Shown: positions 1-43,639 of the stretch, piece by piece
Position numbering within the stretch: the first letter of the stretch is position 1
Layout of the letters: each line of letters starts with the position of its first letter
Origin: Bacteroidales bacterium
GTDB lineage: Bacteria; Bacteroidota; Bacteroidia; Bacteroidales; VadinHA17
Direction: 5' to 3'
Assembly (NCBI GenBank): GCA_029932855.1
Contig: JAOZPG010000004.1
Coordinates: 114,253-157,891, forward strand
Length of the DNA: 43,639 nt
The notes under the pieces: generated by a model
The model's input: only the letters and a program-made list of their open reading frames with translations
What the model was told of the DNA's origin: nothing
The model's database searches: none
Translations under genes and position numbers: made by a program

Positions 1-79
1 CAAGCCGGCTGCTGCTAAAAAGGCACCGGCTAAAACTAAGCTTTCCGGCAAGCAGGAAACTAAAGCTAAAGACAAATAA
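1..79 (+). CDS. rplU: Ribosomal protein L21, C-terminal end (5' truncated)
   Basis: Reading in the frame that starts at base 2, the window opens inside a coding region of about 25 codons. It ends at a TAA at 77-79 with a second TAA directly behind it. The peptide is a lysine- and alanine-rich tail (ending KAKDK), which by itself is not diagnostic. The call rests mainly on position: L27 starts 44 bp downstream, and rplU-rpmA is one of the most conserved bacterial gene pairs. Basic Lys/Ala tails are known on L21 in some Bacteroidota. The tail would be an extension beyond the usual L21 of roughly 100 residues and is probably a flexible rRNA-contacting arm. Any other basic protein placed before rpmA cannot be excluded from the fragment. 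Confidence 0.75.
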   Translation, partial: KPAAAKKAPAKTKLSGKQETKAKDK

Positions 80-123
80 TAATTTTGAGCCGGTTTTTAA
101 GGTTCTAATAAAAGCATATTGAA

Positions 124-384
124 ATGGCACATAAGAAAGGAGCAGGAAGTTCTAAAAACGGAAGAGAATCTGAAAGTAAACGCCTGGGAGTTAAATTATA
201 TGGGGGCCAGCTTGCCAAGGCCGGGAACATTATTGTACGCCAGCGTGGAACTCAACATCATCCCGGAACAAATGTCGGTATGGGTAAAGACCACACCCTG
301 TTCGCACTTACAGATGGAAAAATTGAATTCAGGAAAAGAAGAGATAATAAATCTTTTGTTTCAGTTATTCCTGAAACAGAATAG
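124..384 (+). CDS. rpmA: 50S ribosomal protein L27
   Basis: An 86-residue protein of the usual L27 length, part of the large ribosomal subunit near the peptidyl-transferase centre. The N-terminus [16 protein letters not shown] and the block LGVKLYGGQ are the family signature, followed by the conserved core IIVRQRGT and [11 protein letters not shown]. There is no N-terminal extension of the kind cleaved in Firmicutes, so the mature N-terminus should reach the active site directly. The ATG at 124 is preceded by an A-rich stretch rather than a Shine-Dalgarno, as is normal in Bacteroidota. It is cotranscribed with rplU just upstream and is followed by a strong terminator at 407-459. Confidence 0.98.
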
Positions 385-406
385 AAGTAAGTAAGAAAAG
401 ATTCCT

Positions 407-459
407 AACTCCTGGTAAATTTACCGCTGAAAAGCTGTAAGTTTGCAGGAGTTTTTTTT
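407..459 (+). terminator. Rho-independent terminator of rplU-rpmA
   Basis: The arm AACTCCTG (407-414) pairs perfectly with CAGGAGTT (446-453). The stem continues inward after a short internal loop with AAATTTAC against GTAAGTTT, one G-T pair. The 3' arm runs straight into eight T residues (452-459). Position immediately after rpmA makes it the operon end. The 3' arm also contains a -7 promoter element for serS. Confidence 0.85.
438..445 (+). promoter_or_regulatory. Probable serS promoter, -7 element inside the rpmA terminator
   Basis: TAAGTTTG is an exact match to the Bacteroidota -7 consensus TAnnTTTG and is followed by CAGG, a common context for such promoters. It lies in the 3' part of the terminator stem, about 55 bp before the serS ATG. 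No clear TTTG is seen 19 nt upstream, so the call rests on the -7 element and position. Confidence 0.5.
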
Positions 460-500
460 ATGGAATATTTCATGTTTTTGTTTTATTAATTTTTTTTCAA

Positions 501-1775
501 ATGCTTCATTTATCATATATACGAAAGAACCTTGAACAAATTGCTGAAAGGCTGAAAGTAAAGAACTTTGATGCGCAGAAGCAGTTGTCGGAAATTGTCG
601 ATCTTGATGATTTGCGTAAGAAGACACAAAATATTCTTGATCAGAAACAGGCAGAAATAAATAAGACATCAAAAGAAATAGGAAAGCTTATAAGAGAAGG
701 ATTGAAAGAGGAGGCTGAGGCTGCCAAAAAGTTTACGGCACAGTTGAAGGAGGATATCAAAAAGCTTAATAATAAGATGCATGAGGTGTCAGACTCAATA
801 GAGAGCCGACTGCTTAATATACCTAATGTGCCGCATGAATCTGTACATCCCGGGAAGAGCGATAAGGATAATGTAGAGATCAAATCGGAAGGAAAGAAAC
901 CTGATCTTGATGATAATGCGCTTCCACACTGGGAGCTTGGGAAGAAATATGATATTCTCGATTTTGAACTTGGTAACAAAATTACAGGTGCTGGCTTCCC
1001 TGTGTTTAAAGGGAAAGGGGCCAGGCTACAGAGGGCATTGATACAGTTTTTTCTTGATGAGGCCATAGAGGCAGGTTATAATGAGATAATACCTCCATTA
1101 ATGGTAAATGAGGCTTCAGGTTTTGGAACCGGCCAGCTGCCCGATAAAGAAGGACAGATGTATTATGTAGGTATAGATAATTTGTACCTGATACCTACAT
1201 CCGAGGTTCCGGTCACTAATATTTATCGAGATGTTATACTCGAAGAGAAAGAACTTCCTATGAAGAATACTTCTTACACTCCCTGTTTCAGAAGAGAAGC
1301 AGGATCTTACGGAAAAGATGTGAGGGGACTGAACAGGCTACATCAGTTTGACAAGGTTGAAATAGTACAGATCGCTCACCCTGATAAGTCGTATGAGGTG
1401 CTGGATGAAATGGTAAAACATGTAGAACAACTTATACAAAAGCTTGAACTTCCCTACAGGATAATGAGGCTTTGCGGAGGGGACCTATCTTTTACTTCGG
1501 CCCTGACTTACGATTTTGAAGTATATTCGGGAGCTCAGGATAAATGGTTGGAGGTTAGTTCTGTATCTAATTTTGAAGATTATCAGGCTAACAGGCTGAA
1601 ACTAAGATTCAGGGATGAAACAACAAAGAAAAACAGGCTGGCCCATACCCTTAACGGAAGTGCCCTTGCTTTACCAAGAATAGTTGCAGCCCTGTTTGAA
1701 AATAACCAGACGGCAGAAGGAATAAAGATCCCGGCTGTGCTTGTTCCATATACAGGATTTGAAATAATTGACTGA
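501..1775 (+). CDS. serS: Seryl-tRNA synthetase
   Basis: A 424-residue class II aminoacyl-tRNA synthetase that charges tRNA-Ser with serine in the cytoplasm. Residues 1-110 form the long antiparallel coiled coil (many Lys/Glu/Leu heptads) that grips the tRNA-Ser variable arm. The catalytic core follows: a TxE serine-binding segment in LIPTSEVPVTN, motif 2 in FRREAGSYGKDVRGLNR and motif 3 in NGSALALPRIVAALFENNQ. Length is typical. The ATG at 501 starts MLHLSYIRKN, matching the usual SerS opening (ML.....R.N). It is probably transcribed from its own promoter within the preceding terminator, and may run on into the transporter 60 bp downstream. Confidence 0.98.
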   Translation: MLHLSYIRKNLEQIAERLKVKNFDAQKQLSEIVDLDDLRKKTQNILDQKQAEINKTSKEIGKLIREGLKEEAEAAKKFTAQLKEDIKKLNNKMHEVSDSIESRLLNIPNVPHESVHPGKSDKDNVEIKSEGKKPDLDDNALPHWELGKKYDILDFELGNKITGAGFPVFKGKGARLQRALIQFFLDEAIEAGYNEIIPPLMVNEASGFGTGQLPDKEGQMYYVGIDNLYLIPTSEVPVTNIYRDVILEEKELPMKNTSYTPCFRREAGSYGKDVRGLNRLHQFDKVEIVQIAHPDKSYEVLDEMVKHVEQLIQKLELPYRIMRLCGGDLSFTSALTYDFEVYSGAQDKWLEVSSVSNFEDYQANRLKLRFRDETTKKNRLAHTLNGSALALPRIVAALFENNQTAEGIKIPAVLVPYTGFEIID

Positions 1776-1836
1776 TAACAAATTAAGATAGTTTCCTGAG
1801 GCATAGATTTATTTTTTTTCAGTAAAGATAGCTGTG

Positions 1837-2727
1837 ATGCTAAACCAGAAAAAGGCATATCTCTTTGCGGGACTGGTAATCATGTTCTGGGCTACTGTGG
1901 CAACAGCTTTTAAGATAGGTCTTAGATATCTTGACCCTCCCCAGCTGTTGATGTATGCCAGCATTAGCTCATTTTTTGTATTGTTTATTATTAGTGCATG
2001 GCAGGGGAAATTAAAGCTTTTAACTGCGTATTCCTTATTAGATTATTCCCGTTCAGTTCTTCTTGGGTTTTTAAATCCTTTTGTGTACTATCTTGTACTT
2101 TTCAAAGCCTATTCATTACTGCCTGCTCAGGTGGCTCAGCCACTGAATATGATATGGCCTGTTGTACTGGTGTTCTTTTCTGTACCCCTGCTTGGACAAA
2201 AGTTAAGGCCAGGGGCATATATTGCTCTGTTTATAAGTTTTGTAGGGGCTATGCTTATCTCATCCCAGGGAGATTTTCTTGGATTTAAAAATTCCGACAC
2301 ACTGGGGGTTATATTGGCCATGGGTAGTTCACTGGTCTTTTCATTGTATTTTATATTTAATTTGAGAGATAAGAGAGATGATGAAATAAAACTTCTTTTA
2401 AACTTCTTTTTTGCTTCTTTACTGATAGTTGTATATAACCTTCTTAGTGGTGATTTTGTAATTCCCGGACCAAAGGGACTGGCTGTTGCTGTATATATTG
2501 GCTTTTTTGAGATGGGAGTGTCATTCTTGTTCTGGCTGAAAGCATTAAAATACAGCAGTTCATCAGCTCTTGTTGCAAACATAATATTCCTGGTACCATT
2601 TTTGTCCCTGATTTTTATTCATTATATTCTGGGAGAATATATTTATATTACTACTTTCCTGGGATTGATATTGATAGTTGCCGGAATATTTTACCAGAAT
2701 AAGGGATTTCTCACTAAGAAGAAGTAA
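1837..2727 (+). CDS. EamA/DMT-superfamily transporter
   Basis: A 296-residue inner-membrane protein with ten hydrophobic segments arranged as two tandem EamA repeats, the architecture of the drug/metabolite transporter superfamily. The second repeat starts after the charged loop NLRDKRDDEIK near residue 180. The segment LNMIWPVVLVFFSVPLLGQ is the typical end of repeat 1. An in-frame GTG at 1834 directly precedes the ATG at 1837; I prefer the ATG. Substrate cannot be read from sequence, because members export amino acids, purines or drugs, or take up precursors. It follows serS by about 60 bp and precedes the S41 lipoprotein, with no functional link evident. A second, divergent member of the superfamily lies at 11972-12886. 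Confidence 0.85.
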   Translation: MLNQKKAYLFAGLVIMFWATVATAFKIGLRYLDPPQLLMYASISSFFVLFIISAWQGKLKLLTAYSLLDYSRSVLLGFLNPFVYYLVLFKAYSLLPAQVAQPLNMIWPVVLVFFSVPLLGQKLRPGAYIALFISFVGAMLISSQGDFLGFKNSDTLGVILAMGSSLVFSLYFIFNLRDKRDDEIKLLLNFFFASLLIVVYNLLSGDFVIPGPKGLAVAVYIGFFEMGVSFLFWLKALKYSSSSALVANIIFLVPFLSLIFIHYILGEYIYITTFLGLILIVAGIFYQNKGFLTKKK

Positions 2728-2796
2728 TAAAAATAAAATAGTCCGGTAATTTGAATATAGACACAGGCAGGGTTCATTAAGACTAAAGAAATAAAT

Positions 2797-4077
2797 ATGG
2801 ATAGAAAAATTAATAAGTTCTTTCTTTTAATATCAGGCATCTTGATTGTTCTTGCTATTCAATCATGCAGGAAAGATCCCGTGCTTCCTGCAGATAAGGA
2901 GTTGGAGTTGCAGGCAGCAGTAGCAGTTTATGATTTAATGCAGGAATGGTACCTATGGAATGATTCCATACCGATAGTTAATAAGGCAGATTATAAGACT
3001 CCTGAAGAAATGATGCATGCCCTGAGGTTTGAACCTAAGGACAGATGGAGTTATGTAAGCAGTATGGAAGAATATTTAAGTTATTTTGAACAGGGAACCT
3101 ACCGGGGACATGGATTTTCCTATATTATTGATAATGACGGCAATTATCGTATTCTATTTGTATATAAGGATAGTGATCTTTATACAGAAGGGGTACGCCG
3201 GGGCTGGAGGATAATTAAAATAAATGGTCAGACAATACCTTCTCAGGCGGATCTTTCAGATTATATGACTGATAACACGGACATTTTTGTATTTATTAAG
3301 CCGGATGGGAATGAGGCTACAGTTAGTTCCACTAAAAAGGAAATAAAAATAAATTCTGTGCTTTATGCTGATACACTTATGGTTGACGGCGAGGTGATAG
3401 GACATATTGTTTTCAACAGTTTTATAGAGCCTGCCATAGAAGAACTGGATACTGCTTTTCGTTTATTCTCTAAGCTGTGTGTCAAGAAGATTATACTTGA
3501 TATGAGATATAACAGGGGAGGGAGAATGGATGTTGCTGTGAAACTTGCCAGCCTGCTGGCAGGGAATGAAAATACAGGTAATACTTTTGTTAGCTATGGT
3601 TATAATGATAATAAAAAAGATTTGGATTCAGACGTATTGTTTGAGAGTGAAGATTATACCCTGGATCTCTCAGAATTGATAGTTTTTACCTCCGGGAGTA
3701 CTGCCTCGGCAAGCGAGGCTATCATCAACGGATTGTATCCATACATGGACATTAAGACCATAGGCAGCCCCACTTATGGAAAACCTGTTGGCATGAATAT
3801 ATGGGGCTTTGCTGATCGCTGGGTGTTTGTACCCATAACATTCAGACTTAAAAACAGCCGTGGAGAGGGAGACTATTTTGCTGGCTTGCCCGTAGATTCT
3901 TATATAGAGGATGGCTTATTGTGGGAATTCTCAGACAGGAGGGAGACATATTTAAAAGAAGCGATATACTATATTAACACAGGAAACCTTACCGGCATAT
4001 CATCGGGAAGGAAGAAATCTTATATTCATTCTGCGAAGAAGGAGTTTGGATTGAAGTGGATGATAGGAGCTGAATAG
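2797..4077 (+). CDS. S41-family peptidase lipoprotein (C-terminal-processing-protease type)
   Basis: The 426-residue precursor opens with a lipoprotein signal: basic MDRKINK, a hydrophobic stretch, then lipobox IQSC with the acylated Cys at residue 24. A PDZ-like region follows (GHGFSYIIDNDGNYR to IIKINGQTI), then the S41 catalytic domain. The nucleophile lies in FTSGSTASASEAIINGL, matching the SxSE core of Ctp proteases, and the general-base Lys is probably in PTYGKPVGM about 30 residues later. KKIILDMRYNRGG is the conserved strand before it. It is predicted to sit in the periplasm or outer membrane and cleave unstructured C-termini. Bacteroidota carry many such lipoproteins, and the actual substrate is unknown. 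Confidence 0.88.
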   Translation: MDRKINKFFLLISGILIVLAIQSCRKDPVLPADKELELQAAVAVYDLMQEWYLWNDSIPIVNKADYKTPEEMMHALRFEPKDRWSYVSSMEEYLSYFEQGTYRGHGFSYIIDNDGNYRILFVYKDSDLYTEGVRRGWRIIKINGQTIPSQADLSDYMTDNTDIFVFIKPDGNEATVSSTKKEIKINSVLYADTLMVDGEVIGHIVFNSFIEPAIEELDTAFRLFSKLCVKKIILDMRYNRGGRMDVAVKLASLLAGNENTGNTFVSYGYNDNKKDLDSDVLFESEDYTLDLSELIVFTSGSTASASEAIINGLYPYMDIKTIGSPTYGKPVGMNIWGFADRWVFVPITFRLKNSRGEGDYFAGLPVDSYIEDGLLWEFSDRRETYLKEAIYYINTGNLTGISSGRKKSYIHSAKKEFGLKWMIGAE

Positions 4078-4092
4078 TTCAATAAAACATAA

Positions 4093-4644
4093 TTGCAAAC
4101 AGAAAGAATAATATTAGGAATTGATCCCGGAACCAATATCACCGGATATGGGATTATTTCTGTTAAGGGAAAAACCCCGAAATTGATGGTTCTGGGTATT
4201 ATAGACCTGCATAAGATAAAAGATCCATACACAAAATTGCAGACAATCTTTAGAAGGGTACTGTCTCTTATAGATGAGTTTCATCCCGACGAGATGGCTA
4301 TTGAAGCTCCTTTTTTCGGCAAGAATGTACAGTCAATGCTGAAGCTGGGGCGTGCCCAGGGAGTGGCTATGTCTGCTGCACTTTACAGGGATATACCTAT
4401 TTTTGAATATGCACCAAGGAAAATTAAGTTATCGATAACCGGACAGGGAGCTGCTTCAAAAGAGCAGGTTGCGTCCATGCTGAAATCATTACTGAATGTA
4501 GAAAAAATGCCGGATCAGCAGGATGCTACCGACGGACTTGCTGCGGCTATGTGTCATTTTTACCAGTCAAATGTTCCTGGTAGCACAAAAGCATATAAGA
4601 GCTGGAAAGATTTTATTAGTAAAAACCAGGGGAGAACGCTGTGA
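4093..4644 (+). CDS. ruvC: Crossover junction endodeoxyribonuclease RuvC
   Basis: A 183-residue Holliday-junction resolvase that acts with RuvAB in recombination. The four acidic catalytic positions are visible: D11 in LGIDPGT, E71 in MAIEAPFF, and D144/D147 in [14 protein letters not shown], with the three-residue spacing of the E. coli pair D138/D141. An in-frame TAA lies directly upstream at 4090-4092 and the first ATG is far inside the fold, so translation must begin at the TTG at 4093 (or a non-standard codon just after). That gives [13 protein letters not shown]. The gene begins 15 bp after the S41 lipoprotein and may be cotranscribed with it. It converges with the HIT gene. Confidence 0.95.
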
Positions 4645-4685
4645 CTGCCGGTAGGCAGGAGGTCCTTACATGCTTAGCCAAACTT

Positions 4686-5081
4686 TTATTTTAGCTCTTT
4701 TCTTATCTTTTTAGCCAGTTCTTCAAATTCCTCCCGGCTTAATTTGAGCTTTGGCTTTGAAAAGTTTATATCAGCTTCAGAATTGATAGGTATAAGGTGT
4801 ATGTGGGCATGTGGAACTTCCAGCCCTAATACTGCCACGCCAATTCTTTTACAGCTCACTACTTTTTCAATAGCCCTGGCGATCTTTTTTGAGAAAACCA
4901 TCATATCTGCAAGAAGTTCATCTTCCACATCGAAGATATAATCGACTTCTTTTTTGGGAATCACCAGTGTATGTCCCTTTGCAAGCGGGTTAATATCGAG
5001 GAAGGCAAAATAACGGTCATCCTCTGCAATGGTGTAGGAGGGGATATCGCCATTAAGGATTTTTGAAAAAATACTGCTCAT
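4686..5081 (-). CDS. HIT-family nucleotide-binding protein
   Basis: A 131-residue protein of the histidine-triad superfamily (HinT-like phosphoramidase or hydrolase acting on AMP-linked substrates). The N-terminal block FSKILNGDIPSYTIAEDD is typical of the HinT branch, followed by FLDINPLAKGHTLVIPKK and the active-site triad HAHIHLIPI (HxHxHxx). It starts one base after the greA stop, so the two are almost certainly one transcript, as in many Bacteroidota. The cellular substrate is not known from sequence. Confidence 0.93.
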   Translation of the reverse strand: MSSIFSKILNGDIPSYTIAEDDRYFAFLDINPLAKGHTLVIPKKEVDYIFDVEDELLADMMVFSKKIARAIEKVVSCKRIGVAVLGLEVPHAHIHLIPINSEADINFSKPKLKLSREEFEELAKKIRKELK

Positions 5082-5082
5082 A

Positions 5083-5556
5083 TTATTTTGAAATATTGAT
5101 TATTTCAAAGTTCAAGGTTCCCGACGGAACTTGTATTTCAACATGATCACCAACTTTTTTACCTATAAGGCCTTTGGCAATAGGTGTACCTACAGACAGT
5201 TTTCCCGATTTAAGGTCTGACTCACTTTCAGAAACAAGCATATACTCCATTACCTGATTATTCTTAATGTTCTTAAGTTTTACTTTGGTCAATATCTGAA
5301 CCGTTGATACATCGATCTTTGATTCGTCAATGATCCTTGACCTGGAGATAAGGTTATTAAGTTTGGCTATCTTGATCTCGAGAAGTCCCTGAGCATCTTT
5401 GGCTGCCGAATATTCAGCATTTTCCGAAAGATCACCTTTATCACGTGCTTCGGCAATTTGCTTAGAAATACCTGGCCTTTCCACTGTTGTGAGATAATCC
5501 AGTTCTTCTTTAAGCTTTTTTAGCCCTTCTTCAGTTATATAAGAAATATCGCTCAT
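5083..5556 (-). CDS. greA: Transcription elongation factor GreA
   Basis: A 157-residue factor that inserts its coiled coil into the RNA polymerase secondary channel and stimulates cleavage of backtracked RNA. The N-terminal coiled coil (residues 1-75) carries the acidic tip GDLSENAEYSAAKDAQG, and the C-terminal FKBP-like domain carries the typical SVGTPIAKGLIGKKVGD block. The reading frame extends five codons further to a TTG, but the ATG at 5556 (MSDISYITEEG) gives the canonical GreA start and length. The upstream leader is notable: a -7 element, then a hairpin with a T-tract 20 nt before the ATG. The HIT gene follows directly. Confidence 0.96.
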   Translation of the reverse strand: MSDISYITEEGLKKLKEELDYLTTVERPGISKQIAEARDKGDLSENAEYSAAKDAQGLLEIKIAKLNNLISRSRIIDESKIDVSTVQILTKVKLKNIKNNQVMEYMLVSESESDLKSGKLSVGTPIAKGLIGKKVGDHVEIQVPSGTLNFEIINISK

Positions 5557-5577
5557 ATCAGCTATTAACAAAAATAT

Positions 5578-5611
5578 AAAAACAAAAAAGAATTCCGTTT
5601 GCGTGGAACTC
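5578..5611 (-). terminator. Rho-independent terminator-like hairpin in the greA leader
   Basis: On the minus strand GAGTTCC (5611-5605) pairs with GGAATTC (5596-5590) using one G-T pair across an 8-nt loop, followed by six T, a G and five more T (5589-5578). It ends about 20 nt before the greA ATG. It could end the upstream two-gene transcript (6517-5676) or act as an attenuator in the greA leader, since a -7 element lies upstream of it at 5622-5629. Confidence 0.65.
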
Positions 5612-5662
5612 TTTCCTGCTACAAAGATAATGATTTTTAAATTACTATAAAGTAGCAGGAAA
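5612..5662. repeat. Perfect 11-bp inverted repeat flanking the greA -7 element
   Basis: TTTCCTGCTAC at 5612-5622 and its exact reverse complement GTAGCAGGAAA at 5652-5662 are separated by 29 bp that contain most of the TATCTTTG -7 element. On RNA it would be a hairpin without a T-tract; on DNA it could be two half-sites for a regulator placed at the start site and near -33. Confidence 0.6.
5622..5629 (-). promoter_or_regulatory. Probable greA promoter, -7 element
   Basis: On the minus strand TATCTTTG exactly fits TAnnTTTG and is followed by TAGC. An imperfect -33 (TTTA instead of TTTG) lies 18 nt upstream. It predicts a leader of about 55-60 nt containing the terminator-like hairpin. A second exact -7 match (TATTTTTG, 5569-5576) sits only 12 nt before the ATG and is less likely because the leader would be very short. 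Confidence 0.55.
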
Positions 5663-5675
5663 TATTAATGACCTG

Positions 5676-6191
5676 CTAGAAATATTTTGGTTTCAGGATC
5701 TCTGAATATACTATGGCATGTTTAATTTCAAAATCATCCAGTAAATTGTTCAGGTCGTCTGGTTCTTTTTTAGTGTTGACAGATTCTGACACCTGGTCTT
5801 TAGTAGCAAGATTGTCAAGCAGGCCGGTTTCAATTTTTTCAGTAGTGGGATCATCATGGGCAAAAACACTTACTCCTTCTTTAAAAATTTCGGGAACCGG
5901 GTCTTCCTGTCTTTCCTGCAGGTCAGGTTCAGCTTCCTCAAAGTCGTCAAATAATACTTCTTCTTCCTGATAGTCAGGCGAAGGGGCTTCAAACATGGTA
6001 TCCAGTAATCCTTCCAGTCCTGTTTTCTTGTTCGTATTTTCAGTACCGGCATTATTGGGTGAGGGAACATTAAGTTTAGCCTTATTCCTTTTCTTTAACA
6101 GGCTTGCTATTAGAATCAGGAAGGTTATTAAAAGATAAATTATGGTTCCTGCTGAATTATCCATGCTGCTTAATAGGATTGTATTTACCAT
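5676..6191 (-). CDS. Unrecognised single-pass membrane protein with acidic tail
   Basis: A 171-residue protein that I cannot assign to a family. Residues 11-33 form one hydrophobic segment (GTIIYLLITFLILIASLL) followed by KKRNKAK, a positive-inside stop-transfer signal. The rest should therefore face the cytoplasm. The remaining 130 residues are very rich in Glu, Asp, Pro and Ser and look unstructured, apart from a short hydrophobic C-terminal stretch (LNNLLDDFEIKHAIVYSEILKPKYF, residues about 147-171) that may be a binding helix. The start ATG at 6191 overlaps the end of the upstream gene by 7 bp, so the two are translationally linked. The acidic tail is opposite in charge to the very basic upstream product, which suggests they may interact. 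Confidence 0.8.
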   Translation of the reverse strand: MVNTILLSSMDNSAGTIIYLLITFLILIASLLKKRNKAKLNVPSPNNAGTENTNKKTGLEGLLDTMFEAPSPDYQEEEVLFDDFEEAEPDLQERQEDPVPEIFKEGVSVFAHDDPTTEKIETGLLDNLATKDQVSESVNTKKEPDDLNNLLDDFEIKHAIVYSEILKPKYF

Positions 6192-6517
6192 CTTTTTTTT
6201 GCTTTTCTTTTCTTAAAAGGACGAAATAAAATAAAAGGTTTTTTTGTCTTATTGTTTTTTTTTGCAGTTTTTCTTGATTCTTTCATCCTTTCTTGTGTTT
6301 CTTTATCCTGCATCTCAAACCTATGTTTTACTGCTTTATCTCTTGATTTTACGTAATCTTTTCTTTGTTGTTCTTCCAGGTTCAGGGCTTCATTTTTTTT
6401 CTTTTTTACTTCCCTGGATTCCCTTTGTGAAAAAGAAGAGGCAGAGACAAGAATCAAAAACCAAAGAAGTAAAATTCTTTTTAAATGTAAAATATTTAGT
6501 TTTGCAATTCGTTTCAT
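6185..6517 (-). CDS. Unrecognised small, very basic exported protein
   Basis: A 110-residue protein with a signal peptide-like N-terminus (basic MKRIAKLNILHLKR, hydrophobic ILLLWFLILVSAS, then SSFSQ as a likely cleavage region near residue 31). The mature part is almost all Lys, Arg, Glu and Gln, probably helical, ending in a highly basic cluster FKKRKAKKRW. I do not recognise the family. It overlaps the following acidic-tailed membrane protein by 7 bp. Its ATG at 6517 is only 7 bp from the divergent ATG at 6525, so its promoter must lie within the neighbouring coding region. Confidence 0.75.
   Translation of the reverse strand: MKRIAKLNILHLKRILLLWFLILVSASSFSQRESREVKKKKNEALNLEEQQRKDYVKSRDKAVKHRFEMQDKETQERMKESRKTAKKNNKTKKPFILFRPFKKRKAKKRW
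6497..6504 (+). promoter_or_regulatory. Probable -7 element for the lipoprotein gene at 6525
   Basis: TAGTTTTG, followed by CAA, exactly fits TAnnTTTG and lies 20 nt before the ATG at 6525, inside the first codons of the divergent gene (6185-6517). No good -33 element is seen at the usual distance. Confidence 0.45.
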
Positions 6518-6524
6518 TAACTAA

Positions 6525-7004
6525 ATGATGGAAACAAGCTTATTCTCAAAATTAAGAAATTTTTTACTAATATCTCTTGTGGTATTGCTATTTACAACAT
6601 GCAGGGGGGATGATAATCATATTGTTCCCGATGTACCCACCGATTTTACTATCAATCTCAGCCTTCCAATGTTCTTCGATCTGAATTCAGTAGGTAATTC
6701 AGTCATTGTTACTAGTAATTACGCAGGGAGCCTGTCTGCAGGATATGACGGGCACGGGATAATAATATATCGTGCCGGCCTGAATGAATTCTATGCTTTC
6801 GATCGTACCTGCACATTTGAGCAGCAGCTTGATGTAGCGGTTGATCTTGATCTGCCAACAGATATGAGCGCGGAATGTCCGGAATGTGGTTCAAGATATA
6901 TACTTCCGAGTATGGGATATCCAGGTAAAGACGGACCTGCCACATACCCGCTTAAACAGTATCACGCCGAGTATTCAAATGGCACGGTCTGGGTACATAA
7001 TTAA
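6525..7004 (+). CDS. Lipoprotein with Rieske-like C-terminal half
   Basis: The 159-residue precursor has a lipoprotein signal with lipobox FTTC (Cys26). The C-terminal part resembles a Rieske [2Fe-2S] domain: FDRTCT (C96), then CPECGSRYI (C118, C121), a glycine-rich turn, [11 protein letters not shown] and a final NGTVWVHN strand. This mirrors the Rieske order C-T-H ... C-P-C-H-G-S-x-F ... GPAxxPL, but the His positions are Phe98 and Cys121. A canonical 2Cys/2His cluster is therefore impossible: either the fold is kept without the cluster or the ligands differ. It would be anchored in the periplasm or outer membrane. The gene converges with ahcY, their stop codons sharing the bases TTAA at 7001-7004. 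A second ATG at 6528 is equally possible as start. Confidence 0.7.
6547..6554 (-). promoter_or_regulatory. Possible -7 element for the basic exported protein
   Basis: On the minus strand TAATTTTG fits TAnnTTTG, 29 nt before the ATG at 6517 and inside the coding region of the divergent lipoprotein. There is no clear -33 element. In this AT-rich DNA a chance match is possible. Confidence 0.35.
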
Positions 7005-8419
7005 TACCTGTAATGATCTGCTTTATAAGGTCCGTCAACAGGAACACCTAAATAATCAGCTTGTTCTTTGCTTAGTTTGGTGAGTTTAACACCTATTTGC
7101 TCCAGGTGAAGTCTTGCCACCTCCTCATCAAGGTGCTTGGGCAGCCTGTAAACATCTGTTTTATAATCATTATTCCAGAGTTCTATCTGTGCAAGTGTCT
7201 GGTTTGTGAATGAGTTACTCATTACAAATGAAGGGTGACCGGTGGCACAACCAAGGTTTACCAGCCTTCCTTCGGCAAGCAGGAATATGCTGTGTCCATC
7301 AGGGAAACTGTATTTATCAACCTGTGGTTTGATATTAAGCTTTTTAATTCCAGGGTAGGTTTCAAGCTCTTCAACCTGTATTTCGTTATCGAAATGACCT
7401 ATATTACATACTATAGCCTGGTCATTCATTTTGCTCATATGGTCTATAGTAATAACGTCTTTGTTACCGGTGGTGGTAACAAAGATATTTCCTTCATCAA
7501 GAGCATCTTCAATGGGTTTAACTTCATAACCTTCCATAGATGCCTGCAGGGCACATATAGGATCTATCTCAGTAACTACTACCCTGGCACCATACGACTT
7601 CATTGATTTGGCAGAACCCTTACCAACATCGCCATAACCGCAAACAACAACTACCTTACCTGCCAGCATCACATCCGTTGCCCTTTTAATACCGTCGGCA
7701 AGCGATTCGCGGCAACCGTATAGATTGTCGAACTTCGATTTTGTTACAGAATCATTAACATTAATGGCTGGCATAAGTAATCTGCCATCTTCCATCATCT
7801 GGTAAAGCCTGTGAACTCCTGTAGTGGTTTCTTCACTCACTCCTTTAAGCTCTTGTACTGTCCTGTGCCATTTTTCAGGGTCTTCATTAAGGATTGTCTT
7901 TAATCGGCTAAGGATCACACCTTCTTCTCTGTTAGAAGCTTTCACATCCAGTGTTGCAGTATTCTTTTCTCCTTCATATCCTTTATGTATCATTAATGTG
8001 GCATCACCGCCATCGTCAACGATCATATTAGGACCTTTCCCGCCGGGGAAAGAGAGAGCCTGTGCAGTACACCACCAGTATTCTTCAAGAGTTTCTCCTT
8101 TCCATGCAAAAACCGGAACACCCCTCTCAACAATGGCCGCAGCAGCATGATCCTGGGTGGAAAAAATATTACAACTTGCCCAGCGCACATCAGCGCCTAG
8201 CTCTATAAGGGTTTCAATAAGAACAGCCGTTTGAATTGTCATATGGAGAGAACCGGTTATCCTGGCCCCAGCCAGTGGTTTTGAGGTTCCGAACTTTTTA
8301 CGTAGTGACATAAGACCTGGCATTTCTTTTTCTGCAATATCAATTTCTTTTCTTCCCCAGTCTGCCAGCTTAATGTCTTTTATTTTATATGTGATATTTT
8401 CTGTCATAGTAGTTTCCAT
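7001..8419 (-). CDS. ahcY: Adenosylhomocysteinase (SAH hydrolase)
   Basis: A 472-residue NAD-dependent cytoplasmic enzyme that splits S-adenosylhomocysteine to adenosine and homocysteine, restoring the methyl cycle after methyltransferase reactions. Recognisable blocks are [21 protein letters not shown], the substrate region [14 protein letters not shown], the catalytic-core [17 protein letters not shown], the NAD-binding glycine motif [14 protein letters not shown], and the C-terminal signature ending YKADHYRY. Length is the usual bacterial one. The ATG at 8419 gives [12 protein letters not shown]; a second ATG four codons later is also possible. The gene has its own exact promoter at 8449-8479. 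It is the first gene after ribF but separated by 180 bp. Confidence 0.98.
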
Positions 8420-8448
8420 TCGTTTTTTTTGCTTTTAAATTCGGACTG

Positions 8449-8479
8449 CAAAGTTACGATTTTTATTTAGCACTTCAAA
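8449..8479 (-). promoter_or_regulatory. ahcY promoter (exact Bacteroidota consensus)
   Basis: On the minus strand TTTG (8479-8476) is followed by exactly 19 nt and TAACTTTG (8456-8449), then CAG. This is the full -33/-7 consensus of the Bacteroidota housekeeping sigma factor with ideal spacing. The predicted start near 8442 gives a leader of about 20-25 nt before the ahcY ATG. Confidence 0.85.
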
Positions 8480-8482
8480 GAT

Positions 8483-8493
8483 GAGCCAGGCTC
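8483..8493. promoter_or_regulatory. Palindrome next to the ahcY -33 element
   Basis: GAGCCAGGCTC is a perfect 5+1+5 palindrome lying 3 bp upstream of the -33 TTTG. It may be a regulator site; as RNA the 1-nt loop would be strained. Only one copy is seen. Confidence 0.35.
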
Positions 8494-8532
8494 GCTTATC
8501 TTAAATCCTTGTAGTTATTAATTGAATCTAAG

Positions 8533-8548
8533 ACTGCCTGATGGCAGT
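8533..8548 (-). terminator. Weak hairpin downstream of ribF
   Basis: ACTGCC and GGCAGT form a perfect 6-bp stem with a 4-nt loop about 50 nt beyond the ribF stop. The sequence after it on the minus strand (CTTAGATTC) is not a real T-tract, so termination is uncertain, though the position between ribF and the independent ahcY promoter is right. Confidence 0.35.
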
Positions 8549-8599
8549 ATAAATTATGTAATTTTAAAATTAGTACTTAATAAGACTGTTTAGATATGT

Positions 8600-9532
8600 T
8601 CATCTTGCAAGAATATCCATTGCCCTGGTCCTGTCTTTCTGAAGTTGTCGGACAAGTTTCTCTATGCTGTCGAATTTCACCTCATCCCTCATCTTCTCAA
8701 CAATTATCAGGTTAACATCCTGCCCGTAAATGTCTTTTGAGAAATCGAAGATATTTACTTCAATGGTTTTTATTATATTTTGTGAATCCAGCGTTGGCCG
8801 TACACCTATATTAAGCATAGCATTATAGATTTTGCCGTTAAACTGCAATTTTACTGCATATACTCCATCTGAGGGAATAAGCTTATAGCTTTCATTTGGG
8901 GATATGTTGGCTGTAGGAAATCCCAGCTTACGTCCGATAGTTCTTCCCCCAACTATTTTCCCTTTTACAAAGAATTCATAGCCCAGCAGATTATTGGCTT
9001 TTTTGATATTTCCCGACCATAATGCCTTACGGATTATAGTGGAGCTTACTTCTTCCCCATTAACCAGTCTGGGTGGCAGTTTATGGCTTTCAAATCCAAA
9101 CCTGACGGCACAGCTTTTAATGCTTTTTGGGTCGCTCATGCTGTCGTGGCCGAAATGATGGTTGTAACCCACTATAAGGTGTCTGACCCCAAATCTTTTT
9201 ACCAGCGTTTCTTCAATAAAAACGCAGGCATCCTGCTTGGACAGTGCTCTTGTAAATGGTAATATAACCAGGTGATCTATACCTGCTTTTTCAAGTAATA
9301 TTTGTTTTTCCTCAATGGTGGTAAGAAGTTTTAGTTTGCTTTTACCGGAGTTCATAAGCTGGCGGGGATGCGGCCAGAATGTGATTATCACCGTCTCACC
9401 TCCGGTTTTTGAGGCAATGGATTTCATTCCCGACAGTATCTCATGATGCCCTAAATGAACACCGTCAAAAATACCCATGGAAATAACAGGTTTTCTTAGC
9501 TTAAATTTATCCGGATCGTGATGTATCTGCAA
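8600..9532 (-). CDS. ribF: Bifunctional riboflavin kinase / FAD synthetase
   Basis: A 310-residue enzyme that phosphorylates riboflavin to FMN and adenylates FMN to FAD. The N-terminal nucleotidyltransferase domain shows GIFDGVHLGHHEIL (the HxGH motif) and GYNHHFGHD. The C-terminal riboflavin kinase domain (from about residue 180) has GRKLGFPTANI with the PTAN motif, GVYAVKL and the catalytic-Glu strand TIEVNIFDFSKDIYGQ. The apparent start is the TTG at 9532 (MQIHHDPDKF), which agrees with the usual family N-terminus. No ATG exists in frame before the GIFDGVH motif except one too close to it, so a non-ATG start is needed. A -7 match (9561-9568) lies just upstream. Confidence 0.95.
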   Translation of the reverse strand: MQIHHDPDKFKLRKPVISMGIFDGVHLGHHEILSGMKSIASKTGGETVIITFWPHPRQLMNSGKSKLKLLTTIEEKQILLEKAGIDHLVILPFTRALSKQDACVFIEETLVKRFGVRHLIVGYNHHFGHDSMSDPKSIKSCAVRFGFESHKLPPRLVNGEEVSSTIIRKALWSGNIKKANNLLGYEFFVKGKIVGGRTIGRKLGFPTANISPNESYKLIPSDGVYAVKLQFNGKIYNAMLNIGVRPTLDSQNIIKTIEVNIFDFSKDIYGQDVNLIIVEKMRDEVKFDSIEKLVRQLQKDRTRAMDILAR

Positions 9533-9560
9533 TCGCTTGGCATTTATAATTATTGCAGAA

Positions 9561-9568
9561 CAAAGTTA
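9561..9568 (-). promoter_or_regulatory. Probable ribF promoter, -7 element
   Basis: On the minus strand TAACTTTG, the same octamer as in the ahcY promoter, lies 28 nt before the TTG start of ribF. No TTTG is found at -33 spacing. Confidence 0.5.
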
Positions 9569-9704
9569 AGAATTTCCTAATATCCTTATCCCATCTTCTT
9601 TGGTCTGCTATGTGTCTGATCCAGTCATTGTTCATAGATTTGTCCGGCCCGGATCGTTCTCTCCCATTTCCCGGGCTGCAGAAAGAAGCGGGAGGCAATA
9701 AATA

Positions 9705-10136
9705 TTACTCCTTTTTTTTCATCTGCTTCCTGCTTGTCCATTTTAATATGGCTTCTGCCTGTTCGTCATTAAGCTCCTTTTCAGGATATTTGTTCAGGAA
9801 TTTTTCAGGAGGCATCTTTCCTTTATCTACGGATTCGTAAATAATACTCATTTTTTCTGTTTTCTTAACCATGTTATATTTATTCCACTCATCGAAATTG
9901 AGTCTCCTTTTTGCATTATCATTTGTTCCTTTGTTGCTGTGACAGTCGTAGCAATAGCCATTCAGAATAGCATTTATATCAGCTGGTACACCTGTAAGTA
10001 TTGTGTCTTGCCCGGAATGGGATAATATAATAAAACTGTTGTTTGAAAGGGTATTATTATTTGAGCTGTACGAAAAAGCAGTAAGCGCAAGAACAACAGC
10101 AACAGATAGCGAGCTGAGAAATATTGTCTTTTTCAT
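9705..10136 (-). CDS. Exported haem-binding (CxxCH) protein
   Basis: A 143-residue precursor with a signal peptide (MKKTIF, hydrophobic core LSVAVVLALTAFS) and a single c-type haem motif CYDCH at residues 62-66. The layout fits the Haem_bd family (Pfam PF14376): the CxxCHS motif after an N-terminal helix, LNFDEWNKY, then GKMPPEKFLNKYPEKELNDEQAEAILKW, in which the MPP segment can supply an axial ligand. Such proteins are common in Bacteroidota and are presumed periplasmic electron-transfer or sensory modules; the partner is unknown. It lies about 170 bp upstream of ribF on the same strand, and no other cytochrome gene is nearby. Confidence 0.85.
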   Translation of the reverse strand: MKKTIFLSSLSVAVVLALTAFSYSSNNNTLSNNSFIILSHSGQDTILTGVPADINAILNGYCYDCHSNKGTNDNAKRRLNFDEWNKYNMVKKTEKMSIIYESVDKGKMPPEKFLNKYPEKELNDEQAEAILKWTSRKQMKKKE

Positions 10137-10638
10137 CCTGATATAATTTAATAGCTAAGAGTTTAATAAATAATTTACTTTGTCCAGTTCTTTAATCCCG
10201 GCACGGTTTACTGTAGTCAAATATACAAATATTGATTAATAAAAGACATTCCTGTCCCCGTTATGAGTATTGTAATTGCAAGTTTGATATTCAGGTCTGG
10301 AGAATAGTAATATAGCTAATAAGCAGATATTTGCCATGCAGTGATTTTGTGATACTGGCTTTTGTTCTGAAAAAAACCGGAATAAAATAATACTTTTGTT
10401 ATTCCATCGATCTGTGATTTGTTATGGTGATAAAAAGATTGGGAAGGATAGGTGAAGGTAGATGGAACGGGGTTCTTGATAAGCTTAGATCAGAGTATTA
10501 CGGGAACACAATAATATCTGTTATTAATGCTATTGTTTCCAATTCTACGTACAGACTAATATATGAGCAGACAGTTCCGGTAATTAAGATTCATCTGCTA
10601 ACAAAATTTCTCAAGTAAAATTTAAACTTCTTAGGCTT
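10137..10638. other. Intergenic region between divergent genes (haem protein and pgi)
   Basis: A 502-bp gap. For the minus strand it holds an exact -7 match TATATTTG (10218-10225), 80 nt before the haem-protein ATG. For the plus strand it holds TACTTTTG (10391-10398), about 240 nt before pgi. Neither has a clear -33 element. A 64-codon frame at 10424-10618 starts 26 nt after the second -7 element but encodes nothing I recognise. I see no tRNA, riboswitch or strong hairpin. Confidence 0.5.
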
Positions 10639-11982
10639 ATGATTAGTATTGATCTCAAAAACATTTTTCCTTTTGTTGATAAAAAAAACTTTTCAACAAA
10701 TATGATAAGTGCCGGAGAGAGTCTTGATGTGCTGCATAAAGGTAGCGGAAAGGGAAATGATTTCCTTGGCTGGGTGGATCTTCCCGGAAACATTGAGCAG
10801 GATATTATAGACAATATCAAAAGTGTTTCATTGGAGTTCAGGGATAATGTTGAGCTGGTGGTAGTTATTGGTATAGGAGGCTCATACCTTGGAACAAAAG
10901 CAGTTGAAACGGCCCTGGGCCATAATTTCCCCGGACTGATAAAGAAAGAACATCCCCGCTTACTTTATGCCGGACAGAATCTGAGTGAGGACTACCTTTA
11001 CGATTTGCAGGAAGTACTGGAGAATAAGGAGTTTGGGATAGTTATTATCTCAAAGTCCGGTACAACAACCGAGCCGGCTGTGGCATTCAGGATTCTTAAA
11101 CAGCAGCTTGAGAATAAAATTGGTAAGGTGGCCGCTGCAAAAAGAATAATTGCCGTTACAGATTCTTCAAAGGGTGCATTAAGGAAAATGGCGGACGAAG
11201 AAGAATACAGGAGCTTTATTATACCCGATGATGTAGGAGGAAGGTTCTCGGTACTTACGCCTGTGGGACTGTTGCCACTTGCTTTGGCAGGTATTGATAT
11301 AGAGGCATTGGTGAAAGGTTCACGGGATATGGCCGGGCAAACATCAATAAAAATTGCCCCGGACAATAATCCGGCTCTTCTTTATGCGGCTGCAAGAAAT
11401 ACCTTATATGGTAGCGGAAAACTGATTGAATTACTTGTGAATTTCGAACCTGCGCTTCATTTTATGGCAGAATGGTGGAAGCAGTTATATGGTGAGAGTG
11501 AGGGGAAAGAAGGGAAAGGAATATATCCGGCAAGTGTTGATTTTACCACTGACCTGCATTCCATGGGTCAGTACCTGCAGGAGGGTAAAAGGCATATGTT
11601 TGAAACGGTACTGTCGGTTAAAGAAAGTAAAAACAAATTATCTGTTCCAAAAGATAAACGCAACCTGGATGGGCTGAATTATATAGCAGGTAAGTCTTTG
11701 ACCGAGGTCAACTCTATGGCCGAACTGGGAACCATGCTGGCACATATTGAAGGAGGAGTACCAAATATTAAGATAGGCATTGATAAGCTTGATGCTTACA
11801 ATATTGGGCAGTTACTGTACTTTTTTGAAAAAGCCTGTGGTATAAGCGGATATATGCTGGGAGTAAATCCTTTCGATCAGCCTGGCGTTGAGGCTTATAA
11901 AAAAAACATGTTTGCCCTGTTGGGTAAACCCGGTTTTGAAAAGGAAACAGATAAGATAAGAAAAGAACTGCATGCTGAATAA
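10639..11982 (+). CDS. pgi: Glucose-6-phosphate isomerase
   Basis: A 447-residue cytoplasmic isomerase interconverting glucose-6-phosphate and fructose-6-phosphate, of the shorter bacterial type (about 450 residues, as in Bacillus and Bacteroides) rather than the 550-residue enterobacterial type. Motifs: VVIGIGGSYLGTKAVETAL, SKSGTTTEPAVAFR for the phosphate, GGRFSVLTPVGLLPLALAGID, and the catalytic segments containing QLYGESEGKEGKGIYP and FTTDLHSMGQYLQEG. ATG at 10639. Its last 11 bp overlap the start of an EamA transporter, so they are cotranscribed. Confidence 0.97.
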   Translation: MISIDLKNIFPFVDKKNFSTNMISAGESLDVLHKGSGKGNDFLGWVDLPGNIEQDIIDNIKSVSLEFRDNVELVVVIGIGGSYLGTKAVETALGHNFPGLIKKEHPRLLYAGQNLSEDYLYDLQEVLENKEFGIVIISKSGTTTEPAVAFRILKQQLENKIGKVAAAKRIIAVTDSSKGALRKMADEEEYRSFIIPDDVGGRFSVLTPVGLLPLALAGIDIEALVKGSRDMAGQTSIKIAPDNNPALLYAAARNTLYGSGKLIELLVNFEPALHFMAEWWKQLYGESEGKEGKGIYPASVDFTTDLHSMGQYLQEGKRHMFETVLSVKESKNKLSVPKDKRNLDGLNYIAGKSLTEVNSMAELGTMLAHIEGGVPNIKIGIDKLDAYNIGQLLYFFEKACGISGYMLGVNPFDQPGVEAYKKNMFALLGKPGFEKETDKIRKELHAE

Positions 11983-12886
11983 AGGTACCAGGCTAAAGGG
12001 CTATATACTTGCACTGATAGCTACCCTGGCAGCTTCTAATGTTTATATTTTCAGCAAGGCTGCTATCAGCGAGATGAGCCTTGTTCAGTTTGGTTTTTAC
12101 TGGTTTGCTTTTGGTCTGCTATGGAATCTTGCATATTTTATTCCAAAGAAGAAATTTTCCGGCTTTACCAGTCTTAAAAAAGCTGACTATATTGTGCTTT
12201 TCCTTATCGGTCTTCTTGAGACTGCCGGGACAGTACTATTCTTTATGGCAATAAGAAGGATTGAGAATCCTGCAATCGTTTCTTTTCTTACTAATATTAC
12301 TCCTGTTTTCATTGTTATTTTTGGATTTGCCTTTTTAGGAGAGAGATATAATTTTATCGAGCTAACAGGATTTACGCTTACCCTCGCAGGTGCTTTTGTT
12401 ATAAGTTTTCAGAAGGGAGATGACTTAAACCGGTTGTTTATAGATGGATCAGGACTAATTGTTTTATCATCCCTGGTGCTTAGCGTTGCATTTATTCTCG
12501 CCAAGACCAGTATCAGGAGGGTAAATGCTTCAGTTTTGTCAATAAACAGGATAATATTTCTGTTCCTCTTGTTTATCGTATTAATGATACTGCAGAATCA
12601 GGAACTGCTTATTTCATTGAAGGGATTATATAATATATTGCTTGGTTCATTGCTGGGACCATTTCTTGCAGCTATTACAGGTTATTCCGCAATAAAATAC
12701 CTTGAGGCATCCCGGGTTGCTATCTTTCAGAGCATCAAGGGCCTGTTTGTGCTTATAGGAGCACTAATATATTTTGGTGTGTTCCCATACTCTTACCAGC
12801 TTGCCGGGGGACTGATAACAATTGTCGGGGTGATATTAATTACTGCAGGTAAAAGAATACTGGCGGCCAGAGTAAAAAAGCAATAA
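11972..12886 (+). CDS. EamA/DMT-superfamily transporter
   Basis: A 304-residue protein with ten predicted membrane segments in two EamA repeats. Repeat 1 ends with the typical FLTNITPVFIVIFGFAFLGE; repeat 2 ends LFVLIGALIYFGVFPYSYQ then a short helix and a basic C-terminus. It is distinct from the homologue at 1837-2727 in length and loop sequences. The ATG at 11972 lies within the pgi gene (11-bp overlap, different frame), so translation is likely coupled. Substrate cannot be inferred. Coupling to a glycolytic gene is not by itself functional evidence. Confidence 0.85.
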   Translation: MLNKGTRLKGYILALIATLAASNVYIFSKAAISEMSLVQFGFYWFAFGLLWNLAYFIPKKKFSGFTSLKKADYIVLFLIGLLETAGTVLFFMAIRRIENPAIVSFLTNITPVFIVIFGFAFLGERYNFIELTGFTLTLAGAFVISFQKGDDLNRLFIDGSGLIVLSSLVLSVAFILAKTSIRRVNASVLSINRIIFLFLLFIVLMILQNQELLISLKGLYNILLGSLLGPFLAAITGYSAIKYLEASRVAIFQSIKGLFVLIGALIYFGVFPYSYQLAGGLITIVGVILITAGKRILAARVKKQ

Positions 12887-13243
12887 CAGCTATCTTAGCT
12901 TTTACCTCCCATGTATCATTGTCGGAAAGAATATCTATTTAAACATTTTGTTTTTTATTTAATACTTATATCAGGAATTTTTATTTTTTTTAGATTTGTG
13001 AATAATACCTACTATGATATTCATCGGATATTTTGAATCCTGCGAACACATTTCCCGTAGCTTTGCTGCGAGGAGAGTCAATATTTAGATCATGTATAAA
13101 CAGTAAGAAATAATCTTAATAAACAGCAATAAGGACGGGCAATAGTTATTTTTTGTTTTTATCATTTTGCTAATTACCTTTCTGCTTCTTTTGATATTAA
13201 AAATGAGAAAATTCAAGGGTAATAATTTTATAGAAATAATATT
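12887..13243. other. Intergenic region before the GH109-type gene
   Basis: A 357-bp AT-rich gap. It contains an exact plus-strand -7 match TAGATTTG (12991-12998), which would give a long leader of about 235 nt, and one GC-richer palindromic element at 13054-13073. There is no strong terminator after the transporter gene; GCTATCTTAGC with a short T run just after its stop (from about 12889) is weak. No small gene is recognised. Confidence 0.5.
13054..13073. repeat. REP-like palindrome
   Basis: CCCGTAGC, TTT, GCTGCG, AGG folds into a stem of about eight pairs with a bulged A and one G-T pair. It is conspicuously GC-rich within an AT-rich spacer, as repetitive extragenic palindromes are. Only this copy occurs in the window, so repetitive status is unproven. 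Confidence 0.35.
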
Positions 13244-14620
13244 ATGACAATACAAAAAAAATCTTCCGGTAATATTAAAAGACGCGATTTTGTTAAAGCT
13301 TCTGTAATTACCGGACTGGGACTGGTGATGGCACCGGCTTATACTTTTGGCAGGACATCAGCTAATGAAAAAGTAAGAATAGCTTTTATTGGTGTCGGAG
13401 GCAGGGGGCGCAGTCATCTTCAAAACATTTTAAACAGGGATGATGTTCTTGTTCCTGCTATTTGTGATATTGATCCTGATGCCATACAAAAAACATTGAA
13501 AATGACAAAGGGGGCCGGAATTATAAAACCTGATGTTTATACTGACAGTGAACAGGCATATTTAAAAATGCTGGAAAGGGAGGACCTGGATGGAGTTATA
13601 ATCGCTACTCCATGGTTATGGCATACAAAGATGACGGTTGATGCCATGAAGGCAGGCAAATATGCCGGGGTGGAAGTTTCTGCAGCAAATACCATTGAAG
13701 AATGCTGGGATTTGGTAAATACACATGAGGCAACAGGTACTCATGCCATGATACTTGAGAATGTTTGTTACCGTCGTGATGTTATGGCCGTACTTAATAT
13801 GGTAAGGCAGGATGTTTTTGGTGAACTGGCACATGCCAGATGTGGTTACAGGCATGATCTGAGGGGAGTGAAGTTTAATCCGGGAGTTACTTTTGGTGAA
13901 GGAGCCTCGGGAGAAGCAAGATGGAGGACACAGCACTCACTCCACAGGAATGCAGATCTTTACCCAACACATGGTGTTGGGCCAATAGCAAGCATGATGG
14001 ACATTAACAGGGGAAACAGGTTCGTTTCATTAACTTCACATGCTACGAGGTCAAGGGGATTACATAATTATATTATTAATCATCCTGAGGGAGGAAAAGA
14101 TCATCCAAATGCAAAACTCAGTTGGGAACTCGGGGATGTTGTAACTACCCAAATCAATACGGCCAGGGATGAGACTATCCTTGTAACGCATGATACAAAC
14201 CTGCCACGGCCTTATTCACTGAATTTTGAGGTACAGGGAGAAAAAGGTATTGCCGATTTCGATTATCATACAAGGCGTATATATATTGAAGGCATCAGCG
14301 AACCACATAGCTGGGACAATATGAACGAAGGATGGCTTGAAAAATATGATCATCCTTTATGGAAGAGGTATGGTGAATTTGCTGCCGGCTCGGGGCATGG
14401 AGGCATGGACTTTTTTGTTGATAATGCTTTCGTGGAATCGGTGAAACGTAAAGTCAGTCCGCCTCTTGATGTGTATGATGCTGCCGCCTGGAGCGCTATA
14501 ACCCCGCTGTCTGAACGTTCCCTGGCTGAAGGGAATGCTGTGCAGTATTTCCCGGATTTTACAAGAGGTAAATGGATAAATAATAAGCCGGTATTTGCAA
14601 CCCAAGGCGATGAGTATTAA
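13244..14620 (+). CDS. Gfo/Idh/MocA-fold GH109-type alpha-N-acetylgalactosaminidase, Tat-exported
   Basis: A 458-residue protein with a twin-arginine signal (KRRDFVKASVITGLGLVMAP, residues 12-31) and an NAD-binding Rossmann domain (VRIAFIGVGGRGRSH). Several long blocks match glycoside hydrolase family 109 as I recall the Elizabethkingia enzyme: GVEVSAANTIEECWDLV, ENVCYRRDVMAVLNMVR, YPTHGVGPIASMMDINRGNR, TILVTHDTNLPRPY, GSGHGGMDFFVDNAFVESV and DVYDAAAWSAITPLSERS. The family uses NAD+ in a redox-elimination mechanism; export as a folded, cofactor-loaded protein explains the Tat signal. The role would be removal of terminal alpha-GalNAc from glycans in the periplasm. Activity on GalNAc is not proven by sequence because the family contains other specificities. 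It is monocistronic, followed by a strong terminator. Confidence 0.88.
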   Translation: MTIQKKSSGNIKRRDFVKASVITGLGLVMAPAYTFGRTSANEKVRIAFIGVGGRGRSHLQNILNRDDVLVPAICDIDPDAIQKTLKMTKGAGIIKPDVYTDSEQAYLKMLEREDLDGVIIATPWLWHTKMTVDAMKAGKYAGVEVSAANTIEECWDLVNTHEATGTHAMILENVCYRRDVMAVLNMVRQDVFGELAHARCGYRHDLRGVKFNPGVTFGEGASGEARWRTQHSLHRNADLYPTHGVGPIASMMDINRGNRFVSLTSHATRSRGLHNYIINHPEGGKDHPNAKLSWELGDVVTTQINTARDETILVTHDTNLPRPYSLNFEVQGEKGIADFDYHTRRIYIEGISEPHSWDNMNEGWLEKYDHPLWKRYGEFAAGSGHGGMDFFVDNAFVESVKRKVSPPLDVYDAAAWSAITPLSERSLAEGNAVQYFPDFTRGKWINNKPVFATQGDEY

Positions 14621-14708
14621 TGGACCCATCCTTTTGAAAGGATTATACAAGGCTAATTTTTATACGAGTTGATACTAGCAGAGAAGCTGGTATATTTCTT
14701 ATACAGAT

Positions 14709-14746
14709 AAAGAGGCTGTCTTTAATACTTGTAAGACAGCCTCTTT
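14709..14746. terminator. Bidirectional terminator between convergent genes
   Basis: A perfect 14-bp stem: AAAGAGGCTGTCTT (14709-14722) against AAGACAGCCTCTTT (14733-14746), 10-nt loop, with TTTATTATTG after it on the plus strand and TTTATCTG on the minus strand. It separates the GH109-type gene (+) from the cDPGS-like gene (-) and can serve both. Confidence 0.9.
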
Positions 14747-14792
14747 ATTATTGTTTATAACCTGATTAAGGATGTATGGTCCCGGAGTTTTA

Positions 14793-16124
14793 TCAGATCT
14801 TCTTTACAAATTCATCAAGCACAGTTTTCAGGTCGGGATAGCCTATTTCCTGCAGATCGTAATAAACCCTTGTAGAAGGCTTGGTAATATTTATCAGTCT
14901 GCCCAGGTCTATAGGTGTACCAATAACCACTGCATCACAATCGGTATTGTTAATGGTGGTTTCAAGATCTTTTAGCTGCTGATCACTATAACCCATTGCA
15001 GGCAAAAGAACCCCTATGCCGGGATAGATCTTAAAAGTCTCGGCAAGCTTGCCAACAGTATAAGGTCTGGGATCGATAAGTTCCGAGGCTCCGTATTTTT
15101 GTGCTGCCACTGTTCCGGCACCCAGCTTCATTCCCCCATGGGTAAGGGTGGGGCCATCTTCCACAACAAGTACCCTTTTGCCCTTAATAACCTGGGGATC
15201 ATCAACCATTATTGGTGAGGTGCCATCTATCACTGTAGCTTCAGGAGCAAGTTTTTCTATATTTTCCCTGACAGTTTGAATATCTTCAGGAGCTGCACTG
15301 TCCATCTTATTTATTACAACTACATCTGCCATCCGAAGGGTAACTTCACCCGGGTAGTATCTTAACTCATGTCCTGCCCGGTGAGGGTCAACAACAGTAA
15401 TGTTTAGGTCTGGCTTGTAAAAAGGAAAATCATTATTACCGCCATCCCAGAGAACCACGTCGCAGCCATCCGGATCATTTTCAGCAGCTCTTAATATGGC
15501 TTCATAATCAACACCTGCATAAATAACATTACCCCTGACAACGTGAGGCTCATATTCCTCCATTTCTTCAATTGTACAGTCATGTTTTTTAAGGTCTGAG
15601 ATCTCAGCAAACCTCTGTACTTTCTGTGCAGCCAGGTCTCCATAAGGCATGGGGTGCCTTATGGCCACTACTTTAAGTCCTTTTTCCATAAGTATTTCTA
15701 TAACTTTCCTGGAAGTCTGGCTTTTTCCACAGCCGGTTCTTATAGCTCCTACAGCAATTAGCGGCTTAGTGCTTTTTACCATAGTGTCGCGTGGACCTAA
15801 AAGAATAAAATTAGCTCCTGCCGAATTTACTATAGCACTTACTTCCATTACCTTCTGGTAAGTAACATCGCTATATGAAAAGACGCAGTCATCAACATTC
15901 AGTTTTTTTATCAGTGCAGGTAATTCCGACTCAAGATAAATGGGTATACCATTGGGATATAAATCTCCTGCAAGCTCTCTTGGGTACTTTCTTCCATCGA
16001 TATCAGGAATTTGTGCAGCAGTGAACGCAACTACAATTGAGTTTTCATCATCTCTATAGTATGTGTTGAAATTATGAAAGTCTCTTCCGGCCGCGCCGAT
16101 AATGATTACATTCTTTTTTGACAT
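14793..16124 (-). CDS. Cyclic 2,3-diphosphoglycerate synthetase-like GTPase-fold protein
   Basis: A 443-residue cytoplasmic P-loop protein resembling the cDPG synthetase/COG2403 family. An N-terminal Rossmann-like part (MSKKNVIIIGAAGRDFHNFN) precedes the P-loop GAIRTGCGKSQTSRK (residues 126-140), then WDGGNNDFPF as a switch-like DGG motif, the guanine-type motif VVINKMD, and VVEDGPTLTHGGMKLGAG. In methanogens such as Methanothermus the family cyclises 2,3-diphosphoglycerate to the thermoprotectant cDPG. Bacterial members are widespread but uncharacterised, and cDPG is not a known solute of Bacteroidota, so the reaction here is open. The gene is monocistronic, converging with the GH109-type gene. 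Confidence 0.8.
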   Translation of the reverse strand: MSKKNVIIIGAAGRDFHNFNTYYRDDENSIVVAFTAAQIPDIDGRKYPRELAGDLYPNGIPIYLESELPALIKKLNVDDCVFSYSDVTYQKVMEVSAIVNSAGANFILLGPRDTMVKSTKPLIAVGAIRTGCGKSQTSRKVIEILMEKGLKVVAIRHPMPYGDLAAQKVQRFAEISDLKKHDCTIEEMEEYEPHVVRGNVIYAGVDYEAILRAAENDPDGCDVVLWDGGNNDFPFYKPDLNITVVDPHRAGHELRYYPGEVTLRMADVVVINKMDSAAPEDIQTVRENIEKLAPEATVIDGTSPIMVDDPQVIKGKRVLVVEDGPTLTHGGMKLGAGTVAAQKYGASELIDPRPYTVGKLAETFKIYPGIGVLLPAMGYSDQQLKDLETTINNTDCDAVVIGTPIDLGRLINITKPSTRVYYDLQEIGYPDLKTVLDEFVKKI

Positions 16125-16254
16125 ATATTTTTTTTTATTTAGGTGAGAATTTATTCAGCTAAATTTAGGATTTTCTTAATACATAAGAACTGATTATTCT
16201 CATAAGTTTTGCAGCTAAGGTTGTTTTTTTATGTGAGACAGGCTTATTGTATTT

Positions 16255-16262
16255 TATGTTTG
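16255..16262 (+). promoter_or_regulatory. Possible promoter -7 element for the AcpH-like gene
   Basis: TATGTTTG fits TAnnTTTG about 80 nt before the ATG at 16342, within the 217-bp divergent spacer. There is no good -33 element. Confidence 0.35.
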
Positions 16263-16341
16263 AGTGTTTGGTGATCTCCTGGTATAATATTTGAAGTATT
16301 ATGCGTAAACGGGGATTATATACAGATTTTATAAGTTTTTA

Positions 16342-16968
16342 ATGAATCTTTTAGCCCATATATACTTGTCGGGATCTTCAGAGGAAATAATTGCCGGTAA
16401 CTTTATTGGTGATGCTGTGAAGGGCAGGTATTATGACGGTTACCCCAAATTGATACAGCAGGGAATACGTCTGCACCGGCATATAGATTCATTTACTGAC
16501 ACACACTCAGTTGTGCATAAAAGTAAGTTTCTTTTCAATAGTATATACGGACATTATTCAGGAGTTGTTATAGATATATTTTATGACTATTTCCTGTCGG
16601 AGAACTGGGAAAGATTTTCGCCAATATCCAGGGAACGCTTTATTTATAACAGTTATGAGATATTGTTAAGAAATTCGAAATATTTCCCCGTGGAGGTTAA
16701 GCGGTATTTTCCATTTTTTATTTTAAGAAGCTGGCTTGAGACCTACAGTACCATGGAGGGTTTACATAAGGTATTATCGGGAATGAGCATCAGGACTTCT
16801 CTCCCCGATATGGCCAATTCGGCTATTGAGCTTCTTAAAAATAATTATTCTACTCTTAATGATCATTTTTTGGAGTTTTTCCCTGAGATGATTCAGTCTG
16901 CAAGAAAAAAATTCAATATATTACTTCCGGAAATCGAAGAAGAAGAAAGATTTCTTCCCAGTGCCTGA
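16342..16968 (+). CDS. Acyl carrier protein phosphodiesterase-like protein (AcpH/DUF479)
   Basis: A 208-residue cytoplasmic protein with the AcpH signature at its N-terminus, MNLLAHIYLSG followed by IAGNFIGDAVKGRYY and GIRLHRHIDSFTDTH, where the Asp and His residues form an HD-like metal site. The E. coli enzyme removes the 4'-phosphopantetheine group from holo-ACP. The C-terminal half is less conserved and helical. It is transcribed alone and its stop lies 7 bp from that of rodA, which converges on it. The function in Bacteroidota has not been tested as far as I know, so the specific enzymatic role is family-based. Confidence 0.85.
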   Translation: MNLLAHIYLSGSSEEIIAGNFIGDAVKGRYYDGYPKLIQQGIRLHRHIDSFTDTHSVVHKSKFLFNSIYGHYSGVVIDIFYDYFLSENWERFSPISRERFIYNSYEILLRNSKYFPVEVKRYFPFFILRSWLETYSTMEGLHKVLSGMSIRTSLPDMANSAIELLKNNYSTLNDHFLEFFPEMIQSARKKFNILLPEIEEEERFLPSA

Positions 16969-16975
16969 TTTTGCA

Positions 16976-18397
16976 TTAGAGTGATTCTGTACGGGAGGCA
17001 TCTATTTTAACCAGGATAAAAATAAGTATTGTAAAAGCCCATAGGGAAGAGCCCCCATAGCTTATAAATGGAAGTGGAATTCCAATAACCGGCACCAGGC
17101 CTATAGTCATTCCTATATTTATTACGAAATGGAAAAACAAGATGGAAAATACCGAATAAGCATAAACCCTGTTAAACTTGTTTTTTTGTCGTTCGGCAAT
17201 AAAAAGCACCCTGAACAAAAGAAGTAAGAACAGGCTTATTAACACAAGACTTCCGGCAAATCCCCATTCTTCGCCAACTGTACAAAAAATAAAGTCTGTA
17301 CTTTGTTCGGGAACAAAATTGAACTTGGTCTGGGTTCCCCTTAAAAATCCTTTTCCCCACATACCGCCTGAACCTATAGCTATTTTCGATTGGTTAACAT
17401 TATAACCGCTGCCGAGAGGATCGGATTCAATGCCAAGTACCACATTTATTCTTTTCTGCTGATGATCCCCAAGTATATTGTTAAAGACATAGTCAACTGA
17501 AAAGACAAAAATTATTGATCCTGCCACAAAGAGGAATATGGCAACTATATGTTTTAGCTTATGTATATACGCTAAAGCAGAGTATATAATACCGCTTATT
17601 ACAAGACTTAATATCAATATTACGGAATTAGATAATCCCCCAGGAAGGATCAATCCCAGTATTGCTAGTCCCCCGGCAATAAGAGTAAAAATAATAAAGC
17701 CATTAAGGAATAGTTTTTTCCTTGGTTCAAGAAAAAAATATAAAAGGAATGCAATGCCGGTTATTCCTGCAACAACAACAAATTTGTTAAAAACCAGGGT
17801 TAGAATGAACAATATCATCAGGCTAAATCCGATAAGTACATATATTCCTGGCAGGCCTTCTCTGTAGAGTACTATAAACAGTGAAGCATAGACCAGGCTT
17901 GATCCTGTGTCAGGTTGCAGGAGTATAAATATTGCTGGTATGAATATCAGGGCCACTGATTGTATTATTGATTTAAAACTCTTCAGGCTCATGTTTGGGG
18001 AGCTAAGATATTTTGCCAGTACCAGGGCCGTTATAAATTTTGCAAATTCAGATGGTTGAAACTGAAAGCCTCCGAGCACAAACCATGACCTTGAGCCATG
18101 AATTTCTTTCCCGATTAGCAGTACGGATATCAATAGAAACAGCATGAAGATATACAGGGGCCATGCCAGGTACATATAGAATTTTGAGTCAATAATAACT
18201 ACTATCCCGGCAATGATCATTGCAAATATTATCCAAAGGAGCTGCCTGCCATGTCTGCTTGCAAAACTAAAGCTCCCTGCTGTTTCTTCGTTGTACTCAA
18301 CAGAATAGATATTTATCCAGCCCAGGAACACAAGAAGCAGGTAGAGGATAATTATTATCCAGTCAATATTTGCTAATATGTTAGTCCTGCTTTTCAT
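16976..18397 (-). CDS. rodA: Rod shape-determining peptidoglycan polymerase RodA
   Basis: A 473-residue SEDS-family integral membrane glycosyltransferase that polymerises lipid II together with PBP2 during elongation. At least ten hydrophobic segments are present. Conserved SEDS motifs are GSRSWFVLGGFQFQPSEFAKF and, in the large extracytoplasmic loop, IGSGGMWGKGFLRGTQTKFNFVPEQSTDFIF, followed by GIPLPFISYGGSSLW. It is longer than E. coli RodA (370 residues) because of extra hydrophobic helices around residues 195-305, as is usual in Bacteroidota. The first 17 bp overlap the end of mrdA, so the pair is translated together. Confidence 0.96.
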   Translation of the reverse strand: MKSRTNILANIDWIIIILYLLLVFLGWINIYSVEYNEETAGSFSFASRHGRQLLWIIFAMIIAGIVVIIDSKFYMYLAWPLYIFMLFLLISVLLIGKEIHGSRSWFVLGGFQFQPSEFAKFITALVLAKYLSSPNMSLKSFKSIIQSVALIFIPAIFILLQPDTGSSLVYASLFIVLYREGLPGIYVLIGFSLMILFILTLVFNKFVVVAGITGIAFLLYFFLEPRKKLFLNGFIIFTLIAGGLAILGLILPGGLSNSVILILSLVISGIIYSALAYIHKLKHIVAIFLFVAGSIIFVFSVDYVFNNILGDHQQKRINVVLGIESDPLGSGYNVNQSKIAIGSGGMWGKGFLRGTQTKFNFVPEQSTDFIFCTVGEEWGFAGSLVLISLFLLLLFRVLFIAERQKNKFNRVYAYSVFSILFFHFVINIGMTIGLVPVIGIPLPFISYGGSSLWAFTILIFILVKIDASRTESL

Positions 18398-20201
18398 CTA
18401 TAAGATTCGCTTCAAGAATATAGTTCTCAATCCATTTACGTTTCACTTTTCCTTTAAGGTATTTTTCTATCATCAGGCTTGCTATGGGAGCGGCATATGT
18501 TGCACCGAACCCACCATTTTCCACTATTACAGAAATTGCTATTTTCGGATCATCTTTTGGCGCAAAAGCGATAAAGAGTGAATGGTCTTTTCCATGCGGA
18601 TTTTGTGCAGTACCCGTCTTTCCGCATAGCCTTATGCTGTCTATCCTGGCAATTCTTGCTGTACTTCCTGTTCCTGGCATTCCATTAACTGCCTGGTCCA
18701 TTCCTTCTATAATGGTGGAATAATATGCTGAGTCAATATCTGCATAATGTCTTTCAAGTCCGGCAGGCTGAGGCTCTTTTATTATATGTGGACTTATGTA
18801 ATATCCGCGGTTTGCTATTACCGATGTCATATTAGCCATTTGCAGGGGTGTAAGGCCCAGTTCTCCCTGTCCGATAGATAAGGAAATAACTGTTAATGAG
18901 CTCCATCCTTTTTCACCATAAATGCGATCAAAATAGGCTGCTTTAGGAATAAAGCCTGCCAGTTCATTTGTAAGGTCCAGTCCCAGTTTTTGTCCCAGTC
19001 CAAAACTAATAAGATGTTTACGCCAGTTTTCAAATGAGTCATGAATATCATTGAATTTTGGATCATCAAGGATGGATCTGTAGGTATTACAGAAATATGC
19101 ATTACACGAATTTTTCACGGCACCAATAAGTTGAAGCGGTGAGTCATGAGCATGACAGCTGACATGTACTCCTCCGGAGTAATATCCGAGATTACATGAG
19201 TAGCTTGTCCAGGGGAATAAAACACCTTCCTGAAGTCCTATCAGACCGTTAATTGTCTTAAATGTGGATCCGGGAGGGTAGCTGGCCATAAGCGCTCTGT
19301 TAAAAAGAGGTTTCAGGGTATCCTGTATGAGCTTAGGGTAATTTATTGATCTTTGCCTTCCAACAAGGAGTGAAGGTTTATAGGAAGGAGAAGATACCAG
19401 GCTCAATACTTCTCCGCTTGAAGGTTCAATAGCCACAATACTACCTATCTTATTGTTCATTAGCATCTCCCCGTATTCCTGCAGGTCACTGTCGAAACAT
19501 GTGGTAAGGTCAGATCCTGCAACAGCCATAGTATCGAACCTGCCGTTTTGATAGGGTCCTTTACGTCTGTGGTACACATCTACCAGATAAATATTGACCC
19601 CTTTTTCTCCCCTGAGCAGTTTCTCGTATGATTTCTCAATTCCGTTAATGCCTATATAGTCACCCAGTTTATAATAAGAATCTTCGGAAATGGTTTTCTT
19701 ATTAACTTCTCCTACATATCCGAGAATATGTGCCGCAATATCTTTTGAGTACTTTCTAAGAGTACGGGGCTGAACATAAAACCCGGGAAATTTGTAAAGT
19801 TTTTCCTGCAGGCGGGCATAGTTTACAGAGGATATCTGGTTAACTACAGAAGATGGAATATATCTGGAATAATTACGGGCTTCTTTAAGTTTTTGTTCAA
19901 GATAGCTAATATCGATATTTAATGAATTACATAATTCGAGAGTGTCAAAATCTTCAAGTTGTGAAGGTATTACCATTAGATCGTAAGCTGCTTCATTATA
20001 TACTATAAGTTCCCCGTTCCTGTCATATATCAGACCTCTGGCCGGGAACTGGGGGACAAATGTCAGGACATTATTATTTGCACTAAGGCGGTATGATTTA
20101 TCTATTATTTGAAGATGTAATAATTTTATAACATACAGAATACTTATAAGAATAAGAAGACCTCCAATTAAATATTTCCGGTTTTCAAATGGGTTCTTCA
20201 T
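18381..20201 (-). CDS. mrdA: Penicillin-binding protein 2
   Basis: A 606-residue class B PBP: the transpeptidase partner of RodA. It has a short cytoplasmic N-terminus, one membrane anchor (residues 10-32), a non-catalytic dimerisation region starting PARGLIYDRNGELI, and the transpeptidase domain. Active-site motifs are S312-T-F-K in PPGSTFKTINGL, S365-C-N in KNSCNAYF and K528-T-G in CGKTGTAQNPHGKDHS. All three are intact. It begins 12 bp after mreD and overlaps rodA by 17 bp. Confidence 0.97.
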   Translation of the reverse strand: MKNPFENRKYLIGGLLILISILYVIKLLHLQIIDKSYRLSANNNVLTFVPQFPARGLIYDRNGELIVYNEAAYDLMVIPSQLEDFDTLELCNSLNIDISYLEQKLKEARNYSRYIPSSVVNQISSVNYARLQEKLYKFPGFYVQPRTLRKYSKDIAAHILGYVGEVNKKTISEDSYYKLGDYIGINGIEKSYEKLLRGEKGVNIYLVDVYHRRKGPYQNGRFDTMAVAGSDLTTCFDSDLQEYGEMLMNNKIGSIVAIEPSSGEVLSLVSSPSYKPSLLVGRQRSINYPKLIQDTLKPLFNRALMASYPPGSTFKTINGLIGLQEGVLFPWTSYSCNLGYYSGGVHVSCHAHDSPLQLIGAVKNSCNAYFCNTYRSILDDPKFNDIHDSFENWRKHLISFGLGQKLGLDLTNELAGFIPKAAYFDRIYGEKGWSSLTVISLSIGQGELGLTPLQMANMTSVIANRGYYISPHIIKEPQPAGLERHYADIDSAYYSTIIEGMDQAVNGMPGTGSTARIARIDSIRLCGKTGTAQNPHGKDHSLFIAFAPKDDPKIAISVIVENGGFGATYAAPIASLMIEKYLKGKVKRKWIENYILEANLIDEKQD

Positions 20202-20213
20202 CTGACTGATTAG

Positions 20214-20720
20214 CTATTTTCTGTAAAACAGGAATTGACTTAAAACAATAAATCCCGAAGAGAACAGAGTACTTAAAATTACTTTCCCTAATGTATGAAA
20301 GAATCCGCTAAATGAAAATACTTCAAAATAAAAAAGGAAAAGATGGTGTGCAAAAACAAGTATAAGGCTATACTTCAGGAACCAGACAAAACCATAGTAA
20401 AAAACCCTGGGGTAGGTACTGGTCTCATAATCTTCACGTGGGGCAATTATTTTCAGTGTGAGAGGACGCAGGAAGGCCATAAAGACAGTTGCCGAAGCAT
20501 GCATGCCGGGAGTATGTTCAAACAGGTCTATTGAGAAACCCATGAGAAATGCAGATACAAGAAGTAACCAGGCCGGTGTCTCAAATGGCAGAAGCAGGAT
20601 GAAAAGAACATACATAAAGGGGTTCAGATAAGCATTAAGCTGAATATTATCAAGCAGCAGTACTTGTAATAGCACAAGTACAACAAATCTGGCAGTATTT
20701 CGCAGCAGCAGGTTAATCAT
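20214..20720 (-). CDS. mreD: Rod shape-determining protein MreD
   Basis: A 168-residue hydrophobic protein with five or six membrane segments, matching MreD in size and position. The sequence is weakly conserved in the family; NPFMYVLFILLLPFETP and GFSIDLFEHTPGMHASATVF are the recognisable parts. It links MreC and the synthases within the elongasome. The start overlaps the end of mreC by 8 bp, so identification rests mainly on gene order plus topology. Confidence 0.93.
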   Translation of the reverse strand: MINLLLRNTARFVVLVLLQVLLLDNIQLNAYLNPFMYVLFILLLPFETPAWLLLVSAFLMGFSIDLFEHTPGMHASATVFMAFLRPLTLKIIAPREDYETSTYPRVFYYGFVWFLKYSLILVFAHHLFLFYFEVFSFSGFFHTLGKVILSTLFSSGFIVLSQFLFYRK

Positions 20721-21540
20721 ATGGAAATGATTTCTCTAATTCTAGTTGTTCGTCCTTCTTTAAATTACTTATTACATTCACAAAACGTATCTTTTTAAAA
20801 TCTGTTGACAAGCTCACTTTTATTTTGTAGAAATTACCTCCTTTAACAATATAATCATTTACAGTACCTATCATTATTCCTTCGGGAAATATTGATGAGT
20901 AACCACTTGTTGTTATGGTGTCTCCCTTGTTTATCTCAACATGATGGGGTATTTCATTCAATACGGATATCTCAGGAGACTTTCCATCCCATTGAAGTGA
21001 ACCGAAATAATTATTTTTCTTGATCTTGGCACTGATAATAAGCTTGGTGTTTAAAAGAGTTATTACCGTAGCATAGTTTTTAGAAACATCAAAAACAACA
21101 CCCACAATGCCATCATTGCTTATAACTCCCATCCCCGGTTTTATGCCTTTCTCTGCTCCCTTATTAAGAGTAATAAAATTATGTTGGGTATTGGTTTTAT
21201 TATTAATGATAGTTGCACCTGTCATATAATAATGTTGTTTGTACCCGGGGTCATCTTCCCTGTAAAAAAAGATGTCATCTGAATGGTAAGCCCTTTGGAT
21301 AATATTATTAAGTCTGGTATTTTCTGCAGCCAGGTTTTCGTTTATTTCTCTGAGGCCGATATAGGTTTTAAGGGAATATATTTTAGCATTATAAACACCC
21401 CGTATGTTTTGTACCAGATTGACAGTCCTGGCTTTTTGATAGTCATTGTTCCGGAAGGCAAGGGTAAGGCTTGTAAGTTCGATTAATATGAATAAAATGA
21501 TGAAATGATAACGCAATAAAAATTGTATAAGACTTTTCAT
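20713..21540 (-). CDS. mreC: Rod shape-determining protein MreC
   Basis: A 275-residue bitopic protein: a short cytoplasmic N-terminus, one membrane helix (residues 10-30), a coiled coil (about 45-90) and the periplasmic beta-barrel domain. The conserved MreC block NKGAEKGIKPGMGVISNDGIVGVV and GTITTSGYSSIFPEGIMIGTV (read as DTITTSGYSSIFPEGI) are both visible. It scaffolds PBP2 activation. It follows mreB by 19 bp. Confidence 0.95.
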   Translation of the reverse strand: MKSLIQFLLRYHFIILFILIELTSLTLAFRNNDYQKARTVNLVQNIRGVYNAKIYSLKTYIGLREINENLAAENTRLNNIIQRAYHSDDIFFYREDDPGYKQHYYMTGATIINNKTNTQHNFITLNKGAEKGIKPGMGVISNDGIVGVVFDVSKNYATVITLLNTKLIISAKIKKNNYFGSLQWDGKSPEISVLNEIPHHVEINKGDTITTSGYSSIFPEGIMIGTVNDYIVKGGNFYKIKVSLSTDFKKIRFVNVISNLKKDEQLELEKSFPYD

Positions 21541-21559
21541 CAGATTATTTCTCCGGTTC

Positions 21560-22582
21560 TTATCTCATTAGGAATGAAAATTTATCTACATTTTTTAAAG
21601 CTATTCCGGTACCTTTGGCAACTGCATGCAGGGGCATTTCGGCAATATGGAAAGGAATATTTATTTTTTCGGTCAGCCTCTTGTCAAGTCCTCTCAGCAG
21701 GGCTCCACCACCTGCCAGGTAAATTCCATGACTTACAACATCAGCATAAAGCTCAGGGGGTGTTTGTTCCAGGACATTTAAGATGGCACTCTCTACCTTG
21801 GAAATAGATTTATCCAGGCAATGAGCAATCTCTTGATAAGAAACAGGTACTTCAATAGGCATGGCTGTCATTAAATTCGGACCCCTTACAATATAATCTG
21901 CAGGTGGGTTCTCAAGATCAGCAAGTGCTGAACCAACATTTATCTTAATATCTTCAGCTGTACGTTCACCTATTTTAATATTATGCTGATGCCTCATATA
22001 GGCCTGTATATCGGCAGTAAAACCATCACCGGCTATTCGTATAGATTTGTTACAAACAATGCCTCCCAGTGCTATAACGGCAATTTCACTTGTTCCTCCT
22101 CCTATATCGACCACCATGCTTCCCTCGGGAGCTTCCACATCAATGCCAATACCTATTGCAGCGGCCATTGGCTCATATATCATATATACTTCCCTGCCTC
22201 CGGCATGTTCAGATGAATCTCTAACAGCCCTTATTTCAACTTCTGTACTGCCCGAAGGTATGCAAACGACCATTTTTAGTGAAGGATTAAAAAGCCGGGG
22301 TTTTTCATTCAACATTTTTATCATGCCCCTGATCATTTGCTCGGCAGCATCAAAATCGGCTATCACGCCATCTCGTAAAGGCCTTATTGTTTTAATATTT
22401 TCATGTGTCTTTCCATGCATCTGTCTGGCTTTCTCCCCAATAGCGATTAGCTTGCCGCTGTTTTTGTCCAATGCCACTATAGAAGGTTCATCAACAACAA
22501 TTTTATCATTGTGGATTATTATGGTATTTGCAGTTCCCAGGTCTATCGCTATCTCCTGTGTTAAAAAAGAAAAAATCCCCAT
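21560..22582 (-). CDS. mreB: Rod shape-determining actin homologue MreB
   Basis: A 340-residue cytoskeletal ATPase forming membrane-bound filaments that guide lateral wall synthesis. The actin-fold phosphate and adenosine motifs are clear: IAIDLGTANTIIIHN (phosphate 1), VVDIGGGTSEIAVIALGG (phosphate 2) and GIYLAGGGALLRGLD (adenosine). The N-terminal MGIFSFLTQEIA is a likely membrane-contacting tail. It lies 41 bp downstream of purH and starts the mreBCD-mrdA-rodA block, suggesting a rod-shaped cell. Confidence 0.98.
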   Translation of the reverse strand: MGIFSFLTQEIAIDLGTANTIIIHNDKIVVDEPSIVALDKNSGKLIAIGEKARQMHGKTHENIKTIRPLRDGVIADFDAAEQMIRGMIKMLNEKPRLFNPSLKMVVCIPSGSTEVEIRAVRDSSEHAGGREVYMIYEPMAAAIGIGIDVEAPEGSMVVDIGGGTSEIAVIALGGIVCNKSIRIAGDGFTADIQAYMRHQHNIKIGERTAEDIKINVGSALADLENPPADYIVRGPNLMTAMPIEVPVSYQEIAHCLDKSISKVESAILNVLEQTPPELYADVVSHGIYLAGGGALLRGLDKRLTEKINIPFHIAEMPLHAVAKGTGIALKNVDKFSFLMR

Positions 22583-22623
22583 TTTTGTATATACGATTAT
22601 TTAATTTATAGTCTTTAGTTATA

Positions 22624-24150
22624 TTAATGTTTAAAATGCCGGGTTCCTGTAAATACCATAGACATATTATGTTTATCGCAGTAATCGATTGACTCCTGGT
22701 CGCGAATTGATCCTCCAGGCTGAATTACTGCAGTTATTCCTTCTTTTCCAGCTATTTCAACTGAATCGGCAAAAGGGAAAAATGCATCTGAAGCCATAAC
22801 AGCTCCTTTTAGATCGAGTTTAAAATGCTTTGCTTTTAATATTGCCTGCTGCAGGGCATCAACTCTGGAAGTCTGGCCCACCCCGCTAGCCACTAGCTGT
22901 TTGTTTTTTGCCAGCACTATAGCATTCGATTTTGTATGCTTAACGAGTATATTAGCAAATTCAAGATCAGTTAATTCTTGTGCAGAAGCAGACTTCCTGC
23001 TAACTGTTTTCATATCAGCAACTGTGTCAGTCTTAAGATCCTTGTCCTGTACAAGCATTCCGTTAAGGGCAGACTTGTAAAGAGTAGAGGGCAGTTTTGT
23101 CTCTTTATGCACAAGTATTATCCTGTTCTTCTTCTTTTTAAGAATTTCAAGTGCATCTTTTGAATAAGAAGGCGCAATAATTGCTTCAAAGAAGATCTTG
23201 TCTATCCCTTTAGCTGTTCCGGCATCCACTTCCCTGTTGCTTATTAGTATTCCCCCGAATGCGGATACAGGATCTCCGGCAAGAGCATCTTTCCATGCAT
23301 CAGACAATTTTTCACGGGAAGCCAGTCCGCAGGCATTATTGTGCTTAAGAATGGCAAATGTACAATCATTAAAATCAGAAATAAGATTTACTGCTGCATC
23401 TATATCAAGCAGATTATTATATGAGATCTCCTTACCGTGGAGCTTATCAAATATTGCATCAAAGTCTCCGAAGAACAATCCTTGCTGGTGGGGGTTTTCC
23501 CCATATCTTAATACGCTGCCTTCTGATACGCTTATTTTAAGGGCCTTTATTTCATTGCCGGAATTAAAATAATTAAAAATTGCTGTATCATAATGTGAAG
23601 AAACCTGGAAAGCATCTGCTGCAAAACTTTTCCGTTGGCTTATGCCTGAAGATCCATTATTGCTTTTAAGCAATTCGATAAGGCGGTCATACATATGCCG
23701 GCCGGAAACAATGAGCACGTCACTGAAATTCTTGGCTGCGGCTCTTATCAGGGAAATACCTCCTATATCAATTTTTTCAATTACAGCTTGTTCCTTTGCA
23801 CCGGAAGCAAGTGTTTCTTCAAAAGGGTACAGATCAACTATTACAAGGTCTATGCCTTCAATATTATATTCTGCAAGATGCTTATTGTCAGATTCATTAT
23901 CCCTTCTTGCAAGAATACCCCCGAAGATCTTAGGATGAAGTGTTTTTACCCTGCCTCCCAGGATGGAAGGATAATCAGTAAGATTCTCTACCGCTTCTAC
24001 TTTATATCCTTTTTCTTCAATAAATGACTTTGTTCCTCCCGTGGAGATAAGCTTTACATTGTATGAATTGAGGAGATCAAGTATGTTATCAAGTTTTTCC
24101 TTATGGTAAACTGAAATAAGTGCAGTTTTGATCTTTACTAAATCTTTCAT
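22624..24150 (-). CDS. purH: Bifunctional AICAR transformylase / IMP cyclohydrolase
   Basis: A 508-residue enzyme catalysing the last two steps of de novo IMP synthesis. The N-terminal cyclohydrolase (MGS-like fold) has ALISVYHKEKLDNIL, KLISTGGT and GGRVKTLHPKIFGGIL. The C-terminal formyltransferase has LRYGENPHQ, ILKHNNACG (catalytic Lys-His) and FPFADSVEIAGKEGITAVIQPGGS. Length is normal. It is the first gene of a transcript continuing into mreB, the arrangement typical of Bacteroidota, and has its own likely -7 element upstream. Confidence 0.97.
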   Translation of the reverse strand: MKDLVKIKTALISVYHKEKLDNILDLLNSYNVKLISTGGTKSFIEEKGYKVEAVENLTDYPSILGGRVKTLHPKIFGGILARRDNESDNKHLAEYNIEGIDLVIVDLYPFEETLASGAKEQAVIEKIDIGGISLIRAAAKNFSDVLIVSGRHMYDRLIELLKSNNGSSGISQRKSFAADAFQVSSHYDTAIFNYFNSGNEIKALKISVSEGSVLRYGENPHQQGLFFGDFDAIFDKLHGKEISYNNLLDIDAAVNLISDFNDCTFAILKHNNACGLASREKLSDAWKDALAGDPVSAFGGILISNREVDAGTAKGIDKIFFEAIIAPSYSKDALEILKKKKNRIILVHKETKLPSTLYKSALNGMLVQDKDLKTDTVADMKTVSRKSASAQELTDLEFANILVKHTKSNAIVLAKNKQLVASGVGQTSRVDALQQAILKAKHFKLDLKGAVMASDAFFPFADSVEIAGKEGITAVIQPGGSIRDQESIDYCDKHNMSMVFTGTRHFKH

Positions 24151-24516
24151 TTACAAATATTTGTGAGATAATTACCAAAAATACAGATTGGCGGTAAAAT
24201 TAGTAATTTTATTTATTTGTTTAGCTTTTCAGAGCTTTTAATTTTTTTAATTATCTGATAATAGATTAATTAAAATCAGGCTTTAGGATCAGCAGAATAA
24301 TATAAACTGTATTTAAAGCCGGCAGTTTTTAATAAGCCTGGCCATTAGCTTCATCTAGCTCTCCATGATTCACGAATTCATCAATATGATCAGGCATTTT
24401 GCTTTGTAAGGAATTAATTAATTAGCAGATTATCTTAAATAGTCATATACATTTTTTTTATTATTGCTTTTCGACTTATCTTAGCAATCGGGATATACCG
24501 GAATTACATATTACAT
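24151..24516. other. Divergent intergenic region (purH / MacB-type permease)
   Basis: A 366-bp AT-rich spacer. Towards purH it holds TATTTTTG on the minus strand (24176-24183), an exact -7 match 26 nt before the start. Towards the permease it holds TATCTTAG (24477-24484), one mismatch from TAnnTTTG, with a T-run at the -33 distance and about 33 nt to the ATG. I see no other structured or coding element in the middle 290 bp. Confidence 0.5.
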
Positions 24517-25767
24517 ATGAGATTTCTTAAATTAATCAGAGAAAGTTTTTTGTTTGCTATTCAGGCTGTTATATTAAACAAGCTAAGAACTTTCTTGTCC
24601 CTGCTGGGGATAACCATAGGTATATTTGCTATCATATCGGTTTTTACTGTTCTCGACTGGATGGAATCATCAATAAGAGAGAATATAGCTTCGCTGGGTG
24701 ATAAAACTGTTTATATAGATAAGTGGCCATGGGGTTTAGATCCTGACATAGAATGGTGGGATATAATGAAGCGTCCGGTACCAACGCTGACAGAGTATGA
24801 GGAACTAAAAAGACGACTTGTAAGTGCTAAGGCGGTTTCTTTTCTTGTCCAAAGTGGTGTAACAGTTAAATACAAAAATAATTCAGTTGAAAATAGCGGC
24901 TTTATTTCTACAACTAACGATTTTGCAGATATTCGTTCTTTTGAGATAGAGAAGGGCAGGTATTTTTCAGCTTTTGAATCAAGCAGTGGGAAAAATTATG
25001 CAATTATTGGTGCTGAGATTGCTGAAAAACTATTTGAGAATGACTATCCTGTAGGCAGGCAGATTACCATCAGGGGAAGGAAGATGATAGTGCTGGGTGT
25101 GCTGAAGAGAGAAGGAGTTGGGGGGCTTGGGGATAATGGTTTTGACAGGGTTGTTATGGTGCCGATTAATTTTACCAGAAACCTTATAAATCTGAGAAGT
25201 GAATCTATATCCCCACTGATAGTGGCAAAAGCAAAAGAAGGAGTATCCAACCAGGAATTCAGAGATGAGCTTACTGCACAAATGAGGGCTATCAGGAAAC
25301 TGAGACCGGATGAGAAAGATAATTTTTCCTTAAATCAGGCCAGTCTGATTACCCAGGGCATGGAGGCTATCTTTTCCGGTATCAATCTTGGTGGCTGGAT
25401 AATTGGTGGTTTCTCCATACTGGTTGGTGGTTTTGGCATTGCCAATATTATGTTTGTTTCGGTAAAAGAGAGAACTAAGACCATAGGGATTCAAAAAGCC
25501 CTTGGTGCAAAGAAAAATTTCATTTTACAGGAGTTTCTTTATGAATCCGTACTCTTGTCTCTTGTTGGGGGCTTGCTGGGACTGGTACTTGTTTTTGCAG
25601 GTACAATTGTAATGCGGCAGACTCTGGATGTCAACATTAGTCTTACTTTTGGAAATGTATTCCTTGCTCTTATGATATCAGGGACCATTGGTGTTGTTTC
25701 AGGCTATACACCTGCCCGTTCTGCTTCAAAACTTGATCCTGTAGAAGCTATGGGAGCGACTTTTTAA
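24517..25767 (+). CDS. ABC transporter permease, MacB/FtsX type
   Basis: A 416-residue inner-membrane protein with the MacB layout: a first membrane helix (LRTFLSLLGITIGIFAIISVFTVLD, about residues 24-48), a periplasmic MacB_PCD domain of about 240 residues, then three C-terminal helices including GGFSILVGGFGIANIMFVSV, the coupling segment KERTKTIGIQKALGAKK, and a terminal ARSASKLDPVEAMGATF signature. Such permeases work with a separate ATPase to move lipoproteins, peptides or envelope molecules mechanically. No ATPase is present in the window, so it is an orphan locally; its partner must be encoded elsewhere. It is monocistronic. Confidence 0.9.
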   Translation: MRFLKLIRESFLFAIQAVILNKLRTFLSLLGITIGIFAIISVFTVLDWMESSIRENIASLGDKTVYIDKWPWGLDPDIEWWDIMKRPVPTLTEYEELKRRLVSAKAVSFLVQSGVTVKYKNNSVENSGFISTTNDFADIRSFEIEKGRYFSAFESSSGKNYAIIGAEIAEKLFENDYPVGRQITIRGRKMIVLGVLKREGVGGLGDNGFDRVVMVPINFTRNLINLRSESISPLIVAKAKEGVSNQEFRDELTAQMRAIRKLRPDEKDNFSLNQASLITQGMEAIFSGINLGGWIIGGFSILVGGFGIANIMFVSVKERTKTIGIQKALGAKKNFILQEFLYESVLLSLVGGLLGLVLVFAGTIVMRQTLDVNISLTFGNVFLALMISGTIGVVSGYTPARSASKLDPVEAMGATF

Positions 25768-25827
25768 CGAGAAGCAAGACTGTGGTGTGGCATTATTATA
25801 GAGACAGGCTTAATAGATTTAATATAT

Positions 25828-27186
25828 TCAGAGAATTCCGTATAGTATTCTTCCTATCATCAGGTAAATAAAGAGTCCCATAATATCATTAAGAGTAGTG
25901 ATAAAAGGACCTGTTGCAAGAGCAGGATCAATTTTGGCTTTATCAAGGAAAAGAGGAATAAATGTACCAAAAAGTGAAGCAAATATTATTACAGAAAACA
26001 GAGCAATACTTACAGTAAGGGTTAGTGCAAATGAATCACTTACAAAGGAATTATAGATAAAAATAAGTCCCGACAGAATAAAGCCGTTAACTATTGCCAC
26101 AGATAGTTCTTTAAGTAATTTATGATATGTGCTACCTATACCCAGGGTATTGTTTGCAAGCCCCTGCACAATGATAGCCGAGGATTGTACTCCTACATTT
26201 CCTCCCATAGCGGCAATGAGGGGGATGAAAAATGCCATTTCAGGATAGGTGCCTAGATCCAGCTCGTAAATGCCAATTACTTTTGACACAAGCACACCAC
26301 CAAGGAGCCCTATCAATAGCCAGGGAATACGGGCCCTGGTAAGTATCCAGACACTATCGGATGACTCAACATCTTCTGATATACCTGAAGCCATCTGGTA
26401 ATCTTTTTCGGCTTCTTCCCTGATAATATCAACAACATCATCAATGGTAATGCGTCCAAGTAACCTGCCTATTGAGTCAATTACAGGAAGGGCAACCAGA
26501 TCGTATTTATCCATAATAGCGGCAACCTCCTCAGAGGAGGCATCTGTCTTAACTGATATGATCTCGGTATTTGCTATATCTTTAACTTTTTCCTTATTAT
26601 CACTAAGCAACATTTTTTTCAGTGAAACAGTGCCTAGTAGTTTTTCATCATTATCAACAACGTAAACATAATATATCTCATCAATTTCTTCAGCCTGCTT
26701 TCTCATCTCCCTCAGGCAGGTCGTAAGTGTCCAGTTTTCATTTACCTTTATTAATTCTTTGGCCATTAAACCACCGGCACTGTCCTCGTCATAGCTCATC
26801 AGGTCAACAATATCACCTGCCTGCTCTATATCTTCAATATGAGAAAGTATCTCTTCCTGTTTTTCCTCATCCAATGCACCAATTGCGTCGGCAGCATCAT
26901 CAGAGTCCATTTCCTCAATAAATTGTTTGGCTACTAGTCTGGAAGGAAGAACTTTCAGGAATTTTGATATATCATCTTCATCAAGTTCTGCAATTACATC
27001 AGCGGCTGTTTCGCTGTCGAGTAAAAGATAGAGAAATTTAGCTTCTTCTATATTCAGTTCATCGTAGATCTCTGCAATATCAGCAGCATGAAGCTCATCC
27101 ATTAATTTTCTGGCAACATCCCTGTCATTCTTTTCAATGCTTAGCCTTATATCTTCTATGAATTTTTTTGTTAATTCGAAAGGCAT
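25828..27186 (-). CDS. mgtE: Magnesium transporter MgtE
   Basis: A 452-residue Mg2+ channel. The N-terminal superhelical MgtE_N domain (residues 1-125, rich in DELHAADIAEIYDEL-type repeats) is followed by two CBS domains (about 130-255) that sense Mg2+, the plug helix, and five membrane helices. The pore signature FIPLIAAMGGNVGVQSSAIIVQGL is present. Length is normal. It lies 19 bp downstream of ksgA and is probably cotranscribed; Mg2+ supply and ribosome assembly are linked physiologically, but this is only a contextual remark. Confidence 0.96.
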   Translation of the reverse strand: MPFELTKKFIEDIRLSIEKNDRDVARKLMDELHAADIAEIYDELNIEEAKFLYLLLDSETAADVIAELDEDDISKFLKVLPSRLVAKQFIEEMDSDDAADAIGALDEEKQEEILSHIEDIEQAGDIVDLMSYDEDSAGGLMAKELIKVNENWTLTTCLREMRKQAEEIDEIYYVYVVDNDEKLLGTVSLKKMLLSDNKEKVKDIANTEIISVKTDASSEEVAAIMDKYDLVALPVIDSIGRLLGRITIDDVVDIIREEAEKDYQMASGISEDVESSDSVWILTRARIPWLLIGLLGGVLVSKVIGIYELDLGTYPEMAFFIPLIAAMGGNVGVQSSAIIVQGLANNTLGIGSTYHKLLKELSVAIVNGFILSGLIFIYNSFVSDSFALTLTVSIALFSVIIFASLFGTFIPLFLDKAKIDPALATGPFITTLNDIMGLFIYLMIGRILYGIL

Positions 27187-27205
27187 GATAGATATCTTAG
27201 ATAAA

Positions 27206-28000
27206 TTAATGTTTGGTTTTTAAACTTCGCCTTTTTTCTATCCAGGTGCAAAGATCAAGAAAATCTTCTACCCCAAGCTGCTCAGGCCGTTTTATTAACA
27301 GAGCATGATCTTCCTGCAAAGGTAATAATATGTTTTTTAAGGAGTTTCTTAACATTTTCCTTCTTTGATTAAAACCTGTTTTTACCACTCTGAAGAAGAG
27401 TTTTTCATCACATGGAAGTTTCTTTCTTTTGTTGCGATAAAGCTTTATTACGCTTGACTGTACCCTTGGGGGAGGATCAAATACTTTTGTGCCAACATTA
27501 AATAAGCGTTCAACGCTGTAAAAAGTCTGGATCAGGACACTAAGAATCCCATAAGTCTTAGATCCCGGACCCGAGGCTATTCTTTCGGCTACCTCTTTTT
27601 GTATCATACATACTAGCTGTGGAATATAATTCCTGTATTCAAGTACCCTGAAGAAGATCTGGCTGGAGATATTATAGGGAAAGTTGCCGATTAGAATGAA
27701 TTTCTTTTGTTCCCACAGTGATTTAATATCCAGTTTCAGGAAATCTTCATGCAGAATATTTTCTTGTAGTGCGGGAAATTTTTCCTTAAGGTATGTTACA
27801 GCTATGTTGTCAACTTCAATAAGTTTAAGGTTAGTATCCGGAAGCTCTGCAATGTAAGTCGTTAATATCCCCTTTCCAGGTCCCAGCTCCAGTATATTAC
27901 CGTACAGTCCGGTATCCATGGCGCCAACGATTTTTCTGGCAATATTATGGTCAGTTAAGAAGTGCTGACCCAGGCTTTTTTTTGGAGTTATAGTCTTCAT
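27206..28000 (-). CDS. rsmA: 16S rRNA (adenine1518/1519-N6)-dimethyltransferase RsmA/KsgA
   Basis: A 264-residue methyltransferase that dimethylates two adjacent adenosines in helix 45 of 16S rRNA late in 30S assembly. The N-terminus KKSLGQHFLTDHNIARKI is diagnostic, the SAM motif is NILELGPGKGILT, and the catalytic motif IV is NFPYNISSQIFF (NLPY variant). The C-terminal part carries FDPPPRVQSSVIKL. ATG at 28000; the mgtE gene follows. Confidence 0.97.
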   Translation of the reverse strand: MKTITPKKSLGQHFLTDHNIARKIVGAMDTGLYGNILELGPGKGILTTYIAELPDTNLKLIEVDNIAVTYLKEKFPALQENILHEDFLKLDIKSLWEQKKFILIGNFPYNISSQIFFRVLEYRNYIPQLVCMIQKEVAERIASGPGSKTYGILSVLIQTFYSVERLFNVGTKVFDPPPRVQSSVIKLYRNKRKKLPCDEKLFFRVVKTGFNQRRKMLRNSLKNILLPLQEDHALLIKRPEQLGVEDFLDLCTWIEKRRSLKTKH

Positions 28001-28090
28001 ATCCTTAAGGAATCATGGACAAAATACTTAAAATTCAGGAATGCCAGATACTTATTAATAGAATTTCTTACAAAATCAAAAGGGTATTTA

Positions 28091-28098
28091 TATTTTTG
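28091..28098 (+). promoter_or_regulatory. Probable promoter -7 element of the patB-carA operon
   Basis: TATTTTTG exactly fits TAnnTTTG and ends 23 nt before the ATG at 28122. The -33 region (TTTC, spacing 23) is poor. Confidence 0.45.
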
Positions 28099-28121
28099 CC
28101 TGACGCAATAATATAAAAGAG

Positions 28122-29300
28122 ATGGAATATAATTTCGACCAGCCTGTAAACAGGGAAAATTCAAATTGTTTAAAGTTTGATGACAGGCAAAGGTTTTTCG
28201 GGTCCACAGACCTGATACCCATGTGGGTCGCTGATATGGATTTCCAAACACCTCCTTTTATAATTGATGCCATCAAGAAGAGGGCAGGCCATCCTGTTTA
28301 TGGTTATTCTTTTCGTCCTGAAGAATACTACAGTTCAATATCGTCGTGGTATAAAAGAAGACAGGGCTGGATGATCAGGGAGAGTGAGATATGTTTTTCC
28401 CCCGGAGTGGTTCCGGCCCTTAATATGCTTATTCAGACTTTCAGCAGTGAAAACGATAGAATATTAATTCAGCCTCCTGTTTATAATCCTTTTTTCTCAG
28501 CAATTGAGAACAATAAGAGGCAGTTGGTAATAAATCAATTGATACTTGAAAATGGCAGGTACAGGATGGACCTTGATGACCTGGAAGAGAAATTTGAAAC
28601 CGGAGTCAAAATGCTACTGTTTTCCAGTCCTCATAACCCGGTTAGCCGTGCCTGGACTGAAGATGAGTTAATAGATTTTGCTAAACTCTGCAAAAAATAT
28701 AATGTGCTTATAGTTTCGGATGAGATACATGGAGATCTGGTCCTCCCGGGACATAAACATAATCCATTGTCTGTGGTTTTTGAAGAATATAAGGATAATA
28801 TAATATCATGTATAGCTCCCAGTAAAACATTTAATCTTGCGGGATTGGCTACCTCATCTGTGATTATCCCTGATGAAAAAAAAAGAGAGCAATTCATGAA
28901 CATACTGGATAGGATGAAACTTGGCATGGGTAATTTATTCGGGATTACAGCCTCAATAGCTGCTTATAATAATGGGGACGAATGGCTTGATCAGCTTCTT
29001 GAATACGTGAAGGGGAATGTTGATTACGTAGACTATTTCATCAAGACCAGGATCCCCCATCTGAAATTAATTGCCCCTGAAGCTACTTACCTGCTATGGA
29101 TAGATTTCAGGGGACTTGGACTTGGGAATGATGAGTTAAAGGATTTTCTTATCTATAATGCCAAACTTGGGTTTAATGATGGCAGGATTTATAGGGATGG
29201 TGGAGAAGGATTTTTCAGGATGAACGTGGCATGTCCCAGGGAAACTGTGGAAACTGCAATGAAAAGACTGGAAAGCTCAATAAATAGTTTAAACTTGTAA
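28122..29300 (+). CDS. PatB/MalY-type pyridoxal-phosphate C-S lyase or aminotransferase
   Basis: A 392-residue fold-type I PLP enzyme. The N-terminal block LIPMWVADMDFQTPPFI is the mark of the MalY/PatB branch (cystathionine beta-lyases). VSDEIHGDLVLPGHKHNP carries the Asp that contacts the PLP ring nitrogen, and APSKTFNLAGLATS carries the Schiff-base lysine. GFFRMNVACPRETVETAMKRL near the C-terminus is the carboxylate-binding arginine region. Likely reactions are beta-elimination of cystathionine or cysteine to give homocysteine or sulfide; transaminase activity cannot be excluded. It ends 5 bp before carA, an unusual partner. Confidence 0.88.
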   Translation: MEYNFDQPVNRENSNCLKFDDRQRFFGSTDLIPMWVADMDFQTPPFIIDAIKKRAGHPVYGYSFRPEEYYSSISSWYKRRQGWMIRESEICFSPGVVPALNMLIQTFSSENDRILIQPPVYNPFFSAIENNKRQLVINQLILENGRYRMDLDDLEEKFETGVKMLLFSSPHNPVSRAWTEDELIDFAKLCKKYNVLIVSDEIHGDLVLPGHKHNPLSVVFEEYKDNIISCIAPSKTFNLAGLATSSVIIPDEKKREQFMNILDRMKLGMGNLFGITASIAAYNNGDEWLDQLLEYVKGNVDYVDYFIKTRIPHLKLIAPEATYLLWIDFRGLGLGNDELKDFLIYNAKLGFNDGRIYRDGGEGFFRMNVACPRETVETAMKRLESSINSLNL

Positions 29301-29305
29301 TAAGC

Positions 29306-30385
29306 ATGAAAGAATCACATTCTATAAAACTTATTCTGGAAGACGGTACAGAATATATTGGAAAATCATTTGGAGCCCGGGAATCAATATCGGGTGAGGT
29401 GGTTTTTAATACTGCAATGACCGGTTATCCTGAAAGTCTTACAGATCCAAGCTACAAGGGGCAGATACTTGTTCTGACCTATCCGCTGGTTGGGAATTAC
29501 GGAACACCGGTCTGGGATAAGGAGAACCATATGCTTAAATATTATGAATCTGACAAGATTCATATATCCGGACTGATAGTATCAGATTATTCTTTTCAGT
29601 ACAGTCACTGGAATGCCAGGGGCAGTCTTGCCGACTGGCTTGAGAAGAATTCTGTGCCCGGAATATATGGTATTGATACCAGGGCACTTACTAAAAAACT
29701 CAGGGAAAGTGGAACCATGTTGGGTAAGATCATTTATCAGGAAGAAAATATTGAATGGTATGATCCTAATAAAGATAATCTGGTAGCCATGGTAAGTACA
29801 GCTAAGAGAGAGGTTTATGGCAAGGGAAAAAATAAGATATTGCTTGTGGATTGTGGTGTGAAAAATAATATTGTCAGGTACTTACTGGAGAAAGATACAA
29901 CTGTAATTCGTGTGCCATGGGATCATGATATCTCTAAAGAGGATTATGACGGCTTGTTTATTTCCAATGGTCCCGGCGATCCAAGGATGTGTGATATAAC
30001 TATTAAGAACCTTAAATCAGCACTGGATGGGACAAAACCTGTTTTTGGGATATGCCTGGGCAACCAACTCCTGGCCCTGGCTTCCGGTGCTGAGACATAT
30101 AAGCTGAAGTACGGACACAGAAGTCATAACCAGCCGGTTCTGAAAGTGGGTACAAAAAGGGCATATATTACTTCACAGAATCATGGGTTTGCCGTGGATA
30201 ATGAAAGTTTGGGCAAGGACTGGGAACCACTGTTTATAAATATTAATGATGGCACTAACGAGGGAATGAAGCATAAGACAAAGCCGGTATTTTCTACACA
30301 ATTTCACCCCGAAGCCTCTGGGGGGCCAACAGATACGGCCTTTTTGTTTGATGAGTTCGTGGAAATGATAGAAGAACAGAAATAA
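29306..30385 (+). CDS. carA: Carbamoyl-phosphate synthase small subunit
   Basis: A 359-residue glutamine amidotransferase subunit feeding ammonia to CarB for carbamoyl phosphate used in arginine and pyrimidine synthesis. The N-terminal CPSase_sm domain shows SGEVVFNTAMTGYPESLTDPSYKGQI. The class I amidotransferase domain has the nucleophile in FGICLGNQLLALASG, then LKYGHRSHNQPV and FSTQFHPEASGGPTDT with the His-Glu pair. It starts 5 bp after the PatB-type gene and is not adjacent to carB, which lies 7 kb to the right. No ARG box is visible upstream. Confidence 0.97.
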   Translation: MKESHSIKLILEDGTEYIGKSFGARESISGEVVFNTAMTGYPESLTDPSYKGQILVLTYPLVGNYGTPVWDKENHMLKYYESDKIHISGLIVSDYSFQYSHWNARGSLADWLEKNSVPGIYGIDTRALTKKLRESGTMLGKIIYQEENIEWYDPNKDNLVAMVSTAKREVYGKGKNKILLVDCGVKNNIVRYLLEKDTTVIRVPWDHDISKEDYDGLFISNGPGDPRMCDITIKNLKSALDGTKPVFGICLGNQLLALASGAETYKLKYGHRSHNQPVLKVGTKRAYITSQNHGFAVDNESLGKDWEPLFININDGTNEGMKHKTKPVFSTQFHPEASGGPTDTAFLFDEFVEMIEEQK

Positions 30386-30464
30386 TAACTATTCTTTTTA
30401 TAGTTCCATTCATCTAAATACAATAAAAATGTTTGAAGCATTAAGCAGGCAAAGAAAGTATTAT

Positions 30465-31715
30465 TCATAAATCCCTTACCTGGCCATTCCCATAAATAAT
30501 GTATTTTGTTGTGGTAAGCTCATTCAGACCCATGGGCCCCCTGGCATGGAGCTTCTGGGTGCTTATGCCTATTTCGGCACCGTAACCGAATTCATAACCG
30601 TCAGTAAAGCGGGTAGAGGCATTTACATAAACAGCAGCTGCATCGATCTCGTTTAAAAAGCGCTGAGCATGTGAGTAATCCTCTGTAATAATTGCTTCAG
30701 AGTGTTTTGTTCCGTATTTGCCAATATGATCCATTGCTTCATCGAGTGAGTTAACAATCTTAACAGAAATAATGAGATCGAGATATTCTGTTGCCCAGTC
30801 TTCTTCAGTAGCCAGTTTTGCCCGGGGATAATATTTAAGAACCCTTTTGTCTCCCCTTATCTCTACATTCTTTGCGGCCAGATTTTTACATATTTCTGGA
30901 ATATATTTTTCTGCAAGTGATGAATGAATAAGTAGTGATTCTGCTGCATTACATACTCCAGGTCGTTGAGTCTTTGCATTTATAATTATTTTATTTGCCA
31001 TCCCGGTATGGGCTTTGCTGTCAACATAGATATGGCAATTGCCAACCCCGGTCTCAATAACCGGAACAGTACTGTTTTCAACCACTGTTTTAATAAGTCC
31101 CGCCCCGCCGCGGGGAATGAGCAGGTCGAGATAATCATTCAGTTTCATCAAGGCCATGGCACTTTCACGCTTGGTGTTTTCCACCAGCTGTACTGCTTCA
31201 ACAGGAAAGCCGGAATCAGCAAGAGCCTGCTGAAGAACTGTTTGTATTGCCAGATTTGAGTTTATGGCTTCTTTGCCTCCCCTGAGGATTGATGCATTAC
31301 CGGTTTTTAAACATAAGCCGAATGCATCTGCAGTAACATTGGGTCTTGATTCATATATTATCCCTATAACTCCTATCGGCACCCTCTGTTTTCCTATCAT
31401 TAGTCCGTTTGGTCTTTTATCCATATTCATCACTTCCCCTACGGGATCTTTCAGGGCTGCAATTTCCTGCAACCCCACGGCCATTCCTTTTATCCTGCTT
31501 TTATCAAGACTCAGCCTGTCAAGTAAAGCCCCTTTAATACCATTTTCCTCTGCCTTTAGCAGGTCTTTTTTATTTGCAGCCAGAATATCTTCCTGCTTTT
31601 CTTCAAGCAGTCCGGCAGCCCTTATTAATACTTCATTTTTACTGACTGAAGAAGTTTTCATCAGGAAGTTTGCCGCTTCTTTTGCCTTCACGCCTTTTTT
31701 TATCAGTTCTTCCAT
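30465..31715 (-). CDS. proA: Gamma-glutamyl phosphate reductase
   Basis: A 416-residue NADPH-dependent member of the aldehyde dehydrogenase superfamily converting glutamyl-5-phosphate to glutamate semialdehyde in proline synthesis. The catalytic Cys is in [46 protein letters not shown] and the C-terminal [22 protein letters not shown] are family signatures. It is the last gene of the argR-side operon, 88 bp after proB, a spacing that allows a separate promoter although I see none. Confidence 0.97.
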
Positions 31716-31803
31716 TATTGCTTGTATTTTTATAGCTGTATAAAATGCTTCTTGTTTTATTCGACAGATATTTTTCTAACTAGTTTCCAGTTGTAGGATA
31801 TTT

Positions 31804-32604
31804 TTAATTATTGTCTGCTTCAAAATAGGTTCCCAGCTCTTTACCTTTTATCAGATCATAAATTATTTCCGGGTCTTTGCCGTTTGCAAGAATAACATCT
31901 ATTCCTGCTTCAAAGCATTTTTTAATTGCATCTATCTTGGTTGTCATTCCCCCTGTTCCAAATGAATTTTCCGAGCCACCGGCACTTTTCTCCAGTTCTG
32001 GCGATATATGAGTGACGCTTGGAATTAGCCTGGCATCTTTTACGCGCCTGGGGTCGGCAGAATAGAGTCCGTCAATATCGGAAAGCATTATCAGAAGGTC
32101 TGCCTCAATAAGCTCAGCTACGCTTGCCGAAAGAACATCATTATTTCCAAATTCTATACCTCGTGTTGATACTGTATCATTTTCATTAATAATGGCAATG
32201 ATATTCATTTTCAGCAGGGCATTGAGAGTGTTATATGCATTAATGCGACGCATAGGGTTGGTACAACCGTCTTTTGTTAACAATACCTGTGCAACAAGCT
32301 GCCCATGTTGCATAAAGAATTTCTGATATATCTTTAGCAATTCAGCCTGACCTATGGCTGCCAGTGCCTGTTTTTCAGCCAGATTGCCGGGTTTCTTTTT
32401 TGCACCGGTAATCCCTCCTCCCACAGCTACAGCTCCTGAGCTTACCAATATCAGATTCTTTCCTTCATTCCTGATCTTTGTAAGTACTGAGGCAAGTAAT
32501 TCCATTCTTTGAAGGTTAATTCTGCCATTGGAGAATGAAAGTGAGGAGCTGCCAACCTTAACGACTATTCTTTTCTTATTCGAAAGTTTATTTTCTCTAT
32601 CCAT
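31804..32604 (-). CDS. proB: Glutamate 5-kinase
   Basis: A 266-residue amino-acid kinase phosphorylating glutamate, the committed step of proline synthesis. The kinase motifs are complete: VVKVGSSSL (residues 14-22), LVSSGAVAVG (54-63), IINENDTVS (138-146), FGNNDVLSA (152-160), LSDIDGLYSADPR (174-186) and GTGGMTTKIDA (216-226). It lacks the C-terminal PUA domain of the 367-residue E. coli enzyme, as is common in many bacteria. It begins 3 bp after the degenerate paralogue upstream. Confidence 0.95.
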   Translation of the reverse strand: MDRENKLSNKKRIVVKVGSSSLSFSNGRINLQRMELLASVLTKIRNEGKNLILVSSGAVAVGGGITGAKKKPGNLAEKQALAAIGQAELLKIYQKFFMQHGQLVAQVLLTKDGCTNPMRRINAYNTLNALLKMNIIAIINENDTVSTRGIEFGNNDVLSASVAELIEADLLIMLSDIDGLYSADPRRVKDARLIPSVTHISPELEKSAGGSENSFGTGGMTTKIDAIKKCFEAGIDVILANGKDPEIIYDLIKGKELGTYFEADNN

Positions 32605-32607
32605 AAC

Positions 32608-33276
32608 TTAGGGCTGGAATGATATTTTACTGTAATCTTCCGGGAATGCTTCAGATAAATATTTGTTTCCGGAGATTTTGTTTTTAACATCTGAAATAGT
32701 CTCAATCAGTCCGGTCTCATCAATTAGCATGTTCTTAAGCTTCCTGCCCCTGAATATTAACTGAAATTTTCGCTTCTCTTCAGATTTTGCCAGTATGAGT
32801 CCGGCACCTACGAGTTCGGCAACATTAAGCACCATGTAATAATTATCATCAAGGTCAATATCGTCGGTAGATACAGAGTCGTTTTCATTGATTATGGGAA
32901 TGATTTCTTTTGATAGCAAAATTTTTAGTGTGTTCTTGGCGTTCAGCTTCCTGTCGGGATTGCTTATTACGTCGTTAGTGAGAAGCACCTGGGCAGCCAT
33001 CTGGTTGAAAATATCGAAATAGTAACGGTAATATTTCATCAGTTCTACCTGTCCCACCGCTGAAACAGCCTGCTTCTGTATCCTGCTCACGGGCATTTGT
33101 TCAAATCCCAGTTTCGCTGCCCCGAGGAAAATCGCCCCGGAAGAAACCAGCAGTATGTCAATGCCGCTGTTCCTCAGATTAGTGAGCACCAGTGTCAGCC
33201 TTTCCATCTTTTTCTTATCGAATGTGCCGTCTGTACTTAATAAATAATTTATTTCAAGCTTTACTACTATTTTCAT
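32608..33276 (-). CDS. Degenerate glutamate 5-kinase paralogue (probable pseudokinase)
   Basis: A 222-residue uninterrupted frame clearly homologous to the adjacent ProB over residues 1-160. It keeps LLVSSGAIFLG (42-52), KQAVSAVGQVELMKYY (68-83), AAQVLLTNDVISNPDR (94-109) and the glutamate-side motif IINENDSVS (128-136). The nucleotide side is gone: the opening glycine/serine loop is KLEINYLL instead of KVGSSSL, the NND motif reads LDDNYYMVL, the S-D-x-x-G-L-Y-x-x-D-P-R block is replaced by LAKSEEKRKFQL, and the GTGGM.TK lysine segment is absent. It overlaps argH by 4 bp (ATGA) and ends 3 bp before proB, so it is translationally coupled. It is probably inactive as a kinase but maintained; a regulatory or structural partner of ProB is a reasonable inference. 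Confidence 0.85.
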   Translation of the reverse strand: MKIVVKLEINYLLSTDGTFDKKKMERLTLVLTNLRNSGIDILLVSSGAIFLGAAKLGFEQMPVSRIQKQAVSAVGQVELMKYYRYYFDIFNQMAAQVLLTNDVISNPDRKLNAKNTLKILLSKEIIPIINENDSVSTDDIDLDDNYYMVLNVAELVGAGLILAKSEEKRKFQLIFRGRKLKNMLIDETGLIETISDVKNKISGNKYLSEAFPEDYSKISFQP

Positions 33277-34616
33277 GATTGAGAGGAATTCAATAATGCA
33301 CTAAGTGCCTCCTGTGTGGTATTAAAATTGAATTCCAGAACAATTTTGTCCATTTTCCAAATTATCTCCTTAGTGCACAGATTCCCGATGCTTCCGCTAT
33401 GCTTATGCTCAATGTTTTTATCGGGATGGAACTCTCCGTTGCTTATTGAACCTGCTACCTTGTGGTATGCTTCCCTGAAAGGGATGCCTCCCTGTACTTT
33501 TTTATTAATCTCCTCTACGCTGAAAATATATTTATAGCGTTCATCTTCCAGTATATTCTCATTCAGAGTAATATTTTCCAGTACAAGTATCATCATGTTG
33601 AGGCAAGAAAGAAGTTTTGGAAATGCTGGCAGGTATGCTTCTTTTACCTCCTGATAATCACGATGATAGCCCATTGGGAGGTTAGTGCTTATTGCAGAGA
33701 TCTCGTTAGGGAGGGATTGTAGCCTGTTACACCTGGCTCTTATAAGCTCAAGAACATCGGGATTCTTTTTATGTGGCATTATGCTTGATCCGGTAGTAAA
33801 TTCTTCTGCAAGACTGATAAAATTGAAGTTCTGACTCATAAACAATGTCATATCCATTGCCAGTTTAGAAAGACTTGAGGCAATGGATGACAAGGCAAAG
33901 GCTATTACTTTCTCTGTTTTTCCTCTTCCCATCTGTGAGTAAATGGAATTATACACAAGAGTATCAAAGCCCAGTAATTCAGTAGTTCTTTTCCTGTTTA
34001 TGGCGAATGATGATCCATATCCTGCTGCAGAGCCTAAAGGGTTCTGGTTTATTAGCCTGTATGCTGATGAAAGAATTATCATGTCATCTGTAAGGCTTTC
34101 TGCAAAGGCTCCGAAAAAAAGGCCGAAGGATGAAGGCATGGCTGCCTGCAGGTGAGTATAACCTGGCATAAGTACTTCCTTATGTTCTTCACTTAATGCT
34201 ATGAGTTTATTAAACAAGATCTGTACTTTTTCGAATATAAAAGTAAGCTGTTGCCTTGAAAAAAGCTTCAGGTCGAGCAAAACCTGGTCGTTCCTCGATC
34301 TGGCGGTATGAACTTTTCCGGCTGTATCACCAAGCCTGTCTGTAAGTATCTTTTCTACCTGTGAATGTATATCCTCTACTCCTTCTTCAATCTTAAGTTC
34401 TCCTTTTTCGGCTTTATAATACAAATCTTTTAATTCATGGTATAAAGCTTTGGTCTCGGTCTCAGTAAGGAACCCTGTTTCCTTAAGCATTATTACATGA
34501 GCCATAGATCCCAGTATATCATGGGGGGCAAGTAGCAGGTCGAGCTGGTGATCATTTCCTATTGTAAAGTTCTCTATGGCCCGGTTTAGCTTACTGTTTT
34601 TATTCCATAGTTTCAT
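33273..34616 (-). CDS. argH: Argininosuccinate lyase
   Basis: A 447-residue fumarase-superfamily lyase splitting argininosuccinate to arginine and fumarate. Signatures are VHTARSRNDQVLLDLKLF (HxxRSRND), LMPGYTHLQAAMPSSFG and the flexible catalytic loop GSSIMPHKKNPDVLELIRAR. The N-terminal MKLWNKNSKLNRAIENFT is typical although it lacks the GGRF motif in strict form. It begins 33 bp after proC and overlaps the degenerate kinase gene. Confidence 0.97.
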   Translation of the reverse strand: MKLWNKNSKLNRAIENFTIGNDHQLDLLLAPHDILGSMAHVIMLKETGFLTETETKALYHELKDLYYKAEKGELKIEEGVEDIHSQVEKILTDRLGDTAGKVHTARSRNDQVLLDLKLFSRQQLTFIFEKVQILFNKLIALSEEHKEVLMPGYTHLQAAMPSSFGLFFGAFAESLTDDMIILSSAYRLINQNPLGSAAGYGSSFAINRKRTTELLGFDTLVYNSIYSQMGRGKTEKVIAFALSSIASSLSKLAMDMTLFMSQNFNFISLAEEFTTGSSIMPHKKNPDVLELIRARCNRLQSLPNEISAISTNLPMGYHRDYQEVKEAYLPAFPKLLSCLNMMILVLENITLNENILEDERYKYIFSVEEINKKVQGGIPFREAYHKVAGSISNGEFHPDKNIEHKHSGSIGNLCTKEIIWKMDKIVLEFNFNTTQEALSALLNSSQS

Positions 34617-34649
34617 AATTCTGTTTTTATAAATGTTCAGGGAACCTGC

Positions 34650-35459
34650 TTACTTATTATTAAGTAAATTATTTATTTCATTATAGGAGGTCATTATCCC
34701 CTTTATCAATGCAGAGTTCAATCCCCTGTGATCCATTTCATTAAGTCCGGCAATGGTTATTCCCCTGGGGGTTGTAACCTTATCGATCTCTTTCTCAGGG
34801 TGATTCCCCGAATCAATTAGTAGTGTGGCAGCGCCTTTTGATGTTTGGGATGCTATTAGCTGTGCCTGTTCGGCATGGAAGCCTATTTGTATCCCTCCTT
34901 GTGAGATTGCTCTTATAGTCCTTAAAAAGAATGCAATGCCACAGGAGCCAAGTACAGTAGCTGCAGGGATCAGTTCATCATCTATGATCAGTGTTTTCCC
35001 AAGCTCATTGAAGACAGACTGAACATCCTTAAGTTCTTCCCTGTTATTGCTTTCCGCAGACAAGAGAGTCATTGACTCTTTGACTGATATCGCCAGGTTG
35101 GGCATCATCCTCATAACGGCTATCTCGTTTCCCACAATATTGCGTATTTCTGCTATACTTACAGAAGGAACAAGCGAAGCCAGAATTTGAGTTTCCGGAT
35201 TAATATAGTTGCCAATTTCTTCAAGCAAAGCTTTTACCTGCATGGGCCTTACTGCCAAAATAATAAGATCTGATTTTGTAACGGCATAAGGATTATCATC
35301 ACTAATTTCTATTCCTTTTTCTGCCAGATCACTTATTAAGGACAGCTTTCTCCTGGTAACTATTATTGAAGCTGATGAAAACTGCCTGGTCTGAACCAAA
35401 CCCAGGGCAATGGCTTTTCCAATATTCCCCCCTCCGATTATTGCAATTTTTTTTATCAT
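34650..35459 (-). CDS. proC: Pyrroline-5-carboxylate reductase
   Basis: A 269-residue NAD(P)H-dependent reductase performing the last step of proline synthesis. The Rossmann motif IAIIGGGNIGKAIALGL opens the protein, ILAVRPMQVKALLEEI follows, and the C-terminal helical domain has the signature TTPRGITIAGLNEMDHRGLNSALIKGI (P5CR consensus GGTT/TTPGGTTxxGL..). Note the R in place of the usual G at TTPRG, which is seen in Bacteroidota homologues too. It lies between argG and argH. Confidence 0.96.
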   Translation of the reverse strand: MIKKIAIIGGGNIGKAIALGLVQTRQFSSASIIVTRRKLSLISDLAEKGIEISDDNPYAVTKSDLIILAVRPMQVKALLEEIGNYINPETQILASLVPSVSIAEIRNIVGNEIAVMRMMPNLAISVKESMTLLSAESNNREELKDVQSVFNELGKTLIIDDELIPAATVLGSCGIAFFLRTIRAISQGGIQIGFHAEQAQLIASQTSKGAATLLIDSGNHPEKEIDKVTTPRGITIAGLNEMDHRGLNSALIKGIMTSYNEINNLLNNK

Positions 35460-35519
35460 CTATTGTATTTTTAACATAATGATGTCATATATATTTTGTA
35501 CTTGATAATATCATGATTT

Positions 35520-35533
35520 TGTATAAAAATGCA
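35520..35533. promoter_or_regulatory. Possible single ARG box upstream of proC
   Basis: TGTATAAAAATGCA matches the pattern TGnATAnnnATnCA shared by the two boxes between argR and carB and lies 61-74 nt upstream of the proC ATG. No second box is seen 21 bp away, and the adjacent TGATAATATCA palindrome (35503-35513) is not in register. The match could be due to chance in AT-rich DNA. Confidence 0.35.
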
Positions 35534-35549
35534 GGAGGACTGGTTAAGA

Positions 35550-36800
35550 CTAAACACTATATATGTTGTTTTTATTTTTCTTATTTATTATGGCATTATG
35601 TGCCATAAGTCTTATTGAATTTATTTTTATAAATCCGAGACTGTCTTTTTGGTCGAAGCCTCCTTCAATATCCATGCTCGACAGTTCCTGGTTATAAAGC
35701 GAACTTGGAGACTCTCTTCCTTCAATCATGATATTTCCTTTATAAAGTGACATGTAAACGATGCCGTCTATTACTTCCTGGCTTTTATTCATAGCTGCCA
35801 TGAGGAAATCCATTTCGGGACTGAACCAAAAGCCATTATAAACAAGCTCAGAGAATTTTGGAGAAAGCATGTTCCTTAGTTTCATTACCTCTCTGTCCAT
35901 GGCTATCCCTTCAATATCCTGATGGGCAAGCAGGAGGATGGTTGCTCCAGGTGTTTCATATACGCCCCTTGATTTTATCCCGATAAACCTGTTTTCAACC
36001 ATGTCCAGCAGGCCAATGCCATTCTCGCCGCCCAGCTTGTTCAGGTAAACAAAAAGTTCAAGGGCTTCGGTAAGTTCAACTTTTTCTTCCTTGTTAACTA
36101 CTTTAACAGGAATACCATCCTTAAAGTGGATTTGTATCCTGGTTTCCTTATCGGGGGCATCCATAGGCAATACCATTTTTGTATAGATTTCCTTTTCGGG
36201 AGTGTATGCCGGGTCTTCCAGTATTCCTGCTTCGTGACTTATATGCATAAGGTTATCATCTTCACTATATGGTTTTTTAAGAGATGCTTTAACCGGGATA
36301 TTTTTAGCCTCTGCATAGTTCAGCATATCAGTTCTTCCTTTGAATTGGTCGAGGAATTCCTGATCTTTCCATGGAGAATAAACTTCTATGTCGGGATTAA
36401 GGGCATAATATGCAAGTTCAAACCTTACCTGATCGTTTCCTTTTCCGGTTGAACCGTGGGAAACGATATTGGCTCCTTCCTGTTTTGCGATTTCTATCTG
36501 TTTTTTTGAGATAAGTGGACGGGCAATGGCAGTGCCAAGCAGATACCTGTTTTCATAAATGGCATTTGCTTTTATTGCCGGGAAAATATAATCTGTAACA
36601 AGCTCTTTTTTAAGATCCAGTATAATAACTTTTGAAGCACCGATTTTAAGAGCTTTCTTTTCAACTTCTTTAAAATCGTCATCCTGTCCCACATCTGCCA
36701 CATAGGCAATTACTTCATAATCTTTTTCAATGAGCCATTTAAGTATGACTGATGTGTCAAGTCCCCCACTGTAGGCAAGTACTATTTTTTGTTTTTTCAT
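35550..36800 (-). CDS. argG: Argininosuccinate synthase
   Basis: A 416-residue ATP-pyrophosphatase-type ligase joining citrulline and aspartate. The P-loop-like motif [17 protein letters not shown] and [17 protein letters not shown] are diagnostic; [24 protein letters not shown] is near the C-terminus. Length is normal. It is separated from argR by 139 bp and from proC by 90 bp. I do not find a clear ARG box directly upstream, so it may depend on read-through from the argR promoter. Confidence 0.97.
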
Positions 36801-36939
36801 TCTTTCTAAGGTTTCAGATTTTTATTATAATTGTTTTTGGCTGTGATATTTAGTAATGCTCAGGGCTTTTATAAATATCTATTGTTTTGATCTTTAAAAA
36901 TGCTCATGTCATTTCTCTGAATTTTTGATCTTTATAAAG

Positions 36940-37422
36940 TCAGCGCCTTATACGATCTTTTAGTTCAGGGAAAATTAGAATTAGCCTGTTTCGGAGATCA
37001 ATTTCACTTACTCCGTCCCTGGGAATAAGCAGTATTGTATCATCACCGGCAATGGTGCCGGCTATTTCATATGCATTTGCCATATCTATTGTCATTGCCA
37101 GACTGCTTGCATAGGCGGGGATGGTTTTCATAATAGCCATGTTCTGAGCGAAATCAATACTTACGAAGCCATTATGCACATATGATGTTGAACTGTCTGA
37201 GATCTTTTTAGCCGCTTTGGCTGTAGGAATTGAATAATAATATGCGCCCTCATTATTAGCTATTTTTCCTACTTTAAGAGCTTTTAGATCCCTGCTGAGA
37301 GTAGCTTGTGTGCAGTTAAATCCTTTATCATTTATTTTCTTCAGTAATTCATTCTGGCTCTTAATTTGCTGGGTGTTAAGTATCTGGCTGATTATGACTA
37401 AGCGGTTTGTTCGAGTCTTCAT
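36940..37422 (-). CDS. argR: Arginine repressor ArgR
   Basis: A 160-residue regulator with an N-terminal winged-helix domain (residues 1-75, recognition region CTQATLSRDLKAL) and a C-terminal hexamerisation/arginine-binding domain containing AGTIAGDDTILLIPR, equivalent to the GTIAGDDT motif whose aspartates bind the arginine in the E. coli protein. Length is typical (150-160). It is transcribed divergently from carB, with two ARG boxes in the shared spacer, one covering its own -7 element. It is the first gene of the operon running to proA. Confidence 0.96.
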   Translation of the reverse strand: MKTRTNRLVIISQILNTQQIKSQNELLKKINDKGFNCTQATLSRDLKALKVGKIANNEGAYYYSIPTAKAAKKISDSSTSYVHNGFVSIDFAQNMAIMKTIPAYASSLAMTIDMANAYEIAGTIAGDDTILLIPRDGVSEIDLRNRLILIFPELKDRIRR

Positions 37423-37455
37423 AAGTTTCTTGTTCTTTTTAAGCTTAAATAATAA

Positions 37456-37494
37456 AATGAATAAATATGCAATTATGATGCAAAAATATGCATA
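37456..37494. promoter_or_regulatory. Tandem ARG-box operator between argR and carB
   Basis: Box 1 is AATGAATAAATATGCAAT (37456-37473) and box 2 is GATGCAAAAATATGCATA (37477-37494): two 18-bp imperfect palindromes separated by 3 bp, centre to centre 21 bp. This is the same spacing as E. coli operators, where one ArgR hexamer grips two boxes on one helix face. Box 1 begins with the E. coli half-site AATGAATAA. This is strong evidence for arginine-dependent control here. Confidence 0.85.
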
Positions 37495-37511
37495 ATATTT
37501 AATTCAACAAA
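37481..37511 (-). promoter_or_regulatory. argR promoter overlapping ARG box 2
   Basis: On the minus strand TTTG (37511-37508), exactly 19 nt, then TATTTTTG (37488-37481): a full match to the Bacteroidota -33/-7 consensus. The -7 element lies within ARG box 2 and the expected start falls between the boxes, so bound ArgR would block transcription. The leader is about 50 nt. Confidence 0.82.
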
Positions 37512-37534
37512 ACTTTTTTAAGAAAATTAATTAG

Positions 37535-37542
37535 TACTTTTA
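37535..37542 (+). promoter_or_regulatory. Possible carB promoter, -7 element
   Basis: TACTTTTA differs from TAnnTTTG at the last base and lies 18 nt before the carB ATG, with a T-run (37514-37519) near the -33 distance. The ARG boxes are upstream of this promoter, so repression of carB would need looping or read differently from that of argR. Confidence 0.35.
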
Positions 37543-37560
37543 GACCCCAATTTTAAGCTT

Positions 37561-40500
37561 ATGGATAAAACAATAAAGAAGGTCCTGGTATTAGGATCAG
37601 GTGCGTTGAAAATTGGTGAAGCCGGTGAATTTGATTATTCAGGTTCACAGGCAATGAAGGCATTACGTGAGGAAGGAATACAGACTGTACTTATTAATCC
37701 TAATATTGCAACAGTACAAACCTCAGAGAAGATAGCAGATAAGATATATTTTCTTCCTGTAACACCTTATTTTGTTGAAAGGGTGATTGTAAAGGAAAAG
37801 CCAGATGGTGTTTTGCTTTCTTTTGGGGGGCAGACTGCGCTGAACTGTGGTACTGAATTATACAGGAATGGAATTTTTGAGAAATATAATGTTCGTGTTC
37901 TGGGAACACCTGTAAGGGCAATAATGGATACTGAAGACAGGGAGCTTTTTGTAGATAAGCTTAATGAGATTGATGTAAAGACTCCAAGAAGTATTGCCGT
38001 TACAAGTGTTAAGGATGCACTCAAAGCTGCAGAGAAGCTTGCTTATCCGATTATTATCAGGGCGGCTTATACTTTGGGGGGACAGGGTAGTGGTTTTTGC
38101 AGTAACCCTGAAGAACTTGATGCACTTGCAAATAAAGCTTTTACCTATACCACCCAGATACTTGTTGAGGAATCATTAAAGGGATGGAAGGAGGTTGAAT
38201 ATGAAGTTGTCAGGGATGTTCATGACAACTGTATTACAGTTTGTAATATGGAGAATTTCGATCCTCTTGGAATACATACAGGGGAAAGCATAGTTGTTGC
38301 ACCTTCACAGACACTTACCAATAGTGAGTATCACAAACTCAGGGAGCTTTCCTTAAGAATAATAAGACATATAGGTGTTGTTGGTGAGTGTAATGTTCAA
38401 TATGCCCTGGATCCGGAATCGGAAGATTACAGGGTGATTGAGGTTAATGCCAGGTTATCACGGTCAAGTGCTCTGGCATCCAAAGCTACCGGCTATCCTC
38501 TTGCCTTTGTTGCTGCAAAATTAGCTCTGGGTTATGGCTTATATGAATTAAAGAACTCTGTTACCCAGACCACTACTGCATGTTTCGAACCTGCCCTTGA
38601 TTATATAGTTTGTAAGATACCCAGGTGGGACCTTAATAAGTTCCAGGGAGTATCGCATAGTATTGGAAGCAGCATGAAAAGTGTGGGAGAGGTGATGTCT
38701 ATTGGCCGTAGCTTTGAAGAGGCTATTCAGAAAGGACTCAGAATGATAGGACAGGGCATGCATGGTTTTGTCGGAAATCGTGACCTGAGTTTTGATAATC
38801 TTGATAAAGAATTATCGGAGCCCACGGATATGCGGATATTCGTAATAGCAGATGCCATGGAGAAAGGTTATTCTGTTGATAAGATACATGACCTTACGAA
38901 GATAGATAAGTGGTTTCTTTATAAGCTTATGAATATTGTTTCCCTTAAGGATGAACTGAAGCAGTTTAACAGTCTGAAAGAGCTGCCTGCCGAAAAACTC
39001 AGAGAGGCAAAGATATTTGGATACACTGATTTTCAGCTTGCCCGGTATGTATTGAAACCAGGTGTGCTTGAGATGGAAAAAGGATTGCTTGAGATCAGGA
39101 AACACAGGAAAAAGTTAGGAATTGTTCCTGTGGTAAAACAGATAGATACCCTTGCAGCAGAGTACCCGGCTCAAACGAATTATCTTTATCTTACCTATAG
39201 TGGTACGGATCATGATATACAGTTTACGAATAATAATAAATCGGTTATTGTGCTTGGATCGGGTGCATACAGGATAGGTAGCAGCGTGGAGTTTGACTGG
39301 TGTACTGTAAATGCCCTGGATACGGTAAAAGCAGAGGGTTATAATTCCATAATGATAAATTATAATCCCGAGACTGTTAGTACTGATTATGATATCTGCG
39401 ACCGTCTTTATTTTGATGAGCTCTCATTTGAGAGGGTTTTAGATATATATGACCTGGAGCAGCCTGAAGGGCTTATAGTGTCTGTGGGAGGACAGATCCC
39501 TAATAACCTGGCACTTAGGCTACATGGTCAGGATGTGACCATACTTGGTACATCTCCCGAATCTATTGATAATGCAGAGAACAGGCATAAGTTCTCAATG
39601 ATGCTTGATAAGATAGGCGTTGATCAGCCGGGATGGAAAGAATTATCAAGCATTCAGGATATACATGATTTTGTTGAAAGGATAGGCTTCCCTGTGCTGA
39701 TAAGGCCATCATATGTTCTGTCGGGAGCAGCTATGAACGTGGTCTCAAATGCTAAGGAACTTGACCAGTTTCTTGAGCTTGCAGCAAATGTTTCAAAGCA
39801 GTATCCGGTTGTGGTATCTGAATTTATTGAGCAGGCCAAGGAGATTGAAATTGATGCAGTGGCAATGGAGGGAGAAATGATTGCCTATGCTATTTCAGAG
39901 CATGTTGAATTTGCAGGTGTTCATTCGGGTGATGCAACCATAGTCTTCCCGCCCCAGAAAATTTATTTTGAGACAGTTAAACGAATTAAAAAGATCAGCC
40001 GCCAGGTAGCCAGGGAATTAAAGATAAGTGGTCCTTTTAACATGCAGCTCCTTGCCAAGGATAATGATATTAAAGTAATTGAATGCAATCTAAGGGCTTC
40101 GCGCAGCATGCCATTTGTATCAAAGGTTCTTAAAACAAACCTTATTGAGCTGGCCACAAAGATTATGCTTGGAAAGGATGTTGAAAAGCCTGGCAAATCT
40201 ATTTTCGATCTTGATTATGTTGGCGTTAAAGCACCACAATTTTCTTTTTCACGACTTCAGAAAGCAGATCCTGTGCTTGGAGTTGATATGTCATCCACAG
40301 GGGAAGTTGGCTGCATAGGGGAGGACTTTTATGAAGCCATATTGAAATCCATGTTGTCAGTAGGTTATAATATTCCGGCAAAGAATATCTTATTATCAAC
40401 AGGTCCTGCAAGATCTAAGGTGGAGCTTATAAATTCGGCCAGGGCACTGGTAGAAAAAGGATATAATTTATTTGCCACCAGGGGCACACATGATTTCCTC

Positions 40501-40785
40501 AGGCTTAATAATATTGACAGTACAACATTAACCTGGCCCGATGAGAAAACCGGTCCTAACACATTGGAATATATAAAGGAAAAGAAAATAGACCTGGTAA
40601 TAAATATTCCAAAGGACTTGTCGCAGGAAGAACTGGACAATGATTATATGATTCGGAGGGCAGCAATAGATTACAATATTCCATTAATCACAAATGCAAG
40701 GCTGGCAAGTGCATTTATTCTTGCATTCTGTAAGCTGGATCTTGATGATATTGAGATAAAGTGCTGGGGTGAATATAAAGTGTAA
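37561..40785 (+). CDS. carB: Carbamoyl-phosphate synthase large subunit
   Basis: A 1074-residue synthetase with two homologous ATP-grasp halves and a C-terminal allosteric domain. The first half begins KVLVLGSGALKIGEAGEFDYSG and contains VIEVNARLSRSSALASKATGYPLA; the second begins VIVLGSGAYRIGSSVEFDWC and contains KVIECNLRASRSMPFVSK. The last 140 residues (from about 935) form the MGS-like domain, which binds UMP or ornithine in E. coli. It works with CarA, encoded 7 kb away on the same strand. Divergent from argR. The stop TAA shares its final A with the start of the glycosyltransferase gene. Confidence 0.98.
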   Translation: MDKTIKKVLVLGSGALKIGEAGEFDYSGSQAMKALREEGIQTVLINPNIATVQTSEKIADKIYFLPVTPYFVERVIVKEKPDGVLLSFGGQTALNCGTELYRNGIFEKYNVRVLGTPVRAIMDTEDRELFVDKLNEIDVKTPRSIAVTSVKDALKAAEKLAYPIIIRAAYTLGGQGSGFCSNPEELDALANKAFTYTTQILVEESLKGWKEVEYEVVRDVHDNCITVCNMENFDPLGIHTGESIVVAPSQTLTNSEYHKLRELSLRIIRHIGVVGECNVQYALDPESEDYRVIEVNARLSRSSALASKATGYPLAFVAAKLALGYGLYELKNSVTQTTTACFEPALDYIVCKIPRWDLNKFQGVSHSIGSSMKSVGEVMSIGRSFEEAIQKGLRMIGQGMHGFVGNRDLSFDNLDKELSEPTDMRIFVIADAMEKGYSVDKIHDLTKIDKWFLYKLMNIVSLKDELKQFNSLKELPAEKLREAKIFGYTDFQLARYVLKPGVLEMEKGLLEIRKHRKKLGIVPVVKQIDTLAAEYPAQTNYLYLTYSGTDHDIQFTNNNKSVIVLGSGAYRIGSSVEFDWCTVNALDTVKAEGYNSIMINYNPETVSTDYDICDRLYFDELSFERVLDIYDLEQPEGLIVSVGGQIPNNLALRLHGQDVTILGTSPESIDNAENRHKFSMMLDKIGVDQPGWKELSSIQDIHDFVERIGFPVLIRPSYVLSGAAMNVVSNAKELDQFLELAANVSKQYPVVVSEFIEQAKEIEIDAVAMEGEMIAYAISEHVEFAGVHSGDATIVFPPQKIYFETVKRIKKISRQVARELKISGPFNMQLLAKDNDIKVIECNLRASRSMPFVSKVLKTNLIELATKIMLGKDVEKPGKSIFDLDYVGVKAPQFSFSRLQKADPVLGVDMSSTGEVGCIGEDFYEAILKSMLSVGYNIPAKNILLSTGPARSKVELINSARALVEKGYNLFATRGTHDFLRLNNIDSTTLTWPDEKTGPNTLEYIKEKKIDLVINIPKDLSQEELDNDYMIRRAAIDYNIPLITNARLASAFILAFCKLDLDDIEIKCWGEYKV

Positions 40786-42029
40786 TGACTATCGTCAACC
40801 TTTTAACTGATGAACATTTTTTTAGCCTGATATTTCTGATTCCCGGGCTGCTCTATTTCTTTCTTATCTACAGTTATTACCGGGGATGGAAGAAAATGAC
40901 TGATTATGGCACTATTGGGGGCCTTCCCCCGGGAAGACTGAGTTCAGGAGACAGTACAGCCAGGCTTTCAGTTATTATCCCTTTCCGGAATGAGGAGGAT
41001 AGTATTCCGGGACTGATAAATGATTTGCAAAAGCAGGATGTATTTAATGAACTCAGTCAGGAGTATCCGGAACAAAATATTTTTGAGTTTATTCTGGTAG
41101 ATGATAACTCGGAAGATAAGTCGTTTAAAATAGCTGCAGGCCTTGTGGATTCATACCCCTGCTTTAAACTAATAAAATCATGTGGCCGGGGTAAGAAGGA
41201 AGCTATTCTGTGTGGAATTGAACAAAGCAGGGGAGATCTGATACTTACCAGTGATGCTGATTGCAGAAGAGAAGCAGGATGGTTATCGGTTTTATATAAT
41301 TATTATCTTGAAAACAGGCCTGCAATGATAATTGCTCCTGTTGTACCGAAAAATGAGCCGGGCATATTCAGGAAATTCCAATCGCTTGAGTTTTTAAGTC
41401 TGATTGGCTCAACTGCCGGGGCAGCTGCCACAGGCCGGCCGGTAATGTGTAACGGGGCTAACCTGCTTTATGAAAAGAATGTAGTTAATATGATTGATGA
41501 TGCCCTGAATACATCCGAGATCTCAGGGGATGATATTTTCCTGTTGCAGAATATTAAGAATGTCTCCGGAGACAACATCTCCGGGAAAGCAGCCAACATA
41601 AAGAAGATTCACTTTCTGAAATCACAAAAGGCCGCAGTCTATACATCAATGAGCATAAGCTTTGCTGAATTTATTAGTCAGCGTCGCAGGTGGGTATCAA
41701 AAGCCAGGTCATACAGGGATAAGGATATTATAGGCATAGCAATACTTGTCTGGGTCCTCAATCTTTCCTTCCTGTTGCTTATATCATTGTCGGTAATATC
41801 AACTGTTTATTTATACTATCTGGCGGCAATTATCCTGCTTAAATTTGTGCCCGATTTTCTTTTGCTTAGAAGTGTAAGCTCTTATTTTGAGAGATCCGGA
41901 TTAATGAAATATTTCCTGGCTCTGTCAATAATTTATCCTTTTTATACAGTTGGGGTAGCACTACTTGGTTTATTTTGCAGAAACTGTAGCTGGAAAGGCA
42001 GAAGGCCGGACCGCCGCCAAAAGAGTTAA
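40785..42029 (+). CDS. Membrane-anchored family 2 glycosyltransferase
   Basis: A 414-residue inner-membrane enzyme. An N-terminal helix (residues 12-30) precedes the GT2 catalytic domain: LSVIIPFRNEEDSIP, FILVDDNSEDKS (nucleotide-binding Asp), TSDADC (the metal-binding DxD-like motif), SGDDIFLL (catalytic acidic pair) and QRRRWVSKARSY (QxxRW, typical of processive synthases). Three C-terminal membrane helices follow. The donor and product are unknown, perhaps an envelope polysaccharide or glycolipid. The ATG at 40785 overlaps the last base of the carB stop, so translation is probably coupled to carB, although their functions seem unrelated. Confidence 0.92.
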   Translation: MTIVNLLTDEHFFSLIFLIPGLLYFFLIYSYYRGWKKMTDYGTIGGLPPGRLSSGDSTARLSVIIPFRNEEDSIPGLINDLQKQDVFNELSQEYPEQNIFEFILVDDNSEDKSFKIAAGLVDSYPCFKLIKSCGRGKKEAILCGIEQSRGDLILTSDADCRREAGWLSVLYNYYLENRPAMIIAPVVPKNEPGIFRKFQSLEFLSLIGSTAGAAATGRPVMCNGANLLYEKNVVNMIDDALNTSEISGDDIFLLQNIKNVSGDNISGKAANIKKIHFLKSQKAAVYTSMSISFAEFISQRRRWVSKARSYRDKDIIGIAILVWVLNLSFLLLISLSVISTVYLYYLAAIILLKFVPDFLLLRSVSSYFERSGLMKYFLALSIIYPFYTVGVALLGLFCRNCSWKGRRPDRRQKS

Positions 42030-42055
42030 AGTGAGATAGAGTACAGTCTAGATCA

Positions 42056-43639
42056 TTATTTTAAAATAATCTTAAGGGTTTTCAGGAGTTCCTTCCCTGA
42101 GACTTTCATTAAGTAGATACCTTTAGGCTGGTCACTAATATCAATTTTCTTAACTATATCTTCTTTTGAATTTGCAAGGAATTCTTCCTTATATATTATT
42201 TCCCCGTTTATATTAATTATTTCAAGCTGCATATCCTTATTCATAGCATTATTAATGCTTATAATTATATGGCCACTGCTTGGATTCGGATAAACAGAGA
42301 TCATATTGTTTAGATCCTTGTCGTCAATCATAAGACTTCCGATAAAAATATCTCCGGTATTGACCGGGCCACAACTATTGGCGTCCGATATATTAACATT
42401 GTAAGTCCCGCTTTGCAAACCAGTAAATTCACCTGTCTGGTTTTGAATCTGACCGGGATCTAATATATAGGATAATGGGGCAGTACCCCCCGAGGCAAAT
42501 ATTGTGATTGTGCCATCATTTGCCCCTGCAGCTGATTCATCTTCAAATTGCAAGGAGTCAAATAATATCTCAGGTGGGTGGATTATTTCAGTATTATTAG
42601 TTTCCTGGCATTGATTCTGGTCTGTTACCATAAGGCTATAAGTGCCAGCTACAACATTATTAATAGTGCTTCCGGTTTCTCCATTTGACCACAGGTAGTC
42701 ATAAGCTTGTATCCCTCCCTGAACAAGGGCGTCAATTGTACCATCATTGCCATTAAAACAACTGACATCTGACTTGTTAAATGAAATAATTAATTGTGCT
42801 GGTTCCTCTATTTCAATCTCTTCGGTCTTTAAGCAGCCATTAGCATCAGTTATGGTGACAGAATAATTACCAGCCTCTAAACCGGTTGCTGTGGGAGTTA
42901 TCTGGCTTGCCTGGTCGTTCCAAAGGAAAGCATAGGGCTCGTTACCACCTGATACACTGACAGTAACTATTGCATTCCTGTCGCCATAGCATGACAATTC
43001 ATTTTCAAGACTTAATTCGGTCTGAATGGGTTCCGGCTCAGAAACTATAGCAAATGTTTGAAAAGTACAGGCATTCTGGTCGCTTATGCTTAGCTCATAT
43101 CTGCCTGCGGCCAGATTATTGATATCTTCACTTGTTGACCCCGTTGACCATTCAAAAGTATATGGAGGAGTTCCTCCCGTAACAGTAAGATCAGCGATGC
43201 CATTTTGTTCATTATAACAATTTACATCCTGAACAACAATTACTCCTTCGAGTGCTGCCTCAGGTTCATTAATAGTAACTTCTGCATATGCATGGCATTT
43301 TCGGTAATCGTAAGCAGTAACCTGGTAATGCCCCGCCTGCAATCCAATAATAGTAGAGCTGTCCTTACCGATTATATGATTTTCAGAATCTCTCCATACG
43401 TAATGAAGGGTTCCCTGTGAACCAATCACTGTTACCGTGGCTTCACCATCATTCCCCCCATGACAACTAACATCTTTCTTGATATTTATAAAGGCCATGA
43501 GCTCCTGAGTATTTGAAATAATCATAAAGGATGTGTCGGCAGAACAATTGCCTGCATCAGTTATCGTAATAATATAATTTCCTTCATCTGTAAGGGCAGA
43601 AATATCTTCAGAGTCCGAAGTAAAACTATTCGGACCTGT
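42056..43639 (-). CDS. SprB-repeat surface protein with T9SS type A sorting domain (5' truncated)
   Basis: The frame is open to the right edge, so the 527 residues seen are only the C-terminal part; the ATG at 43525 is internal. The protein consists of SprB-type repeats. Each starts with a core like VSCHGGNDG (also VNCYNEQNG, LSCYGDRNA, VSCFNGNDG), passes through GG..PY.F.W, and ends LEAGNYSVTITDANGC; the paired cysteines may form a disulfide in each. Four full copies, one degenerate copy (ESAAGANDG, no Cys) and the end of one more are visible. The last 85 residues are the T9SS type A domain (ISVYPNPSSGHIIISI ... GIYLMKVSGKELLKTLKIILK). Export across the outer membrane by T9SS with domain removal is expected; adhesion or gliding roles are known for SprB itself. 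Confidence 0.92.
   Translation of the reverse strand, partial: TGPNSFTSDSEDISALTDEGNYIITITDAGNCSADTSFMIISNTQELMAFINIKKDVSCHGGNDGEATVTVIGSQGTLHYVWRDSENHIIGKDSSTIIGLQAGHYQVTAYDYRKCHAYAEVTINEPEAALEGVIVVQDVNCYNEQNGIADLTVTGGTPPYTFEWSTGSTSEDINNLAAGRYELSISDQNACTFQTFAIVSEPEPIQTELSLENELSCYGDRNAIVTVSVSGGNEPYAFLWNDQASQITPTATGLEAGNYSVTITDANGCLKTEEIEIEEPAQLIISFNKSDVSCFNGNDGTIDALVQGGIQAYDYLWSNGETGSTINNVVAGTYSLMVTDQNQCQETNNTEIIHPPEILFDSLQFEDESAAGANDGTITIFASGGTAPLSYILDPGQIQNQTGEFTGLQSGTYNVNISDANSCGPVNTGDIFIGSLMIDDKDLNNMISVYPNPSSGHIIISINNAMNKDMQLEIININGEIIYKEEFLANSKEDIVKKIDISDQPKGIYLMKVSGKELLKTLKIILK

Follow-up and report, generated by a model that had tools for sequence, protein, structure and literature searches.

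A conserved, apparently non-catalytic paralogue of glutamate 5-kinase encoded beside proB in Bacteroidales

Introduction

Proline synthesis begins with glutamate 5-kinase (ProB, EC 2.7.2.11), a step under feedback control. The enzyme is described as a homo-oligomer that forms tetramers, and proline feedback is reported both for the PUA-less glutamate 5-kinase (G5K) of Leishmania and for the E. coli enzyme without its PUA domain (PMC6099280). A glutamate-kinase step may serve more than one product, as in the bifunctional protein reported to act in both proline and ornithine synthesis, of which a gut splice form is ornithine-inhibited (PMC11061531, PMC8963878). That system is a single protein with no separate dead-kinase subunit, unlike the arrangement considered here.

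Control by a non-catalytic companion has been described for other enzymes. GMPPA is reported to be a non-catalytic protein that binds product and acts as an allosteric feedback inhibitor of its catalytic paralogue GMPPB, the GDP-mannose pyrophosphorylase (PMC11228364). HisZ is likewise reported to mediate end-product inhibition of short-form HisG (PMC9734150); it is a paralogue of tRNA synthetases and not of HisG. Within the amino-acid-kinase family, the NCBIfam model AspKin_pair (TIGR02078) is named for a putative Pyrococcus aspartate kinase subunit.

Here we describe a short paralogue of ProB encoded directly in front of proB. Its nearest characterised relatives are PUA-less ProBs such as Campylobacter jejuni 2AKO and Leishmania donovani G5K, with which it shares homology over residues 1-162, the predicted fold, and the pocket and relay residues. 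It differs from them in having no ATP-side segment and no K217, in the replacement of D150 by Tyr and of G12 by Glu, and in a ProB score below the model cut-off. GMPPA/GMPPB offers the nearest working model, since in both cases a paralogue has lost the catalysis of its enzyme (here as judged by sequence). The ProB paralogue also co-occurs with its catalytic counterpart (29/29 genomes, adjacent in 23/29). The enzyme family and pathway are different, and the partnership is reported there and proposed here. HisZ resembles it as a separate non-catalytic regulator of a first-step biosynthetic enzyme, the role that we suggest below, but not in descent, because our protein matches Pfam AA_kinase, is nested among ProBs and shares one ancestor with its enzyme. 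AspKin_pair, which we compared by its NCBIfam name, is similar in being an amino-acid-kinase family designated as the subunit of a pair, and differs in that the enzyme is aspartate kinase. In searches of one open-access library we came across no description of a dead ProB paralogue.

Results

The paralogue lies in a run of arginine and proline genes

The window, by which we mean the whole 43,639-nucleotide stretch of Bacteroidales DNA analysed here, carries on its minus strand, in order of reading, an argR-like gene, argG, proC, argH, the short paralogue, proB and proA (Table 1). The paralogue reading frame begins with ATG and runs for 222 codons with no internal stop. It overlaps argH by 4 bp, and 3 bp separate its stop codon from the proB start, in the same frame. 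A first-pass annotation of the sequence had described an uninterrupted ProB relative coupled in this way to argH and to a complete proB, and the ORF coordinates agree.

Table 1. Features of the window discussed in the text
Feature	Position	Strand	Description
Short ProB paralogue	32608..33276	-	222 aa; AA-kinase domain without the ATP-side segment; predicted non-catalytic from its residues
NEND motif	32878..32889	-	Paralogue residues 130-133, equivalent to E. coli N134-D137; 28/28 complete copies
Tyr146 codon	32839..32841	-	Position of catalytic D150; Tyr in 28/28 complete copies
Glu8 codon	33253..33255	-	Position of E. coli G12 in the ATP-side Gly loop; Glu in 27/29
proB	31804..32604	-	266 aa glutamate 5-kinase, catalytic residues present; presumed catalytic partner
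proA	30465..31715	-	Glutamate-5-semialdehyde dehydrogenase
argH	33273..34616	-	Argininosuccinate lyase
proC	34650..35459	-	Pyrroline-5-carboxylate reductase; 194.2 bits, slightly below the NCBIfam cut-off of 196.75
argG	35550..36800	-	Argininosuccinate synthase
argR-like arginine repressor	36940..37422	-	TIGR01529, E 8e-36, 123.2 bits, below the cut-off of 130.45
carB	37561..40785	+	Carbamoyl-phosphate synthase large subunit; divergent from the argR-like gene
carA	29306..30385	+	Carbamoyl-phosphate synthase small subunit; convergent with proA

The amino-acid side is kept and the phosphoryl-transfer side is lost

The NCBIfam ProB model TIGR01027 matches the paralogue over residues 1-162 only (E 5.5e-45; 154.1 bits against a cut-off of 186), and the neighbouring ProB scores 302.4 bits, above the same cut-off. 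Pfam AA_kinase (PF00696) covers residues 2-163 of the paralogue at 53.8 bits (gathering score 24.9), and it is the sole Pfam domain of the window ProB, which has no PUA domain. NCBIfam holds no model specific to the paralogue: all 28 members searched matched proB and P5CS alone at E <= 1e-5.

Our alignment compares E. coli ProB, whose numbering is used throughout, with 29 paralogues, of which one is truncated, and 45 ProBs, of which two are. In published accounts N134 and N149 position glutamate, Q80 and Q100 connect the two active centres, and K10, K217 and D150 are catalytic (PMC11061531); a predicted proline pocket beside the substrate site is described as including N134 (printed as Asn34) and D137 (PMC6099280). 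The window paralogue keeps SSGA, NEND and DN, equivalent to S50-G51-A52, N134-D137 and D148-N149. The pocket residues N134, E135, N136, D137 and N149 are present in 28/28 complete paralogues and the relay glutamines Q80 and Q100 in 29/29. S50 is found in 22/29, the window copy among them, and is Ala in the other seven, which may therefore have lost glutamate binding.

The opposite side of the active centre is altered throughout the family. In the window protein the K-L-G-T/S loop reads K-L-E-I and DND reads DNY; D150 is Tyr in every complete paralogue and G12 is Glu in 27/29. The S-D-x-x-G-L-Y-x-x-D-P-R motif is lost, its aligned residues being variable except for an aromatic at Y175, and the K217 segment is missing from 29/29, one copy having Arg aligned at the position itself. 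K10 is a lysine in 12/29 paralogues and another residue in 17/29. ProBs from the paralogue-bearing genomes retain K10 (30/30), K217 (28/28) and D150 (27/28). The first-pass annotation had stated that the glutamate-pocket motifs are kept, which holds for the window protein, and that all ATP-side motifs are altered or missing; this stands for the Gly loop, NND, the DPR motif and the GTGGM/K217 segment, with the nuance that the K10-aligned lysine persists in the window protein.

A column scan returned 26 positions at which the same residue is at least 90% conserved in paralogues and ProBs. Only four set the paralogue apart: Glu replaces G12, Asp replaces E143, Tyr replaces D150, and the tail carries a Phe (F211 in the window protein). 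Along the long helix 65-89, which we take to be the amino-acid-kinase dimer helix, the E. coli positions Q73, 74, G79, Q80, L83, 87 and F91 are common to paralogue and ProB at 90% or above. As far as the alignment reveals, the protein has kept its amino-acid side and the relay that joins the active centres and has lost the phosphoryl-transfer side, a pattern of invariant replacement and not of random decay.

The ProBs also vary. Near the glutamate site, eight ProBs of paralogue-bearing genomes have Gly for E143 and eight have Asn for D148, variants seen in 0/15 ProBs from genomes without the paralogue; they concern the window ProB (31804-32604) and the ProBs of family f1. The ProB that is paired with the paralogue in G063 (L003:6673-7470, plus strand; the same gene in L113) has Tyr for D150 and an altered D-P-R motif. 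Another PUA-less ProB occurs in the same bin, at L114:2905-3756. The paired ProB of this genome may be dying, or the bin may be mixed.

The predicted fold is that of a glutamate kinase

AlphaFold2, given an alignment of the 28 paralogues, modelled the window paralogue with a pLDDT of 91.3 and a pTM of 0.89. The closest solved structures found by Foldseek are glutamate kinases, with Z of 18-22 for the best seven entries. Superposition on 4q1t_D gave Z 21.8 and rmsd 3.1 over 189 aligned residues; for 2ako_A the values were Z 20.4 and rmsd 2.9 over 187 residues. Because the latter match spans chain residues 2-250, it fits loss of an internal ATP-side segment better than simple truncation. A fused paralogue-ProB chain, read through the stop codon and modelled with nine paired rows, reached a pLDDT of 74.8 and a pTM of 0.75, at most a weak hint of an interface.

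The paralogue is intact, selected and of single origin

No stop or frameshift interrupts any of the 28 complete paralogue copies; an apparent internal TAA in the copy of G238 proved to be its terminal stop (L122:5371-5373). By the counting method, dN/dS in the four closest paralogue pairs is 0.077, 0.057, 0.031 and 0.033; the corresponding ProB pairs give 0.093, 0.039, 0.025 and 0.064. The first 165 residues of the paralogue are the more constrained part (0.049, 0.036, 0.012 and 0.014), with the tail evolving faster (0.150, 0.126, 0.084 and 0.076) and reaching up to 0.47 between G125 and G127. Among nine other pairs only G004-G063 had a non-saturated dS, giving 0.115 for the paralogue and 0.143 for the ProB fragment; in the remainder dS exceeded 2 or was undefined.

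In a tree of the first 165 columns the 28 complete paralogues form one clade (bootstrap/SH-aLRT 100/96) within the PUA-less ProBs. A quick tree places both the paralogue and the ProB of G125 and G127 (family f1) with family f43, which suggests that this pair of genes (L115:3661-5190, L116:133-1678) was transferred together.

Together, the conserved intact copies, the invariant residues, the low dN/dS, the single clade and the confident predicted fold argue for a maintained non-catalytic paralogue and not a relic. The sequence evidence strongly supports a conserved family that is non-catalytic and under purifying selection. Intact homologues and dN/dS exclude a pseudogene or sequencing artefact. 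The first-pass annotation had named interrupted relatives, or a dN/dS near 1, as grounds for dropping its proposal of an intact, coupled, kinase-dead protein. The former were not seen among the complete copies, and dN/dS was 0.03-0.08 in the closest pairs, similar to that of ProB; the proposal is thus strongly supported by sequence, and recurrence of the same variant in 29 genomes goes beyond chance.

The paralogue travels with ProB

With protein and profile searches we detected the paralogue in 29 genomes, which belong to seven families of one order. We sampled family, order, class and phylum by separate draws, the profile searches staying within the window's own phylum. Of the 117 genomes in the family draw 12 carried it, as did 20 of the 393 in the order draw. 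The class draw (395 genomes, E <= 1e-50) returned a match in the window's own genome only, and the phylum draw (395 genomes, E <= 1e-40) gave 15 matches, comprising the own genome and 14 single matches whose frames of 377-419 aa we take to be full-length ProB and not the paralogue. A single scan of genome contigs yielded one relative. G063 appears identical to the public MAG record JAUVHQ010000033 (L003).

ProB accompanies the paralogue in 29/29 genomes. In 27 it is complete, and its open frame of 265-316 codons leaves no space for a PUA domain; in G004 and G496 the contig ends after the start of the gene. The first-pass annotation had suggested looking for the pair in related genomes, and in 23 of the 29 the paralogue directly precedes proB. 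We count G012 among these, its paralogue being split over two contigs with the tail preceding proB. One pair is broken by contig ends (G432, each gene at an end), and in all five genomes of family f5 the two genes lie on different contigs; the neighbours of two of these five unlinked copies gave no functional hint. Fifteen further genomes, from families f8, f15 and f38 and genus g12 of f1, encode a PUA-less ProB without the paralogue.

Counting the window, the paralogue directly follows argH in 19 genomes and stands in the order paralogue-proB-proA in 17. It is still beside proB in genomes in which argH is no neighbour (G063, G125, G243): the pair lies after proC in G063, and in G125 it is accompanied by proA with no argH within 10 kb. 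No proA was found beside the pair in G243 or G233. Across 13 genomes, evolutionary distances of the paralogue correlated with those of ProB (partial r 0.60), argH (0.48) and proA (0.38), a non-specific signal that slightly favours ProB over argH.

A possible route to arginine by way of the proline branch

We compared the 44 genomes with a PUA-less ProB (29 with the paralogue, 15 without) with 14 control genomes; nine of the 44 have a completeness below 90% or a contamination above 5%. Acetylglutamate kinase (argB) was over cut-off in one of the 44 (G432), with weak sub-threshold matches in 42 more, and in 14/14 controls. Acetylglutamyl-phosphate reductase (argC) was over cut-off in the same single genome, G432, and in 13/14 controls. 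Ornithine aminotransferase was over cut-off in 44/44 and in 1/14 controls, and ornithine carbamoyltransferase in 40/44 and 13/14. Given that 43 of the 44 have no argB or argC over cut-off and all have ornithine aminotransferase, ProB may supply the proline and the arginine pathway alike. The simplest reading, with argG and argH next to proB and proA, is that arginine would be made from glutamate via ProB, ProA, ornithine aminotransferase and ornithine carbamoyltransferase.

Two observations bear on how this is to be read. In the order draw argB occurs in 119 of 393 genomes, made up of one (G432) of the 33 listed in the paralogue search versus 118 of the other 360, a comparison of related genomes that are not independent; since 242 of those 360 also have no argB, its absence is no special mark of the paralogue-bearing genomes. 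The enzymes may also serve degradation. Arginine-deiminase matches occur in 20/44 genomes, none over cut-off; the window's genome encodes a carbamate kinase followed directly by ornithine carbamoyltransferase (L162:3143-5177; G000, contig C16). A review assigns prokaryotic ornithine aminotransferase to arginine degradation (PMC5372011).

Genomes with and without the paralogue equally lack argB and argC, and we rejected, as a complete explanation, the idea that the paralogue is part of an acetyl-free arginine route per se. Neither the PUA-less type of ProB nor this arginine route requires it, because the 15 genomes without the paralogue have no argB or argC either. Ten loci from genomes without the paralogue (L117, L118, L142, L144, L145, L147, L149, L150, L153, L154) carry an argG-like gene 24-30% identical to the window argG, and the two examined closely (L144, L145) have a gene for an ArgE/DapE-like deacylase between proC and argH. 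The divergent gene and the deacylase suggest another variant of the arginine route in these relatives.

Discussion

These data allow us to propose that the paralogue acts as a pseudokinase partner subunit of ProB, setting its activity or its feedback sensitivity according to amino-acid occupancy. We regard this reading as somewhat probable; complex formation, the identity of the ligand and the sign of the effect are all inferred. The protein would have arisen by duplication of the order's PUA-less ProB, followed by loss of the ATP half, and its contact with ProB would most likely be made by the conserved dimer helix of the amino-acid kinases. Its retained amino-acid pocket could hold glutamate or proline, with ornithine or arginine as possibilities; for copies that keep S50, proline or glutamate is our first guess and a second end product the bolder one. 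The glutamine relay, which in E. coli joins both active centres of the dimer, may pass occupancy on to ProB, so that the paralogue would set how active the catalytic subunit is or how strongly it responds to feedback. By analogy, the combination of pocket and relay would fit the way in which GMPPA, a product-binding dead paralogue, restrains GMPPB, and the similar role of HisZ for HisG.

Given that a PUA-less glutamate 5-kinase is already proline-regulated, ProB need not have a separate sensor, and the 15 relatives that manage without the paralogue also mark it as an added layer, not one that every PUA-less ProB needs. In most of these bacteria ProB and ProA would supply ornithine and arginine besides proline, in which case extra control at the ProB step would be useful. 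This leads to a more specific and doubtful proposal, a heteromeric glutamate 5-kinase answering to two end products, in which the paralogue adds a second signal such as ornithine or arginine to proline feedback and ornithine and arginine are made via ProB, ProA and ornithine aminotransferase, not by the acetylated route. It is weakened because missing argB is common in the order. The idea in the first-pass annotation that the mixed arginine-proline operon would suit a sensor gains some weight, most of the genomes having ornithine aminotransferase and neither argB nor argC. Its further proposal, a non-catalytic partner that would sense glutamate, proline or arginine and tune ProB, stays a hypothesis, and 15 genomes with this type of ProB manage without such a partner. 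A composite active site built from both subunits is possible; the paralogue, having no K217 segment, could contribute only glutamate-side residues to it.

A purely structural subunit, in which an evolutionary ratchet has made the dead copy obligatory for assembly or stability of the complex with no sensing of ligand, would also account for the shared dimer-helix residues and for a single duplication among PUA-less ProBs. We consider it rather unlikely, as N134, D137 and N149 match the relay in invariance, which goes beyond the needs of assembly alone, and related PUA-less ProBs do without such a partner. Absence of the f5 paralogue from the contig of proB in 5/5 genomes and the high distance correlation with argH, which the paralogue directly follows in so many genomes, count against a partnership with ProB and would suit a stand-alone amino-acid binder or homodimer acting on another target, such as arginine enzymes or a repressor. 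That ProB is nevertheless always present, and that the gene remains beside proB where argH is not adjacent, makes such a protein distinctly unlikely.

The recurrent paralogue-proB-proA order, and a pocket that could hold the product, are what one would expect of a scaffold or carrier handing labile glutamyl-5-phosphate from ProB to ProA. We find this very improbable: Tyr in place of D150 and the lost phosphate-side residues would disfavour a phosphorylated ligand, the distance correlation with proA is the weaker one, and G243 and G233 have no proA found beside the pair. As for a functionless duplicate in decay, the protein is shorter than ProB, has lost catalytic residues and has a faster-evolving tail; 28 complete intact copies in seven families, the low dN/dS of the closest pairs, and invariant substitutions in a confidently predicted fold refute this reading.

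Regulatory dead paralogues are already known, and one for glutamate 5-kinase would be new if the regulatory subunit proposed here is confirmed. A conserved pseudokinase partner of ProB, if that is what the protein is, would offer a natural system in which to study how a dead paralogue comes to regulate, with the near relatives that have no paralogue as built-in evolutionary controls. More broadly, the genome context points to bacteria that possibly make arginine through the proline branch.
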